Assembly (NCBI RefSeq): GCF_000220565.1
Contig: NZ_AFPM01000159.1
Location: 1-64,000 of the forward strand
Length of the DNA: 64,000 nt
Origin: Oceanicola sp. S124
GTDB taxonomy: Bacteria > Pseudomonadota > Alphaproteobacteria > Rhodobacterales > Rhodobacteraceae
Direction: 5' to 3'
A model generated the notes under the pieces. The model saw only the letters and a list, made by a program, of their open reading frames with translations. It had not been told where the DNA came from and did not search any database. The position numbers were made by a program, and so were the translations under genes. Of the stretch, positions 1 to 64,000 are shown piece by piece (positions within the stretch are counted from its first letter, which is position 1; each line of letters opens with the position of its first letter).

Positions 1-3000
1 TCGGGCGTCAGCTGGTTCAGGAAGCCGTCCTGACTCACCGCCGCGCCATGGACCACGCCGCGCGAGCGGGTGGGTGGCGTCGGCGGTGGCGGCGCCGACA
101 TAGGCCTCCATCTCGGCTTCCGAGGTGACGTCCAGCGCCAGCGCCTCGACGAGCGTGCCGCGCGCCTGCATCGCCTTCACGCGGTCCATGTCCTCTTTCA
201 GGAAGGCGCCCCCGCGCGAGGTCAGCACCAGCTTGCCCGCGCCGGCGCGGCTCATCCAGTCGGCGATGGTCAGGCCAAAGCCCTTGGTGCCGCCGGTGAT
301 CAGGTAGGAGGCATCCGCCGACAGCGCCACCGGGCGCGAGATGTCGCGGCGGATCTTGAATGAAGGCTCTTCCAGCGAGACCACGACCTTGCCCACGTGC
401 CGCGCCTGCGACATGTAGCGGACCGCATCACCGATCCGGCTGATCGGGAAGGAGGTCACCGGCAGCGGCTTCAGGCGGCGCTCGGCGAACATCTCGACCA
501 CTTCCTGCATCAGCTCGGCCAGCAGCTCGGGGCGTTCCTGGCCCATGGCCGCAAGGTCGAGGCAGGAGAACGAGACGTTCTTGCGCAGGGCCTTCATGCC
601 GATGGCACTGTCGGCGTAGACATCGACCTTGCCGATCTCCAGATAGCGGCCATAGGGCGCGACGATATCCAGACCCTTGGTGATGTATTCCCCGGGCAAC
701 GAGTTCAGCAGCACGTCTACGCCGCGCCCTTCGGTGATCCGCTCGACATCGTCGGCGAACTTCAGGCTGCGGCTGTCCATGATGTGCTTTGCACCCAGCT
801 CGGCCAGAAGCTCTCGTTTGGCGGGGCTGCCTGCGGTGGCGAAGATCTCGGTCCCCACGTCGTGGCAAAGCTGGATGCCGGCCATGCCGACACCGCCGGT
901 GGCGACGTGGATGAAGACCTTCTCGCCCTTGCGCATCCGGCCGACGCGGTTCAGCGCGTAATGGGCCGTGGCGAAGGCCGAGGGGATCGTGGCCGCCTCT
1001 TCCAGACTGATATGCTCGGGCAGCACGGTCAGGGCGCGGGGGTCCACGTCCATGAAGCGCTGCAGGCAGCGGCGGCCCATGCCCATCACCCGGTCGCCGG
1101 GTTTCAGGCCGGTGACGTTCTTGCCGACCGCATGGACCACGGCGCCGAATTCCAGGCCGAGGTGCTGCCAGGCGGGATCGGGCTCTGCCTCTTCCGGCAG
1201 CAGGCCGGTCACGGCCATGACATCGCGGAAGTTCATGCCGACGGCAGAGACGCGCACGCGCACCGCGTCGTCAGACAGCGCGTCCAGCGGCAGCGCCCAC
1301 AGGCCCAGGTCGTCGATGACCCCGGCCGAGCGCATGGTGGCGTGGAAGTTGACCGTCTCGTCGCTGGCGGGGACATCGACCAGCTTCGGCTCGAAGTCCG
1401 CCCTGTCACGGGCGAAGAGACGGGCGCCGTAGGTCTTGCCCTCGCGGATCACCGTCTCGGTCTCGGGCGTGTCCGAGAGCAGGCGCAGGGCCAGCTGCGC
1501 GGCGTCCGAGCCATCGTGGTCGAACATCCGTACGTGGTATTCCGGCGTCTCGGTGGCCAGCACCCGGCCAAGCGCCGAAACGGGCGTCTGGGTCAGCCCG
1601 GCGGGGCCGGTCAGGCCGGTCACCGGATCGGGATAGGCGCCCGAGGTCAGCACCGCGATGCGCGGCAGGGCCACCTCGTTCGTGCGGTGGAAGTCCATCA
1701 GGTCGCCCAGGGTGATCAGGTCCATCACGTTGCGCTCGATCGAGGCATAGAGATCGGCGGGCGCGGCCTCGGGCGAGGCATCGGCGGCGCCGAGCGCGGC
1801 GGCGAAGAGGATGCCCTTCACCTGCGCCTGCTCAAGCGCCTCGCCGAACTGGTCCTCGACCGCCTGCACCAGCTCGTCGCCCAGCTTCTCCCGGGTCAGC
1901 ACGGCGGGGGTGGCGCCAAGGGCCTGCATCTCGGCAACCAGCGGAGCCACGTCCGCCCCAGTGTCGGCCAGCACCAGCCAGGTGCCGAGGGCCGCTTCGA
2001 CCAGCGCCGGTTCATCGCGGATCTCGGAGAGGCCCTGTTCGACGAAGTTCGGGGTCACCTCGTCGCTGTCCTCGGCAGCAGCCTTGGTCGGCACCGCCTG
2101 GGTCATCAGCCCCTCGGCCTGGAACAACACCTTGCCGTCCAGGTCAGTGACGGTGAAATGCGCCTCGATCTCGCCCGTGACGGGGTTCTCGGCGCGATGC
2201 GCATGGGCGATGATCTCTTCCGGCAGACGACCGTAGAAGCGCATGCGGCGGGCGCCGACCGGCAGGTAGGCCAGGTCACCGGCCTTGCGCGGCGTGCGGA
2301 TCGTGGCGGCCGAGATGCGCGGGTCGCACATCTGCAGGCAGCCATCCAGCAGCGCCGGGTGGATGTAGAAGATATCGGTCTGGCCCCGGATCGCGGCAGG
2401 CGCCTTGATGCGGGCGACGGCCTCGTTCTCGCCCACCCAGATCTGTTCGATCACCTGGAAGGCGGGGCCGTAGTTCACGAAGCCCATGCTGCTGTCCACG
2501 TCATAGACATGGGCCGCATCGACCTCTTCCAGCGCCGTGGAGGCCGGATCGAAGGGCCGGTCCGCAGGCGCCGGCACATCGTTGATCCGCAGCTTGCCCT
2601 CCGAGCGCAGCACCCAGTCATCCCTGCTGTCGCGCGGCCGCGAGAACAGCTTGCCGCGCTTGCGGTCCGGCGACCAGGCGACCGAGATCAGCATGTCCTG
2701 ATCTTCCTCGATGAACAGCGCCTCGTGGATGATCGTGTCCGACAGCTCCAGCGGCTTGTCGCCATAGATCTCGACGCCGAGGGCCACCATGGTTTCCAGG
2801 TAACCGGCGCCGGGGAACAGCGTTTCCGATTGCAGGCGGTGATCCTTCAGGAAGGGCCAGGCCTTGGTGTTCAGTTCCATCCACCAGGCATTGCCCGCAT
2901 CGGCTGACTTGCGGCCCAGGAAGGGATGGCGGCGCGGGCCATAGAGCTGCAGGCGGCTTTCCTCGCTGTCCTGCCACAGGCTTTCCTGCATCCAGTGGTT

Positions 3001-5667
3001 GCGCGGCAGGGCCGCGGGGGCCTCGGCACCGCCGGTCAGGGTGTCCCAGTCCAGCGCATAGCCCGACACGAAGAGCTGTGCGGCCGTGCGGGCAAAGATG
3101 TCGAAATCGGCCTCCTTGCGCGACAGCGACTGGAAGACATCGACCTTGGCCCCCGCTTCCAGCGCGGTCGACCTGGTCGGCCCCATCAGGGTCGAATGCG
3201 GCCCCAGCTCGACGAAGGTCGTGGCGCCCAGGCTCAGGGCGGTCTCGATCCCCTGCTGGAACATCACCGGACGGCGCAGGTTCAGCCAGGCATATTCCAG
3301 GTCGAACTTCGTTTCCGGCTTGCCGGTCACGGTCGAGATGAAGGGGATATGCGGCACCCGCCAGGACACCTCTTTCACCTCGCGGCGGAACCACTCTTCG
3401 CCCGCTTCCAGCTGGTAGGAGTGCCAGGCGGTATCGACCTTCAGGATGCGGATGAAGGTATCGGGCTGGCTCTCCTGGAAGTCTTCCACGAAGGCATGCA
3501 GCGTGTCGTAATCGCCCGAGATCGTGGTCGATCCCGGCCCGTTGACGGCAGCGATGTTGATCTTCGGCGGCAGCAGCGGCTCGATATCCTCGGGGGCGAG
3601 GCCGACGGCGGCCATGGCACCCTTCTGGCCCAGCTGGTCGCGCACCACGCCGCGCTTGCTGAGGAAGCTGGCCGCGCCCTCAAGCGTCAGACCACCCGCG
3701 ATGTAAGAGGCCGCGCTTTCCCCGATCGAGTGGCCCACCACCATGTCGGGCTTGATGCCGAAGCTTTCCCAGAGGGCGCCGAGGCCCGCCTGGATGGCAA
3801 AGAGCGCAGGCTGCGTCACGGCGGTATCGTCGATGCGCGAATTGGCCTCGTCGGCCAGCAGCTCGTCCACCAGAGACCAGCCGGCGACCTTCCTGAAATG
3901 CGCGTCATAGGCTTCGACCGCGTCGCGGAAGACGGGCGAATGCTCCATGAACTGGCGACCCATGGCCCACCACTGGCTGCCCTGCCCGGCAAAGACGAAG
4001 CACAGCGAGGTCTCGGTGCGGGCCTGGCCGGTGACGATGCTCCTGGCGTCTGCCAGCGCCTCTTCGTCGTTCTCGACCAGCAGCTCGAGCGCCTGCAGCA
4101 GCTCGTCGCAGGTGCGGGCCAGAAGCATGGTGCGGTACGTCAGATGGGCGCGGTCCTTGCCAAGCGCCGCCGACAGCTCGGCCAGCGAGAGCTGCGACAG
4201 GGCGCTGTTCTCGTCCTTCAGCAGGGCCAGCAGATCGGCGGCATTGGCCAGGATCGCCTCCTGGCTGGGGGCGGAGAGCGGGAAGAAATAGGGGAAGTCC
4301 TGGTCCCCCCTGGGCCGCGCGGCCAGGACGGGCACGGCGGCCTGTTCCGGCACCGACGAGATCAGCGCCGAGGCATTGGTACCGCCGAAGCCAAAGGAAT
4401 TGACCACCGCGTAGCGCAATCCGCCGGCCTCGGGGAAGCTCTGCGCCTCGGTCGGGACCTTCAGGTTCAGCGCATCGAAGGGGATGTTGGGGTTCGGCTT
4501 GTCGAAATTGACGTTCGGCGGCACGATCCCGTTGCGCACGGCAAGCACGGCCTTGATCAGGCCCGAGATCCCGGCAGCGGCCTCGGCATGGCCGACGTTG
4601 GCCTTGCCCGAGCCGATCCAGACCGGACGTTCGGCGTTGTGCTGGCCGATCACCGTGCCGATGGCGCCCGCCTCGATGGGGTCGCCGACGGGGGTGCCGG
4701 TGCCATGGGCCTCGACGTAGCCGATGCTGTCCTTGGCGACGCCGGACTGGGTGAAGAGGTCTTCAAGCATGGCGATCTGGCTGTCCTGCGCCGGCGCCGT
4801 GATGGTCGAGGTATAGCCGTCCTGGTTGCAGGCCGAGGCATGGATCAGGGCGTGGATGCGGTCTCCGTCTTCCAGCGCCTTGTGGTAGGGCTTGATCACC
4901 ACGACACCCGCCGCCTCGCCACGCACGAAGCCGTTGGCGCGGTTGTCGAAGGTCGAGATCTGCCCGGTCGAGGACAGCATCCCCGCGCGCGAGAAGGCGA
5001 TGAAGGACGAGGGATGCGCCAGCACGTTGACGCCGGCAACCACCGCCACGTCACAGGCGCCCGAGGCCAGGTTCTGCACGGCCTGGTTCAGCGCCACCAG
5101 CGAGGACGAACAGGCGGTGTCGACCGCGTAGGATGGCCCCTTCAGGTTCAGCCGGTGCGAGATCCGGTTGGCATTGATGCAGAGCGCATAGCCGGTGCCG
5201 GCGAAATTCTCGGGGTTGGTCGGGCGCAACTCCTGGATGGTGCGGTAATCGGACTGGGAAATCCCGACGAAGACCCCCGTCTTGCCCTTTGCGTAGTCCG
5301 ACGCCGGGCGCTGCGTATCCTGCAGCGCCTCGTAGGTACATTGCAGAAGCAGGCGCTGCTGCGGATCCATTGCCGCCGCCTCGCGCGGGGAAATCCCGAA
5401 GAACTTGGCATCGAAGCCGCGAATATCGTCGAGGAACCCGGCCCACTTGGTCGTCGCGGTGGCGATCCCGTCCGGGTTCTCGTTGTAGAAATTGTCTACA
5501 TTCCAGCGATCTTCCGGGACTTCGCGAATGCCGCTCTTTCGATCCAGCAGGAACTGCCAGTAGTCATCCGGTGTCTCGTTTCCGCCGGGAAGACGACAAG
5601 CCATGCCGACAATGGCCAGGGCATTGGAAAAGTGATTTTTTTCAGCGGCCGGGACAGAGCGCTTCAT
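1..5667 (-). CDS. Type I reducing polyketide synthase, partial (KS-AT-DH-pseudoKR-ER-KR)
   Basis: Large modular synthase that would extend and reduce an acyl chain; the product is unknown. It starts at an ATG at 5667 and runs off the left edge after about 1,889 codons. Visible domains: ketosynthase at about residues 12-430 (catalytic Cys186 in DTACSSS, His321 in HGTGT, His360 in NVGH); acyltransferase at about 540-850 (Ser647 in GHSIGE); dehydratase at about 915-1200 (His943, Asp1108 in LLDGCLQ; the usual HxxxGxxxxP motif reads HRLQSETLFP, with Ser for Gly); a region at about 1230-1430 with no nucleotide-binding motif, resembling a structural pseudo-KR; enoylreductase at about 1440-1750 (NFRD, ATGGVGMAG); ketoreductase from about 1775 (TGGTKGFG). 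The rest of KR and any ACP lie outside the window. The frame breaks near base 64 (separate entry). No other PKS genes are visible. The family call is firm; iterative action is only a guess. Confidence 0.93.
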   Translation of the reverse strand, partial: MKRSVPAAEKNHFSNALAIVGMACRLPGGNETPDDYWQFLLDRKSGIREVPEDRWNVDNFYNENPDGIATATTKWAGFLDDIRGFDAKFFGISPREAAAMDPQQRLLLQCTYEALQDTQRPASDYAKGKTGVFVGISQSDYRTIQELRPTNPENFAGTGYALCINANRISHRLNLKGPSYAVDTACSSSLVALNQAVQNLASGACDVAVVAGVNVLAHPSSFIAFSRAGMLSSTGQISTFDNRANGFVRGEAAGVVVIKPYHKALEDGDRIHALIHASACNQDGYTSTITAPAQDSQIAMLEDLFTQSGVAKDSIGYVEAHGTGTPVGDPIEAGAIGTVIGQHNAERPVWIGSGKANVGHAEAAAGISGLIKAVLAVRNGIVPPNVNFDKPNPNIPFDALNLKVPTEAQSFPEAGGLRYAVVNSFGFGGTNASALISSVPEQAAVPVLAARPRGDQDFPYFFPLSAPSQEAILANAADLLALLKDENSALSQLSLAELSAALGKDRAHLTYRTMLLARTCDELLQALELLVENDEEALADARSIVTGQARTETSLCFVFAGQGSQWWAMGRQFMEHSPVFRDAVEAYDAHFRKVAGWSLVDELLADEANSRIDDTAVTQPALFAIQAGLGALWESFGIKPDMVVGHSIGESAASYIAGGLTLEGAASFLSKRGVVRDQLGQKGAMAAVGLAPEDIEPLLPPKINIAAVNGPGSTTISGDYDTLHAFVEDFQESQPDTFIRILKVDTAWHSYQLEAGEEWFRREVKEVSWRVPHIPFISTVTGKPETKFDLEYAWLNLRRPVMFQQGIETALSLGATTFVELGPHSTLMGPTRSTALEAGAKVDVFQSLSRKEADFDIFARTAAQLFVSGYALDWDTLTGGAEAPAALPRNHWMQESLWQDSEESRLQLYGPRRHPFLGRKSADAGNAWWMELNTKAWPFLKDHRLQSETLFPGAGYLETMVALGVEIYGDKPLELSDTIIHEALFIEEDQDMLISVAWSPDRKRGKLFSRPRDSRDDWVLRSEGKLRINDVPAPADRPFDPASTALEEVDAAHVYDVDSSMGFVNYGPAFQVIEQIWVGENEAVARIKAPAAIRGQTDIFYIHPALLDGCLQMCDPRISAATIRTPRKAGDLAYLPVGARRMRFYGRLPEEIIAHAHRAENPVTGEIEAHFTVTDLDGKVLFQAEGLMTQAVPTKAAAEDSDEVTPNFVEQGLSEIRDEPALVEAALGTWLVLADTGADVAPLVAEMQALGATPAVLTREKLGDELVQAVEDQFGEALEQAQVKGILFAAALGAADASPEAAPADLYASIERNVMDLITLGDLMDFHRTNEVALPRIAVLTSGAYPDPVTGLTGPAGLTQTPVSALGRVLATETPEYHVRMFDHDGSDAAQLALRLLSDTPETETVIREGKTYGARLFARDRADFEPKLVDVPASDETVNFHATMRSAGVIDDLGLWALPLDALSDDAVRVRVSAVGMNFRDVMAVTGLLPEEAEPDPAWQHLGLEFGAVVHAVGKNVTGLKPGDRVMGMGRRCLQRFMDVDPRALTVLPEHISLEEAATIPSAFATAHYALNRVGRMRKGEKVFIHVATGGVGMAGIQLCHDVGTEIFATAGSPAKRELLAELGAKHIMDSRSLKFADDVERITEGRGVDVLLNSLPGEYITKGLDIVAPYGRYLEIGKVDVYADSAIGMKALRKNVSFSCLDLAAMGQERPELLAELMQEVVEMFAERRLKPLPVTSFPISRIGDAVRYMSQARHVGKVVVSLEEPSFKIRRDISRPVALSADASYLITGGTKGFGLTIADWMSRAGAGKLVLTSRGGAFLKEDMDRVKAMQARGTLVEALALDVTSEAEMEAYVGAATADATHPLARRGPWRGGESGRLPEPADAR
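60..66 (-). other. Apparent 1-base frameshift in the PKS ketoreductase domain
   Basis: In the main frame the KR domain reads normally to ADATHPL and then becomes un-KR-like (ARRGPWRGGE). Dropping one base near position 64 gives THPLRGVVHGAAVSQDGFL, the expected KR continuation (GVVHAA-type motif), and that frame stays open to the window edge. It is either a true inactivating mutation or a sequencing error in a GC-rich stretch; the sequence alone cannot decide. Confidence 0.75.
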
Positions 5668-5710
5668 GGATAGTCCTCTTGGGATGCAAAAAAACAGTAC
5701 AAAACACTGA

Positions 5711-5723
5711 AACAGTCACTGTT
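5711..5723. promoter_or_regulatory. Perfect palindrome upstream of the PKS
   Basis: AACAGTCACTGTT is a 6-1-6 perfect inverted repeat 44 bp before the PKS start codon. It lies in an A/T-rich patch that contrasts with the surrounding GC-rich DNA, and a second CAGT/ACTG pair sits just downstream (5695-5709). Position and symmetry suggest a repressor or activator operator. No regulator gene is visible beside it, so the cognate protein is unknown. Confidence 0.4.
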
Positions 5724-5979
5724 GTGAGCTTTCGAACAAACGGTTCTGAATAGTCAATAGAATGAGGGGTTTTCCACAGGCCCGCGGAAGGATCCGATGG
5801 CAGGTGTGGCGTCCGGTATGCAAGTTTCAACCTATGGTTGCTCATCTCGACGCAGCTTTCGACGGCCGCGGCCTTGCCGGGACCGCGACGCGCCCCAAGT
5901 GGTTTCAGTTGGCCGAGTCTCACCCAGCAGGCCCGCAGGTCAGCCCCCCGCCCACAAGCGCGCTGCCTACAAGCCCGAG

Positions 5980-6018
5980 AAAACGAAAACGGCCCGGCGG
6001 AACGCATCCGTCGGGCCG
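5980..6018 (-). terminator. Rho-independent terminator after choV
   Basis: On the minus strand, CGGCCCG pairs with CGGGCCG around a loop region that has extra internal GG/CC pairing, followed by TTTTCGTTTT. It begins 22 bp past the choV stop and would end the choXWV transcript. The rest of the 372-bp gap to the PKS holds the PKS promoter region and no gene. Confidence 0.75.
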
Positions 6019-6039
6019 CTTCGAGCAAGTTCTCCCGGA

Positions 6040-7098
6040 TCAGCCCTCCGAGGACGGCGCCTTGGCATGCAGGGCCGAGATGATGTCCTGGTTGGTGATA
6101 GAACCCAGGGCCTCGCCGGCCTCGTTGCGGACCCCGACCACCTCGGCGCTGCCGTTCAGAACGCGGATCACGTCGCCCACGGGCGTCTCGGGCGAGACAT
6201 GGGTGTCGGCGGCCCCTGCGGCCTTCGGTGACATGACATCGGCGGCCAGCAACACGTTCAGCGGGTTCATGTGGGTGACGAAATCATCCACGTAGTCATT
6301 CGCCGGCCTGGCGATGATCTCTTGCGGAGAGCCGCATTGCACGATGCGCCCGCCTTCCATGATGGCGATCCGGTTGCCCAGCTTGAAGGCCTCGTCGAGG
6401 TCGTGGCTGACGAAGATGATGGTGCGCTTCAGCTTCTGCTGCAGCTCCAGCAACTCGTCCTGCAAACGGGTGCGGATCAGCGGGTCAAGCGCGCTGAAGG
6501 GCTCGTCCATCAGCAGGATCGGCGCTTCGGTGGCAAAGGCACGGGCCAGGCCGACACGCTGCTGCATGCCGCCCGACAGCTCACCCACCTTGTTCTGGGC
6601 CCAGTCGGTCAGGCCGACGAGGTCCAGCTGGGCGCGTGCCCTCTCGTCGCGCTCCTTGCGCGACAGGCCCGACAGCTCGAGCCCCAGCGCCACGTTGTCC
6701 AGCACGTTGCGCCAGGGCAGCAGGCCGAACTGCTGAAAGACCATGGCCACGCTCTCGCGGCGCAGCTTCAGCAGGTCGTCCTTGCTGCAGTTGGTCGGAG
6801 AGCAGCTCCAGCCGCCCGCATGCACCCGGACTTCGCCCCGGGCGACGGGGTTCAGCCCGTTGACCGCCCGCAGCAGGGTCGACTTGCCCGAGCCGGAGAG
6901 GCCCATCAGCACCAGGATTTCGCCCTGCTGCACGGTGAGAGAGCAATCGTGGACGCCCAGCACCTGCCCGGTGGCCTTCTGGATCTCGGAACGGTCGCGC
7001 CCCTCGTCCATCATCGGCAGGGCCTTGCCGGGGTGGTCGCCGAAGACGATCGAGACTTTGTCGAACTCGACGGCGGCGCGGTTCTGTTCCTCGCTCAT
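6040..7098 (-). CDS. choV: Choline/glycine-betaine ABC transporter ATP-binding protein
   Basis: ATPase of the ProV/ChoV (OpuA-type) family that powers import of choline through ChoW. The 352-aa product has Walker A GLSGSGKST at about residues 69-77, the signature LSGGMQQR, Walker B ILLMDEPFSALDPL and the H-loop SHDLDEA. The C-terminal 70 residues (VSPETPVGDVIRVL...GSITNQDIISAL) look like a shortened CBS regulatory segment, as in ProV proteins. Its ATG overlaps the choW stop by 4 bp, so the two are translationally coupled. The gene order X-W-V beside bet genes supports choline rather than proline as substrate. Confidence 0.9.
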   Translation of the reverse strand: MSEEQNRAAVEFDKVSIVFGDHPGKALPMMDEGRDRSEIQKATGQVLGVHDCSLTVQQGEILVLMGLSGSGKSTLLRAVNGLNPVARGEVRVHAGGWSCSPTNCSKDDLLKLRRESVAMVFQQFGLLPWRNVLDNVALGLELSGLSRKERDERARAQLDLVGLTDWAQNKVGELSGGMQQRVGLARAFATEAPILLMDEPFSALDPLIRTRLQDELLELQQKLKRTIIFVSHDLDEAFKLGNRIAIMEGGRIVQCGSPQEIIARPANDYVDDFVTHMNPLNVLLAADVMSPKAAGAADTHVSPETPVGDVIRVLNGSAEVVGVRNEAGEALGSITNQDIISALHAKAPSSEG

Positions 7099-7931
7099 TT
7101 GCGGCCTCCGATGCGAAGCATGCGATCAAGGATGATGGCGACAACGACGATGACGAAGCCGCTTTCGAAGCCCAGCGAGGTGTTGACCTGGTTCAGCGCC
7201 CGCACCACCGGCACGCCAAGACCGTCCGCACCGACCAGCGCAGCGACGACGACCATGGACAGCGACAGCATGATGGTCTGGTTCAGGCCGGCCATGATCT
7301 GCGGCAGGGCATAGGGCAGCTCGACCTTGGTCAGGGTCTGCCACTTGGTGCCACCGAAGGCCTGGCTGGCTTCCAGCAGCGGCTTCGGCGTCGAGGAGAC
7401 CCCGAGGTAGGTCAGCCGGATCGGCGCCGGCACGACGAAGATCACCGTGGCGATCAGGCCCGGCACCATGCCGATGCCGAAGAAGACGATGGCCGGGATC
7501 AGGTAGACGAAGGTCGGCAGGGTCTGCATCAGGTCCAGCACGGGTTGCAGGAAGGCATAGACCCCCGGCCGATGCGCGGCCCAGATGCCTATCGGCACCC
7601 CGATGGCCATGCAGACGATACAGGAAGAGATGACCAGCGTCAGGCTTTCGGTGGTCTCTTCCCAGTAGTCCTGGTTGAGGATGAAGAGAAAGCCGAGCGC
7701 CACGAAGAGGCAGGTCTTCCAGCTGCGTTGCAGCACCCAGGTCAGCAGGACGAAGGCGGCGATGACCACCAGCTCGGGCGGTTCCTGAAGCAACCAGAGA
7801 AGCCCGTCGATCAGGTTCTCGGCGCCATTGGCGAGAACATCGACGACGCCCTCGAAATTGTCCCTCAGCCAGTCGAAGAAATCACTGGCCCAGTCCCCTA
7901 CGGGGATCTTGTTGTCTGTCAGCCACTCCAA
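7095..7931 (-). CDS. choW: Choline ABC transporter permease
   Basis: Inner-membrane permease of the ProW/ChoW family, 278 aa. Hydrophobic helices begin near residue 55 (LVVIAAFVLLTWVL) and continue to the C-terminus; the permease ATPase-contact loop is visible as LLEASQAFGGTKWQTLTKVELPYALPQIMAG. The N-terminal 45 residues are soluble. The start is a TTG at 7931, supported by GGAGG 7-8 bases upstream; no ATG fits better. It lies between choX and choV, separated from choX by 75 bp that carry a strong hairpin, so it is probably made at a lower level than ChoX. Confidence 0.9.
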   Translation of the reverse strand: MEWLTDNKIPVGDWASDFFDWLRDNFEGVVDVLANGAENLIDGLLWLLQEPPELVVIAAFVLLTWVLQRSWKTCLFVALGFLFILNQDYWEETTESLTLVISSCIVCMAIGVPIGIWAAHRPGVYAFLQPVLDLMQTLPTFVYLIPAIVFFGIGMVPGLIATVIFVVPAPIRLTYLGVSSTPKPLLEASQAFGGTKWQTLTKVELPYALPQIMAGLNQTIMLSLSMVVVAALVGADGLGVPVVRALNQVNTSLGFESGFVIVVVAIILDRMLRIGGRK

Positions 7932-7966
7932 GGCGGACCTCCTTTACGGATAGTGGGGGCCTTACG

Positions 7967-7995
7967 AAAAGGCCCGGTCGCGGGGACCGGGCCTT
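7967..7995 (-). terminator. Hairpin between choX and choW (attenuator-like)
   Basis: AAGGCCCGGT pairs perfectly with ACCGGGCCTT around a 7-nt loop; on the minus strand it ends in TTTT. It sits 11 bp after the choX stop and before the choW ribosome-binding site. Such hairpins after binding-protein genes typically terminate part of the transcription and stabilise the upstream message, giving more binding protein than permease. Confidence 0.75.
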
Positions 7996-8006
7996 CCGTA
8001 TCTGGA

Positions 8007-8930
8007 TCAGAGGCCGAAGGCGTCCTTGACCGCGGCGGCACCGTCGGCGCCGTCGACCGTGGTCACGCCATCCAGCCAGGACAGCACCACGTCGCCGTTG
8101 GCCTTCATCCACGCCATGGTGGCGTCATCGGCGTCCTCGCCATCGTCGAGGATCTTGCCCATGATCTCGTTTTCCATCGGCAGGGTGAACTTGAGGTTGC
8201 CGAGGAAGGTGCCCAGGTTCGGGCACTCTTCGGCAAAGCCCTTGCGGGTCACCGTGTGCACGGTGCCTTCGCCGCCGAAGAAGTCCTCGCCGCCGGGCAG
8301 GTACTTCAGCTCGAAATTGGCGTTCATCGGGTGGGGCTCCCAGCCCAGGAAGACGATGTCCTCTTCCTTGTCGACGGCGCGGCGCACCATCGACAACATG
8401 CCCTGCTCGGAGCTTTCGACAACCTCGAAGCCCTCGAGGCCGTGGGTGTTCTCTTCGGTCAGCGAGACCAGGTAGGCGTTGCCCTCGTTGCCCGGCTCGA
8501 TGCCGTAGATCTTCTCGTCCAGCTCGTCGGCGAACTTGGCGATGTCGGCGTAGGACTGCAGGCCCTTCTCGTAGGTGTAGGCGGGCACGGCGAGGGTGTA
8601 CTTGGTGCCCTCCAGGTTGGTGGCCACGGTCTCGATCTCGCCGGACTCGAGATAGGGGCTGATGGCGCCATTCTGCGCCGGCATCCAGTTGCCCAGGAAG
8701 ACATCCACGTCATCGCTTTCCAGCGACTTGAAGGTCACCGGCACCGACAGCACCTTCACGTCGACGTCGTAGCCGAGGGCTTCCAGCACCTGCTTGGTGG
8801 CCGAGGTCGTAGTGGTGATGTCGGTCCAGCCGACATCCGAGAAGCTGACCTCGCCACAGTCGGCCAGGGCAACGCCGGTCGAGAGGGCAAGTGCCGAAGC
8901 AGCGGTCATCATCATGTTGAAACGGGTCAT
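8007..8930 (-). CDS. choX: Periplasmic choline-binding protein
   Basis: Substrate-binding protein of the OpuAC/ChoX type, 307 aa, which captures choline in the periplasm for ChoWV. The chosen ATG (8930) gives a classic signal peptide, MTRFNMMMTAASALALSTG then VALADCGEV with cleavage after ALA; the longer open frame upstream lacks this and would cross the BetI operator. GGAAGGAAACGAC precedes the start. Family features are DVGWTDITTTTSATKQVLEALGY near the mature N-terminus and the DVDVFLGNWMPAQ segment carrying an aromatic ligand-box residue. It is first in the choXWV operon and divergent from betI. Confidence 0.92.
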   Translation of the reverse strand: MTRFNMMMTAASALALSTGVALADCGEVSFSDVGWTDITTTTSATKQVLEALGYDVDVKVLSVPVTFKSLESDDVDVFLGNWMPAQNGAISPYLESGEIETVATNLEGTKYTLAVPAYTYEKGLQSYADIAKFADELDEKIYGIEPGNEGNAYLVSLTEENTHGLEGFEVVESSEQGMLSMVRRAVDKEEDIVFLGWEPHPMNANFELKYLPGGEDFFGGEGTVHTVTRKGFAEECPNLGTFLGNLKFTLPMENEIMGKILDDGEDADDATMAWMKANGDVVLSWLDGVTTVDGADGAAAVKDAFGL

Positions 8931-8967
8931 GTCGTTTCCTTCCGTTGGACTTGGGGTTGCGCTTTTC

Positions 8968-8987
8968 TTGATTGATGAGTTAATCAA
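8968..8987. promoter_or_regulatory. BetI operator
   Basis: TTGATTGATGAGTTAATCAA is an inverted repeat (TTGATT-N8-AATCAA) in the 106-bp gap between choX and betI. It matches the form of BetI-binding palindromes found before bet genes in proteobacteria. Its central position lets BetI repress both the transporter and bet operons and release them when choline is present. Confidence 0.8.
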
Positions 8988-9036
8988 AAAGCAACTAGTT
9001 CGAAAAGTAAAGCACCCAGACGCGAGGGCAAGCGAG

Positions 9037-9627
9037 ATGCCGAAGATCGGGATGGAACCGGTGCGAAAACAGGCGCTCATCGAGGCCTGCATAGCCGAGA
9101 TCGGCCATGCGGGCACCCTCGACGTGACCGTGAGCCAGATCGCGAAACGGGCTGGCATGTCCTCTGCGCTGGCACATCACTACTTCGGATCAAAGGAACA
9201 GATCTTTCTCGCGACCATGCGTCACGTGATGCGAATATACGGCGAGACGGTGCTGAGGGGTCTGAAAAATGCGCGCACGCCGCTTGAGCGGATAAGGGTC
9301 ATCACCGACTCCTCTTTCGATTCCAACCAGTTCGAGCGCGAGATCGTCGCCGCATGGCTGAATTTCTATGTCCGCGCCCTGCACTCTGCCGAGACCCGCA
9401 GGCTGCTGAACGTCTATGCGCGCAGGCTGCAGACAAATCTTTTGCATGACCTAAGGAAAATCTTCCCCGAGGCGACCGCGATCGAGGTCGCCCAGGGAAT
9501 CGCCGCCCTCATCGACGGCTTCTACATCCGCTCAGCCCTGCAGGATCAGGTGCCCGGGCGGGTGACGATCAAGGCGATCATCGCCGACTACCTGACCCTC
9601 TGGCTCGAAAGGAAAGCCCGTGACTGA
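9037..9627 (+). CDS. betI: TetR-family choline-responsive repressor BetI
   Basis: Represses choline uptake and oxidation genes in the absence of choline. The 196-aa product has the TetR helix-turn-helix at about residues 26-50 (TVSQIAKRAGMSSALAHHYFGSKEQ) and the C-terminal effector domain with ALIDGFYIRSAL, typical of BetI. The ATG at 9037 starts MPKIGMEPVRKQALIEA, the usual BetI N-terminus; the longer frame upstream runs through the operator and choX and is not real. Its TGA overlaps the GTG start of betC by 8 bp. Confidence 0.93.
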   Translation: MPKIGMEPVRKQALIEACIAEIGHAGTLDVTVSQIAKRAGMSSALAHHYFGSKEQIFLATMRHVMRIYGETVLRGLKNARTPLERIRVITDSSFDSNQFEREIVAAWLNFYVRALHSAETRRLLNVYARRLQTNLLHDLRKIFPEATAIEVAQGIAALIDGFYIRSALQDQVPGRVTIKAIIADYLTLWLERKARD

Positions 9628-11161
9628 TGGCGCGGCAACCCCCGGCGCGAAACGCCCCAATATCCTGATTCTCATGGTCGACCAGCTGAACGGGACGCTG
9701 TTCCCGGACGGACCCGCCGACTGGCTGCATGCGCCCAACCTGAAGGCGCTGGCCGAGCGCTCGACCCGGTTTGCCAACAGCTATACCGGCTCGCCGCTCT
9801 GCGCGCCCGGTCGCGCCGCCTACATGTCGGGCCAGCTGCCGCGCCGCACCAGGGTCTATGACAATGCCGCCGAGTTCGGCAGCGACATTCCGACCTATGC
9901 CCACCACCTGCGCCGCGCCGGCTACCAGACCTACCTGTCGGGCAAGATGCATTTCGTCGGCCCCGACCAGCTGCACGGCTTCGAGAAGCGCCTGACCACC
10001 GACATCTACCCCGCCGATTTCGGCTGGACCCCGGACTACCGCAAACCGGGAGAGCGGATCGACTGGTGGTATCACAACATGGGCTCGGTCACGGGCGCCG
10101 GTGTCGCCGAGATCAGCAACCAGATGGAATACGACGACGAGGTCGCCTTCCAGGCCACCGCCAAGGTGCGCCATCTGGGCCGCCGCCTGGATGACCGCCC
10201 CTGGATGATGACCGTCTCCTTCACCCATCCCCACGACCCCTACGTGGCGCGCAAGAAATACTGGGATCTCTACGAGGATTGCGAGCACCTGCTGCCCGAC
10301 ACTCCCGCCCTGCCCTACGACGCGCTGGACAATCACTCCAAGCGGATCTTCGACGCCAACGACTGGCGCAGTTTCGACATCACCGAAGAGGACATCCGCC
10401 GGTCGCGGCAGGCCTACTTCGCCAATATCTCCTACCTCGACGACAAGATCGGCGAGATCCTGGAAGCGCTCGAGAACACCCGTCAGGCCGAGGACACCAT
10501 CGTGCTCTTCGTCTCGGATCATGGCGACATGCTGGGCGAGAAGGGGCTGTGGTTCAAGATGACCTTCTTCGAAGGCGCCTCGCGCGTGCCTTTGATGATC
10601 GCCGCGCCGCAGATGGCGCCGGGGCTGGTCAAGACGCCGGTTTCCACCATCGACGTGACCCCGACGCTGGCCGATCTGGCCGGCATCGACCTGTCCGAGA
10701 TCATGCCCTGGACCGATGGCGAAAGCCTTGTCCCGCTCGGTCAGGGCGGGCAGCGCGAGACGCCGGTACGGATGGAATACGCCGCCGAGGCCTCTTCTGC
10801 GCCCCTCGTCGGGCTGCGCATGGGCGACTGGAAATACATCCGCTGCGAGCTGGATCCGCCGCAGCTTTTCAACCTCGCGGAGGATCCGGCAGAGCTGGTG
10901 AACCGCGCCGGTGACCCTGCTTTGCAAACCGTCGAACAGCAGTTTGCAAAGATGTTCGAGGGCTACTGGGATCTGGCCGCCTATGACGCCGAGGTGCGCG
11001 AAAGCCAGGCCCGCCGCCTGATCGTCTACGAGGCCCTGCGCAACGGCGACTATTTCCCCTGGGACTTCGAGCCGCTGCAGAAGGCCTCGGAACGCTACAT
11101 GCGCAACCACATGGACCTGAACGTGCTGGAGGAAAACCAGCGTTACCCCCGCGGAGAATGA
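9620..11161 (+). CDS. betC: Choline-sulfatase
   Basis: Hydrolyses choline-O-sulfate to choline and sulfate, feeding the betaine pathway and giving a sulfur source. It is 513 aa with a GTG start overlapping betI. The sulfatase core is clear: metal-binding Asp in [11 protein letters not shown], and Cys61 in CAPGR, which must be converted to formylglycine (Cys-type, so a formylglycine-generating enzyme is needed elsewhere in the genome). A second metal site reads [17 protein letters not shown]. The C-terminal region ([20 protein letters not shown]) is the choline-sulfatase-specific tail. There is no signal peptide, so it acts in the cytoplasm. Confidence 0.93.
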
Positions 11162-12618
11162 CCATGAAGAACGTCCAGCCCAAGGGCAGCCATTTCATCG
11201 ACGGCTCTTACGTCGAAGACACCGCGGGCCGCGAGATCCCCTGCGTCTACGCCGCCACCGGCGAGACCGTCGCCACGCTGCATGCCGCCACCCCCGCCGT
11301 GGTCGAACAGGCCCTGGCCTCGGCCGCACGTGCGCAGAAGGAATGGGCCGCCCTGCCCCCGGTCGCCCGTGGCCGCGTGCTGTCGCGTGTCGCCGCCATC
11401 CTGCGCGAGCGCAACGAAGAGCTTTCAGAGCTTGAGAGCATCGACACCGGCAAGCCGATCCAGGAAACCCTGGTGGCCGATGCCGCCTCGGGCGCAGAGG
11501 CGCTGGAATACTACGGCGGCCTCACAGCCACCCTCACCGGCGAGACCGTCCCCCTGGGCGGCGATTTCGTCTACACGATCCGCGAACCGCTTGGCGTCTG
11601 CCTGGGCATCGGCGCCTGGAACTACCCCACGCAGATCGCCTGCTGGAAGGCCGCGCCCGCGCTGGCCTGCGGCAATGCCATGGTCTTCAAGCCCTCCGAG
11701 GTCACCCCTCTCTGCGCCCTGAAGCTGGCCGAGATCTTCATCGAGGCCGGCGCGCCGGCGGGCCTGTTCAACGTGGTCAACGGCTATGGCGATGCGGCCG
11801 CCTCGATGGTGACGGATGCGCGCGTGGCCAAGGTCTCTCTCACCGGGTCGGTGCCGACGGGGCAGAAGGTCTATGCCGCCGCCGCCGAAGGCATGCGCCA
11901 CGTCACGATGGAGCTGGGCGGCAAATCCCCCCTGATCATCTTCGAGGACGCGGATATCGAAAACGCCGTCTCGGCGGCGATCAACGGCAATTTCTATTCC
12001 ACCGGGCAGATCTGCTCGAACGGCACCCGAGTCTTCGTGCACGAGGCCATCGTGGATGAATTCACCGAACGCCTGCTGGAACGCACCCGCAAGGCCATCA
12101 TCGGTGACCCGCTGGACCCCGAGACCCAGATCGGCCCGATGATCACCGACGTGCAGCGCCGGAAGGTGCTGGAATACATCGAGATCGGCAAGGCCGAGGG
12201 CGCCGAGCTGCTGCTTGGCGGCCATGCCCCCGAGGGCGCGGGCTTCTACATCGAGCCCACGATCTTCGGCAATGTCACCGACGAGATGCGCATCGCGCGT
12301 GAAGAGATCTTCGGCCCGGTGCTGTCGATCCTGACCTTCGGCAGCGAAGAGGAAGTCGTGGCCCGCGCCAATGACACCGAGTTCGGCCTGGCCGCCGGGC
12401 TGTTCACCAAGGACTTCACCCGCGCGCATCGCGTCGTGGCGCAGCTTCAGGCCGGCACCTGCTGGATCAACGAATACAACCTGACCCCGGTCGAGGCCCC
12501 CTTCGGCGGCGTCAAGATGTCGGGCGTGGGCCGCGAGAACGCGCGCGCCGCGATCGAGCACTACAGCCAGGTCAAGTCCGTCTACGTCGCCATGGGTGAC
12601 GTGGCCTCGGCCTTCTGA
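11158..12618 (+). CDS. betB: Betaine-aldehyde dehydrogenase
   Basis: NAD(P)-dependent oxidation of betaine aldehyde to glycine betaine, the last step of choline oxidation. The 486-aa protein has the full aldehyde dehydrogenase set: [13 protein letters not shown] at about residue 152, KPSE at 178, the Rossmann glycine segment SLTGSVPTG, Glu252 in MELGGKSPL and catalytic Cys286 in [10 protein letters not shown]. It starts at an ATG overlapping the betC stop (ATGA); a second in-frame ATG two codons later is also possible. It lies 10 bp before betA in the betICBA operon. Confidence 0.95.
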
Positions 12619-12628
12619 GGACACGCTG

Positions 12629-14290
12629 ATGGAAGCGGATTACGTCATCATAGGATCGGGCTCGGCGGGGGCGGTCATGGCCGCGCGCCTCTCCGAGGAC
12701 GGCAAGCACAGGGTGCTGGTGCTGGAGTTCGGCGGCACCGACGCCGGGCCCTTCATCCAGATGCCCGCCGCGCTGTCCTACCCGATGAACATGAAGCGCT
12801 ACGACTGGGGCTTCATGTCGGAGCCCGAACCGGGCCTGGGCGGACGGCAGCTGGTGACGCCGCGCGGCAAGGTCGTGGGCGGCTCGTCTTCGATCAACGG
12901 CATGGTCTACGTGCGCGGCCATGCGCGCGACTTCGACCACTGGGACGAACAGGGCGCGACCGGCTGGTCCTATGCCGACGTGCTGCCCTACTTCAAGCGC
13001 GCCGAGAACTGGCACGACGGTGGCCATGGCGGCGACCCGGACTGGCGCGGCACCGACGGCCCGCTGCATGTCAGCCGGGGCCCGCGCGAAAACCCTCTCT
13101 TCCATGCCTTTGTCGAGGCCGGCCGGCAGGCCGGCTTCGAGCTGACCGAGGACTACAACGGCGAGAAACAGGAAGGCTTCGGCCCGATGGAGCAGACGGT
13201 CTGGAAGGGCCGCCGCTGGTCCACGGCAAATGCCTACCTCAAGCCCGCGCTGAAGCGTGACAATCTGCGGATGATCCGCTGTTTCGCCCGCCGCGTGGTG
13301 ATCGAGAACGGCCGCGCAACGGGTGTCGAGATCGAACGCGGCGGCAGGATCGAGGTGGTGAAGGCCCGGCGCGAGGTGGTCATCGCCGCCTCCTCGATCA
13401 ACTCTCCGAAGATCCTGATGCTTTCGGGCGTGGGCCCGGCGGCACATCTGAAGGAACACGGGATCGAGGTCGTGGCCGACCGCCCCGGCGTCGGCCAGAA
13501 CCTGCAGGACCACCTCGAGCTCTACATCCAGCAGGCCAGCACCCAGCCGATCACTCTCTACAAGCACTGGAACCTCTGGGGCAAGGCCATCGCCGGGGCG
13601 CAATGGTTGCTGACCAAGAAGGGCCTCGGCGCCTCTAACCAGTTCGAAAGCGCCGCCTTCCTGCGCTCGAAACCCGGCGTCGACTATCCCGACATCCAGT
13701 ACCACTTCCTGCCCATTGCCGTGCGCTACGACGGCCAGGCGGCGGCAGAGGGCCATGGCTTCCAGGCCCATATCGGGCCGATGCGCTCGGAGAGCCGGGG
13801 CGCGGTGACCTTGAAGTCGGCCGACCCGCGCGACGCGCCGCGGATCTTCTTCAACTACATGTCCGCCGCAAGCGACTGGGAGGACTTCCGCCACTGCATC
13901 CGCCTGACCCGGGAGATCTTCGACCAGGCGGCCTTCGATCCCTATCGCGGCAAGGAGATCCTGCCCGGCAGCCACATGCAGAGCGACGAGGAGCTGGACC
14001 AGCACATCCGCGAGCATGCCGAAAGCGCCTACCATCCCTGCGGCACCGCCCGCATGGGCCGCGCCGACGATCCCGGGGCGGTGGTCGATCCCGAATGCCG
14101 GGTGATCGGAGTCGAGGGGCTGCGCCTCGCCGACAGCTCGATCTTCCCACGCATCACCAACGGCAACCTCAATGCGCCCTCGATCATGGTCGGCGAGAAG
14201 GCCAGCGACCATATCCTGGGCCGCACGCCGCTGCCGAAGGACAATGCCCGTCCCTGGATCAACCCGCGCTGGCAGGTCAGCGACCGCTGA
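12629..14290 (+). CDS. betA: Choline dehydrogenase
   Basis: FAD-dependent GMC-family oxidoreductase (553 aa) that oxidises choline to betaine aldehyde at the inner face of the membrane. The N-terminal FAD motif is [21 protein letters not shown] signature 1 is [14 protein letters not shown] and signature 2 follows [15 protein letters not shown]. The active-site His region is [12 protein letters not shown] and the C-terminal FAD segment [20 protein letters not shown]. The start at 12629 has GAGG 8 bases upstream; a longer frame beginning inside betB is rejected. It is the last gene of the operon, followed by a 265-bp gap with no clear gene. Confidence 0.95.
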
Positions 14291-14555
14291 GGGCTCAACC
14301 GCCCCGTCCCGGGGCATCTGCGGGCGCATCCCGGGGCGCAGGCGGTGAAAAGACAGGCTGACGGCGCCCCGAAGCGCCGCCTCCGACCATTTACCTGTGT
14401 ACAGCCCGCCCTATCTTCATAGAGACTTCACACAAGTCCGATAAGCAGAATGTCCCGCCCGGCGTCCGGCCCCGTGCCGATGCCCACGTCGATACAGGGG
14501 CACGCAACCAGCACAACGGCAGCCGCCGTAGACCAGGCAGAGACAGGCAGGCCCC

Positions 14556-15074
14556 TTGACGACGCAGGACCAGATCCAGTTCCGTCTTCCCGGCGCCCCG
14601 GCGCCGGCAGCCCCCCTGTTGCAGGCCGCCGGCGCGAGCGATCCTGCGGGTCAGGTTCTGCAGACGCAATATGCCGCACTTTGCTACCGCATGATCAAGG
14701 ACAAGCCGCAGATCCTGCTGATCACCTCGCGCGGGACCAAGCGCTGGATCCTGCCCAAGGGCTGGCCGATGAAGCACCGCAGCCCCGGGCAGGCCGCCCT
14801 GCGCGAAGCCTACGAGGAAGCCGGCGTGATCGGCCGCGTTTCCGAGACGCCGCTCGGCCTCGTGCCCTACCGCAAGCAGCTCGCTTCGGGCGAGGAACTG
14901 TCGTGCATCGGCATCATCTACCCGGTGCGCGTGGCGCTGCTGAAGGCGGAATACCCCGAGGCGGGCGAACGCAAGCGCAAGTGGTTCTCGCGCAAGAAGG
15001 CCGCCCGCCAGGTGCTCGAACCCGAACTGGCGCGCCTGCTCGCCGGTTTCGACCCCGCCGCACTGAAGCTCTGA
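14556..15074 (+). CDS. Nudix hydrolase
   Basis: Predicted nucleoside-diphosphate-linked hydrolase of 172 aa; the true substrate is unknown. The Nudix region is WILPKGWPMKHRSPGQAALR followed by EAYEEAGV at about residues 68-95. The REAYEEAGV metal-binding helix is intact, but the first box Glu is replaced by Arg, as in the PKGWPM-type Nudix proteins related to diphosphoinositol-polyphosphate hydrolases. The start is uncertain: the open frame begins with TTG at 14556 after AGGCAGG, and the next in-frame ATG (14691) would cut the N-terminus to just before the domain. Neighbours give no clear pathway. Confidence 0.8.
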   Translation: MTTQDQIQFRLPGAPAPAAPLLQAAGASDPAGQVLQTQYAALCYRMIKDKPQILLITSRGTKRWILPKGWPMKHRSPGQAALREAYEEAGVIGRVSETPLGLVPYRKQLASGEELSCIGIIYPVRVALLKAEYPEAGERKRKWFSRKKAARQVLEPELARLLAGFDPAALKL

Positions 15075-15166
15075 GCCCCGCCCGAGCACGCCCCGGTGGC
15101 AGGGGCAAGCTTGCATCCGCCGCGACAGGGCTTATCTCTACGGGATCACTCAATCTTAGTGACGCG

Positions 15167-15604
15167 ATGATCCATTTCGACCTCAAATGTGCTCGGGGCC
15201 ACGGCTTCGACAGCTGGTTCCAGTCTTCTGCCGCCTTCGACAGCCTGCGGTTGGCGGGGCATGTCGCCTGCCCGACCTGCGGCAGCACCGAGGTCGAGAA
15301 GGCGCTGATGGCGCCGCGCGTGCGCCCCTCGCGCACTGCGGCCCCGGTGCCCGCAGCCGAAAGCACCCTGCGCGCGCCGCGCAACGAGGCCGAAGCCGCT
15401 CTGGCCGAGCTGCGCCGCAAGGTGGAAGAGAACGCCACCTATGTCGGCGGCAACTTCGCCCGTGAGGCACGCGCCATCCATGAAGGCGCCAAGCCCGGCC
15501 GCCCGATCTACGGCGAGGCCAAACCCGAAGAGGCACGCGCCCTGCTGGAAGAAGGCGTCCCGGTGCTGCCCCTGCCCTTCACCCCCGGCCGCAAGGCGAA
15601 CTGA
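15167..15604 (+). CDS. DUF1178 family zinc-ribbon-like protein
   Basis: Conserved alphaproteobacterial protein of unknown function, 145 aa. The N-terminal part reads MIHFDLKCARGHGFDSWF, with ACPTCGS at residues 34-40, so CxxH- and CxxC-like pairs may bind zinc. The C-terminal half contains NATYVGGNFAREARAIHEG, the most conserved DUF1178 segment, and ends PLPFTPGRKAN. It begins 92 bp after the Nudix gene on the same strand and may share its transcript. An open frame extends upstream of the ATG but its translation matches nothing, so the ATG at 15167 is chosen. Confidence 0.85.
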   Translation: MIHFDLKCARGHGFDSWFQSSAAFDSLRLAGHVACPTCGSTEVEKALMAPRVRPSRTAAPVPAAESTLRAPRNEAEAALAELRRKVEENATYVGGNFAREARAIHEGAKPGRPIYGEAKPEEARALLEEGVPVLPLPFTPGRKAN

Positions 15605-15619
15605 CCGCCGGGCCGCTTC

Positions 15620-15698
15620 CGGCGGCAGTATTTCAGGCCTCGGACTGGAGCCGGGCCCCTTTCCCATATCCGAGGGCTGAAACGACTCCGGCGGAAGC
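15620..15698. repeat. Intergenic inverted repeat, GAGTATTTT-family (diverged)
   Basis: GGCGGCAGTATTTCAGGCCTCGG at the left and ATCCGAGGGCTGAAACGACTCCG at the right face each other about 30 bp apart. They can fold into an imperfect stem-loop just after the DUF1178 stop. The arms resemble the intergenic element seen at 17.95, 45.0, 48.2 and 51.1 kb but are the most diverged of the set. Confidence 0.55.
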
Positions 15699-15779
15699 AC
15701 TGGAGGTGCCGGGGGCAGCCGTCGCGCTTGCCCCCTGCCCGGCCCTTGGCTAAGCCTGCCGCAACAGAGGAGACATCGC

Positions 15780-16424
15780 ATGCATATCGTGATCACCGGG
15801 GCCAGCCGGGGTATCGGCGCAGAGTTGAAACGGCAATTCGAGGCGCAGGGCGCGCAGGTCACCGGCACCTCGACGGCAGGCGGAAACGGTCTGCAAACCC
15901 TCGACGTGACGGACCCGGCGCAGCTTGCCGCCTTCGCGGCGTCCACCGCGAGCCCCGTCGACCTGCTGATCTGCAATGCGGGCCTCTACCTCGACAAGGG
16001 CCAGGCACTGGAGACCGGTTTCGGGGCCGACACCTGGGCGCGGCAGATGCAGGTCAACGTGGCCGGACCCTTCCTGACCGTGCAGGCGCTGCTGCCGCAG
16101 TTGCGCGCGGCCAGCGGCGCGAAGATCGCCGTGATCGCCTCGGCCATGGGCAGCCAGCAGCGCGCCCCGGGCGGCTCCTACATCTATCGCGCCTCGAAGG
16201 CCGCGGCGGTGAACCTGGCGCGCAACCTCGCCACCGACCTGGCCGCCGAGGGCATTGCCGTGGGTGCCTATCACCCTGGCTGGGTGAAGACCGACATGGG
16301 CGGAGAAGGCGCCGACATCGACGTGCAGACCTCGGCCAGCGGGCTGATCTCGCGGATGGAAAACCTCTCGGTCACGACCACCGGCTGCTTCGAGAGTTAC
16401 GACGGCACCGTGGTGCCCTTCTGA
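15780..16424 (+). CDS. Short-chain dehydrogenase/reductase
   Basis: NAD(P)-dependent oxidoreductase of 214 aa; substrate unknown. It has the N-terminal cofactor motif IVITGASRGIGAEL, the NAG motif (LLICNAGLY) and the catalytic YxxxK as YRASKAA. The segment ending GWVKTDMGGEGADIDVQTSASGL is typical of the CsgA/sniffer-like SDR subgroup. AGAGGAGA precedes the ATG by 8 bases. It stands alone between the Nudix/DUF1178 pair and lysC on the same strand. Confidence 0.85.
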   Translation: MHIVITGASRGIGAELKRQFEAQGAQVTGTSTAGGNGLQTLDVTDPAQLAAFAASTASPVDLLICNAGLYLDKGQALETGFGADTWARQMQVNVAGPFLTVQALLPQLRAASGAKIAVIASAMGSQQRAPGGSYIYRASKAAAVNLARNLATDLAAEGIAVGAYHPGWVKTDMGGEGADIDVQTSASGLISRMENLSVTTTGCFESYDGTVVPF

Positions 16425-16528
16425 GGTCAGCAACAGCAGGGGTTTGACGCGTCGATCCGCCTTGCGCCCTGCGCAATCCATGCGTAAACCACGCGGACAA
16501 TTCTCCAAGGACGGGGTCAAGGACCGGC

Positions 16529-17764
16529 ATGCCTGTTCTCGTAATGAAATTCGGCGGGACTTCCGTCGCCAATCTCGACCGCATCCGCCGCGCCGCCAAG
16601 AGGGTCGGCGTGGAGGTGGCCAAGGGCTATGATGTGATCGTCATCGTCTCGGCCATGTCCGGCAAGACCAACGAACTGGTCGGCTGGGTCGGCGAGACCT
16701 CTCCCATGTACGACGCGCGCGAATACGACGCCGTCGTCTCGTCGGGTGAAAACGTCACCGCCGGCCTGATGGCCCTGACCCTGCAGGAGATGGATATCCC
16801 CGCGCGGTCCTGGCAGGGCTGGCAGGTGCCGCTGAAGACCAACTCGGCCCATGGCCAGGCGCGGATCGAGGAGATCCCGCCCGAGAACATCATGACCAAG
16901 TTCGCCGAAGGCATGAAGGTGGCCGTGGTCGCCGGCTTCCAGGGCATCAGCCCCGAGGGCCGCATCACCACCCTGGGACGCGGTGGCAGCGACACCACCG
17001 CCGTGGCCTTCGCCGCCGCCTTCGACGCCGAGCGCTGCGACATCTACACCGACGTGGACGGGGTCTATACCACCGATCCCCGGATCTGCCCCAAGGCGCG
17101 CAAGCTGGAAAAGATCGCCTTCGAGGAGATGCTGGAGCTGGCCTCGCTGGGCGCCAAGGTCCTGCAGACCCGTTCGGTCGAACTGGCCATGCGCTACAAT
17201 GTGAAGCTGCGCGTTCTGTCGAGCTTCGAGGAACAATCCGACACAGCCGGCACCCTGATCTGTGCCGAGGAGGACATCATGGAATCCAACGTCGTCAACG
17301 GGATCGCCGCCTCGCGCGAAGAGGCGAAGATGACCCTGGTCACCATCGTCGACAAGCCTGGCGTGGCCGCCTCGATCTTCGGGCCGCTGTCGGAAGCCGG
17401 CGTCAACGTCGACATGATCATCCAGAACGTCTCGGAAGAGGGCGTGACGGACATGACCTTCTCCTGCCCGATCGACCAGGTGAAGCGCGCCGAGAAGGCG
17501 CTGAACGATGCCCGGACCGCCGGCACCATCGGCTTCGACGAGCTGACCGTGGACACCGAGGTCTGCAAGGTCTCGGCGGTCGGCATCGGCATGCGCTCGC
17601 AGTCGGGCGTGGCTGCCAAGATGTTCAAGGTGCTCTCGGACGAGGGTATCAACATCAAGGTCATCGCCACCTCCGAGATCAAGATCTCGGTGCTGATCGA
17701 ACGCAAGTACATGGAGCTGGCCGTGCAGGCCCTGCATGACGCCTTCGAGCTGGAAAAGGCCTGA
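16529..17764 (+). CDS. lysC: Aspartate kinase
   Basis: Phosphorylates aspartate, the first step to lysine, threonine, methionine and diaminopimelate. At 411 aa it is a stand-alone aspartokinase. The kinase domain begins VLVMKFGGTSVANLDRI and contains TLGRGGSDTTAVAFAAAF; two ACT domains follow from about residue 265 (VTIVDKPGVAASIFGPL and VSAVGIGMRSQSGVAAKMF), the site of feedback control. AAGGACCGGC precedes the ATG. A strong terminator follows 53 bp after the stop, so it is probably transcribed alone. Confidence 0.96.
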   Translation: MPVLVMKFGGTSVANLDRIRRAAKRVGVEVAKGYDVIVIVSAMSGKTNELVGWVGETSPMYDAREYDAVVSSGENVTAGLMALTLQEMDIPARSWQGWQVPLKTNSAHGQARIEEIPPENIMTKFAEGMKVAVVAGFQGISPEGRITTLGRGGSDTTAVAFAAAFDAERCDIYTDVDGVYTTDPRICPKARKLEKIAFEEMLELASLGAKVLQTRSVELAMRYNVKLRVLSSFEEQSDTAGTLICAEEDIMESNVVNGIAASREEAKMTLVTIVDKPGVAASIFGPLSEAGVNVDMIIQNVSEEGVTDMTFSCPIDQVKRAEKALNDARTAGTIGFDELTVDTEVCKVSAVGIGMRSQSGVAAKMFKVLSDEGINIKVIATSEIKISVLIERKYMELAVQALHDAFELEKA

Positions 17765-17817
17765 AGCGAAGGACTCGGGAGGCAACCTCCCCGGACTGAC
17801 CGACAGTGAGTGCGAGA

Positions 17818-17844
17818 GGGCGAACCAGCGGGTTCGCCCTTTTC
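17818..17844 (+). terminator. Rho-independent terminator after lysC
   Basis: GGGCGAACC pairs perfectly with GGTTCGCCC around a 4-nt loop and is followed by TTTTCC. It sits 53 bp past the lysC stop codon. Confidence 0.9.
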
Positions 17845-17951
17845 CTTTGGCCTGCCGCCTCCCCCGGATCGAAGCGGGAGCCCCGGTTACCTGGCCCTGA
17901 TCCCGCCGAAAGCAGGTGCGCTCACCGGGTCGGCCTGACGGCCGATGCCTT

Positions 17952-18150
17952 CGGCGGGAGTATTTTCAGCCTGGTGATGCGGCGGGATGCTGCCCGGAAA
18001 GCCCCCCTGCTTGCCCAGTGCGAGCGTGCCACGCCCTTCACGGAGAACGAGGCCGCCTCGAAGTGCGCTTCAAGCATCATCACCAGGCCGCAAGTACTCC
18101 GGGGGTGAATTGCGCCCGCGAGGGCTCAGGAGGCGGCAGAGCCCCCTCCC
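17952..18150. repeat. Inverted pair of the GAGTATTTTCAGCCTGGTG repeat
   Basis: A plus-strand copy (17952-17980, GGGAGTATTTTCAGCCTGGT then GATG) faces a minus-strand copy (18074-18110, whose complement reads CACCCCCGGAGTACTTGCGG then CCTGGTGATG). The right copy is followed by GGCGGCAGAGCCCCCTCCC, the GGGGGCTCTGCC module that accompanies this element elsewhere in the window. About 95 bp of non-coding sequence lies between them. Confidence 0.8.
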
Positions 18151-18933
18151 TGCGCCCTCAACTGCACGCTTCGATCAGGTGGGAATGCTTTAGCGGCCCG
18201 CCGCCCCTCGAGTCAGGGCATGGCAGACATGGGTCTGTCTAGCTTCTTCCACGTGCCTCCCCAGAGTGGCGTTCAGAGCGCCGCTGCCCGCCGCTACACC
18301 CCCTGACGCCAGCCGACGAGTGTCTCGGAGTGCCGAATTGCACCCTGGCAAGGTTGATCCAGCGCCGGTTCGCAATGCCGATCTTCCAGAAGGCGCCCAG
18401 AAGCAGGGCGCCGACCACGGCCGCGCCGCAGACCGGCCGGCAGAGCAGCCGCGGCGCTTTCCCCCTGGTGTTCCCTCCCTCACCTGCGACCCGCGGATCG
18501 CCGCGAGACCGAAGAGGCCGGGAGAGCGATGCCGGAAGCTCTCCAGCGAGGCGCGTGATCTCTTCGGGCGGCAGAACTGCACAGGGGTGTCGCGACCGTC
18601 GTCAGTGTGCCAGCGCCTGAGGCAGCCGCTTTCGGCCACGTGGATGTGACGGCTGCCGTCCCCCGCAGCGACAGCGTCTCGCGGCGTCGCAGCAGGTGCG
18701 GACCTGCCAGCCCGGCCCGCCTGGCGCGGGTGCCATCGGACCGCTTCACGCTCTGTTCCTCGGGTGGCAGAGATGCTCTCGGATCAGGCAGCACGGGGGC
18801 GCAGAGCCGGCACCGGACTGCCCCTTCGGCAGTCCGCCGCCCCCTGTCCAAAGGTGCGACCCTAAAAGGTGTTTTGCTTCTCCGCCCACTGTGATCTATT
18901 CGCCCCGACCCCAGGGAAGGGACCTTTCAGGGC
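18151..18933. other. Gene-free stretch upstream of ptsP
   Basis: About 780 bp with no gene I can support. Several overlapping short frames exist on both strands, but none resembles a known family and their composition is Arg/Pro/Ala-rich, as in chance frames of GC-rich DNA. One minus-strand frame (about 18598 down to 18241) contains a helix-like stretch (CGAAVVGALLLGAFWKIGI) but has no usable start codon, so it is at best a remnant. The last 60 bp before ptsP are more A/T-rich and hold a weak promoter candidate (TTGCTT-N17-TATTCG, about 18877-18905). Confidence 0.5.
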
Positions 18934-21177
18934 ATGGCCGAAGAATTTCAGACCGACAGCCGCAGGATGCTTGGCCGTCTGCGCGAGGTCATGGCCGAAG
19001 ACGGCCATGGACAGGCGCGACTTGACCGGATCACCCGGCTGATCGCCGACTCGATGTCGACCGACGTGTGCTCGGTCTACCTGTTCCGCGACCCCGAGAC
19101 GCTGGAACTCTGCGCCACCGAGGGCCTGAAGCCCGAGGCGGTGCACCAGACCCGGATGCGCCTTGGCGAAGGCCTTGTCGGTCGCGTCGCCCGCACCGGC
19201 AAGATCGTCAACACTGCCGACGCCCCGAAGGAACAGGGTTTCCGCTACATGCCGGAAACCGGCGAGGAGATCTACTCGGCCTTCTCCGGGGTGCCCATCC
19301 AGCGCCTGGGCGAGACCCTGGGCGTGCTGGTCGTGCAGTCCAAGGCCGCACGCAAGTACAACGACGAGGAAATCTACGCGCTGGAAGTGGTCGCCATGGT
19401 GCTGGCCGAGATGGCCGAGCTGGGCGCCTTCGTCGGCGACGAGGCCGCCCTGTCGGCGCGCCACACCAAGCCGCGCCTGTTCCGCGGCACCTCCGGACAG
19501 GAGGGCAGCGCCGAGGGCCATGTCTGGCTGCACGAGCCGCGTGTGGTCATCACCAACCCCATCGCCGACGATCCGGTGCGCGAAAGCCAGCGCCTGAACG
19601 AGGCGGTGGAGCAGCTGCGCGTCTCGGTCGACCAGATGCTGGCCGGTGCCGCCAGTGGCGATGCCGAGCAGCTGCAGGTGCTGGAAGCCTACCGGATGTT
19701 CGCCAATTCCAAGGGCTGGATGCGGCGCATGGAAGCGGACATCCAGCGCGGCCTCTCTGCCGAGGCGGCGGTCGAGAAGGAACAGACCCAGGCGCGGCTG
19801 CGGCTGTCGCAGGCCTCGGACCAGTACCTGCGCGAACGTCTGCACGATCTCGACGACCTCTCCAACCGGCTGCTGCGGATCCTCACCGGGCAGGGCAAGG
19901 AAACCGGCGCCGAGATGCCCGCCGACCCGATCCTGGTGGCGCGCAACATCGGCCCGGCTGAACTGCTGGACTATGGCCGCGCGCTGCGGGGCATCGTGCT
20001 GGAACAGGGCTCTGTCGGGTCCCATGCCGCCGTGGTCGCCCGCGCGCTGGCGATCCCGCTGGTGATCCATGCCCCCGAGGTGACCAACGAGGCGCTGAAC
20101 GGCGATCACATCATGGTCGATGGCGATCAGGGCGTGGTGCACCTGCGCCCCGAGGATACCGTCGTCACCGCCTTCCGCGACAAGATCGCCATGCAGGCCA
20201 AGGCGCAGGAACGCTACGCCTCGATCCGCGACACCGAGACGGTGACCCAATGCGGCACCCGCATCTCGCTGACCATGAACGCCGGGCTGATGGCCGACCT
20301 GCCCAGCCTGGAAAGCTCGGGCGCCGAGGGCGTTGGCCTGTTCCGCACCGAGTTGCAGTTCCTAATCCGCAACAAGATGCCGACCCGCTCGGAGCTGTCG
20401 GCGATCTACTCGCGGGTGCTGGACAGCGCGGGCGGCAAGCGGGTGGTGTTCCGCACCCTCGACATCGGCTCGGACAAGGTGCTGAGCTACATGAAGCCGG
20501 CGGATGAGCCGAACCCGGCCCTCGGCTGGCGGGCGATCCGGGTTGGCCTCGACAAGCCCGGCGTCATGCGGATGCAGCTTCAGGCGCTGCTGCGCGCCGC
20601 CAACGGGCGCCCGCTGACGGTGATGTTCCCCTTCGTGGCGCAATACGACGAGTACCGCGCCGCCCGGGCCGAGATGGACAAGGCGCTTGAGCGCGAGCGC
20701 ATCCTCGGCCATGCCCTGCCCGAGAGCCTGGAAATCGGCGCCATGCTGGAAACCCCCAGTCTTGCCTTCGCGCCCAAGCGCTTCTTCGAAGAGGTGCAGT
20801 TCCTGTCGATCGGCGGCAACGACCTGAAGCAGTTCTTCTTCGCCGCCGACCGCGAGAACGAGCGGGTGCGGCGGCGCTACGACACGCTGAACGTCTCGTT
20901 CCTGACCTTCCTGCAACGCATCGTCGAACGCTGCGAAGAGACCGGCACGCCCTTGTCCTTCTGCGGCGAGGATGCGGGCCGTCCGCTGGAAGCCGTCTGC
21001 CTTGCCGCCATGGGCCTGCGCGCCCTCTCGATGCGGCCCGCCTCGATCGGGCCGGTGAAGTCGCTGCTGCTGCGCGTCGATCTGGGCGCGGTGCGGCAGG
21101 TGATCGAGGACGCGGCCGAGAACGGCGAGCAGAGCGTGCGCCGCGCCGTGCTGGACCACCTGCGCAACATGAGCTGA
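18934..21177 (+). CDS. ptsP: PTS-Ntr enzyme I (phosphoenolpyruvate-protein phosphotransferase)
   Basis: First component of the nitrogen-related phosphotransferase system, transferring phosphate from PEP to NPr rather than importing sugar. The 747-aa protein has an N-terminal GAF domain (about residues 20-160, ADSMSTDVCSVYLFRDPETL) that distinguishes it from sugar enzyme I. The phosphorylated His364 lies in GSVGSHAAVVARAL; the C-terminal PEP-binding barrel contains EGVGLFRTELQFL, GGNDLKQFFFAADREN and LSFCGEDAGRPLE. GGGAAGGGACC precedes the ATG. Position after lysC is common in this bacterial group. A GlcD-type oxidase follows 3 bp after the stop, so the two are likely co-transcribed. Confidence 0.95.
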   Translation: MAEEFQTDSRRMLGRLREVMAEDGHGQARLDRITRLIADSMSTDVCSVYLFRDPETLELCATEGLKPEAVHQTRMRLGEGLVGRVARTGKIVNTADAPKEQGFRYMPETGEEIYSAFSGVPIQRLGETLGVLVVQSKAARKYNDEEIYALEVVAMVLAEMAELGAFVGDEAALSARHTKPRLFRGTSGQEGSAEGHVWLHEPRVVITNPIADDPVRESQRLNEAVEQLRVSVDQMLAGAASGDAEQLQVLEAYRMFANSKGWMRRMEADIQRGLSAEAAVEKEQTQARLRLSQASDQYLRERLHDLDDLSNRLLRILTGQGKETGAEMPADPILVARNIGPAELLDYGRALRGIVLEQGSVGSHAAVVARALAIPLVIHAPEVTNEALNGDHIMVDGDQGVVHLRPEDTVVTAFRDKIAMQAKAQERYASIRDTETVTQCGTRISLTMNAGLMADLPSLESSGAEGVGLFRTELQFLIRNKMPTRSELSAIYSRVLDSAGGKRVVFRTLDIGSDKVLSYMKPADEPNPALGWRAIRVGLDKPGVMRMQLQALLRAANGRPLTVMFPFVAQYDEYRAARAEMDKALERERILGHALPESLEIGAMLETPSLAFAPKRFFEEVQFLSIGGNDLKQFFFAADRENERVRRRYDTLNVSFLTFLQRIVERCEETGTPLSFCGEDAGRPLEAVCLAAMGLRALSMRPASIGPVKSLLLRVDLGAVRQVIEDAAENGEQSVRRAVLDHLRNMS

Positions 21178-21180
21178 AGA

Positions 21181-22605
21181 ATGACCGACCTGACCTCTGT
21201 CGATGCCGCGCTGACCGACCGTCTGCGTGGCCTCCTGCCCGCCGCCGCCTTCCGCGACGATACCGAGCCCTATGGCCGCGAGCTGCGCGGCAGCTATCGC
21301 GGACAGGTCGGGCTGGTGGTGGCGCCGGGCAGCACCGAAGAGGTCGCCCGGGTTCTGGCCATGGCGAACGAGGCCCGCGTGCCGGTGGTGCCCTACGGCG
21401 GGGGCACCGGTCTGGTCGCCGGGCAGGTGATGCCCGAGGGGCCCGCCCCGCTGGTGCTCTCACTGGAACGGATGACCCGCATCCGACAGATCCTGCCCGA
21501 GGAAAACGTGATCACCGTCGATGCCGGCGTGCCGGTCGAGGCGATCCAGCAGGCGGCGGCCGCGCAGGACCGGCTGTTCCCGCTCAGCTTCGGGGCGCAG
21601 GGCACGGCGCGGATCGGTGGCAGCCTCTCGACCAATGCGGGCGGCGCCAACGTGCTGCGCTACGGCACCACGCGAGAGCTGTGCCTTGGGCTGGAGGTCG
21701 CCTTGCCGGATGGCCGGGTGATGAACACGCTGACGCGCCTGCGCAAGGACAACACCGGCTATGACCTGCGCGACCTGATGATCGGCGCCGAGGGCACTCT
21801 CGGCGTGATCACCGGCGCGGCGATGAAGCTGTTCCCCCGCCCGACCCGGCGCGCCACGGCTCTGCTGGTCACCCCCTCGCCCGCCGCCGCGCTGCGCCTC
21901 TTGTCGCTGGCACGCCGCCACGCGGGCGAACAGATCACCGCCTTCGAGCTGATCTCGGGCGTGGGGCTGACGTTCATCGAGGCCACCCTGCCCGACATCC
22001 GCCGCCCCTTCGATCCGGCCCCCGACTGGATGGTGCTGATCGAGATCGGCCTCTTCGGCAGCACCGATGCAGCCGCGATGATGGAAGACATCTTCGCCGC
22101 CGCCTTCGAGGACGCGCTGGTCAGCGATGGCATCATCGCCCAGTCCGAGGCGCAGGCGGATGGCCTCTGGCAGCTGCGCGAGGCGATCCCCGAAGCCAAC
22201 CGCGCCATCGGGGCGATCTCCTCGCATGATATCTCGCTGCCGCTCTCGGCCCTGCCCGAGTTCATCGACGAGGGGCGCGCGAAGCTGGCCGGGATGGGGC
22301 CCTATCGCCTCAATTGCTTCGGCCACCTCGGCGACGGCAACCTGCATTACAACGTCTTCCCGCCCGAGGGCGAGGCGCGGGCCGATCACCTCTCGGCCAA
22401 GGCGCCGGTGATGGCGATGATCCACGACCTCGTGGCGCAATACGGCGGCAGCTTCTCGGCGGAACACGGCGTCGGGCGCCTGAAGGTCGCCGATCTGGAA
22501 CGCTACGGCGACCCGGTGAAGCTGGAGCTGATGCGCGGCATCAAGCGGTTGTTCGACCCCATGGGCATCATGAACCCCGGCGCGGTGTTGCGCGCCGAAG
22601 ACTGA
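21181..22605 (+). CDS. FAD-binding D-2-hydroxy-acid dehydrogenase (GlcD/D2HGDH family)
   Basis: Flavoprotein of 474 aa that oxidises a D-2-hydroxy acid (glycolate, D-lactate or D-2-hydroxyglutarate) to the keto acid; the exact substrate cannot be told. The PCMH-type FAD domain is clear: VVPYGGGTGLVAG near residue 64, GGSLSTNAGGANVLRYG near 146 and LIGAEGTLGVITGA-like near 201. The C-terminal FAD-oxidase domain carries NCFGHLGDGNLHYNVFP and AEHGVGRLK, which include metal-binding histidines. It begins 3 bp after the ptsP stop. No iron-sulfur subunit (GlcF) or GlcE is adjacent, which favours a single-subunit D-lactate or D-2-hydroxyglutarate dehydrogenase. Confidence 0.88.
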   Translation: MTDLTSVDAALTDRLRGLLPAAAFRDDTEPYGRELRGSYRGQVGLVVAPGSTEEVARVLAMANEARVPVVPYGGGTGLVAGQVMPEGPAPLVLSLERMTRIRQILPEENVITVDAGVPVEAIQQAAAAQDRLFPLSFGAQGTARIGGSLSTNAGGANVLRYGTTRELCLGLEVALPDGRVMNTLTRLRKDNTGYDLRDLMIGAEGTLGVITGAAMKLFPRPTRRATALLVTPSPAAALRLLSLARRHAGEQITAFELISGVGLTFIEATLPDIRRPFDPAPDWMVLIEIGLFGSTDAAAMMEDIFAAAFEDALVSDGIIAQSEAQADGLWQLREAIPEANRAIGAISSHDISLPLSALPEFIDEGRAKLAGMGPYRLNCFGHLGDGNLHYNVFPPEGEARADHLSAKAPVMAMIHDLVAQYGGSFSAEHGVGRLKVADLERYGDPVKLELMRGIKRLFDPMGIMNPGAVLRAED

Positions 22606-22678
22606 CGGCAATCCCCCGGGGGCTTGCCAGCCGCCGCCCTGCGGGCGAGTCTGCGCCCAGCACTGTCAGGAGCCGCCC

Positions 22679-23626
22679 GTGACCCTCTACCTTCGTTCCC
22701 TGCGACCGGTGCAGCTGCGCCTGCTGGCCGCCATCGCGCAGCAGGGCAAGCTGCGGCTGGCCGCCGATCTTTGCGGCATGTCCACCCCCGCCGCCTCGCG
22801 CATGCTGGCGGATATCGAGGAAAACACCGGTCTCGAGATCTTCGAGCGCACCCCCAAAGGTATGGTGGCGACCCCCATGGGGCAGGTGCTGGTCGCCCAT
22901 GCCCGCAAGCTGGCCCATGACATCGACCGCATGGCGCAGGACCTGTCCGAGCATGTCGAGGGCACCGGCGGCTCGGTCCGGGTCGGGGCGGTGACGGGCG
23001 CGGCGCTGGCCGTGGTGATCCCCGCGGTGCTCGAGCTGAAGGAGGGTGCGCCGGGGGTCGATGTCTCGCTCGATGTCTCGTCCTCGGCACTGCTGATGCG
23101 CGGGCTGGAACGCGGAGAGTACGACTTCACCCTGTCCCGCGTCGGACCGCACGACTATTCCCGCGATCTCGACATCCGACCGGCCCATGACGAGGAGGTG
23201 CTGCTGATGGTGCGCGCCGGCCATCCGCTGGCCAGCGCCGGGCAGCTCTCGCTCGCCGATCTGCGCGACCAGCTCTGGACGGTGCAGGACCGCGGCGCGC
23301 CGATCCGCCACGCGCTGGAAATCGCCTTCCATGAAGAGGGCACCGATATGCCGGCGAACCTGATCAAGACCGCCTCGGTGGTGGCCATCATGTCGCTGCT
23401 GCGCCAGTCAGACGTCATCGCCGTGATCACCCAGGAGGTCGCGGACCTGCTGTTCTCGCCGCCCTACGAGGCAAACCTGGTGCTGCTGGACACGATCCGG
23501 CCCATTGCCATCGAGCCCTATCACATTCTCTGCCCCCGCGACCGGGTGATGCCCGCCGCCGCCAACCGGCTGCTCAGCCTCGTGCAACGCCGTCTGGGCA
23601 AGGGCGTGGCGAGCCCGCTGGACTGA
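22679..23626 (+). CDS. LysR-family transcriptional regulator
   Basis: 315-aa regulator. The N-terminal winged helix-turn-helix covers about residues 10-68 (LRLLAAIAQQGKLRLAADLC then MSTPAASRMLADIEENTGLEIFER), and the C-terminal periplasmic-binding-like effector domain covers about 95-300. The start is GTG at 22679 after CAGGAGCCGCCC. It lies between the FAD oxidase and the arabinofuranosidase operon, all on the plus strand, with 120 bp before the latter. It is a candidate regulator for the downstream sugar-uptake operon, but that is by position only. Confidence 0.88.
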   Translation: MTLYLRSLRPVQLRLLAAIAQQGKLRLAADLCGMSTPAASRMLADIEENTGLEIFERTPKGMVATPMGQVLVAHARKLAHDIDRMAQDLSEHVEGTGGSVRVGAVTGAALAVVIPAVLELKEGAPGVDVSLDVSSSALLMRGLERGEYDFTLSRVGPHDYSRDLDIRPAHDEEVLLMVRAGHPLASAGQLSLADLRDQLWTVQDRGAPIRHALEIAFHEEGTDMPANLIKTASVVAIMSLLRQSDVIAVITQEVADLLFSPPYEANLVLLDTIRPIAIEPYHILCPRDRVMPAAANRLLSLVQRRLGKGVASPLD

Positions 23627-23746
23627 TCTTCCCCGCTACCTGTTACCATTTCTGTCAACGCGATAGCCTGAGAAGTAAATTGCCCGTTAACCTTTGCGCC
23701 CCCTAGGGTCCCTTCAAGTTGACGACTCAAGGACCTGGGAGGGAAC

Positions 23747-25264
23747 ATGAAGGGCCGCGCCTCAATCCATAGGGATTTCACCGTCGCGCAGATCGACGAC
23801 CGGCTGTACTCGGCCTTCATCGAGCACATGGGCCGGGCGATCTACACCGGCATCTACGAGCCGGATCACCCGACCGCAAATGCCCATGGCTTCCGCGAGG
23901 ACGTGCTGGATCTGGTGCGGGCGCTGAAGATCCCCGCCATCCGCTATCCCGGCGGCAACTTCGTCTCGGCCTACAAGTGGGAAGACGGCATCGGCCCGCA
24001 GGCCGACCGGCCCGTGCGGCTGGACCTCGCCTGGCGCTCGAAAGAGACCAACCAGGTCGGCATCAACGAATTCGCCCAATGGGCGAAGGACGCCGATATC
24101 GAGATGATGCTGGCCGTCAACCTGGGCACCCGGGGCATCGAGGAGGCGCGTAACTTCGTCGAATACTGCAACCACCCCGGCGGCACCCATTGGAGCGACC
24201 TGCGCCGCAGCCACGGCGTTGCCGACCCCTACGGCGTGAAGATGTGGTGCCTGGGCAACGAGATGGACGGCCCCTGGCAGATCGGTCACATGGAGGCCAA
24301 GGAATACGGTCGCCTGGCGGACGAGACCTCGAAGGCGGTCAAGGCCTTCGGTGGCGGCATCGAAACGGTGGTCTGCGGGTCCTCCAACGACGAGATGCCG
24401 ACCTATCCCGACTGGGAACGCCAGGTGCTGGAAGAGTGCTACGAGAACGTCGACTACATCTCGCTGCACAAGTACTTCGGCAACTCCAGCCGCAACAGCC
24501 TGAACTACTTCGCCAAGATCGAGGAGACGGGCCGCTACATCCAGTCCATCGCCGGGGTCATCGACTACGTGAAGGCCAAGAAGCGGGCCAAGAACGACAT
24601 CTACATCTGCTTCGACGAGTGGAACGTCTGGTATCACAACCGCGAGCAGGACAGCAAGAACTGGCACTCCTGGGACTGGCCCGAGGCGCCTGCCCTGCTG
24701 GAAGAGGATTACAACCTCGAGGATGCGATCTTCGTCGGCGGGTTGCTGAACGAGTTCATCCGCCGCTCGGACCGGGTGAAGATCGCCTGTATCGCGCAGC
24801 TGGTGAACGTGATCGCGCCGATCCGCACCACCAGGGGCGGCAGCGCCTGGGCGACCTCGATCTACTACCCCTACCAGTTCGCCAGCCTGCATGGCCGCGG
24901 CACGGCGCTGAATGTCGCCATCGACGGGCCACGCTACGACGCCGATGCGGCGCAGGACGTGAACTACCTCGACGTGGCTGCCGTTCTGGCGCCCGACGGG
25001 GCCTCGATCACGCTGTTTGCCATCAACCGCAGCCCCGAAGAGGCGATGGAGGTCGACCTGTCCCTGCATGGCTTCGCGGATCTGAAGATCATCGACCACC
25101 AGGTCATGGGCGGCAACGCCGCAGACGCGCGCACCGCCAACACCCAGGCCGAGCCCTTCCGCATCGTGCCGCGCGCCGGGGACAAGCTGGGCGTGGTCGA
25201 TGGCGGGCTGAAGGGAGAGCTGCCGCCGTTCTCCTACTCGATGATCCGGCTCTCGGTCGGATGA
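23747..25264 (+). CDS. abfA: Alpha-L-arabinofuranosidase, GH51
   Basis: Releases terminal L-arabinofuranose from arabino-oligosaccharides. At 505 aa it matches the usual length of bacterial intracellular GH51 enzymes. The acid/base Glu172 lies in WCLGNEMDGPW and the nucleophile Glu291 in CFDEWNVWYH; AIRYPGGNFVSAYKWEDGIG near residue 64 is the family's first conserved block. No signal peptide is present, so it acts in the cytoplasm on imported oligosaccharides. GGGAGGGAAC precedes the ATG. It heads an operon with a complete ABC importer. A possible promoter (TTGCCC-N18-TAGGGT) lies 40-75 bp upstream. Confidence 0.94.
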   Translation: MKGRASIHRDFTVAQIDDRLYSAFIEHMGRAIYTGIYEPDHPTANAHGFREDVLDLVRALKIPAIRYPGGNFVSAYKWEDGIGPQADRPVRLDLAWRSKETNQVGINEFAQWAKDADIEMMLAVNLGTRGIEEARNFVEYCNHPGGTHWSDLRRSHGVADPYGVKMWCLGNEMDGPWQIGHMEAKEYGRLADETSKAVKAFGGGIETVVCGSSNDEMPTYPDWERQVLEECYENVDYISLHKYFGNSSRNSLNYFAKIEETGRYIQSIAGVIDYVKAKKRAKNDIYICFDEWNVWYHNREQDSKNWHSWDWPEAPALLEEDYNLEDAIFVGGLLNEFIRRSDRVKIACIAQLVNVIAPIRTTRGGSAWATSIYYPYQFASLHGRGTALNVAIDGPRYDADAAQDVNYLDVAAVLAPDGASITLFAINRSPEEAMEVDLSLHGFADLKIIDHQVMGGNAADARTANTQAEPFRIVPRAGDKLGVVDGGLKGELPPFSYSMIRLSVG

Positions 25265-25315
25265 GCCGCGGGAGGCAATGATCTGAAGGACATGAACAAG
25301 GGGGGAGACACCGCC

Positions 25316-26404
25316 ATGGAGGCAACGACAGGCGTTCATCTGCGCGGAGTCCGCAAGAGCTTCGGGCCGCTGGAGGTGATCCGGGGGTTGGACATGGACA
25401 TCGAGCGCGGAGAGTTCGCGGTCTTCGTCGGCCCGTCGGGTTGCGGCAAGTCCACGCTGCTGCGCATGGTCGCCGGGCTCGAGGATACCACCGATGGCCA
25501 GATCCTGATCGGCGACCGCGATGTCACCGACGAGGATCCGGCCGATCGCGGCGTGGCCATGGTGTTCCAGTCCTATGCGCTTTATCCGCATCTGTCGGTC
25601 TTCGAGAACATGGCCTTCAGCCTGCGCCTTGCGCGCCGCCCCAAGGCCGAGGTGCGCGAGAAGGTGGAGAAGGCCGCGGCGATCCTGCAGCTGACCGATC
25701 ATCTCGACAAGAAGCCGGCGCAGCTGTCGGGCGGCCAGCGCCAGCGGGTCGCCATCGGCCGCGCCATCGTGCGCGCGCCCGAGGTCTTCCTGTTCGACGA
25801 GCCGCTGTCGAACCTCGACGCCGAGCTGCGCGTGCAGATGCGGCTGGAACTGGCCCGGCTGCACAAGGCGCTTGGCGCGACGATGATCTATGTCACCCAC
25901 GACCAGGTCGAGGCGATGACGCTGGCCGACAAGATCTTCGTGCTGCAAGGTGGTTACGTGCAGCAATCCGGCGCGCCGCTCGATCTTTATGACGATCCGG
26001 TCAACCGCTTCGTGGCGGGGTTCATCGGCTCTCCGGCGATGAACTTCCTGTCCGCCACCGTGACCGCACAGCGCACCGACGGGATCACCGCCCGGCTCGG
26101 CGGCCAGCCCGACCTCAGCTTCGACATCGCCCTGACCGCCCCGCCCGCCGAGGGCAGCAAGGTCAGCCTCGGCATCCGCCCCGAGCACCTCTCGCTGAGC
26201 GAGGGCGCGGGCCTGCGCGTCGCCGTGGATGTCGCCGAGGAACTGGGCGGCCTGTCCTATCAGCACGGCACGCTGGAGGGCGGCGAGCCGGTGATCTTCC
26301 AGCAGTCCGGCGTCCGGCACGACATGAACGGCACCACCCAAGTGGTGACGCCCGACCCCGCGCGCATCTTCGTCTTCGACGAGGCGGGCGCGCGCATTCG
26401 CTAG
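25316..26404 (+). CDS. Sugar ABC transporter ATP-binding protein (UgpC/MalK family)
   Basis: ATPase for the oligosaccharide importer encoded just downstream. It has Walker A GPSGCGKST, Q-loop FQSYALYPHLSVFENMAF, signature LSGGQRQRVAIGRA, Walker B FLFDEPLSNLDAE, H-loop THDQVEAM, and a C-terminal TOBE/OB domain of about 110 residues (VSLGIRPEHLSLSE). The start at 25316 follows GGGGGGAGA at good spacing and yields MEATTGVHLRGVRKSFG; an in-frame ATG at 25292 after AAGGAC is an alternative. It lies 51 bp after the arabinofuranosidase. Having its own ATPase means the system need not share one with the second importer. Confidence 0.92.
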   Translation: MEATTGVHLRGVRKSFGPLEVIRGLDMDIERGEFAVFVGPSGCGKSTLLRMVAGLEDTTDGQILIGDRDVTDEDPADRGVAMVFQSYALYPHLSVFENMAFSLRLARRPKAEVREKVEKAAAILQLTDHLDKKPAQLSGGQRQRVAIGRAIVRAPEVFLFDEPLSNLDAELRVQMRLELARLHKALGATMIYVTHDQVEAMTLADKIFVLQGGYVQQSGAPLDLYDDPVNRFVAGFIGSPAMNFLSATVTAQRTDGITARLGGQPDLSFDIALTAPPAEGSKVSLGIRPEHLSLSEGAGLRVAVDVAEELGGLSYQHGTLEGGEPVIFQQSGVRHDMNGTTQVVTPDPARIFVFDEAGARIR

Positions 26405-26433
26405 CATGGTTTTTCACGAGGAGGAGAGAAGAC

Positions 26434-27714
26434 ATGAAGATGAAGACATTGACGAGACTGGCCGCGGCAACAGCCCTGTCCATGGGGCTTGCCGCCCCGG
26501 CCATGGCGCAGGTCGAGGTCGAATGGTGGGATTTCCTGGCAGGCGGTGACGGCGTGCGGATGAAGGCGTTGATCGAGGAGTTCAACGCCGAGCATCCCGA
26601 CATCAAGATCAGCGGCACCACGCTGGAATGGGGCCTGCCCTTCTACACCAAGGTGCGTACCTCGGTCGCCGTCGGCCAGGGCCCCGACATCATGACCTAT
26701 CACCTGTCGCGCCTGCCGCTGGCGCTGGAAGAGGGCGTGCTGTCGCCGATCACCGCGGCAGACCTGGAGACGGCAGGTCTCAGCACCGATGACTTCTTCC
26801 CGGCCGCGGTCACTGCCGCCTCGACCGACGACGGCCAGCTGATGGCCGTGCCCTTCGACATCCACGCCATCGTCGCCTACTACAACCGCACCGCGCTGGA
26901 AGGCACCGAATGGCTGGACGCCGACGGCAACCTGACCGGCATCAACTCGGTCGAGGACATGACCGCGCTGCTGACCTGGGCCAAGGAGCAGGGCTTCAGC
27001 GATCCGCTCTCCTTCCAGTCCGAGGGCGGCGGCGGCACCTGGCGGGTCTTCTACACCCTGCTGCGCCAGCAGGACGGCGAGATGCTGACCGACGGCGAGG
27101 TCCTGGCCGGCGACAACCTGGACAAGGCCGCCAAGGCGATCCAGATCATGGCCGACTGGCGCGCCGAGGGGCTGATCCCCGAGCAGGCCGCCTACGAGGC
27201 GTCGGTGGCGCTGTTCTCGGGCGGCAAGTCGGTGCTGCACATCAATGGCGTCTGGGAGGTTCCGACCTTCAAGGACTCCGCCGCCGACGGGTCTCTCGGG
27301 TTCGACTGGTTCGCCAACGAGGTGCCGCAGATGCTGGATCAGCCCGCCACCTGGGCCGACAGCCACGCCTTCGCCATTCCGGCCAATCCCGACATGTCCG
27401 ACGAGACCCGCGCGGCGGTGCTGACGGTCATCGGCTGGATGGAAGAGCACTCGATGGCCTGGGCCGATGCGGGCCATATCCCCGCCTATGTGCCCACCGT
27501 TGACAGCGAGGCCTATGCCGAGCTGCAGCCCAATGCCACATACGCCTCGCTGGCCAAGAACGCGGCCTTCGATCCGCGCTCGAAGATCGCCGGCGTGGCC
27601 TCGCCCGTCTATGACGCGGTGGACAATCTGATCGCCCCTGCTGTTCATGGTTTCCTCAGCCCGGAAGACGCTGCGGCGCAGATGAAGGACCAGCTGCAAT
27701 CGCTGCTGGACTGA
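26434..27714 (+). CDS. Sugar ABC transporter substrate-binding protein (family 1)
   Basis: Periplasmic receptor, 426 aa, for the importer beside the arabinofuranosidase. A signal peptide (MKMKTLTRLAAATALSMGLAAPAMAQ) ends with a clean AMA cleavage site. The mature protein shows the CUT1 binding-protein pattern: VEWWDFLAGGDGVRMKALIEEF, SVAVGQGPDIMTYHLSRLP and GWMEEHSMAWADAGHIPAY. GAGGAGAGA precedes the start. Context suggests arabinose-containing oligosaccharides; sequence alone does not define the ligand. Confidence 0.9.
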   Translation: MKMKTLTRLAAATALSMGLAAPAMAQVEVEWWDFLAGGDGVRMKALIEEFNAEHPDIKISGTTLEWGLPFYTKVRTSVAVGQGPDIMTYHLSRLPLALEEGVLSPITAADLETAGLSTDDFFPAAVTAASTDDGQLMAVPFDIHAIVAYYNRTALEGTEWLDADGNLTGINSVEDMTALLTWAKEQGFSDPLSFQSEGGGGTWRVFYTLLRQQDGEMLTDGEVLAGDNLDKAAKAIQIMADWRAEGLIPEQAAYEASVALFSGGKSVLHINGVWEVPTFKDSAADGSLGFDWFANEVPQMLDQPATWADSHAFAIPANPDMSDETRAAVLTVIGWMEEHSMAWADAGHIPAYVPTVDSEAYAELQPNATYASLAKNAAFDPRSKIAGVASPVYDAVDNLIAPAVHGFLSPEDAAAQMKDQLQSLLD

Positions 27715-27784
27715 CCAAGACCGCCAGAGGGCCGCCACGCGCGGCCCTCGGGCACCTGAAGACCCAAGCGGAGGGGAGGCCGCC

Positions 27785-28669
27785 ATGTTGACACCCAAGC
27801 GCAGGCGACGCGAACGCCGGGCGGCGTTCCTGATGATCGCGCCCTTCCTGTTCATCTTCACCGCCTTCTTCCTCTACCCCACCTACAGCGTGATCGCGCT
27901 GAGCTTCACCGACGCGCCGCTGATCGGGGACGGAAACTGGGTGGGCCTGGCCAATTACACCAAGCTTCTCGGCGACCGGCTGTTCCACACCTCGCTTTGG
28001 AACAACTTCTACTTCGTGCTGCTGACGGTGATCCCGACCACGGTGATCGCCCTGCTGATCGCCCTGGCGGTGAGCAAGCTGAAAGGCCGCATGCAGGCAC
28101 TTGTCCTGACGCTGTTCTTCCTGCCCTACGTGCTGCCGGTCTCGGTGGTGACGATGATCTGGGCCTGGATGCTGGATTTCCAGTTCGGCATCCTGCAACC
28201 GCTGATCGCCGCCGTCACCGGCAAGCCGGTTCCCGTCTTCAAGAACCCCTACTGGGTGATGCCGATGATCGCCGTGGTCACGGTCTGGTGGACCAACGGC
28301 TTCAACGTGCTGCTGATGATCGCCGGGCTGCGCAACATCCCCGCCGATCTCTACGAGGCCGCCGCCCTGGACGGCGCCACCGCCTGGCAGCGCTTCTGGC
28401 GCGTCACCTGGCCGCTGCTCTGGCCGGTCACGGCGCTGGTGCTGACCCTGCAGCTGATCCTGCAGCTGAAGCTCTTCGACCAGGTCTACCTGCTGTCCAA
28501 CGGCGGCCCCTTCAACCGTTCCTACGTGGTGCTGATGCAGATGTACCGGGAAGCCTTCCAGCTGAACCACGGCGGCTATGCCTCGGCCATCGCCATGGTG
28601 CTGTTCCTGTTCATCGTGGTGCTCTCGGTGCTGCAATTCCAGCTGCTGCGTCTCGGAGGCCGCAAATGA
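27785..28669 (+). CDS. Sugar ABC transporter permease (MalF-like)
   Basis: Inner-membrane permease of 294 aa with six predicted helices, beginning RRAAFLMIAPFLFIFTAFFLYPTYS. The ATPase-contact EAA loop reads LYEAAALDGATAWQRFWRVTWPLLWP. It pairs with the next permease to form the import channel. GGAGGGGAGG lies just before the ATG. Its stop overlaps the start of the partner permease (ATGA). Confidence 0.92.
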   Translation: MLTPKRRRRERRAAFLMIAPFLFIFTAFFLYPTYSVIALSFTDAPLIGDGNWVGLANYTKLLGDRLFHTSLWNNFYFVLLTVIPTTVIALLIALAVSKLKGRMQALVLTLFFLPYVLPVSVVTMIWAWMLDFQFGILQPLIAAVTGKPVPVFKNPYWVMPMIAVVTVWWTNGFNVLLMIAGLRNIPADLYEAAALDGATAWQRFWRVTWPLLWPVTALVLTLQLILQLKLFDQVYLLSNGGPFNRSYVVLMQMYREAFQLNHGGYASAIAMVLFLFIVVLSVLQFQLLRLGGRK

Positions 28670-29493
28670 CCCTGAAGCAGGCCCGCACCCTCGCCTTCAC
28701 CGGCCTCGTGCTGATCGCCGCGGCGATCTGGACCTTCCCGCTCTACTGGGCCCTGACCACCTCTCTGCGCAGCGAGAACCGCATCGTCTCGGATGGCTCG
28801 GGCTGGCTGCTGGACGAGCTGAACTTCGGCGCCTTCCGCGAGATCCTGGGCAATTCCAAGCTGCCGATGTGGTACATGAACTCGGTCGGCACCTCGCTGA
28901 TCATCACCGTGATCGTACTGGTGACGGGGATGATGTGCGCCTACGCCCTGTCGCAGCTGCGCTTCCCGGGCCGCCGGTTGCTGTACCTGGTCGTCGTGGG
29001 CAGCTTCATGGTGCCGGTGCCCGCGCTCTACGTGGCGCAGTTCGTGCTGATGAACGACCTCGGGCTGGTCAACACCTGGTGGGGGATCATCCTGCCCCAG
29101 CTCGTCGTGCCGGTGGTGATCATCGTCTACAAGCAGTTCTTCGACGCCATCCCTAAAGAGATGCGCGAGGCCGTGGTGCTGGACGGCGGCGGAGAGTTCA
29201 CCCTGCTGTTCAAGCTCTACCTGCCCCTCAACTGGGGCATCACGGCAGCCCTGGCGATCATCACCTTCATCTCGGCCTGGAACAACTTCTTCTGGCCCTT
29301 CCTCGTGGTGACGAGCGAGGACATGATGACGATCCCCGTCGGCATCACCCAGGTCAACGACGCCTTCGGGGTGGCCTATGCGCGGATGATGGCGCTGGCC
29401 CTGCTGGCAGCGGCACCGGTGATCATCGGCTACCTGGTGTTCCAGAAACGGGTGACCGAGGCGGTGATGATCTCGGCAGGGGTCAAGGGCTGA
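28666..29493 (+). CDS. Sugar ABC transporter permease (MalG-like)
   Basis: Second permease of the arabinofuranosidase-linked importer, 275 aa. It starts MTLKQARTLAFTGLVLIAAA, with FPLYWALTTSLRSE after the first helix, as in MalG-type proteins, and the EAA loop is MREAVVLDGGGEFTLLFKLYLPLNWG. The ATG at 28666 is preceded by GGAGG and overlaps the previous stop by 4 bp; a longer open frame upstream is a shadow of the first permease. It ends the operon, 42 bp from the convergent SDR; a GCGCCC/GGGCGC hairpin in that gap may terminate both. Confidence 0.92.
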   Translation: MTLKQARTLAFTGLVLIAAAIWTFPLYWALTTSLRSENRIVSDGSGWLLDELNFGAFREILGNSKLPMWYMNSVGTSLIITVIVLVTGMMCAYALSQLRFPGRRLLYLVVVGSFMVPVPALYVAQFVLMNDLGLVNTWWGIILPQLVVPVVIIVYKQFFDAIPKEMREAVVLDGGGEFTLLFKLYLPLNWGITAALAIITFISAWNNFFWPFLVVTSEDMMTIPVGITQVNDAFGVAYARMMALALLAAAPVIIGYLVFQKRVTEAVMISAGVKG

Positions 29494-29535
29494 GCAACGC
29501 CAGGCGTGCGCCCCGTTGCGGGCGCGCGCCCTGCG

Positions 29536-30261
29536 TCAGACCACGCCGCCGTCGACGACGATCACCTGCCCGGTCAGCATCCGCGCCGCCTCCGAGCTGA
29601 GCCAGAGCGCGCAATCGGCGATATCGGCGGGGCGGATCATGTCCTTCAGGCACTGGATCTCATGGGTCTGGGCGACCCAGTCGGGGGCCATGCCCGCCTC
29701 GACCCGTTCGGTCATCACCCGGCCCGGAGCGATGGCATTGGCGCGGATGCCGCGCGCGCCGAGGTCGCGGGCCAGCCCCTTGGTCATGCCAATGATCCCT
29801 GCCTTGGCGGTGTGATAGGCGGTCAGGTTGGGTGCCAGCTTCATCCAGGCGGTCGAGGACAGGCTGACCACCGCGCCGCCCCCCGCCCCGGCCATCGAGG
29901 GCGCCACCAGCCCCGCCAGCATCACCGCATGATCGAGGTTCAGCGCCATCATCTGCCGCCAGACCTCGGGCGTCAGATCGTCAAAGGGAATGCGGCGGTC
30001 GACACCGGCATTGTTGACCAGCGCGCGCACCGGGCCATGGGCTGCCACGGCGCCTTCGATCAGGGCCGGCAGGCGGTCCAGCTCGGTCAGGTCGATGCGA
30101 TGATTGTCGATCCCCTCGCCCCCCGGCGCCGCATCGCGGTCCAGCCCGGTGACGATGGCGCCCTGCGCCGCGAAGGCCCGCGCGGTGGCAAGGCCGATGC
30201 CCGCCGCCGCGCCGGTGACGACCACGTGGCGACCGCGGAACTCGGGGTAGGTCGGGCTCAT
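29536..30261 (-). CDS. SDR-family sugar dehydrogenase (probable aldose 1-dehydrogenase)
   Basis: NAD(P)-dependent SDR of 241 aa. Motifs are TGAAAGIGLATARAF, NNAGVDRRIPF, catalytic Ser in SLSSTAWM, YHTAK (YxxxK) and the C-terminal DGGVV ending common in sugar SDRs. Its ATG overlaps the stop of the lactonase-fusion gene by 4 bp and it is last in the eight-gene sugar operon. With a lactonase, a sugar-acid dehydratase, DgoK and DgoA nearby, it most likely oxidises D-galactose or L-arabinose at C1 to the lactone. A gluconate 5-dehydrogenase-like or fucose dehydrogenase role cannot be excluded. Confidence 0.85.
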   Translation of the reverse strand: MSPTYPEFRGRHVVVTGAAAGIGLATARAFAAQGAIVTGLDRDAAPGGEGIDNHRIDLTELDRLPALIEGAVAAHGPVRALVNNAGVDRRIPFDDLTPEVWRQMMALNLDHAVMLAGLVAPSMAGAGGGAVVSLSSTAWMKLAPNLTAYHTAKAGIIGMTKGLARDLGARGIRANAIAPGRVMTERVEAGMAPDWVAQTHEIQCLKDMIRPADIADCALWLSSEAARMLTGQVIVVDGGVV

Positions 30262-31937
30262 AGCGCCACCTCGGTGGTGGGCTGGCCGGGCACCTCCATG
30301 TCGATGGCGAAGATGCCGCCCGACAGCGGCGCCTCTTCCAGCACCGCCGCAGGCAGGCGGATCGAGGCGGTGGTGATATAGAGCGTCTTCAGATCCGGCC
30401 CGCCGAAGCAGCAGGAGGTCGGACGCGGCACCGGCATGTCGATCTCGCGCAGCAGGGTGCCGTCGGGGCGGTAGCCCGCCACCCGCCAGCCGTCCCAGAG
30501 GGCGATCCAGACCGTGCCCTCGGCATCGACGGTCATGCCGTCGGGCTTGCCGTCCTTCGGGTCGAACTGCAGGAACACCCGCCGGTTGCTGATCTTGCCC
30601 GCCTCGATGTCGAAGTCATAGGCAAAGACCGTGCCCAGGCCCGAGTCGTTGAAATAGAAGGTCTTGTCGTCGGCGCTCCAGCCGAGGCCGTTCGAGACCT
30701 GGAACCCGCCATCCACGGCCCGCGCCGCGCCGAGGGTGTCGAAACAGTAGAGCGATCCCGAGGGCATCGAGGCATCAAGGCTCATGCTGCCCGCCCAGAT
30801 CCGGCCCCGCCGGTCGGTCTTGGCATCGTTGAAGCGGTTCGACGGCAGATGCGCCTCGGGGTCGTAGACCGGCGAGAGGCGGCCCGTTTCCGGGTCCAGC
30901 AGCTCGATCCCGTTCTGGGTAACGGCCAGCAGCGAGCCGTCCGTCGCGGGCAGCACCCCCGAGACCAGGCGGCTGGCCGGGCGCATGATGTCGCCCCCCT
31001 GCCCCTGCGCCGGGTCATAGCGGTGCGTTGCGGGGGCCGCGATGTCGACCCAGAGCAGGCGGTCGTGGCGGGCGTCCCAGACCGGGCCCTCGCCGACGAT
31101 GGCGCCGGCGGGCAGGACGCATTCCAGCGCCTCCTCGATGTGGCTGTTGCGGCGGGGGTTGGGAGAGATGCTCACGCTGGCGGTTCCGATATTGCCCATG
31201 ACGCGGCGGGCGGCCTCCATGAGGTCGCGTCCGACGATATGGCGCTGTTCGTGGCTGAGGGCGCTTTCATGGGCGGTCAGCGCGATGGCGCCCCGCCCCA
31301 TGCCCGGCGGCCCGTGGACCTCGACCGAGATCACGATCAGCCCGGGGATCGAACGGCTTTCGGCAATCGAATAGCCCCGGGCCCGGCTGATGGCGATCTC
31401 GGACAGGATGCGATGCTGTTCCTCGGCGTCGTAGCGGGTCAGCAGGCCCTGCATCTCGTGCGGGGGCATGGCGGCCATGATCGCCCGGCCAGAGCTGCTG
31501 TCGGGCATCGGCAGCGTGCGCCCGACCTCGATGCTGACCGCCAGCGGGTTCGAGGGGCGGCGCACATCGACATAGATGATCTGCTGCCCCTCCATCACCG
31601 TCAGCGAAACGGTCTGGTTGAGCTGCGCCGCCAGCCGCGTCAGCTCATGCTCGGCGGCCGAGCGCAGGTCGAAACTGGAGAGCGAGCTGCGCCCCAGTTC
31701 GATCATCCGGTTGCCCAGCGAATAGGCCTTGGCGCGGGTGTCATGCTTGACGTAGCCGAATTCGACCAGCGCCCCCAGCAGGCGATAGAGCGTCGCCTTG
31801 GGCAGCTTGGTGCGCTCCAGCAGGAAGCCCGAGCCGACGGGCTCGCCCGCCTCGGCGATCAGCTCGACCAGCTGGATGCCCTTCACCAGGGTCCCGGCGC
31901 CGGGGTAACGCTTTGCGATATTGTCAAAATCCGGCAA
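30258..31937 (-). CDS. IclR-family regulator fused to SMP-30/gluconolactonase domain
   Basis: One continuous 559-aa frame joins a regulator to an enzyme. Residues about 14-75 are an IclR winged helix-turn-helix (LVKGIQLVELIAEAGEPVGS, TLYRLLGALVEFGYV) and about 85-250 the IclR effector domain (SRSIPGLIVISVEVHGPPG). After a 15-20-residue linker, residues about 275-559 form a full SMP-30 six-bladed lactonase with intact metal ligands Glu283 (GEGPVWD), Asn416 (SNGLGW) and Asp466 (PDGMTVD). The lactonase would hydrolyse the aldonolactone made by the SDR. The DNA-binding half probably controls this operon and the divergent dgo genes. It lies 12 bp after the ATPase gene. That the enzyme half senses or modulates regulation is inference. 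Confidence 0.93.
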   Translation of the reverse strand: MPDFDNIAKRYPGAGTLVKGIQLVELIAEAGEPVGSGFLLERTKLPKATLYRLLGALVEFGYVKHDTRAKAYSLGNRMIELGRSSLSSFDLRSAAEHELTRLAAQLNQTVSLTVMEGQQIIYVDVRRPSNPLAVSIEVGRTLPMPDSSSGRAIMAAMPPHEMQGLLTRYDAEEQHRILSEIAISRARGYSIAESRSIPGLIVISVEVHGPPGMGRGAIALTAHESALSHEQRHIVGRDLMEAARRVMGNIGTASVSISPNPRRNSHIEEALECVLPAGAIVGEGPVWDARHDRLLWVDIAAPATHRYDPAQGQGGDIMRPASRLVSGVLPATDGSLLAVTQNGIELLDPETGRLSPVYDPEAHLPSNRFNDAKTDRRGRIWAGSMSLDASMPSGSLYCFDTLGAARAVDGGFQVSNGLGWSADDKTFYFNDSGLGTVFAYDFDIEAGKISNRRVFLQFDPKDGKPDGMTVDAEGTVWIALWDGWRVAGYRPDGTLLREIDMPVPRPTSCCFGGPDLKTLYITTASIRLPAAVLEEAPLSGGIFAIDMEVPGQPTTEVAL

Positions 31938-31949
31938 GACCGCCCCCGT

Positions 31950-33080
<1,131 letters not shown>

Positions 33081-33093
33081 GTTGAAGGCCCTT

Positions 33094-33927
33094 CTATTTC
33101 TCGGCGCCGGCCGAGAGGCCGCCCACGAGATAGCGTTCAAGGAAGAGATAGACCCCGATGATCGGGAGCGCGGCCATCAGCGAGGCCGCCATGATGGTGT
33201 TCCAGTCGGTGACGAATTCGCCCTTCAGCGTGGCGATGCCGACGTTCAGCGTCCACTTGCTTTCCGAGGTCGTCAGGAAGGTGCGGGCATAGAGGAAATC
33301 CGACCAGCTGATGACAAAGGCGTAGAGCGAGGTCGCTGCCAGCCCCGGTGCCGCCACCGGCAGCACCACCCGCACCAGCGCCGCCAGCGGCGAGCAGCCG
33401 TCGACCAGGGCGGCCTGCTCCAGCTCGGCGGGGATGGTGTCGAAATAGCCTTTCAGCATCCAGGTGGCGAAGGGCACGATCAGCGTAGACTGGGCGATGA
33501 CCACCGACCACAGCGAGCCGACCAGCCCCAGCGACTTGAAGATGGCAAAGAGCGGGATCACCAGCAGGGTCGCGGGCAGCATCTTGGAGGTCAGGATGAA
33601 CAGCCCCAGCCCCTGCCCGCCGCGCAGCCGGTGGCGCGACAGGGCGTAGGCGGCCAGCACGCCGATGGTCAGCGACAGGATCATCGTCGCCACCGCGATC
33701 AGCACGGTGTTCCACATCCACAGCCCGAAGGGCTGCGCCGCCAGCAGGTCGGAAAAGACGTTCCACTGCGGATCCTCGGGCCAGAACTTGGGCGGGTAGC
33801 TGCGCAGCTGCGTGCGCGGCGACAGCGCCGTCAGCACCATCCAGTAGATCGGGAACAGCAGCAGCCCGCAGACCACGATGACCGTGCCGTAAAGGCCGAA
33901 GCTTCCCAGGAATGAGCGTTTCTGCAT
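33094..33927 (-). CDS. Sugar ABC transporter permease (MalG-like)
   Basis: 277-aa inner-membrane permease with an opening helix GTVIVVCGLLLFPIYWMVLTALSP and the EAA loop LEQAALVDGCSPLAALVRVVLPVAAPG. The long loop after helix 1 (RTQLRSYPPKFWPEDPQWNVFSDLL) is typical of MalG-type sugar permeases. It lies between the MalF-like partner (9-bp gap) and the ATPase (13-bp gap) in the operon running from 38.2 to 29.5 kb. Confidence 0.92.
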   Translation of the reverse strand: MQKRSFLGSFGLYGTVIVVCGLLLFPIYWMVLTALSPRTQLRSYPPKFWPEDPQWNVFSDLLAAQPFGLWMWNTVLIAVATMILSLTIGVLAAYALSRHRLRGGQGLGLFILTSKMLPATLLVIPLFAIFKSLGLVGSLWSVVIAQSTLIVPFATWMLKGYFDTIPAELEQAALVDGCSPLAALVRVVLPVAAPGLAATSLYAFVISWSDFLYARTFLTTSESKWTLNVGIATLKGEFVTDWNTIMAASLMAALPIIGVYLFLERYLVGGLSAGAEK

Positions 33928-33936
33928 CGGGGTCTC

Positions 33937-34830
33937 CTAGTGTGCCGAGCTGGCGAAACGGCCGACCAGCGCGCGGCTGATCACGGCACAGATGATCATG
34001 GTGACGACACCGACCGCAGCCCCCTGCCCCATCTTGAAGAACGAGAAGCTCTGCTCGAAGGTCAGGATCGACAGGGTAGTGGTGCCCCCGATGGGCCCGC
34101 CCTGGGTCAGCACGTAGATGATGGCGAAGTCGCGGAAGACCCAGAGGGTCGTCATCACGGCGGTGACGCCGATCACGGGTGCCAGGTTCGGCAGGGTGAC
34201 GTAGATGAAGCGTTTCCAGACATTGGCACCGTCGACGCGGGCGGCCTGGTACTGCTCTTCCGGGATGGATTGCAGCCCGGCCAGCAGCATGATCGACATC
34301 AGCGGATAGCCCTTCCAGATCATCACCAGGCAGACGGCGAAGAAGGCGGCGGTGGCGTTGGAGGCGAACTGGATCGGCTCGGAGATCAGGTGCGCGCGCA
34401 GCAGCAGCCAGTTGATCACCCCGAAGGAGCTGTCCAGCATCCAGGCCCAGATCACCGTGGCCACGACCTCGGGCACGGCCCAGGGCAGCGCCACGAACAG
34501 CCGCGCCAGGCTGCGGCCGCGAAAGCGCTGGTTGACCAGCAGCGCCGTGGCCAGCCCGATGACCAGGGAGATGCCGCCGACGGTCAGCACCATCTTCGCC
34601 GTCACCCAGACCGCGTTCCAGAACTCGCCCGAGTTGAACAGCCAGTCGTAGTTCTTGAGGGTCCAGGCCTCGCGGTCCGCGCCGACGCGGGCAATGCGCA
34701 CGTCCTGCAGCGAGATATCGACCGAAAGCAGGATCGGGTAGATGATGATGAGCGCCATGAGAAGCACGGCCGGGGCCAGCAGCAGGTAGCCGAATTTCGA
34801 CCTGTGCCGTGGCGACGAGAAATCAATCAC
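33937..34830 (-). CDS. Sugar ABC transporter permease (MalF-like)
   Basis: 297-aa permease, partner of the MalG-like protein. It begins with helix FGYLLLAPAVLLMALIIIYPILLSVDISL and carries the EAA loop YQAARVDGANVWKRFIYVTLPNLAP. The GGPIGGTTTLSILTFEQSF segment near the C-terminus is common to CUT1 MalF-like permeases. A good GGGAGGACCACAG sequence precedes the ATG. The substrate is presumably a galactose- or arabinose-containing sugar, judged from the operon's catabolic genes. Confidence 0.92.
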   Translation of the reverse strand: MIDFSSPRHRSKFGYLLLAPAVLLMALIIIYPILLSVDISLQDVRIARVGADREAWTLKNYDWLFNSGEFWNAVWVTAKMVLTVGGISLVIGLATALLVNQRFRGRSLARLFVALPWAVPEVVATVIWAWMLDSSFGVINWLLLRAHLISEPIQFASNATAAFFAVCLVMIWKGYPLMSIMLLAGLQSIPEEQYQAARVDGANVWKRFIYVTLPNLAPVIGVTAVMTTLWVFRDFAIIYVLTQGGPIGGTTTLSILTFEQSFSFFKMGQGAAVGVVTMIICAVISRALVGRFASSAH

Positions 34831-34890
34831 TGTGGTCCTCCCGTTGATCGGCGGCCGGGGGCAAGGCCCGGCCGCCGGAGTCCTTCAGGC

Positions 34891-36156
34891 TCAGTCCGCG
34901 ATACGCTCGACGGCGGCCTGCATGTTGGCCGCAGCCTCTTCCGGGCTGAGGTCGTTGATCAGCATCCGCTGGGTTTCGCGGAAGACAAGCTTCGTGACTT
35001 CGTTGAACTCAAGCTCCAGCCCCTTGGGCAGGCGGTCGACACCCGCAGCGGCGGCTGCGTCATTGGCCTTTGCGAAGAGCTCGAAGTAGGGATCCGCCGC
35101 GATCTCGGCCGAGTAGTCGAGGCCGGGCATCGGCGCCGGGGACGAGCCGAGCGTGGCGAAGCGCTGCTGCATTTCCTGCGAGGCGGCGGTCTTGATGAAG
35201 TCCCAGACCAGCTCTTTCTTCTCGTCCGAGATGTCCGAGGGCATACCGATCACGTTCGAGGTGCCGCCGACCGGCGGATCGAAGGGGCTTTCGGACAGCT
35301 TCAGGTTCTCGCGGATCCCCTCTTCGGCGCCCTTCATCACGTTGTAGATCCAGGGACCATCCAGACGCATGGCGATGCGGCCCTCGACCAGCAGCTGACG
35401 CATGTCGCCAGCCTCGGCATCCTTGGGGGTCAGGCCCTCGGTATAGAGCTGCTTGAAGCGGCGCAGGCCCTCGATCACGCCGGGGCTGTCGAAGGCCGGC
35501 TTGCCGTCCTCGGTCCAGTTGCCGCCCGCGTCGAGGACGAAGTGCAGCATGTCGTGCATCATGTTCGAGCCGCCGGTGCTGGCCACGCCGACGCCGTACT
35601 GGTCGGTCTGACCGTCCCCGTCGGTGTCCTTGGTGGCCGCACGCGCAGCCGCAAGGAAGCTGTCCCAGTCGGTCGGCACCGCGTCGATCCCGGCATCGGC
35701 CAGCAGCTTCTCGTTATAGGCTAGGATATAGGCCGTGTAGAGCAGCATGATGCAGTTGGTATTGCCATTCCATTCGCAGGTGCCCTGCCCGGCCCAGCCG
35801 TCGAGGTTCAGCCCGTCACGCTCGATCCAGGGGTCGAGGTTTTCCATCCAGCCTTCCTGGGCGAAGCTCTGGTATTCGAAGGCGGCGAGGTGGACGATAT
35901 CCGGCGGGGTGCCCCCGGCGAACATGGTGAACATCGTGTCGGCATACTCCCCGCGCGAGACCTTGGTCATCTCGATCTCGGTGCCGGGGTGCTCTTCCTC
36001 GAACTTGGCGATGACTTCGTTCCACCAGTCGCCGTAACCCGGCTCCCCCTTCATCCAGCTGACGAAGGTCAGGGTCTCGGCCGAGGCCGGCAGCGCGGTA
36101 AGGGCGGTGGTCAGGGCCAGCGCCGCAGCGGTGGCCGTCTTCTTCAGATGTTTCAT
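34891..36156 (-). CDS. Sugar ABC transporter substrate-binding protein (family 1)
   Basis: Periplasmic receptor of the second importer, 421 aa. The ATG at 36156 follows AGGAGGAGGACCT and gives the signal peptide MKHLKKTATAAALALTTALT followed by ALPASA; an earlier in-frame ATG (36174) lacks this support. The mature part begins ETLTFVSWMKGEPGYGDWWN, with MFAGGTPPDIVHLAAFEYQSFAQEGWMENL as the family 1 signature. Two cysteines (TCEWNGNTNC) may form a small disulfide loop. The protein is clearly different from the binding protein at 26.4 kb, so the two importers probably take different sugars. It lies 28 bp after the dehydratase gene. Confidence 0.92.
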   Translation of the reverse strand: MKHLKKTATAAALALTTALTALPASAETLTFVSWMKGEPGYGDWWNEVIAKFEEEHPGTEIEMTKVSRGEYADTMFTMFAGGTPPDIVHLAAFEYQSFAQEGWMENLDPWIERDGLNLDGWAGQGTCEWNGNTNCIMLLYTAYILAYNEKLLADAGIDAVPTDWDSFLAAARAATKDTDGDGQTDQYGVGVASTGGSNMMHDMLHFVLDAGGNWTEDGKPAFDSPGVIEGLRRFKQLYTEGLTPKDAEAGDMRQLLVEGRIAMRLDGPWIYNVMKGAEEGIRENLKLSESPFDPPVGGTSNVIGMPSDISDEKKELVWDFIKTAASQEMQQRFATLGSSPAPMPGLDYSAEIAADPYFELFAKANDAAAAAGVDRLPKGLELEFNEVTKLVFRETQRMLINDLSPEEAAANMQAAVERIAD

Positions 36157-36184
36157 AGGTCCTCCTCCTAACATCCTTGGTCAA

Positions 36185-37354
36185 TCAAAGCGGGGTCAAG
36201 TGATCGAAGGCCGCCCGGTTGGGCCGCACACCGATCCCCGGCGTGTCGTCGATATGGAAATGGCCGTCCTTGCAGGGGGCGGCCCCGTCCAGCAGCTCGG
36301 CATTGCGGGTGTAGATCGAATGCTGGAACTCGTGGCACCCGGCGCCCATGGCGAGGGCGGCGCGCAGGCTGGCGCTGGCGAAGATGCCGAGGCCGATGGT
36401 AGCATGGGGGATGATCTGGGCCCCCGCGCCCTGCGCCATGCGGGCAATGCGGGTGAACTGGGTGATCCCGGTGTGCCCCATCTCGGGCTGGACGATGGAA
36501 CAGGCGCGGGCCTCGAGGCGGGGCCGGTAATCCCAGTCGGTGCGCCACTCCTCGCCAAGGGCCAGCGGCATGGAAATGCCCGCCGCCACCCGCGCCTGTG
36601 TCGCCACGTCCTCTGGCGCCACGGGGGCTTCGAGGAACCAGGGCGCATCGGCTTCCAGCGCGGCGCCGAGGGCCACGGCTTCGTCGGCGGTATAGGCCCA
36701 GTGCATGTCCACGGCGATGCGGTGATCGGCCCCGAGCGCGGCGCGCAGGGCGGCAACCTCACCCGGGACATCCCCGGCCTCGGTGTGGCTGATCGGGATC
36801 TTCACCGCATCGAAACCACGCGCCTTCCAGGCCTCGGCCATCTCGATCCGGCCCCTGCGGTCCGGCGCCGGCAGGCCCGAGACATAGCCCGCAAGCTGCC
36901 CCGCCCCGGCACGGCCAAGCGCGCCCTGCAGGCTCTGTCCGCCCGCCTGGGCAAAGAGATCCCACAGCGCGATATCCAGCGCCGCAAGGGCGTCGGCCAG
37001 GTAGCCGCCCCAGTAGCCGCGATTGCGTTGCAGCGCATAGAGCGCGTCCCAGGCCTGATCCGGGCGCATCGGCGCCAGCTGCATCAGGTAAGGCGCGAAC
37101 AGGTCATGGATCAGCGCCGCCACGGCGCCCGGCGCGATCAGCCCGTAGGTTTCGCCCCAGCCCTCGCGGCCCGAGGCATCGCGCAGCCGCACCACCAGCG
37201 AACGGTCGATCAGCGGATAGACTGTGCCGTTGAAGCCGCGCACGATGTAGCGGTCGCCGATCATCACCTCTCCGGTGCCCGGCGCGCCGAGATAGGCGGT
37301 GTCGCGGGGCCGTTCGAAGAGAAAGACCTCGACGGAGGTGATCTTCTCATGCAT
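36185..37354 (-). CDS. Enolase-superfamily sugar-acid dehydratase
   Basis: Mandelate racemase/muconate lactonising enzyme-type protein, 389 aa, predicted to dehydrate an aldonic acid to a 2-keto-3-deoxy acid. Visible catalytic set: Lys185 (DAVKIPIS), Mg ligands Asp216 (VDMHW), Glu242 (FLEAP) and Glu268 (LGEEW), and general base/acid His317 (IIPHATIG). The DxH at 216-218 resembles sugar-acid dehydratases of the GalD/D-tartrate dehydratase type. The gene overlaps the upstream lyase gene by 8 bp. With DgoK and DgoA divergent, D-galactonate is the most likely substrate, but L-arabinonate or a related acid is possible. Confidence 0.88.
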   Translation of the reverse strand: MHEKITSVEVFLFERPRDTAYLGAPGTGEVMIGDRYIVRGFNGTVYPLIDRSLVVRLRDASGREGWGETYGLIAPGAVAALIHDLFAPYLMQLAPMRPDQAWDALYALQRNRGYWGGYLADALAALDIALWDLFAQAGGQSLQGALGRAGAGQLAGYVSGLPAPDRRGRIEMAEAWKARGFDAVKIPISHTEAGDVPGEVAALRAALGADHRIAVDMHWAYTADEAVALGAALEADAPWFLEAPVAPEDVATQARVAAGISMPLALGEEWRTDWDYRPRLEARACSIVQPEMGHTGITQFTRIARMAQGAGAQIIPHATIGLGIFASASLRAALAMGAGCHEFQHSIYTRNAELLDGAAPCKDGHFHIDDTPGIGVRPNRAAFDHLTPL

Positions 37355-38249
37355 CTGCCATCTCCAGGTTGGCCATCGCGACGCGGTAGTAGTCGAGCAC
37401 CAGCGCCTTCAGCGGGGCATCCATCTCGGGCAGGGTCTCGCGCACGATGTCGGTGGCGACAAGGCCGCGGCTCTGCAGGATCAGCTTGGTCAGCCGCATC
37501 CGGTAGGGGGCCTGCACCAGCAGCAGCGGCAGCGTATCGCGGTAGAGCCGCAGCGCGCGGTCGCGGTCTCCGGCCTTGTAGGCCGCCATCAGCGCCACGT
37601 GAAGTTCAAGCAGCTCGATGGCCGGCATGGTGGCGATGGCGCCGCGCTCAAGCTCCTCGAAGAGGTAGCGCGCCCCGCCGCCGCCGATCACGCCATCCAG
37701 ATGCGCCGAGCCGCCCGCGACCAGCTCGCTGACCTTGGGGCCCGAGGGCACGCCCTCTTCCTTGACGTAGCGGATCGCCGGCACGGCCTCGGCCAGTTCC
37801 AGCATCTGCGCCGCCGAAAGGTCGGCGCCGCGCGGGGCAAAGAGGTTCTGCAGCACGATGAAACCGCCGTCCAGTGCCTCGGCGATTCGGGTGAACCAGG
37901 CGATGTGATCCTGGCCCATGGCCGGGATCGCCATGGCCATGGCACCGTCGACGCCCAGCCCGGCAACGGTGCGGGCGATCTCCACCATCTCGGCGGGATC
38001 GGCAGCATTGACACCGGCCAGCACCGGCAGGCGCTTCGCCGCCACCTCGACCACCCGGGTCAGGGCCGCCGCGCGCTCTTCTTGGCTGAGATGCACGTCC
38101 TCGGAGGCGACGCCGGGATAGACCAGCGCGGCCGCACCCGCATCCACCGCGAAATCGACCAGAGCGGCCAGCGCCTGCATGTCCACGGACCCGTCCGCCG
38201 CATAGGGGGTGGGGATGATCGGCAGGACGCCTTCCAGACTGCTTTTCAT
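37347..38249 (-). CDS. DHDPS/NAL-family lyase (sugar-acid aldolase or dehydratase)
   Basis: 300-aa (beta/alpha)8-barrel protein of the dihydrodipicolinate synthase superfamily. The Schiff-base Lys163 is in IRYVKEEGVPSG and the pyruvate-binding start reads GVLPIIPTPYAADGSVD. The conserved catalytic Tyr position (normally YNVP) here reads VLQNLFAPRG, so true lysine-pathway DHDPS activity is unlikely. Members near sugar-acid genes act on 2-keto-3-deoxy acids, for example L-2-keto-3-deoxyarabonate dehydratases or KDG aldolases. It is the first gene of the eight-gene operon. It probably serves a pentose (arabinose) branch parallel to DgoK/DgoA; this is inferred. Confidence 0.87.
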   Translation of the reverse strand: MKSSLEGVLPIIPTPYAADGSVDMQALAALVDFAVDAGAAALVYPGVASEDVHLSQEERAAALTRVVEVAAKRLPVLAGVNAADPAEMVEIARTVAGLGVDGAMAMAIPAMGQDHIAWFTRIAEALDGGFIVLQNLFAPRGADLSAAQMLELAEAVPAIRYVKEEGVPSGPKVSELVAGGSAHLDGVIGGGGARYLFEELERGAIATMPAIELLELHVALMAAYKAGDRDRALRLYRDTLPLLLVQAPYRMRLTKLILQSRGLVATDIVRETLPEMDAPLKALVLDYYRVAMANLEMADA

Positions 38250-38260
38250 CTAATTCCCTT

Positions 38261-38290
38261 TATTTGAGACTGTCTTTTCATATTTGAAAC
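38261..38290. promoter_or_regulatory. Candidate operator between the two sugar operons
   Basis: In the 107-bp divergent gap, TATTTGAGAC (38261-38270) and TATTTGAAAC (38281-38290) are direct repeats exactly 20 bp apart, two helical turns. The second overlaps a perfect palindrome TTTCATATTTGAAA (38276-38289). The region is strongly A/T-rich for this genome. It is well placed to control both operons, and the IclR/SMP-30 fusion protein is the obvious candidate ligand; IclR-family proteins bind such TGAAA/TTTCA-type sites. Confidence 0.5.
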
Positions 38291-38356
38291 CATCACATTC
38301 AGCGCCTATGCTGTCAACGAATTTCGGAAAACCCTTCGAAGGATGGAGAAAAACCT

Positions 38357-39265
38357 ATGCAATTCATTGCCGTAGACTGGGGCAGCAGCCGCTTCCGCGC
38401 CTGGCGAATCGAGGCGGACGGGCAAATCAGAGACACGCGAGAAAGCGCTCAGGGTCTCAAATCCGTGACCGACGGGGGGTTCGAAGCCGTGCTGACGGGG
38501 GCCTGCGGCAGTTGGCTGGAAGACAGCCCCGAGAGCCCGGTGCTGATGTCGGGCATGATCGGCGCCCGTGGCGGCTGGATCGAGGCCCCCTATTGCCCCT
38601 GCCCCGCCGACATGCAGGCCGTCGGCGCGGCGGCGGTGAAGTTGACCGTCGCCGGTCGTCCCGCCGCGATCCTGCCCGGGGCCACCTGCACCGACACCCT
38701 TGGCCATGCGGATGTGATGCGCGGGGAAGAGGTGCAGATCTTCGGCGCCGCCGCGACCCTCGGCCTCCGCGATGCGGTGATCTGCATTCCCGGCACACAT
38801 GCCAAGTGGGCCGCGCTTGAGGGCGGACGGCTGACCGGCTTCCAGACCCATGTCACCGGAGAGCTCTTCGCCCTGCTGCGCGGCCAGAGCCTTGTCGGCG
38901 CCCTGGCCGAGGGCGATGCGGAGGATCCGCAGGCCTTCCTGGCGGGCGTCGATCACGGCCGCGCCACCCCGGCGGCCCATGCGGTCTTCGCCGCCCGCGC
39001 CGACACGCTGAACGGACGACTGGCGCCGACCTCGGCCTCGGCCTTCCTGTCGGGCGTGCTGATCGGCAACGAGTTGGCGGCGCGGCCGCAGACCGGCGGC
39101 GAGGTGCTGCTGCTGGCCACAGGCATCCTGGCAGAGCGCTACGGGCTGGCGCTGGATCACCTCGGCGTCGCCACCCGGCTGGTCGAGGCCAAGGCCGCCA
39201 CCCGCGCCGGTCAGATCATGGCCGCCCGCAGCCTCTGGCCCGAACGGCTGCCCGCGCGACCATGA
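38357..39265 (+). CDS. dgoK: 2-dehydro-3-deoxygalactonokinase
   Basis: Phosphorylates 2-keto-3-deoxygalactonate at O6 in the De Ley-Doudoroff galactose pathway. The 302-aa product has the ASKHA-type start QFIAVDWGSSRFRAW, the family-specific MRGEEVQIFGA and CIPGTHAKWA, and SASAFLSGVLIGNEL near the C-terminus. AAGGATGGAGAAA precedes the ATG. It leads a four-gene operon divergent from the dehydratase/transporter operon; its stop overlaps the next start by 4 bp. Confidence 0.94.
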   Translation: MQFIAVDWGSSRFRAWRIEADGQIRDTRESAQGLKSVTDGGFEAVLTGACGSWLEDSPESPVLMSGMIGARGGWIEAPYCPCPADMQAVGAAAVKLTVAGRPAAILPGATCTDTLGHADVMRGEEVQIFGAAATLGLRDAVICIPGTHAKWAALEGGRLTGFQTHVTGELFALLRGQSLVGALAEGDAEDPQAFLAGVDHGRATPAAHAVFAARADTLNGRLAPTSASAFLSGVLIGNELAARPQTGGEVLLLATGILAERYGLALDHLGVATRLVEAKAATRAGQIMAARSLWPERLPARP

Positions 39266-39618
39266 GCCTGCTTCCGGACGCTGCGCTGGACCACGTCGCC
39301 CAGCCCTGCCCCGACCTCGCGGCGGGGCGGGCCTTCTACGCGCGGCTCGGCTTCACGCCGGGCTTCGCCAAGCCGGGCCTGCATCAGATGGAGCTGGGCG
39401 CCTGCAAGATCGAGCTGATCGAAGGCGCGGTCCCGCCGCAAGCTGCGCCGGTGCCCGCCCATGTCGCCCTGCGGGTGCCCGATGCGCAGGCGGCCTATGC
39501 CAGGCTTGAGACTGCGGGCCTGCGGCCAGACGCCCCGCCCCGGCGCGGCGCCTCGGGCGTGCTGTTCTTCTTCCTGCGCGATCCCGCAGGCAACTGGATC
39601 GAGATCGTCTCGCCATGA
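39262..39618 (+). CDS. VOC (glyoxalase/bleomycin-resistance) fold protein
   Basis: Small 118-aa protein with the paired beta-alpha-beta-beta-beta VOC fold: ALDHVAQPCPDLAAGRAFYARLGF at the start and FLRDPAGNWIEIVSP at the end, containing the usual metal-ligand Glu. Its function is unknown. It is inserted between dgoK and a DMT transporter with ATGA overlaps on both sides, so it is tightly coupled to galactonate metabolism and might act on a sugar-acid or aldehyde by-product. No ligand is evident from the sequence. Confidence 0.85.
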   Translation: MSLLPDAALDHVAQPCPDLAAGRAFYARLGFTPGFAKPGLHQMELGACKIELIEGAVPPQAAPVPAHVALRVPDAQAAYARLETAGLRPDAPPRRGASGVLFFFLRDPAGNWIEIVSP

Positions 39619-40475
39619 CCTTCCGCAGTTCCGCCACCGGCGACATCGGCCCGGCTCTGCTGGCGCTGTTCTGCGGCGTCGCCTCCAGCGCCTGCCTCAA
39701 GGGAATGAGCCTGCCTGCCGGGCCCGCGATCACCCTAAGGGCGCTGATCGCGCTGACGCTGCTCTCGACCCTGGTCGTCTGGCGCTGGCGGCGTGGTGCG
39801 GGTGGTCCCCTCTCGCCCTCGGGCGCGCTGCGGGCCGGGCTGGACGGGCTGGCGGGGCTGACTTTCGCCCTGGCGGTCTTCGAACTGCCCCTCGGCCTGC
39901 TGGCGGCGATCCATGCCACGGTGCCGCTGGTCAGCGTGGCCCTGGCAGCGCTGATCCTGCGAGAACCGCTCGGCCCCCGGGTGCTGGTCGCCCTCGGGCT
40001 GGGGTTGGTCGGTATCCTGATCATCTCGGCCCCGGGGCTGGAGGCCTCGCCACGCGGGCTGGTGCTGGCCCTGGTCTCGGTCTTTGCCTATGCGGCGCGG
40101 GACCTCGTGACCCGGCGCCTGCGCCCCGGCACCGACATGGTGAAATCCGTCACCCTCTCGACCCTGCTGATCCTGCTGGGTGCGCTTCTGACGGCAAGCG
40201 GCGGGCTGATGCGCCCCTCGCCCCCCGACCTTGGCCTGCTGTTGCTGGCGGTGGCGGGGTTCCTCGGGGCCAACACCCTGATCATCACCGCCTTCCGCCG
40301 CGCCCCCGTCGCCCGCATCGCGCCGCTGCGCTATTCCAGCATCCTGTGGTCGCTGCTCTTCGACGCGCTGCTCTGGGCGCATGTCCCCGACCGCGCCACC
40401 TGGGCCGGCATCGCCCTGGTGGTCGGCGCCGGCGCAGTGCTGCTGGCCCCCCTTCCCCGCAAAAGGACCCCCTGA
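39615..40475 (+). CDS. EamA/DMT-family transporter
   Basis: Ten-helix drug/metabolite transporter, 286 aa, with two EamA halves (about residues 10-140 and 150-280). Typical segments are ALFCGVASSACLKGMSLPAG, HATVPLVSVALAALILREPLGPRVLVALGLGLVGILI and ILWSLLFDALLWAHVPDRATWAGIALVVGAGAVLL. It overlaps the VOC gene by 4 bp and is followed at once by dgoA. It may move a sugar acid or related metabolite, but EamA proteins are too varied to predict the substrate. Confidence 0.88.
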   Translation: MTFRSSATGDIGPALLALFCGVASSACLKGMSLPAGPAITLRALIALTLLSTLVVWRWRRGAGGPLSPSGALRAGLDGLAGLTFALAVFELPLGLLAAIHATVPLVSVALAALILREPLGPRVLVALGLGLVGILIISAPGLEASPRGLVLALVSVFAYAARDLVTRRLRPGTDMVKSVTLSTLLILLGALLTASGGLMRPSPPDLGLLLLAVAGFLGANTLIITAFRRAPVARIAPLRYSSILWSLLFDALLWAHVPDRATWAGIALVVGAGAVLLAPLPRKRTP

Positions 40476-41114
40476 ATGACCCTTTCCGACTGGTTGTCCC
40501 GCAATCCCCTGATCGCCATCCTGCGCGGCCTCACCCCCGACGAGGCCCTGCCCGTCGCCGAGGTGCTCGCCGAGACGGGCTTTCGCTGCCTGGAGGTGCC
40601 GCTGAACTCGCCCCGCGCGCTGGAGAGCATCACCCGGATCGCCCGCGAATGGGGCGACGGGATGCTGATCGGCGCGGGCACCGTGCTGCGCCCGGAAGAG
40701 GCGCGGGCCTGCGTCGCGGCGGGCGGGCGGATCGTCGTTTCGCCCAACACCGACGCTTCGGTGATCGCGGCGGGCGTGGCGGCGGGGGCCATCTGCCTGC
40801 CCGGCGCGGCCACCCCGACCGAAGCCTTCGCGGCCCTCGCCGCAGGTGCCCACGGCCTGAAGCTGTTCCCGGCCGAGGCCGCCTCTCCGGCCGTGCTGAA
40901 GGCCTGGCGGGCGGTGCTGCCGGCCGGCACCCCGGTGATCCCGGTCGGCGGGATCGATGCAGAGACCATGCCCCCCTGGCGCGCCGCCGGGGCAGCCGGC
41001 TTCGGCATCGGCGGATCGCTCTACGCGCCCGGCCGGGGGCTGGACGAGGTGCGCCGGCGCGCCGAGGCCCTGCAGGCGGGGCTGGCACTGACCTCGGGAA
41101 GCGGATCGGCCTGA
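40476..41114 (+). CDS. dgoA: 2-dehydro-3-deoxy-6-phosphogalactonate aldolase
   Basis: Cleaves KDPGal to pyruvate and glyceraldehyde-3-phosphate, the last step of the De Ley-Doudoroff pathway. The 212-aa product has the KDPG/KDPGal aldolase pattern: PLIAILRGLTPDEA (Arg17), catalytic Glu40 in CLEVPLNSP, and Schiff-base Lys129 in HGLKLFPAEA. The VPLNSP and FPAEAASP motifs favour DgoA over the KDPG aldolase Eda. It begins immediately after the transporter stop and ends the operon; a large hairpin follows at 41195. Confidence 0.93.
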   Translation: MTLSDWLSRNPLIAILRGLTPDEALPVAEVLAETGFRCLEVPLNSPRALESITRIAREWGDGMLIGAGTVLRPEEARACVAAGGRIVVSPNTDASVIAAGVAAGAICLPGAATPTEAFAALAAGAHGLKLFPAEAASPAVLKAWRAVLPAGTPVIPVGGIDAETMPPWRAAGAAGFGIGGSLYAPGRGLDEVRRRAEALQAGLALTSGSGSA

Positions 41115-41194
41115 GGCCACAGGAGGCCCCGGCGCCCGATGGGTCGCATGACCGCACCATCGCAGCCGGATCGCCAGCCTTGCCAAAAGGTATT

Positions 41195-41225
41195 GGCGCC
41201 CTGCCGGGGGGGATGGCAGGGCGCC
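41195..41225. terminator. Hairpin between convergent dgoA and apt
   Basis: GGCGCCCTGCC pairs perfectly with GGCAGGGCGCC (11 bp) around a 9-nt loop, in the 205-bp gap between convergent genes. There is no proper T-run on the plus strand; the minus strand has AATACCTTTT after it. It is probably a bidirectional transcription barrier. Confidence 0.55.
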
Positions 41226-41319
41226 GACGGTCCCTGAGGATCCGTGCAAGCAGGTCCGGGTCCCGACCCGGTTCCTACAGCGCTAGGCCCAATTCCTTGA
41301 GAAAGTGTTTAGATCGCCC

Positions 41320-41850
41320 TCAGAGCCCGTCGAATTCGCAGAGGGTCACGACCTCCATGCCCAGCCCCTCGAGCCGGCGCCGCCCGCCCAGCTCGGGCAG
41401 GTCGACCACGAAGGCACAGGAGGCAATCTCTCCGCCCAGCCTCTCGATCAGCTTGATGCCCGCCTCGGCGGTGCCGCCGGTGGCCAGCAGGTCGTCGACC
41501 AGCAGCACGGTCTCGCCCGGGGCGATGGCATCCTCGTGGATCTCGACCTCGGCCTGGCCATATTCCAGCGTGTAGCTTTCGCCGATCGTGGCACCGGGCA
41601 GCTTGCCCTTCTTGCGCACGGGAACGAAGCCGAGGCCCAGCTGGTGCGCGATGGCGCCCCCGAGGATGAAGCCGCGCGCCTCCAGCCCGACGACCTTGTC
41701 GATGCGGCGACCGGCATAGGGGTGCAGCATCTGGTCCACCGCCAGTCGCAGCCCGCGCGGATCGGCAAAGAGCGTGGTGACATCGCGGAACAGGATTCCC
41801 TCGTGGGGGAAGTCCGGGATGGTGCGGATGTAGTCCTTGACGGTCTTCAT
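41320..41850 (-). CDS. apt: Adenine phosphoribosyltransferase
   Basis: Salvages adenine to AMP with PRPP. The 176-aa form starting [20 protein letters not shown] is the usual alphaproteobacterial N-terminus; an ATG four codons earlier (41862) is possible, but GGAG sits 7 bases before 41850. The PRPP-binding motif is [17 protein letters not shown], and [14 protein letters not shown] marks the adenine-binding loop. mtnP, which releases adenine from methylthioadenosine, lies just upstream on the same strand, so the two act in sequence. Confidence 0.95.
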
Positions 41851-41989
41851 CGGGCTCTCCATGGCAAGCGCGGCGGCGTTGCAATCGTGATGCAGCAGCC
41901 TGCCTTGTGGCGCAAGCCTGCAGCCGGCCCTGTCGCCATGACCCGAGGCGGGGTGTGACCCTTGTGCCGAGGCGCGGTGGCCGGCCCGG

Positions 41990-42020
41990 GGCGTAGGGTG
42001 GGTGGCAACCCACCGTCCGG
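41990..42020. repeat. Short palindromic intergenic repeat, copy 1
   Basis: GGCGTAGGGTGGGTGGCAAC followed by CCACCGTCCG forms a small palindrome (GTGGGT-GGC-AACCCAC). It lies 10 bp beyond the mtnP stop, and a near-identical copy is at 55245. Such GTAGGGTGGG palindromes may act as 3'-end structures. The 179-bp gap between apt and mtnP holds nothing else recognised. Confidence 0.6.
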
Positions 42021-42029
42021 CGGCACCGC

Positions 42030-42929
42030 CTAGCCCAGCACCCGCCCCGCCACGGTCGAGAGCTTGGCCACCAGCGCCGGGTCGCGGTGCTCGGGCGCGG
42101 TCAGCAGGGCATGATCCAGCGCGTGATCGCAGCCGGTGCCGCAGCCACCGCGCGCTGCCCCGGCGAGTGCTGCTGCGAGGGCCGCCACGGTGGCGCGGGC
42201 ATTGGCCCCGTTGGCCGCCAGCACCCGGCGGATCGCGGTCACGTCGACCTCGCCGTGGTCGGGATGCCAGCTGTCATAGTCGGTGACCATGGCCAGCGAG
42301 GCATAGTGCAGCTCGGCCTCGCGGGCCAGCTTGGCTTCGGGCATGTTGGTCATGCCGATCACGTCGGTGCCCCAGTGATCGCGATACATGCGGCTCTCGG
42401 CCAGGGTCGAGAACTGAGGCCCCTCCATCGCCAGGTAGGTGCCGCCCTCGTGGACCATCACGCCCGCGCTCCGCGCCGCCCCAGCCGCCAGCGCAGCAAG
42501 GTCCGCGCAGACCGGGTGGGCCAGAGAGACATGGGCAACGCAGCCCGAGGTGAAGAAACTCTTGCCACCGCGGATGGTGCGGTCGATGAACTGGTCGACC
42601 AGCACGAAGTCCCCCGGCGCCATCGCCTCGCGGAACGACCCGCAGGCCGAGACCGACAGGACGTGGCTGACGCCAAGCTGCTTCAGCGCGTCGATATTCG
42701 CCCGGTACGGCACTTCGGAGGGCGACAGGACATGGCCGCGCCCGTGCCGGGGCAGGAAGGCCAGCTCCAGCCCCGCCAGCCGGCCGGTCAGGATCTCGTC
42801 CGACGGATCGCCCCAGGGGGTTTCAAGCCGCAGCCATTGCGCGCCCTCCAGCCCGTCCACCCCGTAGACCCCCGAGCCCCCGATCACGCCCAGTTTCACC
42901 CCGGGGTTCCCCCCTGCCATGTCGGCCAT
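42030..42929 (-). CDS. mtnP: S-methyl-5'-thioadenosine phosphorylase
   Basis: Phosphorolyses methylthioadenosine to adenine and methylthioribose-1-phosphate. The 299-aa protein begins [20 protein letters not shown] after AGGAGGTAGGC. Phosphate and substrate motifs include [47 protein letters not shown] and [17 protein letters not shown] with [20 protein letters not shown] far longer open frame on this strand, reaching 44912, is only a shadow of the SulP gene and is discarded. Its adenine product is used by Apt downstream. Confidence 0.95.
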
Positions 42930-43109
42930 GCCTACCTCCTGTCCGATCTGCCATGCCGTCGGGCCCGAGGATGCCTCCGCCCCCCCCGCCACCGCAAGGC
43001 CGCCCGGCCCGCGCGGCCACACAGCCTGTCTTTTCAGGCCCGGAAGCTTGTCGCATCGGGGCAAACCCGCTATCGCAGGCGGCAAAGCCCATCCCGTACA
43101 GGACAAGAC

Positions 43110-44744
43110 ATGCGCAAAGCCATCCTGTCGGCCTTTGCTGGCCGCATCACCCTGCCAGACCTCCGCCTCGCGCCGACCACCAGCGACGCGCTTTCCCCGG
43201 ACCGGCTGCGGATCGAGATCCTCTCGGGTCTGACTGTCGCCCTGGCGCTGGTGCCCGAGGCGGTGGCCTTCGCCTTCGTCGCAAATGTCCACCCGCTGGT
43301 CGGCCTCTACGCGGCCTTCATCATCGGCCTGGTCACTGCCGTCCTGGGCGGCCGGCCCGGCATGATCTCGGGCGCCACCGGGGCGATTGCGGTGGTCATC
43401 GTCAGCCTCGTCGCGACCCACGGGGTGGAGTATCTCTTTGCCGCCGTGGTGCTGATGGGTCTGATCCAGGTCTTCGTCGGCGTGATGAGGTGGGGCAAGT
43501 TCATCCGGCTGGTGCCGCACCCGGTGATGCTGGGCTTCGTCAACGGTCTGGCCATCGTGATCTTCCTCGCGCAGCTGACCCAGTTCAAGGTTCCGGGCAC
43601 CGCCGAGGCCGGGGGTCATGGCGCCACGGGGGGCGAATGGCTTGCCGGCGGGCCCCTGGTGCTGATGCTGGGCCTTGTCGCGCTGACCATGGCGGTGATC
43701 CACTTCATTCCGCGCGTGACCAAGCTGATCCCGGCGCCGCTGGCCGGCATCCTGATCACCGCGCTGATCGTCATCGGCCTTGGCCTGGACGTGCCGCGCG
43801 TCGGCGACATGGCCAGCATCGAGGGCACCCTGCCGCCCTTCCACATCCCCATGGTGCCGCTGACCTGGGAGACCTTCCAGATCATCCTGCCCTATGCGAT
43901 CATCATGGCCGCCGTCGGCCTGATCGAAAGCCTGCTGACCCTGAACCTTGTCGGCGAGATGACCGGCCAGAAGGGCGGCGCCAGCCAAGAGTGCGTGGCC
44001 CAGGGCACGGCCAATATCATCACCGGCTTCTTCGGCGGCATGGGGGGCTGCGCGATGATCGGCCAGTCGATGATCAACGTGAAATCCGGTGGCCGGACCC
44101 GCATCGCCGGCATCGTCGCCGCGCTGCTGCTGCTCTGCTTCATCCTCTTCGCCTCGCCGCTGATCGAACAGATCCCGCTGGCGGCGCTGGTCGGGGTGAT
44201 GTTCATGGTGGTGATCGGCACCTTCGCCTGGAACAGCTTCAAGATCCTGACCAAGGTGCCGCTGACCGATGCCGTGGTGATCGTGCTGGTGACCGTGATC
44301 ACCGTGATGACCGACCTCGCCACCGCCGTGGTCGCCGGGGTCATCGTCTCGGCCCTGGCCTATGCCTGGAACAACGCCCGCCGGATCCATGCCACCACCC
44401 ATGAGACCCCCGAGGGCGCCAAGGTCTACAAGATCAACGGTCCGCTGTTCTTCGGCTCGACCGACGGCTTCACCGAGCTGTTCCGCCCCGAGACCGATCC
44501 GGCACTGGTGATCGTCGACTTCGAGGGCTCGCGCGTGGTCGACCAGTCCGCCCTGCAGGCCATTGAAACCGTCGCCGCCAAGTACGAGGCCGAGGGCAAG
44601 ACCCTCCAGCTGCGCCACCTCAGCCGCGATTGCCATCGCCTGCTGAAGAAGGCCGGGCACCTGATGGTCGACAGCTCGGACGACCCCGACTACGAGCTGG
44701 CGGTGGATTACAACGTCCGCACGGGCATTCTGGGCGGGCACTGA
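43110..44744 (+). CDS. SulP-family anion transporter with STAS domain
   Basis: Inner-membrane anion transporter of 544 aa. The N-terminal signature is LTVALALVPEAVAFAFVANVHPLVGLYAAF, with about ten to eleven helices to residue 430, followed by a C-terminal STAS domain (VYKINGPLFFGSTDGFTELF, ending about residue 530). The FFGGMGGCAMIGQSMINVKSGGRTRIAG segment is typical of bacterial SulP carriers. The substrate may be sulfate, bicarbonate or another anion. The chosen ATG (43110) follows AGGAC; the open frame extends back through the opposite-strand mtnP but is not coding there. It is divergent from mtnP and followed by a terminator. Confidence 0.92.
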   Translation: MRKAILSAFAGRITLPDLRLAPTTSDALSPDRLRIEILSGLTVALALVPEAVAFAFVANVHPLVGLYAAFIIGLVTAVLGGRPGMISGATGAIAVVIVSLVATHGVEYLFAAVVLMGLIQVFVGVMRWGKFIRLVPHPVMLGFVNGLAIVIFLAQLTQFKVPGTAEAGGHGATGGEWLAGGPLVLMLGLVALTMAVIHFIPRVTKLIPAPLAGILITALIVIGLGLDVPRVGDMASIEGTLPPFHIPMVPLTWETFQIILPYAIIMAAVGLIESLLTLNLVGEMTGQKGGASQECVAQGTANIITGFFGGMGGCAMIGQSMINVKSGGRTRIAGIVAALLLLCFILFASPLIEQIPLAALVGVMFMVVIGTFAWNSFKILTKVPLTDAVVIVLVTVITVMTDLATAVVAGVIVSALAYAWNNARRIHATTHETPEGAKVYKINGPLFFGSTDGFTELFRPETDPALVIVDFEGSRVVDQSALQAIETVAAKYEAEGKTLQLRHLSRDCHRLLKKAGHLMVDSSDDPDYELAVDYNVRTGILGGH

Positions 44745-44766
44745 TAGCCATTGCAGAGACGACAAG

Positions 44767-44798
44767 GGGCCGGGGCGGGAGATCGCACCGGCCCTTTT
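44767..44798 (+). terminator. Rho-independent terminator after the SulP gene
   Basis: GGGCCGG pairs with CCGGCCC around a 14-nt loop and is followed by TTTTC. It starts 22 bp past the stop codon. Confidence 0.85.
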
Positions 44799-44837
44799 CA
44801 CATCGTGACTGCCGGCGGGATGTGACGAAGGAGGGCG

Positions 44838-45040
44838 TTCTGCCCCTCCCGCCGCTGATTGGCGGCAAACGGAAAGGAAACGGGGGCCCTGCCCAGCCAC
44901 CGCCGGGTACATACGGAAAGGTAGTGGGGGGCTCTGCCCCTTCCGTCGCCGGATGGCGACATATTGAAAAAGGGGCGGGGGGCTCTGCCCCCCCGCGCGT
45001 GCCGCGCTCCCCCCGGAGTATTTTCAGCCTGGTGATGGGA
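44838..45040 (+). repeat. Degenerate tandem stem-loop units ending in a GAGTATTTTCAGCC element
   Basis: Three units of about 45-50 bp follow each other (44838, 44885, 44929). Each begins with CTGCCC, holds a short internal hairpin (for example GTCGCC-GGAT-GGCGAC) and ends GGAAAGG/GAAAAAGG with a G-run. The array ends in GGGGGGCTCTGCCCC and then CCGGAGTATTTTCAGCCTGG followed by TGATG (45011-45036). This fills the 391-bp gap between the SulP and APH-like genes; no gene is present. Confidence 0.75.
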
Positions 45041-45135
45041 CTTGCGCGCCACACCCGGCGGCAAGGTTGAGACCCGGCCGTCATGCCCAGGGGCGCTGTC
45101 ACCTGCCTGTGACATGCTGACGGCAGGAGGGTCCC

Positions 45136-46050
45136 ATGACGTTCATCGCAGACAAGGACGGGCGGATCGACCTGCCCGTCGACTTCGTGGCCGCGCTGCT
45201 GGCCGAGCAGTTCCCTGAGTGGCGGGACGAGAGCCTGCGACCGCTCCTTCCGGGCGGCTGGACCAACCGTGCCTTCCGGCTGGGCGAGACCAAGCTGCTG
45301 CGCTTTCCGACCGCACACCGCTACGGCGCATTGCCCGAGAGGGAACGGCGCTGGCTGCCGTTGCTGGCGCCGCAGCTGTCGCTGGCCATTCCCCGGGTCG
45401 TGGCACTTGGCACCCGGGGGCGTGGCTACCTGTGGTCGTGGCTGATCACCGAGTGGATCGAGGGCCAGCCCGTCTCGTGCCACACCGTACCCGATGCCGA
45501 GGCGCTGGCCCGGGACCTTGCCCGTTTCCTGCGTCAATTGCAGGCCATTGCGCCCCCCTCTGGCGTGCCACTGCCCCTGCCCGGCCCGGTGACCTTCCAC
45601 CGTGGCGGCGACCTGGCGGTCTATGACGCCGAGACCCGGGCAGCCCTTGCCGCGCTCTCGGGACGGATCGACACCGGTGCGGGGGCCGCGCTCTGGGATC
45701 GCGCGCTCGCCGAGCGCTGGCAGGGGCGGCCGGTCTTCACCCATGGCGACCTGACGCCCGAGAACATGCTGGCCCGGGACGGGCGGCTGGTGGCTGTGAT
45801 CGACTGGGGCAACCTGGCCTATGGCGACCCTGCCTGTGACCTGGTGATGACCTGGAGCCATTTCGACGGCACCGCCCGGGAGGTCTTCCGGGAGGCCCTG
45901 GACCAGCCCCCCGGAACCTGGGCGCGGGCCCGGGGCTGGGCCTTCTGGAAGGCCGCCAAGGTGCTTGCCGGACAGGATGGCAACCAGCGCGGCGCCGGGC
46001 AGGCGCTGGCGCTGATCGAGACCCTGCTGGCCGAGGACCGGAACCTTTAG
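45136..46050 (+). CDS. Aminoglycoside phosphotransferase-family kinase (APH fold)
   Basis: Small-molecule kinase of 304 aa. The phosphotransferase loop is VFTHGDLTPENMLARDGRLV (Asp205, Asn210) followed by VIDWGNLAYGDPACDL (Asp223). The N-terminal lobe has GWTNRAFRLGETKLLRFPT in place of a nucleotide-binding loop. APH-fold proteins of this kind phosphorylate many small molecules (antibiotics, homoserine, choline, sugars); nothing shows that this one confers drug resistance. AGGAGGG precedes the ATG. It stands alone between a repeat-filled gap and a convergent acetyltransferase gene. Confidence 0.85.
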   Translation: MTFIADKDGRIDLPVDFVAALLAEQFPEWRDESLRPLLPGGWTNRAFRLGETKLLRFPTAHRYGALPERERRWLPLLAPQLSLAIPRVVALGTRGRGYLWSWLITEWIEGQPVSCHTVPDAEALARDLARFLRQLQAIAPPSGVPLPLPGPVTFHRGGDLAVYDAETRAALAALSGRIDTGAGAALWDRALAERWQGRPVFTHGDLTPENMLARDGRLVAVIDWGNLAYGDPACDLVMTWSHFDGTAREVFREALDQPPGTWARARGWAFWKAAKVLAGQDGNQRGAGQALALIETLLAEDRNL

Positions 46051-46117
46051 GATCCGGCCCCCGATGCGCTGGCCCCAGACGCATCGCCCCCGACGCATCG
46101 CCCCAGAAAACGCCGGC

Positions 46118-46762
46118 CTAGGGCGCGAAGGCCTCCAGCGCGGTCACGTCGCCATGCTCCAGCGCGGCACGGGCAGCGACGATCCTGTCCTCGGGCCAGT
46201 GCCACCAGGCGAGGGTGAGCAGCCGGGCAATCGCCTCGGGCGCGAAACGAAGCCTGACCACCCGGGCGGGGTTGCCGGCGACCACGGCATAATCCGGCAC
46301 CTCGCCGCGCACCACGGCGCCGGCACCGATGATTGCCCCATGGCCGATGCGCGCTCCCGGCAGCACCATGGCGCCGTGGCCCAGCCAGACATCATGGCCG
46401 ACCACCGTATCGCGGCGGTCGGGCTGATACTCCTCGCTCGCGGTGCCATCGAAGACCGGGAAGGGATAGGTCGAGACCCCGGCCATGAGGTGATTGGCCG
46501 AGGAAGTGATGAAGTGCACCCCATGGGCGATCTGGCAGAAGCGGCCGATCCGCAGATGCTCTTTCGAGAAGGGGAAGAGATAGGGCGCGAGGCGACTGGC
46601 CCAATCCTCGGGAGGGTCGAAATCCGACGCATAAGTGTAATCCCCCACCTCGAAGTTCGGATGGGCGATCAGCGGTTTCAGCAGGACGGTGCCGGTGATC
46701 GGCGTGCCGTCGGGCATGGACAGGGGAAAGGCGCCGTCGGGCGCGGGAAGGGCGTGAGGCAT
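46118..46762 (-). CDS. Hexapeptide-repeat xenobiotic acetyltransferase-like protein (XAT/CatB family)
   Basis: Left-handed beta-helix acyltransferase of 214 aa. The order FEVGDYTYASDF, LRIGRFCQIAHGVHFITSSANHLMAG, TVVGHDVWLGHGAMVLPGARIGHGAIIGAGAVV, VVAGNPARVVRLRF is that of the VatD/CatB xenobiotic acetyltransferases, with the catalytic His in ANHLM. Such proteins can inactivate chloramphenicol or streptogramins, but many members have other acceptors. AAGGAGG precedes the start. It is 140 bp downstream of the flavin reductase gene on the same strand. Confidence 0.88.
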   Translation of the reverse strand: MPHALPAPDGAFPLSMPDGTPITGTVLLKPLIAHPNFEVGDYTYASDFDPPEDWASRLAPYLFPFSKEHLRIGRFCQIAHGVHFITSSANHLMAGVSTYPFPVFDGTASEEYQPDRRDTVVGHDVWLGHGAMVLPGARIGHGAIIGAGAVVRGEVPDYAVVAGNPARVVRLRFAPEAIARLLTLAWWHWPEDRIVAARAALEHGDVTALEAFAP

Positions 46763-46902
46763 GGAACCTCCTTCAAAACACGTGAGGATTTCAGGGTTTC
46801 AAAGGTGCTGGTCCATCGCTCCCTCCATTGGTTGCCGGCGCAGGCTAGCATGGTTCACGCCCTGGCGAAAGGCGCCCCGGGCCAGGCCGCCACGACGGCG
46901 CG

Positions 46903-47508
46903 TCAGCGCTGGCCCGGGCGGGACAGTGCAAAGACCTCGCGCACCGCCGCGTAGTCCCGGTACCCGAGCCGCGAGAGGCTCTGGGCGCGGGTCACGTCGA
47001 ACTGGCCGTCGGTCAGGAAGCTGTCGTCGATATGCACGCCGGTGACCTCGCCGAGTACCATGGTGTTGTGCTGCCCCTTCAGCGCGATGATCTCGGTCAC
47101 CCGGCATTCCAGCGCCGCCGGGCTGGCGGCCACGCGAGGGCAGTCGATGGTGCGGCACTCGGCCTTGTCGATTCCGGCGGCGGCGAATTCATCCTCGCCG
47201 GCGGCCAGCGGCGCCGAGCTGGCGTTCATCGCGTCGCGCAGATCGTAGGAGACGAGGTTGCAGCAGAAGACCCCAGTCTCGCGGATCTGGGCCACGCTGT
47301 CCTTGGCGCCATCGCGGTCGGGCTTGGCGCCGGTCGAGGCGAACATCACCTGCATCGGGCTGTCGGACACCGCGTTGAAGAAGGAATAGGGCGCCAGGTT
47401 GTCGCCCGCCGCACCCCGGGTGGAAATCCAGCCGATCGGGCGCGGCGCGACGATGGCCTTGAAGGGATTGTGTGGCAGCGGGTGGCCGGAGGCGGGCTCG
47501 TAAAACAT
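46903..47508 (-). CDS. Flavin reductase-like FMN-binding protein
   Basis: 201-aa protein of the flavin reductase-like domain family (DIM6/NTAB type). It begins MFYEPASGHPLPHNPFKAIVAPRPIGWIST and continues NLAPYSFFNAVSDSP, the conserved FMN-binding block, with CRVTEIIALKGQHNTMVLGEVTGVHID in the second half. The start at 47508 has AAGGATAACGCT just upstream; an earlier ATG (47571) would overlap the divergent GNAT gene's leader and lacks support. Its partner oxygenase, if any, is not in the window. Confidence 0.88.
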   Translation of the reverse strand: MFYEPASGHPLPHNPFKAIVAPRPIGWISTRGAAGDNLAPYSFFNAVSDSPMQVMFASTGAKPDRDGAKDSVAQIRETGVFCCNLVSYDLRDAMNASSAPLAAGEDEFAAAGIDKAECRTIDCPRVAASPAALECRVTEIIALKGQHNTMVLGEVTGVHIDDSFLTDGQFDVTRAQSLSRLGYRDYAAVREVFALSRPGQR

Positions 47509-47585
47509 AGCGTTATCCTTCGTCTGCAACGGTTTGCTGCGGACCCTATCCCGTGATAGGCCCGATGCCACCCGAAAATGACGAG

Positions 47586-48080
47586 ATGGCGCCGATGTTC
47601 ACTCTCACGCCCGAGACCACCGAGGACTGGTGGGAGGTCGAGGCCCTCTATGATCTCTGTTTCGCGCCCGGGCGCACGGCGCTGAGTTCCTACCGGCTGC
47701 GCGACGGCGTGGCACCGGTGGCCGAGCTGTGCCTGACCGCGCGGGACCGTGACGGCATCCTTGCGGGTGCGATTCGCTATTGGCCAATCCTGGCGGGCGG
47801 GCAGACGGCGCTTCTGCTGGGGCCCGTCGCGGTGCACCCGACGCGCCAGGCCGAGGGCATCGGCGGATTGCTGATCCGCGCCTCGCTGCACCGCGCCCGC
47901 GACGAGGGCTGGAGCCGTGTCATGCTGGTCGGGGATGCGCCCTACTACAGCCGCTTCGGCTTCGCGAAACTGTCCGATATCGTCATGCCTCCGCCCACCA
48001 ACCCCGACCGCGTGCTGGGACTAGAGCTGCGCCCCGGCGCCTGGCAGGGCATCGCCGGTGAGGTCACCCGCGCGCAGTGA
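47586..48080 (+). CDS. GNAT-family N-acetyltransferase (YhbS-like)
   Basis: Acetyl-CoA-dependent transferase of about 164 aa; substrate unknown. The CoA-binding motif is LGPVAVHPTRQAEGIGGLLI followed by DAPYYSRFGFAKLS, typical of YhbS-like GNATs. The start is uncertain: GTG 47553, ATG 47565, ATG 47586 and ATG 47595 are all in frame and none has a strong ribosome-binding site. It is divergent from the flavin reductase gene and followed by a repeat-rich gap. Confidence 0.85.
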   Translation: MAPMFTLTPETTEDWWEVEALYDLCFAPGRTALSSYRLRDGVAPVAELCLTARDRDGILAGAIRYWPILAGGQTALLLGPVAVHPTRQAEGIGGLLIRASLHRARDEGWSRVMLVGDAPYYSRFGFAKLSDIVMPPPTNPDRVLGLELRPGAWQGIAGEVTRAQ

Positions 48081-48106
48081 GCGGCGTCACCGGGCGGAAC
48101 GGCCAG

Positions 48107-48325
48107 GAAGGTTACCGGGGCACTGCCCTCGGTCGCCGGATGGCGACAAATCAAAAGGTCACGGGGGTACTGCGCCCGTCTCCGTTGGAGACACCCCGGA
48201 GTATTTCCAGCCCCCGGATAGATGCAAGAGGCGCTTGTATCTATCCGAGGGCCATAAATACTGCGGGGGTGAATGACGCCTGAAAGGCGGCAGAGGGGGC
48301 AGCGCCCCCTTCCCCTCGGCCAGCA
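48107..48325. repeat. Composite stem-loop repeat with facing GAGTATTT arms
   Basis: Begins with a unit like those at 44.9 kb (CTGCCCTCGGTCGCCGGATG then GCGACAAATCAAAAGG) and a GTCTCC-GTT-GGAGAC hairpin. Then CACCCCGGAGTATTTCCAGC (48193) faces a complementary arm ending CTGCGGGGGTGAA (48274), joined by the stem CGGATAGATGCAAG / CTTGTATCTATCCG. The right side ends in GGCAGAGGGGGCAGCGCCCC. It fills the gap between the GNAT and EcsC genes; no gene is present. Confidence 0.75.
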
Positions 48326-48359
48326 CCGCCCCCATCTCTTGCCCAGACAGGAGGACAGG

Positions 48360-49151
48360 ATGCCCAGCCAAGCCGACACCGAGACCGCTCCGCCGCAGCT
48401 GGAGCTGCCTCCCGCCCTGAGCGAGGAGATCGCCGCCCTGGCGCGGCTGCATCGCCGGGCCGGCGGGCCGGGCCTGCAGGTGATGACCCTGCTCGGAACA
48501 CGCGCCGAAGGACTGCTGGACCGGCTGCCCGAGGGCGTGCGGGGTCGCCTGGACCGGGTCACGGAGGCGGCACTGAACGGCGCGATGAAGGCCGCGCAGG
48601 GATCACGGGGGCTGGTGAGGGATCAGCCCGACTGGCTGAACCGGGCGGTGACCGCAGCGCTTGGCGCGGCGGGCGGCTTGGGTGGCCTGCCCTCGGCCAT
48701 GGCCGAACTGCCGGTAACCACCACGGTCCTGCTGCGTGCCATCCAGGGTGTCGCAGCGGAAGAGGGCTTCGACCCTGCCGAGCCCAATGTCCAGTTCGAT
48801 TCGATCAAGGTCTTCGCCTCGGCCGGCCCGCTGGCCGAGGATGACGGGGCCGACGCCGCTTTCCTCGCGACCCGGCTGACCCTGACCGGCACCACGATGC
48901 AGGCGCTGATCGCGTCGGTGGCACCGCGCCTTGCCGCCGCTCTTGGTCAGAAGCTTGCCGCGCAGACCGTGCCGGTCCTCGGCGCCGCTGCCGGGGCCGC
49001 CGTGAATTATGCCTATACCAGCTACTACCAGGACATGGCGCGGGTGCATTTCCGCCTGCGCCGCCTCGCCATCGAGGAAGATCGCCGCCCCGAAGAGCTG
49101 ATCGAGGCGCTGCGGGCCGAGCTTACGCGCAGGCCCCGGCGGGCGCGCTGA
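48360..49151 (+). CDS. EcsC-family protein
   Basis: 263-aa protein of the EcsC family, whose biochemical function is unknown. Ala/Gly-rich helical stretches appear at about 95-125 (AVTAALGAAGGLGGLPSAMAELPVTTTVLLRAI) and 190-225 (IASVAPRLAAALGQKLAAQT then VPVLGAAAGAAVNYAY); the latter is the family's most conserved part. The start at 48360 follows AGGAGGACAGG; the open frame extends into the repeat upstream but is unsupported there. The 3' end overlaps the convergent racemase-like gene by 29 bp. Confidence 0.85.
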   Translation: MPSQADTETAPPQLELPPALSEEIAALARLHRRAGGPGLQVMTLLGTRAEGLLDRLPEGVRGRLDRVTEAALNGAMKAAQGSRGLVRDQPDWLNRAVTAALGAAGGLGGLPSAMAELPVTTTVLLRAIQGVAAEEGFDPAEPNVQFDSIKVFASAGPLAEDDGADAAFLATRLTLTGTTMQALIASVAPRLAAALGQKLAAQTVPVLGAAAGAAVNYAYTSYYQDMARVHFRLRRLAIEEDRRPEELIEALRAELTRRPRRAR

Positions 49152-49881
49152 CCCGGAACAGTCGCCCGGGCCCTCGCGCGGCAAGCCCCGCCTGCTGCAT
49201 CATGTGCCAGGCCAGAACCTGGTTCGACGAGAACACGGGCAGGCCCACCTCCTCTTCGACCCGGTCGAGCAGGCCGATCGTCCGCAGGTTCGTGCACGAC
49301 AGGAACAGCGCATCCACCCGCGCCTTGCGGGCCAGCTCCGCCGCAGCGAAAAGGATCGACCCGGCGTCGATCCGCACCACCATCGCCTCCTGCGGGACCG
49401 TGAAACAGCCGGTCACCGGCACCTCGAGCCCTTCGGCCCGCAGCACCTCGCAGAGTTTGTCCGAGACCGGCTGCGCGTAGGGAGACAGGATCCCCAGGCG
49501 GCGCACCCCCAGACGGGAACAGGCCTCAAGCAGCGCGCTGAGCGGGTTGCTGACCGCCCGCGTGCGCGCGGCAGAGCGCAGCAGCCCCTCGACCACCCCG
49601 ACCCCAAGCGCTGCCGAGCCGGAGGTGCAGGCATAGCCCAGAGAGGCGAACTCGACCCCCGTCGGGAACAGGGACACCGCCTGCGAGAGGTGGTTGCGGA
49701 TCTCTGTCAGATTGAACAGCGTCACCTCGTCCGCTGCCGGCACGCGGGTGACCAGAAGCTCGACATCCGGCGGCAGCAGGTCGCGGAAATCCCGCTCGAC
49801 CGTCTCGTCGCTCTTGAGAACGACCAGACCGACCTGGGGCAGGCGCTGCTGGTCGAGGTGATAGGGAAAGACCTCGTTCAT
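49123..49881 (-). CDS. Asp/Glu racemase superfamily protein (maleate isomerase/arylmalonate decarboxylase-like)
   Basis: 252-aa protein with two catalytic cysteine sites: Cys85 in LGYACTSGSA and Cys196 in FLSCTNLRT, as in maleate cis-trans isomerases and arylmalonate decarboxylases. NPLSALLEACSRLGVRRLGILSPY between them is the usual central block. The reaction could be isomerisation, racemisation or decarboxylation of a small dicarboxylate. The start at 49881 is chosen because MNEVFPYHLDQQ reads like a normal N-terminus; ATG 49920 is an alternative. The stop lies inside the tail of the convergent EcsC gene. Confidence 0.83.
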   Translation of the reverse strand: MNEVFPYHLDQQRLPQVGLVVLKSDETVERDFRDLLPPDVELLVTRVPAADEVTLFNLTEIRNHLSQAVSLFPTGVEFASLGYACTSGSAALGVGVVEGLLRSAARTRAVSNPLSALLEACSRLGVRRLGILSPYAQPVSDKLCEVLRAEGLEVPVTGCFTVPQEAMVVRIDAGSILFAAAELARKARVDALFLSCTNLRTIGLLDRVEEEVGLPVFSSNQVLAWHMMQQAGLAARGPGRLFRVSAPAGACA

Positions 49882-50018
49882 GAACCGACGATTGCCCGTT
49901 CTCTGCCCCCGGTCAACCATTCCGTGTGGATCGGGGCCAGACTGCGGGGCCAGGCTGCGGGAACAGACTGCGGGGCCAGACTGCGGGTCGTCCGAACCGC
50001 GCCCGCGGCCACCCTGCC

Positions 50019-50843
50019 CTAGTCGACCAGCGGCTGCGGGCGCAGCACCATGATGGTCGGACGGTCCGGCAGGCTGCGCAGCGACAGCTCGATCGCGCTG
50101 TCCTCGCGCAGTTCCACGTCGAAGGCGCTGCTGACCTCGTTCAGGAACCAGGTCAGGCTGGCCCCCGAGAACCAGTGCATCGGCAGCACCACCGAACTTT
50201 TCAGCCGCTCCACCACCCGTACCATCGAGGCCGTGTCCAGGGTCATCCCGCCATCCACCGGCACCATCACCACGTCGAGCCGCCCGATGGCCGCGTATTG
50301 CGCATCATTGGGTTCGTGGTGCAGGTGGCCCAGGTGGCCGATGCAGAGCCCGCCGACCTCGAAGATGAAGATGGAATTGCCGTTCGTCTCGACGCCGCCG
50401 GCGCCCGACCGGATGTCGGTCGAGATATTGCGCACCAGCATGTCGCCGACCTCGACCATGTGCGAGACCGGCTCCCCGTAGTGCTCGGACCAGCCCCTGA
50501 GGACATGGGGGATCTCGGGATCGGGGAAGTTGGTGAAATGGCTGGAATGAGCATGGTTCATCGTCACCACGTCCGGCACATAGTCGGCGCTGCCGATGAA
50601 GCCGGGATAGTCGGTGACCGCACCGATGCCGCCGGGCGACTGGATCAGAAAGGCCGAATGGGTCAGGTAGCTGATCCGCACCGTGTACTCCGGCAGCGGA
50701 TCGCGGAAACTGGCCTTGCGGATGAACTGCGCCCCCGGCGTGGCATCGGCGATGGCGATGCAATGGCTGACCGGCACCTGGGCGCGGGCCGGCAGGCCCT
50801 GGACCAAGAGGGCGAAGAGGCAGGCGACAGTCAGGCGCAACAT
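50019..50843 (-). CDS. Secreted/periplasmic metallo-beta-lactamase-fold hydrolase
   Basis: 274-aa protein with a signal peptide (MLRLTVACLFALLVQGLPAR then AQ) and an MBL fold. The metal motif is MNHAHSSHF (HxHxxH); further His ligands appear in CIGHLGHLHHEP and LPMHWFSG, as in UlaG/RomA-like MBL proteins. AGGAGGATCTGCCC precedes the ATG at 50843. The frame is open for 101 codons more upstream, but that part translates the intergenic repeat and is not coding. The substrate is unknown. Confidence 0.87.
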   Translation of the reverse strand: MLRLTVACLFALLVQGLPARAQVPVSHCIAIADATPGAQFIRKASFRDPLPEYTVRISYLTHSAFLIQSPGGIGAVTDYPGFIGSADYVPDVVTMNHAHSSHFTNFPDPEIPHVLRGWSEHYGEPVSHMVEVGDMLVRNISTDIRSGAGGVETNGNSIFIFEVGGLCIGHLGHLHHEPNDAQYAAIGRLDVVMVPVDGGMTLDTASMVRVVERLKSSVVLPMHWFSGASLTWFLNEVSSAFDVELREDSAIELSLRSLPDRPTIMVLRPQPLVD

Positions 50844-51222
50844 GGGCAGATCCTCCTGCGCGGAGGCTAGCACGGGCGGCCCGTTTTTCCGGGTCACGCC
50901 AGCGTGAGACGCGACTGCAGCGCCCCGACTGCCCGCGAAAGCGGCACCGCTGCCCCGCCATCTCCCGGCAAGACCGGCCCCCTGCCGCCGCGACAGGCGC
51001 AAATGCACCCACTCGCCCCGGCCGGAACTGGTCACAGCGGGGAACAGGAAGGGTACGGTGCCCATCTCATCACCAGGCTGAAAATACTCGCGGGGGTGAG
51101 GCGCAGCCGAGGGGGCGGCAGCCCCCTCCCCCCTTGGTCCGGGCACAGGCCGAGGACCCTTCGCACCACGCCTGACCCCGGCCCCGGAACTTAACCCCTG
51201 AACTCAGCCCCCGAACCCGGCC
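50844..51222. other. Repeat-bearing gap between the MBL and RimJ-like genes
   Basis: 379 bp without a gene. It holds the minus-strand GAGTATTTTCAGCC element at 51064-51135 and, beside rimJ, C/G-rich low-complexity sequence (CCCCGGAACTTAACCCCTGA and similar). I see no promoter I would defend beyond the MBL ribosome-binding site at about 50852-50858. Confidence 0.5.
51064..51135 (-). repeat. GAGTATTTTCAGCCTGGTG element, minus-strand copy
   Basis: Read on the minus strand: GGGGGCTGCCGCCCCC, then CTCACCCCCGCGAGTATTTT and CAGCCTGGTGATGAG. It matches the copies at 17.95 and 45.0 kb and lies downstream of the minus-strand rimJ-like gene, in the same orientation relative to the gene before it as the 45.0-kb copy. 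Confidence 0.8.
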
Positions 51223-51807
51223 CTATCCGGCCTCGGTCCGTCCGCGCCTGTCCAGCCGAAGGGCGGCGTAAAGGACATGGGTCCGCCAGCGCCCGTTGAT
51301 CTGCAGGTAGCTCTGCGCCACGCCCTCGTACTTGAAGCCGCAGCTTTCCAGCAGGGCGCGCGACGGGGTGTTCTCGGGCAGGCAGGCAGCCTCGATGCGG
51401 CTCAGGTCCATGCGGTGGAAGGCGTGATGCACGACGCCCTCGATGGCCTCGCGCATGTAACCCTGCCGCTTGTGGCGCTCGCCGATCCAGTAGCCCAGCG
51501 TCCCCGCCAGCGAGGGCCCGCGGCGGATGTTGTCCAGCGTGATCGCCCCGAGCAGGGCCCCGTCGCCCCGCCGTTCAAGAAACAGCGGCAGCGCGGTCCC
51601 GCCCGAGACAGAGCGCTGCGCCCAGTAGACACGGTTGGTGAAGCTGCGCCGGGTCAGGTGGTCGGCGGCCCAGGTCGGCTCCCACGGGGTCAGGAAGGCG
51701 CGGCTTTCGTCGCGCAGCTCGGTCCAGGCGCGAAAATCGGCATGGATCGGCGCCCGCAGGATCATCCGCTCCGTGTCGATCGCGACCTTGCGCCGGGACC
51801 TCAGCAT
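51223..51807 (-). CDS. rimJ: RimJ/RimL-type GNAT acetyltransferase
   Basis: 194-aa GNAT protein of the ribosomal-protein alanine acetyltransferase type: TERMILRAPIHADFRAWTEL at the start, LGYWIGERHKRQGYMREAIE as the CoA-binding motif, and CLPENTPSRALLESCGFKYEGVAQ near the end. Its ATG overlaps the stop of the M16 peptidase gene by 1 base. This peptidase-acetyltransferase pairing after thrC is a conserved arrangement in this group. Whether it modifies ribosomal protein S5 or another target is not shown by the sequence. Confidence 0.88.
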   Translation of the reverse strand: MLRSRRKVAIDTERMILRAPIHADFRAWTELRDESRAFLTPWEPTWAADHLTRRSFTNRVYWAQRSVSGGTALPLFLERRGDGALLGAITLDNIRRGPSLAGTLGYWIGERHKRQGYMREAIEGVVHHAFHRMDLSRIEAACLPENTPSRALLESCGFKYEGVAQSYLQINGRWRTHVLYAALRLDRRGRTEAG

Positions 51808-53069
51808 CAGGCGGCGCGTCTGGCCTGCAGGCCGGCGAAGTCGGGTGCCGCTTCGACCGGGCCATAGAGCGCCAGGGCCATGGGGGCCCGCCGGGCCATC
51901 TCCTCGGCATGGACGCGGATGTCCTCCGAGGTCACCGCGTCGATCCGCTGCACCACTTCGTCGAGCCCGGGCACGCGGCCCCAGATCTCGACCATGCGCG
52001 CCAGCCGTTCGGCGCGCGACGAGGCGCCTTCGAGGCCCATCAGCAGGCCCGCCTTCATCTGGGCGCGGGCGCGGTCGATCTCGGCCATGGAAAGGCCCTC
52101 TCCGGCACGCGACATCTCGTCGAGGATCAGCCGCGACAGGTCGGCCACCTTGTCCGCCGAGGTGCCCGCATAGATCGTCGTCATGCCGCTGTCGGTATAG
52201 GCGCCCGCCGAGGCGAAGACGGTATAGCAGAGCCCGCGCTTCTCGCGCAGTTCCTGGAACAGCCGCGAGGACATGCCCCCGCCGAGCGCCGCCGCATAGA
52301 TCTGCGCCGCATAGGCCCTGGGAGAGCGGTAATCCGGGCTTTCGAAGCCGAAGGTCACATGGGCCTGTTCCAGCGATTTCACCTGGCGGATCTCGCCGCC
52401 GACGAAACGGGCGGGCACCAGGTCTGGCTGGCCATGGGCGGCCATGTCGCCGAATAGCGCTTCTGCCTGGCGGACGATCTCGTCGTGATCCACCGCACCG
52501 GCCGCCGAAAGGATCATCTGGCCGGGGCCGTAGTGCTCGGCCACGAAGCCCGCCAGATCCTCGCGGGTGAAGGCACGCACCCGGTCCTCGGGGCCAAGGA
52601 TCGTGCGACCGAGCGGCTGCTCGGGGTAGGCACGTTCCTGCAGCCAGTCGAAGATCACGTCATCGGGGGTGTCCAGCGCCTGGCCGATCTCCGACAGGAT
52701 GACACCGCGCTCCATCTCGATCTCGGAGGGGTCGAAGACCGAACGGCGCAGGATATCGGCGATCACGTCCAGCGCCAGCGGCACGTCGGGTTGCAGCACG
52801 CGGGCGTAATAGGCCGTCACCTCGCGCGAGGTATAGGCGTTGATGTAGCCGCCCACGTCCTCGATCACCTCGGCGATCTGCAACGCGCTGCGGGTCTCGG
52901 TGCCCTTGAAGGCCATGTGTTCGAGAAAATGGGCGATGCCGTTCTGCTCGGGGCGTTCGTGGCGCCCGCCCGCCGACACCCAGATGCCGATCGAGGCTGA
53001 TTGCAGCCCCGGCATATGTTCGGTGACGATACGGAAGCCGTTCGGCAGGGTCGTCAGGTTGACGCTCAT
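51807..53069 (-). CDS. M16-family zinc metallopeptidase (mitochondrial processing peptidase-like)
   Basis: 420-aa peptidase with the inverted zinc motif HFLEH (His47, Glu50, His51) in GIAHFLEHMAFKGT, followed by the conserved GGYINAYTSREVTAYYARVL. The second half has GGGMSSRLFQELREKRGLCY, the M16 C-terminal substrate-binding block. It resembles the beta subunit of the mitochondrial processing peptidase. No signal peptide is seen. The ATG overlaps the thrC stop by 4 bp. Confidence 0.93.
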   Translation of the reverse strand: MSVNLTTLPNGFRIVTEHMPGLQSASIGIWVSAGGRHERPEQNGIAHFLEHMAFKGTETRSALQIAEVIEDVGGYINAYTSREVTAYYARVLQPDVPLALDVIADILRRSVFDPSEIEMERGVILSEIGQALDTPDDVIFDWLQERAYPEQPLGRTILGPEDRVRAFTREDLAGFVAEHYGPGQMILSAAGAVDHDEIVRQAEALFGDMAAHGQPDLVPARFVGGEIRQVKSLEQAHVTFGFESPDYRSPRAYAAQIYAAALGGGMSSRLFQELREKRGLCYTVFASAGAYTDSGMTTIYAGTSADKVADLSRLILDEMSRAGEGLSMAEIDRARAQMKAGLLMGLEGASSRAERLARMVEIWGRVPGLDEVVQRIDAVTSEDIRVHAEEMARRAPMALALYGPVEAAPDFAGLQARRAA

Positions 53070-54454
53070 GCGGATCTCTTTTCGCGGATCAGGTATTCGA
53101 TGGCGGCGAGGTCGTCGGCGAGGCGTGTCACGCGCTCGTCACGCTCGAACAGGTCGGCCATGCGCGGCGGCAGGCCGGGGCGGATGTGGCTCGCCTCTTC
53201 CACCGCATCGGGGAACTTGGCCGGATGGGCTGTGGCGAGGCTGACCATCGGCACCGCAGGGTCGCGGACCTCGCGCGCCACCTTCACCGCCACGGCGGAA
53301 TGGGGGCAGAGCAGCTCGGTGGTCAGGGTCTTCATCTCGGCGATGGTGGCCCGGGTCTCGTCCTCGGAGCAGCGGCCCGAGGTGAACAGCTCCTGAAGGT
53401 GCGACAGCGCCCCCTGCGGCAGGGTGAAGCCGCCCGCCTTCAGCTCGTCCATCAGCTGCGCCACGGCCGAGCCGTCCCGGTCGAGCGCGTCGAAGATCAC
53501 CCGCTCGAAGTTCGAGCTGACCTGGATATCCATCGACGGCGAGATCGAGGGCACCACGCCGTCGGGCCGGTATTCGCCAGTGGTCAGGCAGCGGTGCAGG
53601 ATGTCGTTCTGGTTCGTCGCCACCACCAGCTTGTCGATGGGCAGGCCCATCTTGCGGGCGATGTAGCCGGCGAAGATATCGCCGAAGTTGCCCGTCGGCA
53701 CGGTGAAAGAGACCCTGCGGTCCGGCGCCCCGAGAGAGACGGCAGAGGTGAAGTAGTAGACCACCTGCGTCAGCACCCGGGCCCAGTTGATCGAGTTCAC
53801 CCCGGCAAGGCCGACCTCGTCGCGGAACTCGAAGTCGTTGAACATGTCCTTCACGCGGGCCTGGCAGGCGTCGAAGTCGCCGTCCAGCGCGATGGCATGG
53901 ACATTGCTGTCGGCCGGCGTGGTCATCTGGCGGCGCTGCACCTCGCTGACGCGGCCATGGGGGTAGAGGATGAAGACGTCCACGTTGTCGAGGCCCCGGA
54001 AGGCCTCGATCGCCGCGCTGCCGGTATCGCCCGAGGTGGCGCCGACGATGGTCACCCGGCGGCCGTTCTTGGCCAGCGCCGTCTGGAACAGCTGACCGAT
54101 CAGCTGCATGGCGAAGTCCTTGAAGGCCAGGGTCGGGCCATGGAACAGCTCGAGCAGGAAGTGGTTCGGCTCCAGCTGCACCAGCGGAGCGCGCGCGGCA
54201 TGGCCGAAGCCCTCGTAGGCGCGGGCAATGCAGCCGCGGAACTCATCCTCGGTGAAGGTGCCGCCCAGGAAGGGCCACATGATGCGGAAGGCGGTGTCCT
54301 CGTAGGAGAGGCCGTTCAGGGCGCGGATATCGTCGGCGCTGAGCACCGGGATCTCGGCGGGCACGTAAAGGCCGCCATCCCGGGCCAGCCCGGTCAGCAT
54401 CGCGTCTTCGAAGCTCAGCTCGGGGGCCTGGCCCCGGGTCGATACGTATTTCAC
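53066..54454 (-). CDS. thrC: Threonine synthase
   Basis: PLP enzyme converting O-phosphohomoserine to threonine, 462 aa. The start is a GTG at 54454 giving VKYVSTRGQAPELSFEDAML and overlapping the SURF1 stop (GTGA); the open frame before it lies inside SURF1. The PLP lysine is in GPTLAFKDFAMQL, with VGATSGDTGSAAIEAF as the phosphate-binding loop and FTVPTGNFGDIFAGYIA downstream. It is coupled to SURF1 upstream and the M16 peptidase downstream, so an amino-acid gene is embedded in the oxidase cluster, as is usual in these bacteria. Confidence 0.95.
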   Translation of the reverse strand: MKYVSTRGQAPELSFEDAMLTGLARDGGLYVPAEIPVLSADDIRALNGLSYEDTAFRIMWPFLGGTFTEDEFRGCIARAYEGFGHAARAPLVQLEPNHFLLELFHGPTLAFKDFAMQLIGQLFQTALAKNGRRVTIVGATSGDTGSAAIEAFRGLDNVDVFILYPHGRVSEVQRRQMTTPADSNVHAIALDGDFDACQARVKDMFNDFEFRDEVGLAGVNSINWARVLTQVVYYFTSAVSLGAPDRRVSFTVPTGNFGDIFAGYIARKMGLPIDKLVVATNQNDILHRCLTTGEYRPDGVVPSISPSMDIQVSSNFERVIFDALDRDGSAVAQLMDELKAGGFTLPQGALSHLQELFTSGRCSEDETRATIAEMKTLTTELLCPHSAVAVKVAREVRDPAVPMVSLATAHPAKFPDAVEEASHIRPGLPPRMADLFERDERVTRLADDLAAIEYLIREKRSA

Positions 54455-55137
54455 GTGGTCTCGCCTTCTGCCTGTTTGCGAATGCGATAAATCAGATAAG
54501 CGGTCATGACCAGCCATACGGCGGCCAGAGAGAGCCATGTGATCGCATATTCCAGGTGATCATTGGGGATTCCGGCGGTGCCGACCGGGGCGGGCAACAG
54601 GGCGCCACCGCCCGCAGGGCCATCACGGCGCACGATCAGCAGCGGCTCGGTGCCCAGCTCTGCCGCCAGTGCGGGAAGGTCGCGGGCGTAGAACAGGCCG
54701 GTGGACAGGTCGGGCGCCGGGGTGAAGCTGTCTACCTCGTCAGGCCAGACCAGGTTGCCCGAGATCGTCACCTCGCCCTCCGGCGCAGGCGGGATGGCCG
54801 CAGCCTGGGGCACGAAACCGCGCTCGACGATCAGGCGGCGGGCGCCGACCTCGAAGGCCTGTTCCAGGCGATAGCCCGCGCCCTGCCCCTCCAGCGCCGA
54901 CTGGACGCGGACCGGGTTGCCGGTGAACCGGCCGGTGAGCGAGACGGCAAGGTAGCGGTCGGCCTCCGGGTCAGGCTGCGCGGGCAGCGCAACCGGGTCG
55001 GCGGCGATGCGCGCCTCGATCCGGGCGAGCACGCCGGTCTTCCACTCCAGCCGCCGGAATTGCCAGTTGGCCAGCGCCAGCAGGATCGCCACCCCGCCCA
55101 GGCCGAGCACCAGCGCCCCGATCAGTTTTCCGCGCAT
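54451..55137 (-). CDS. SURF1-family cytochrome c oxidase assembly protein
   Basis: 228-aa protein with a transmembrane helix at each end (GALVLGLGGVAILLALANWQ and LEYAITWLSLAAVWLVMTAY), the SURF1 topology. Conserved parts are NWQFRRLEWK near the start, LIVERGFVP in the middle and GTAGIPNDHLEYAITWLSLA near the end. SURF1 helps insert heme a into subunit I. The ATG at 55137 starts directly before the first helix; the longer frame to 55242 is not supported. The 155-bp gap to ctaE holds a short repeat. Confidence 0.92.
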   Translation of the reverse strand: MRGKLIGALVLGLGGVAILLALANWQFRRLEWKTGVLARIEARIAADPVALPAQPDPEADRYLAVSLTGRFTGNPVRVQSALEGQGAGYRLEQAFEVGARRLIVERGFVPQAAAIPPAPEGEVTISGNLVWPDEVDSFTPAPDLSTGLFYARDLPALAAELGTEPLLIVRRDGPAGGGALLPAPVGTAGIPNDHLEYAITWLSLAAVWLVMTAYLIYRIRKQAEGETT

Positions 55138-55244
55138 CTGCCACCTTTCAATTGCGAAAGGCGCGAGGTCTGCCCCCGCGCCCTTGGTTCGTACCAGCGG
55201 TGTGTTGGCACACACCCTACTCTTCCGGGCTGGCCGCGGCACCT

Positions 55245-55273
55245 GGCGTAGGGGGGGTGCAACCCACCGTCCG
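55245..55273. repeat. Short palindromic intergenic repeat, copy 2
   Basis: GGCGTAGGGGGGGTGCAACC followed by CACCGTCCG matches the copy at 41990 except for a few bases. It sits between ctaE and SURF1, 20 bp beyond the ctaE stop, again just 3' of a gene. Confidence 0.6.
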
Positions 55274-55292
55274 CCCGTGCCCGGCCCCGGAT

Positions 55293-56093
55293 TTATTGGC
55301 CCCAGATGTAGATCGAGGCGAAGAGGAACAGCCAGACCACGTCGACGAAGTGCCAGTACCAGGCTGCGGCTTCGAAGCCGACATGGTTGTCGGGGGTGAA
55401 GTGGCCGGCCTGGGCGCGGATCATGCAGACCAGCAGGAAGATCGTCCCGATGATCACGTGGAACCCGTGGAAGCCCGTCGCCATGAAGAAGGTGGCGCCG
55501 TAGATGTTGCCCGAGAAGCCGAAGGCGGCGTGGCTGTATTCATAGGCCTGGAACACGGTGAAGATCGCCCCGAGCACCACGGCCAGCAGCAGGCCGTTGA
55601 CGATGTCCTTGCGGTTGTTCTCATGCACCAGCGCGTGGTGCGCCCAGGTGCAGGCCGCGCCCGAGCAGAGCAGGATCAGCGTGTTGATCAGCGGCAGGTG
55701 CCAGGGGTCGAAGGTCTCGATCCCCGCCGGCGGCCAGACGCCGTCGACCGCCGGGCTTGCCGGCCCCATCGGGTACATCGCGTGCTTGAAGAAGGTCCAG
55801 AACCAGGCCGAGAAGAACATCACCTCGGACATGATGAACAGGATGAAGCCGTAGCGCAGGCCGATGCGCACGACGGGGGTGTGATCGCCCGCCTTGTTCT
55901 CGGCCACGGTATCCGCCCACCATCCGAACATGGTGTAGATGATCGCCAGGAAGCCCGCCAGGAACAGCCAGGGGCCGCTGTCGTGCATCCATTTCACCGC
56001 CCCGAAGAGCATGATGAAGGTGCCGACCGCCGCGATGAACGGGTACACCGACGGTGTCAGGATGTGGTAGTCGTGGTTCTTTGCATGTGCCAT
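55293..56093 (-). CDS. ctaE: Cytochrome c oxidase subunit III
   Basis: 266-aa, seven-helix subunit of the aa3-type oxidase. It begins [20 protein letters not shown] and contains [44 protein letters not shown] and the C-terminal [14 protein letters not shown], all diagnostic of COX3. It lies between ctaG and SURF1 on the minus strand. Confidence 0.97.
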
Positions 56094-56118
56094 CGTTCTC
56101 TTCCCCGGCCAGAGGCCC

Positions 56119-56709
56119 TCAGTTCACGTCCATGTTGGTATCTGCCGCAGGAAGTGCGGCCTGTTCTTCCGCCGCCCGATAGCTCTCGGGCAGGTCGATT
56201 TCGTAGAAGGTATAGCCCAACGTGATCGTATGGACATACTTCGCATCGCGATCCTCGACAATCTCGGGATCGACGTAGAAGGTCACCGGCATCTGCACCG
56301 TCTCACCCGGCTCGAGCACCTGTTCGGTGAAGCAGAAGCAGTCGATCTTGGTGAAGAAGCCACCCGCCTCGTAGGGGGTGACGTTGTAGCTGGCCTGACC
56401 GGCGATCGGATGGTCGGTCGGGTTCGTGGCCTCGTAGAAGGCCAGGCCGGTCTCGCCGATCTTCAGCTCGACCTCGCGCTGCATGGGCTTGAACTGCCAG
56501 GGCATGTCGCGGTCGGTGGCGCTGTCGAAGCGGATCTTGATGGTCCGGTCCAGCACGATGTCCGAGGCCACTTCGGACGTCTGGGTCACGCCACCGAAGC
56601 CGGTCACCGCACAGAAGTAGTTGTAGGCCGGCACCGCCAGCCAGGCCAGCGCGCCCATGGTGACGATCACCCCGGCGGTCTGCATGACGGTCTTCTGTTT
56701 CGGATCCAT
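56119..56709 (-). CDS. ctaG: Cytochrome c oxidase assembly protein CtaG (Cox11)
   Basis: Copper chaperone for the CuB site of subunit I, 196 aa. It is anchored by one N-terminal helix ([20 protein letters not shown]), followed by FCAVTGFGG; the Cu-binding CFCF motif is in [12 protein letters not shown], and [11 protein letters not shown] is the conserved C-terminal block. The chain ends in an acidic, Ala-rich tail. It is 3 bp from the small membrane-protein gene upstream and 25 bp from ctaE. Confidence 0.96.
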
Positions 56710-56712
56710 GGC

Positions 56713-56901
56713 TCAGCCCTCCCCTGCCGGTGTGGCGGCGGAGGTGCCGGGCAGGTTGTCGGGGAACTGAAGGCTCTGGCTGGTGACCTTGACGAAGGTC
56801 AACAGGAAGATCAGCACCACGAAGGCCCCCAGCACCAGCCCGAGTCCCGTGTTCAGGCCCCGGCGCCGCCTGTGCAGCTCATGTTCACGGGTCAGCGGCA
56901 T
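56713..56901 (-). CDS. Small single-helix membrane protein of the cox cluster (CoxF-like)
   Basis: 62-aa protein with one membrane helix (LGLVLGAFVVLIFLLTFVKV) after a basic N-terminus (REHELHRRRRG). A short protein of this type between ctaB and ctaG is a regular feature of alphaproteobacterial aa3 oxidase operons. Its role is presumably in oxidase assembly, but nothing catalytic is visible. It starts 1 bp after ctaB and ends 3 bp before ctaG. Confidence 0.85.
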   Translation of the reverse strand: MPLTREHELHRRRRGLNTGLGLVLGAFVVLIFLLTFVKVTSQSLQFPDNLPGTSAATPAGEG

Positions 56902-56902
56902 C

Positions 56903-57841
56903 TTACCAGCCTCCCAGTCCGTAGGGCTTCAGCAGCGCTTCGGCGAGGATCGCGGCGAAGTGCAGGAAGGTGTAGATCAGCGACAGCTTGAAGAAGCTGC
57001 GCTCGACCCGGTAGTTGTCGGCCTCGGCCATGACCTCGTCGCGGCGCCAGATGCGCAGGGCACCGATCACGAAGAGCGCGTTCAGCACCAGTGCGACGGC
57101 CATGTAGATAGGCCCGCCGATCGAGGTCAGCCCGGTGCCGAAGGCCACCGCGGCCAGAAGCACGGTATAGGCCAGGATGTGACGGCGGGTTGCGGGGCGG
57201 CCGTGGGTCACGGTCAGCATCGGCACGCCCGCATCGTCGTAGTCGGACCGCATGAACAGTGCCAGGGCCCAGAAATGCGGCGGCGTCCACATGAAGACCA
57301 GCAGGAACATAAGCACGGATTCAAGGCTGACACTGCCCGTCGCCACGGCCCAGCCGATCATCGGAGGGAAGGCCCCCGCCGCGCCACCGATAACGATGTT
57401 CTGCGGCGTCCAGCGCTTCAGCCACATGGTATAGACCACGGCGTAGAAGAAGATGGTAAAGGCCAGGAACAGACCCGTGAAGACATTGGCCGCAAGGGCC
57501 AGCATCACGCAGGAGAAGCCCGACAGCGCCAGGCCAAGCGCCAGCGCCTCGTCGCGACCGACCCGGCCCGAGGGGATCGGGCGGCCACGGGTGCGTTTCA
57601 TCACCGCGTCGATATCGCTGTCGTACCACATGTTGAGCGCGCCCGAGGCACCGCCGCCGATGGCGATGAACAGGATCGCGCAGAAGGCTATGTAGGGATG
57701 CACCGGCACCGGCGCGGCCACCAGGCCGACCAGCGCGGTAAAGACGACCAGCGACATGACCCGCGGCTTCAGCAGGGCGATGTAATCGCCGAACGCGGCG
57801 TCGCCCCCGTCAGCTTGCGTCGTGATGCTTGCGTCGGTCAT
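56903..57841 (-). CDS. ctaB: Protoheme IX farnesyltransferase (heme O synthase)
   Basis: Adds a farnesyl group to heme B to form heme O, the precursor of heme A for the oxidase. The 312-aa membrane protein is a UbiA-type prenyltransferase with the Asp-rich motif ALNMWYDSDIDAVMKRTRGR and a second acidic region at FMRSDYDDAGVPM. LLKPRVMSLVVFTALVGL is the typical start. It lies between ctaC and the small CoxF-like gene. Confidence 0.96.
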   Translation of the reverse strand: MTDASITTQADGGDAAFGDYIALLKPRVMSLVVFTALVGLVAAPVPVHPYIAFCAILFIAIGGGASGALNMWYDSDIDAVMKRTRGRPIPSGRVGRDEALALGLALSGFSCVMLALAANVFTGLFLAFTIFFYAVVYTMWLKRWTPQNIVIGGAAGAFPPMIGWAVATGSVSLESVLMFLLVFMWTPPHFWALALFMRSDYDDAGVPMLTVTHGRPATRRHILAYTVLLAAVAFGTGLTSIGGPIYMAVALVLNALFVIGALRIWRRDEVMAEADNYRVERSFFKLSLIYTFLHFAAILAEALLKPYGLGGW

Positions 57842-57964
57842 GAATGGTCACTCTTCGGAAGGGCCCCGCGCCCCGGAAATCCGGGGCGGGGCAGTCAGCA
57901 TCGTATGCCGCGCGGTCGCGGCCGGTGGAGCAGGCCCAGGGGCCCGCGCTCACGCCGTCTGGCC

Positions 57965-58801
57965 TCAGGCCGAGGGCAGGTCGCGCAGCGGCACGAACTG
58001 GCCGGCTTCGGCGCAGGCGGCAAGCCAGGCGTCGTAGACCTCCTGGCTGACCACCTTGACGGTGATCGGCATGTAGGCGTGATCCTTGCCGCAAAGCTCG
58101 GAGCACTGGCCGAAGTAGACGCCTTCCTGCTCGGCAGAGAACCACAGCTGGGCGAAGCGGCCGGGCACTGCATCCTGCTTCACGCCGAAGGCGGGAATGG
58201 TCCAGGAGTGGATCACGTCGGCACCGGTCACGGTCATCACGACGGTCTTGTTGACCGGGACGATGACGGCGGTATCGGTGGCCAGCAGGTATTCGTCGTC
58301 GTTGTAGCCGTTCGCGGCCAGCTCTTCCTTGGGCAGCAGGAAGCCCTCGAAGGCAAGGTCTTCCTGGTCGGTGTACTCGTAACCCCAGTACCACTGGTAG
58401 CCGGTCACCTGGATGTGGACGTCACCCTCGGGGATGACCTGCTGCTTGAACAGCGTCGGCAGCGAGAAGGCCCCGATGAACATCAGGATCAGGATCGGCA
58501 CGATGGTCCAGGCGACTTCCAGAGGCGAGTTGTGGGTGAACTTCGCCGGGGTCGGGTTGGACTTCTTGTTGAAGCGGAAGATGCAGACCAGCAGCAGCAC
58601 GCAGACCAGGATCACGATGGCCGTGATGATGTAGAGCAGCATGTGGTCCAGCCACTGCAGGTCGCGCGCCAGCTCGGTCGAGGCCGACTGGAAGTCGATA
58701 CCGCCCGAGTGGGGCTTGCCAATGGTCTCCAGCTCCTGCGCGAGGGCGGGCATGGCGGTGAAAGCGGCCGTCAGGGCCAGGAAAGGTTTCATCAGTCGCA
58801 T
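57965..58801 (-). CDS. ctaC: Cytochrome c oxidase subunit II
   Basis: 278-aa subunit carrying the CuA centre that accepts electrons from cytochrome c. It has a signal peptide (ending MPALAQ), two helices (about residues 53-75 and 97-115), and a periplasmic cupredoxin domain. CuA ligands His198, Cys233, Glu235, Cys237, His241 and Met244 are all present ([20 protein letters not shown]); YQWYWGYEY is the aromatic electron-entry patch. Subunit I is not in the window. It is first in the minus-strand oxidase operon, 175 bp from an FNR-type box. Confidence 0.97.
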
Positions 58802-58976
58802 CGTTCACCCTGATCGGTTGCGTGTCGCTCGCGGTCTTCGGCCCCCCTCCCCGCCCGGCCTCCCAACCGGGGAGGAACGCCCGATGGCCGCGGCGCTCCC
58901 GTTGTCTGTCGCTGCTTAAAACCATATTCTTGCGTTCACGACAATAATCGCTCTTGCGGCAAAGGGACGCTTTTTT

Positions 58977-58990
58977 TTGATCTGGATCAA
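58977..58990. promoter_or_regulatory. FNR/FnrL-type binding site
   Basis: TTGATCTGGATCAA is a perfect match to the TTGAT-N4-ATCAA consensus of FNR-family regulators. It lies in the 306-bp divergent region between ctaC and tldD, 175 bp before ctaC and 117 bp before tldD, next to a run of eight Ts. Oxygen-dependent control of the aa3 oxidase operon by FnrL is plausible; which of the two genes it serves is not clear from position. Confidence 0.75.
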
Positions 58991-59107
58991 AAATGTCGGT
59001 CCTCCCGGTGCGCTTGCACAACCGCCCGGCGCGGGCCAAGGTGCACCGCCAGTGCCGCACGCCCCGGGTGGCTACGTCCCGCCCGGCCCTTTCAGGAAAG
59101 GCCCCAG

Positions 59108-60537
<1,430 letters not shown>

Positions 60538-60541
<4 letters not shown>

Positions 60542-60990
60542 GTCAGGTCGTAGCGGCGCGCGATGGCCTTGTCGTCCTCGCGCCACGGCCTGAAGCTCAT
60601 GGCACCGTAGTAGCCATGCCCCTCCGTATTGCTGCGCTGGATATAGGCCTCGATGGCGGGAAGGCCCGCCTGTTCGGCAGCGGCGAGGCTGGCGGCGAAG
60701 AGCCCCCGGCCCACGCCCTTGCGCGCCGCACGGGGCGAGACATGGGTGCCGATGATTCCCCAGCCTTCGGGCGTGTCATAGGGATTGCCCGCCTCAGCCC
60801 GCTTCAGGGATTGCAGGCCGAGGATCTCATCCCCCTCGACCGCGACGGAGCAGAGCAGACCGCCCGTTATATAGTGTGTCCGCACGAAGTCCGCGTCGGC
60901 GCGCGCAGTCCGCTTTCCGGCCGCGACCAGCTCTTGCAGCATCGCGCTGATGGCGGGCGCATCTTCCAGGGCGGCGGGACGGATCAGCAT
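60538..60990 (-). CDS. GNAT-family N-acetyltransferase
   Basis: 150-aa acetyltransferase with MLIRPAALEDAPAISAMLQE at the start and the CoA motif IIGTHVSPRAARKGVGRGLF, followed by IEAYIQRSNTEGHGYYGAMSF. The substrate is unknown. The ATG at 60990 has AAAGGAG upstream at good spacing; the frame is open further back but without support. It ends inside the last codons of tldD. Confidence 0.87.
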
Positions 60991-61130
60991 GGCGGTCTCC
61001 TTTTGCCTCGGGGTGCCATTGCAGCCCCCGGATGGCCAGAGCCTACGACCTTCGCAGGGGGCCCGCACCCCTTCACCCTTAATTAACCACCCGGCAGCTA
61101 CATATGATTCCGCAAGCAGGCGGAGTCACG

Positions 61131-62300
61131 ATGGTCGTGGATACACATCCTTCCACTCACCCCCCACTCCCACCCACCACGGAAGATGCGCGTCTGTCGT
61201 GGCTTCGTCTCTTGCGCTCGCGCCGTGTTGGTCCCAGCACCTTCTGGCGCATGCTTTCGGAACATGGATCCGCCGAGGCCGCGCTGGCCGCCCTGCCCGG
61301 GGTCGCCCGCGCCGCCGGTCTGGATCGCTATTCCCCCTGCCCCCTCGAGATCGCGCAGACGGAACTGGCCCGGGGCCGGGCCCTGGGCGCGCAGCTTCTG
61401 GCCCGGGGCGAAGCCGCCTACCCCCGGGCACTGGAGGATCTGGCCGACCCGCCGCCCCTGCTCTGGGCGCTTGGCCGGGTCGAGCTGCTTTCGACGCCCG
61501 GCGTCGCCATGGTCGGCGCCCGGACAGCCTCGTCCCTCGGGCTGCGGATGGCGCGCTCGCTGGCGGTCGACCTGGGCCGGGCCGGGCAGGTCGTGATCTC
61601 GGGCCTGGCGCGGGGCATCGACACCGCCGCCCATGAGGCCGCGCTGGACACCGGCACCGTCGCCGTGATGGCCGGCGGCGTCGACCAGATCTACCCGCCC
61701 GAGAACCGAGCGCTGGCCGAGGACATCGCGCGGACGGGCCTCAGGATCTCGGAACAGCCGATCGGCGTCACGCCGACCGCACGGCACTTTCCGCTGCGCA
61801 ACCGGCTGATCTCGGGGCTGTCCCGCGCAGTGATCGTGGTCGAGGCGGCGGCGAAGTCGGGCACGCTGATCACCGCACGCCACGCGCTGGACCAGGGCCG
61901 CGATGTGCTGGCGGTGCCGGGCCACCCCTTCGATCCGCGCGCCTCGGGCTGCAACATGCTGCTGCGCGACGGCGCCGTTCTCGTGCGCGGGGCCCGCGAC
62001 GTGCTTGAGGCGCTGGACCTGCCCGACCAGGCAGAGGCCCGCACCACGGCCCCCTCGCGCCCCCCTGTACCGCTCGATGCTCCGTCGCCGGGCAAGGTGA
62101 GGGGCCGCAGCCCCCTGCGCGACGTGGCGCGGCTGCATCAGATGATCCTCGACCGGCTGGGCGCCGCGCCGCTGGCGGAAGACGCGTTGATCCGCGACAT
62201 CGACGCCGCGCCGCATCTTGTCAGCCCTGCCCTGACCGACCTCGAACTGGAGGGGCGGATCGAACGGCAACCGGGTGGGCTTATCTCGCGGGCATCCTGA
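61131..62300 (+). CDS. dprA: DNA-processing protein DprA
   Basis: Loads RecA on incoming single-stranded DNA during natural transformation. The product is about 389 aa with an N-terminal SAM-like helical region (LSWLRLLRSRRVGPSTFWRM), the Rossmann core (VAMVGARTASSLGLRMARSL, ISGLARGIDTAAHEAALDTG and VMAGGVDQIYPPEN, ISEQPIG, RNRLISGLSRAVIVVEAAAK) and a C-terminal DML1-like winged helix (LHQMILDRLGAAPLAEDALI). GGCGGAG precedes the ATG at 61131; ATG 61104 is also in frame. It lies 124 bp before topA on the same strand, a common pairing. Confidence 0.95.
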   Translation: MVVDTHPSTHPPLPPTTEDARLSWLRLLRSRRVGPSTFWRMLSEHGSAEAALAALPGVARAAGLDRYSPCPLEIAQTELARGRALGAQLLARGEAAYPRALEDLADPPPLLWALGRVELLSTPGVAMVGARTASSLGLRMARSLAVDLGRAGQVVISGLARGIDTAAHEAALDTGTVAVMAGGVDQIYPPENRALAEDIARTGLRISEQPIGVTPTARHFPLRNRLISGLSRAVIVVEAAAKSGTLITARHALDQGRDVLAVPGHPFDPRASGCNMLLRDGAVLVRGARDVLEALDLPDQAEARTTAPSRPPVPLDAPSPGKVRGRSPLRDVARLHQMILDRLGAAPLAEDALIRDIDAAPHLVSPALTDLELEGRIERQPGGLISRAS

Positions 62301-62424
62301 GGCCTCGCGCCGCAGCGCAGCACGGGGTCGGGCAAGCCTCCATTGACAATGCCCCTGCCGACCCCACATGTTCCGCCGCCAAGGCCTGCTCTCAGAGTCG
62401 CGCCGTCCAGCGAAAGGAACACGC

Positions 62425-64000
62425 ATGCCCGTCGTCGTCGTCGAATCCCCGGCCAAGGCCAAGACAATCAACAAGTATCTGGGATCCGACTACACCGTTC
62501 TTGCGTCCTACGGTCACGTCCGCGACCTGCCCCCCAAGGATGGCTCGGTCGATCCCGAGCGGGATTTCGAGATGCTCTGGGAGATCGCCAGCGACAGCAA
62601 GAAGCACGTCAAGGCCATCGCCGACGCGCTGAAGGACGACAATGCGCTGATCCTCGCCACCGACCCCGATCGCGAGGGAGAGGCGATTTCCTGGCACCTG
62701 GAAGAGGCGCTGCGCAACCGCAAGGCGCTGAAGAAGGACACGCCGGTCAGCCGCGTGGTCTTCAACGCCATTACGAAGACCGCCGTCACCGAGGCGATGA
62801 AGAACCCCCGCCAGGTCGACGGGGACCTGGTGCATGCCTACCTCGCCCGCCGGGCGCTGGACTACCTGGTGGGCTTCAACCTCTCGCCCGTGCTGTGGCG
62901 CAAGCTGCCCGGCGCCAAGTCGGCCGGCCGGGTGCAATCGGTCTGCCTGCGTCTGATCGTCGAGCGCGAGATGGAGATCGAGGCCTTCCGCCCGCGTGAA
63001 TACTGGTCGGTGAAGGCCATCCTCACCACGCCGCGCGGCCAGGAATACGAGGCCCGCCTGACGGTGCTGGCCGGCGACAAGCTGGACAAGTACTCGATCG
63101 AGAACGCCACCCAGGCCGAGATGGCGGTGCAGGCGATCACCTCGCGCGACCTGACCGTGACCTCGGTCGAGGCCAAGCCGGCCTCGCGCAACCCCTCTCC
63201 GCCCTTCATGACCTCGACCCTGCAGCAGGAAGCCAGCCGCAAGTTCGGCATGGGCGCGCGCCAGACGATGAACGCGGCGCAGCGGCTCTACGAGGCCGGG
63301 CATATCACCTACATGCGGACCGACGGTATCGACATGGCCCCCGAGGCCGTGACTGCCTGCCGAGAGGCCATCGCCGACCGTTTCGGCAAGGACTACGTGC
63401 CCTCCAGCCCCCGGGTCTACAAGAACAAGGCCAAGAACGCCCAGGAAGCGCACGAGTGCATCCGTCCGACGGACATGACCAAGGATGCCGCGGCGCTCGG
63501 CCTCTCCGACGACCAGCGCAAGCTCTATGACCTGATCTGGAAGCGCACGCTGGCCTGCCAGATGGAAGGCGCCCGGATGGAGCGCACCACGGTCGAGATC
63601 GGCAGCCGCGACGGCCAGGTCGGTCTGCGCGCCACCGGCCAGGTGGTGCTGTTCGACGGTTTCCTGAAAATTTACGAAGAGGGCCGCGACGATGTCGTCG
63701 ATGACGACGACAACCGCCTGCCCCAGATCAGCCAGGGCGAAAAGGCCGAGAAGAAGAAGATCACCCCGGATCAGCATTTCACCCAGCCGCCGCCCCGCTA
63801 CACCGAGGCGACGCTGGTCAAGCGCATGGAAGAACTGGGCATCGGGCGTCCCTCGACCTATGCCAGCATCGTCACCACGATCCAGGATCGCGGCTACGTG
63901 GTGAAGGACAAGAACCGCCTCATCCCCGAGGACAAGGGACGCCTGGTGATCGCCTTCCTGTCCAACTATTTCAAGAAATACGTCGAGTACGATTTCACCG
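62425..64000 (+). CDS. topA: DNA topoisomerase I, partial (3' end beyond the window)
   Basis: Relaxes negatively supercoiled DNA by single-strand breakage. The first 525 codons are present. The TOPRIM domain begins MPVVVVESPAKAKTINKYLG, with Glu7 and the acidic triad in ATDPDREGEAISWHLEEAL; the active-site Tyr296 is in HITYMRTDGIDM and the strand-binding motif AHECIRPTD follows. AAGGAACACGC precedes the ATG. The frame is open to the end of the window; the C-terminal zinc-finger region is not visible. Confidence 0.97.
   Translation, partial: MPVVVVESPAKAKTINKYLGSDYTVLASYGHVRDLPPKDGSVDPERDFEMLWEIASDSKKHVKAIADALKDDNALILATDPDREGEAISWHLEEALRNRKALKKDTPVSRVVFNAITKTAVTEAMKNPRQVDGDLVHAYLARRALDYLVGFNLSPVLWRKLPGAKSAGRVQSVCLRLIVEREMEIEAFRPREYWSVKAILTTPRGQEYEARLTVLAGDKLDKYSIENATQAEMAVQAITSRDLTVTSVEAKPASRNPSPPFMTSTLQQEASRKFGMGARQTMNAAQRLYEAGHITYMRTDGIDMAPEAVTACREAIADRFGKDYVPSSPRVYKNKAKNAQEAHECIRPTDMTKDAAALGLSDDQRKLYDLIWKRTLACQMEGARMERTTVEIGSRDGQVGLRATGQVVLFDGFLKIYEEGRDDVVDDDDNRLPQISQGEKAEKKKITPDQHFTQPPPRYTEATLVKRMEELGIGRPSTYASIVTTIQDRGYVVKDKNRLIPEDKGRLVIAFLSNYFKKYVEYDFT

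Follow-up and report, generated by a model that had tools for sequence, protein, structure and literature searches.

A putative three-box IclR-type operator between divergent sugar operons, one of which encodes an IclR/SMP-30 fusion regulator, in Oceanicola sp. S124

Operators composed of several boxes are well described for regulators of the IclR family. In the main text of their survey, Suvorova and Gelfand, 2021 (PMC8222616) assign three-box sites to 32 IclR orthologous groups, citing PcaU, PobR and HmgR for operators of this kind, and report tandem sites 18-22 nt apart for 94 orthologous groups. On the side of the pathway, three Rhodobacteraceae genome bins have been described as containing DeLey-Doudoroff loci for galactose, equipped with a CUT1 transporter and a regulator of the IclR family (PMC5507952). 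The locus analyzed here lies in a 64,000-nucleotide stretch of Oceanicola sp. S124 (contig NZ_AFPM01000159.1), referred to below as the window. Its putative operator has three boxes of alternating direction, like those described for PcaU, PobR and HmgR, with one pair for each published arrangement, whereas its box letters differ from those of PcaU and its regulator carries a lactonase. With the DeLey-Doudoroff loci, to which we liken it by description, it shares the pathway type, the transporter type, an IclR regulator and the host family, whereas the description of those loci, as far as it extends, mentions no SMP-30 fusion.

An earlier note on this DNA had placed an eight-gene operon and a dgoK operon on the two sides of a short intergenic gap, with the IclR/SMP-30 fusion as the only regulator among their genes, and both statements hold, the dgoK operon having four genes (Table 1). 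The two permeases and the ATPase of the larger operon were named from open frames and homology, and dgoA scores above its curated cut-off. Together, dgoK, dgoA, the MR-family enzyme, the SDR and the lactonase fit an oxidative route of the galactose/galactonate type. The sugar that enters this route is less sure, because the best, though distant, solved relatives of the DHDPS-family enzyme by sequence are L-2-keto-3-deoxyarabonate dehydratases.

The fusion belongs to the IclR family by its matches to PF09339 (40.5 bits, cut-off 22) and PF01614 (72.3 bits, cut-off 24); a narrower assignment to the PcaR/PcaU/PobR subfamily (TIGR02431) was rejected, the score of 98.4 bits being under the curated cut-off of 284.75. 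Its solved relatives by sequence are 3mq0, the repressor of the blcABC operon, for the IclR half and 7plb, a Smp-30/Cgr1 family protein, for the lactonase half; these represent the same domain families as separate proteins, whereas the fusion joins them in a single chain. Fusion residues E283, N370, N416 and D466 align with regucalcin residues that we take to be active-site positions. Because they are kept in 35, 35, 34 and 33 of 35 fusions, respectively, the lactonase half is probably active. Fusions of this family turned up on chromosomes as well as on large plasmids, in Rhodobacterales, Hyphomicrobiales and other groups; most come from Alphaproteobacteria, and one, on a plasmid, comes from Variovorax. 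A literature search that ran mostly without subscription journals, and is weak evidence of absence, returned no paper with both IclR and SMP-30, and neither 'SMP' nor 'fusion' occurs in the main text of PMC8222616. The fused regulator seems little studied.

The gap between the DHDPS-family gene and dgoK (38250-38356, 107 bases) has a G+C content of 39%, while the 100-base windows around it mostly range between 58 and 80%, in agreement with the A/T-rich island that the earlier note had described between the two operons. The two direct repeats 20 bp apart, TATTTGAGAC and TATTTGAAAC, are present exactly as it had given them; the inverted repeat that it had called perfect, TTTCATATTTGAAA, is imperfect, one of its 7 pairs being a mismatch. 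The repeats and the palindrome resolve into three six-base half-sites, TGAGAC (38265), TTTTCA (38275, inverted) and TGAAAC (38285), which alternate in direction in steps of 10 bp, leaving one helical turn between neighbors. We thus found TGRAAC-type boxes with alternating direction and helical spacing inside a predicted promoter region, as operators of this class have them. Searches for other elements gave no Rfam family at its gathering score at 38100-38500 and no terminator-like site at 38150-38460.

Table 1. Coordinates of the operons, the fusion gene, the putative operator and the predicted promoter elements in the window
Feature	Coordinates	Strand	Remarks
Eight-gene operon	29536..38249	-	dapA-like, MR/MLE-family enzyme, ABC binding protein, two permeases, ATPase, fusion, SDR
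IclR/SMP-30 fusion	30258..31937	-	IclR HTH 16-66, IclR effector 85-246, SMP-30 lactonase 281-524; PF09339, PF01614, PF08450
DHDPS/DapA-family enzyme, first gene of eight-gene operon	37347..38249	-	PF00701
Probable ribosome-binding site of dapA-like gene, AGGGAA on minus strand	38254..38259	-	by eye; CCC largely conserved
Direct repeat 1, TATTTGAGAC	38261..38270	+	holds box 1 TGAGAC 38265-38270; kept in clade I
Box 2, inverted half-site	38275..38280	-	TTTTCA on plus strand; some relatives GTTTCA or TTTCCA
Imperfect palindrome, TTTCATATTTGAAA	38276..38289	.	made by boxes 2 and 3; 6/7 pairs
Direct repeat 2, TATTTGAAAC	38281..38290	+	holds box 3 TGAAAC 38285-38290; box kept
Predicted dgoK promoter, -35 TTGAAA	38284..38289	+	inside box 3
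Tentative dapA-operon promoter, -10 GATGGT on minus strand	38289..38294	-	weak, 3/6; 17 bp from TTGACA
Predicted dgoK promoter, -10 TATGCT	38307..38312	+	spacer 17
Predicted dapA-operon promoter, -35 TTGACA on minus strand	38312..38317	-	in 9/9 clade I regions
dgoK, 2-keto-3-deoxy-galactonokinase	38357..39265	+	PF05035
Four-gene operon	38357..41114	+	dgoK, glyoxalase-like, EamA transporter, dgoA aldolase

We compared these features with dinucleotide shuffles of the gap (n = 2000). A 10-mer repeated with at most one mismatch arose in 181 shuffles at distances of 11-60 bp and in 19 at 19-22 bp, while a repeat at 19-21 bp joined to a palindrome arose in 2. Since a 6-of-7 palindrome was generated in 320 of the 2000 shuffles, the palindrome alone has little meaning as a sign of an operator, and it is conservation that decides.

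Loci with relatives of the fusion were gathered from contigs of 84,980 species, yielding 21 loci, of which 10 contain full-length fusions; the other 11 match the lactonase half only or less and were dropped. Further fusion loci came from overlapping draws of 198, 385, 394 and 390 genomes and from plasmids, where 121 records match most of the fusion and 10 of these were taken. One locus nearly identical to the window (L031) was excluded from the conservation counts, L052 duplicates L033, and L057 (genome G094, 27% identity) was left out. Ten loci including the window, with 58-99% identity to the window's fusion, make up what we call clade I. In nine of them dapA is divergent to dgoK, across a gap of about 101-110 bases where both starts are visible, and the tenth (L034, Chelativorans) has no dgoK match in its 21.6-kb locus.

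For nine non-redundant clade I regions upstream of dapA we made a gap-free alignment with box 1 as the reference, placing the anchors by eye. The footprinting of orthologous gaps that the earlier note had proposed shows that the repeats have not been lost: the three boxes are recognizable in all nine regions, with varying letters (box 1 is TGCAA in L053 and L085, box 2 is TTTCCA in three regions, and box 3 of L034 is displaced by one base). Over the nine regions, mean information per column is 1.57 bits in box 1, 1.69 in box 2 and 1.46 in box 3. The stretch that separates boxes 1 and 2 has 0.55 bits and the one that separates boxes 2 and 3 has 1.28; the right-hand spacers have 0.49 and 0.50, and the surroundings of TGTCAA 1.40. 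Among offsets of 11-40 bp the top mean repeat score falls at 20 bp, a score reached in 0 of 1000 mononucleotide shuffles; L053, taken singly, has a better score at an offset of 33 bp. In L034 a long inverted repeat upstream of dapA, CCCAATATATGA ... TCATATATTGGG (L034:3414-3447), overlaps the operator boxes.

The putative operator overlaps the predicted dgoK promoter and the conserved TTGACA region of dapA, and is thus positioned at the promoters, as predicted, of the regulator's own and the neighboring operon. The sigma-70-like promoter TTGAAA-17-TATGCT (38284-38312) points to dgoK, with 0.2 such matches expected in the scanned stretch. Its -35 place is occupied by TTGAAA, TTGATA or TTGAAG in all eight non-redundant gaps with divergent dgoK, and TANNNT stands 17 bp on in the same eight, most of the -10s in relatives agreeing only at TA and T. 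On the opposite strand, the dapA operon would start near 38282, within the operator, and the two predicted promoters, if both are right, overlap nearly completely. L034 offers a natural control, having the fusion and no dgoK nearby. TTGGGA and GCGCGA stand where its dgoK promoter would be expected, and TTGACA, box 1 and box 2 are retained; in this single case, as far as its sequence can tell, the dgoK promoter is decayed where a nearby dgoK is missing, and boxes 1 and 2 are kept.

Measured against the published motifs (main text of PMC8222616), the site is a known kind of operator, of the IclR type, by its sequence. The pair formed by boxes 2 and 3 is 16 bases long (GTT-10-AAC), whereas group 1 pairs have 11 or 12 inner bases, and the group 1 motif GKTYCRYW3-4RYGRAMC of 17-18 bases does not fit this length. 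Because the pair is one base short of group 1, we file the site under IclR-type operators at large. The group 1 box letters themselves recur with 0-2 mismatches in eight of the nine clade I regions and with 4 mismatches at length 16 in L034. The box 1-box 2 pair, also 16 bases long, falls within the 15-16 bases of the group 2 motif TGRAACAN1-2TGTTYCA but has 2 mismatches in 12 box bases and, compared by eye, different letters at the inner A and T.

More distant fusions provided a wider comparison. Clade II comprises eight loci at about 44% identity (Microvirga, Chelatococcus, two Agrobacterium, two Sinorhizobium, G694 and G967), in which dapA adjoins the MR gene and, in the six loci of named genera, dgoK is divergent. 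Over these eight upstream regions the top mean repeat score at offsets of 11-40 bp falls at 21 bp, which again 0 of 1000 mononucleotide shuffles reach. A direct repeat of 20-21 bp spacing, like the 20-bp one on which the earlier note had built its proposal, stands out in these distant relatives as a group, individual cases being weak (the peak is at 19 in L078 and at 34 in L094). These spacings of about two helical turns, 20 bp here and mostly 21 bp in clade II, are like those of the tandem IclR sites in PMC8222616; in contrast to the tandem sites described there, the first palindrome of clade I has a left half-site that is eroded in most cases, leaving three clear boxes.

The remaining 17 loci form clade III, and in 14 of them the recognized operon genes all lie downstream of the fusion. 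Counted over all 17 loci, an exact TGRAACN3GTTYCA stands upstream of the fusion in 10. The exact match fails in seven, of which L079 and L080 have 2 mismatches, and L035, L038, L056, L083 and L095 show nothing convincing upstream. The promoter, published-motif and palindrome tests covered 12 of the 17 loci, without L035, L037, L038, L056 and L083. In six of these 12 regions (L096, L080, L090, L054, L055 and L082) the box pair begins right where a TTGACN hexamer ends, and the -10s that come next have 3-4 of 6 matches at best. Counts that contain L036/L037, L088/L092 or L093/L094 are not independent, because these are close pairs.

In light of these comparisons we regard the site as a conserved docking site for an IclR-type protein, very probably the fusion. 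The earlier note had proposed the gap as a shared operator for the fusion, a proposal that gains support, at the level of sequence, from the conservation of the boxes, their co-occurrence with the fusion, the operators upstream of distant fusions and a recognition-helix residue that changes with the clade. Rhizobium sp. SSA_523 and Roseibium suaedae have both the operon and the boxes, and their fusions fall inside the group formed by the fusions of the window's family; an operon that brings its own switch along would be expected to keep operator and fusion together in this way. Of 198 family genomes, 6 contain an MR relative (E 1e-80 or better), and five of these, the window's own included, contain a full-length fusion (the sixth is G014); fusion-less control operons sought in these 198 genomes were not obtained. 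Helix residue 51 of the fusion, which we matched by eye to specificity position 32/35 of the published survey (PMC8222616), is Y in all 10 clade I fusions, A or V in all eight of clade II and H in 16 of 17 in clade III. The third box base is A in 21, G in 4 and C in 2 of the 27 clade I boxes, and G in 15 and A in 5 of the 20 clade III boxes, a covariation that is confounded by descent, with three clades and two changes. In the published motif, His at the specificity position weakly prefers C at motif position 10 (PMC8222616), which would correspond to the third box base here.

When seven relatives were used to build a matrix, with the window left out, the site at 38261 scored 46.4 bits, and the known site ranks first in each of the nine clade I loci. 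The earlier note had suggested looking for the motif upstream of the arabinofuranosidase operon; the search found no second copy there or elsewhere in the 64-kb window, where the next best matrix match has only 12.9 bits (at 18067), and that target is not supported. The 30-bp three-box pattern, allowed up to 3 mismatches, matched once in the genome (339 contigs, about 92% complete). Because no second copy was found in window or genome, we do not predict the arabinofuranosidase operon as a target. Two partial matches were observed. GATTTGAGAC, one mismatch from the repeat, lies on the minus strand inside dgoK (38454-38463) and may be a coding chance or an auxiliary site. The 14-mer TTTCATATTTGAAA recurs on the minus strand of another contig of the same genome (L073:4834-4847, contig C294), about 2.3 kb from a separate IclR gene at 7134-7883, and is possibly that gene's own operator.

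The reading that we hold to be likely is a compact two-way control region, in which the fusion represses both operons and its own gene from the three-box operator and is released by a compound of the pathway. Two sigma-70-type promoters would be nearly superposed, TTGAAA-17-TATGCT leading to dgoK and TTGACA on the opposite strand leading to the dapA operon, and the operator (38261-38290) would cover the dgoK -35 together with the likely -10/start region of dapA. The fusion, made from the dapA operon, would bind there with its DNA-binding heads one helical turn apart and, as we argue from the position of the operator, would shut off both operons and its own gene. The IclR effector domain suggests that the fusion would let go when a pathway compound binds this domain, the likely signal being a sugar acid or a lactone from a pathway of the galactonate type, a signal that the fused lactonase may remove or produce. 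The sequence itself shows the boxes, their conservation, their co-occurrence with the fusion and the conservation of promoter elements; we infer the binding, its stoichiometry, the repression, the inducer and the role of the lactonase.

We considered three other explanations. The conserved letters might represent promoter and ribosome-binding elements in an A/T-rich gap and no operator, given that box 3 holds the dgoK -35, TGTCAA is the dapA -35 and the CCC on the left side of box 1 probably marks a ribosome-binding site. Boxes 1 and 2, however, lie outside the assigned promoter and ribosome-binding elements and are conserved at least as well as box 3, and both are kept in L034, where the dgoK promoter is lost; we find this explanation very hard to credit. 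If the operator is real, its main binder might still be another IclR-family protein whose gene lies elsewhere in the genome. The genome has 33 matches to the IclR-type HTH, 16 of them at E 1.1e-7 or better with the fusion included, and a separate IclR gene has an identical TTTCATATTTGAAA core at a distance of about 2.3 kb (C294:4834-4847), so that the site could also be bound by a second IclR protein. Yet no place outside the gap, C294 included, matches the 30-bp three-box pattern within 3 mismatches, operator and fusion co-occur across genera and orders, and operators of the same class lie upstream of distant fusions (10 of 17), all of which makes a different main binder improbable in our judgment.

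A further possibility is that the fusion binds as proposed but activates, or both represses and activates, like PcaU. IclR proteins such as PcaU can also activate, and the three-box plan is described for PcaU, PobR and HmgR (main text of PMC8222616); the poor dapA -10 also resembles those of activated promoters. Against this, the site covers the dgoK -35 and the likely -10/start region of dapA instead of lying upstream of the two, and in six of the 12 clade III regions the TTGACN hexamer is followed at once by the boxes. We consider activation rather unlikely. Under the favored reading of repression by the fusion, the site would provide a concrete DNA target for the IclR/SMP-30 fusion regulator family, and a small construct would allow a test of how the pathway is sensed by a regulator that contains a lactonase of its own.

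The three clades also invite a more speculative reading, toward which we are doubtful: the operator may have moved between the two-box group 2 form of clade III and the tandem group 1 palindromes of clade II, both arrangements being seen at once in the three boxes of clade I, and the family would form a natural series for two dimerization modes in a regulator that carries an enzyme acting on its own signal and limits its own induction. If true, alternative dimerization of IclR proteins on different box arrangements would become testable. The palindrome counts weigh against this shift. In clade II the arrangement GTTTCA-N5-TGAAAC, with at least 5 of 6 pairs, occurs in 4 of 8 regions and the other arrangement in 0 of 8; in clade I the two arrangements occur in only 5 of 9 regions (one of them, L034, by a different pair) and 3 of 9 regions, respectively; and group 1-type palindromes with at least 5 of 6 pairs occur in 4 of 12 clade III regions, off the box pair, with 1.1 expected from shuffling. 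Apart from the matches upstream of the fusion, clade III loci contain 8 other exact TGRAACN3GTTYCA matches in the remaining 331,048 bases, and these form four pairs about 55 bp apart (L055:17416-17486, L082:4710-4779, L090:15987-16055 and L096:14588-14658). The pair in L096 sits between the SDR and ABC binding-protein genes, and such paired sites look like a second regulated promoter.
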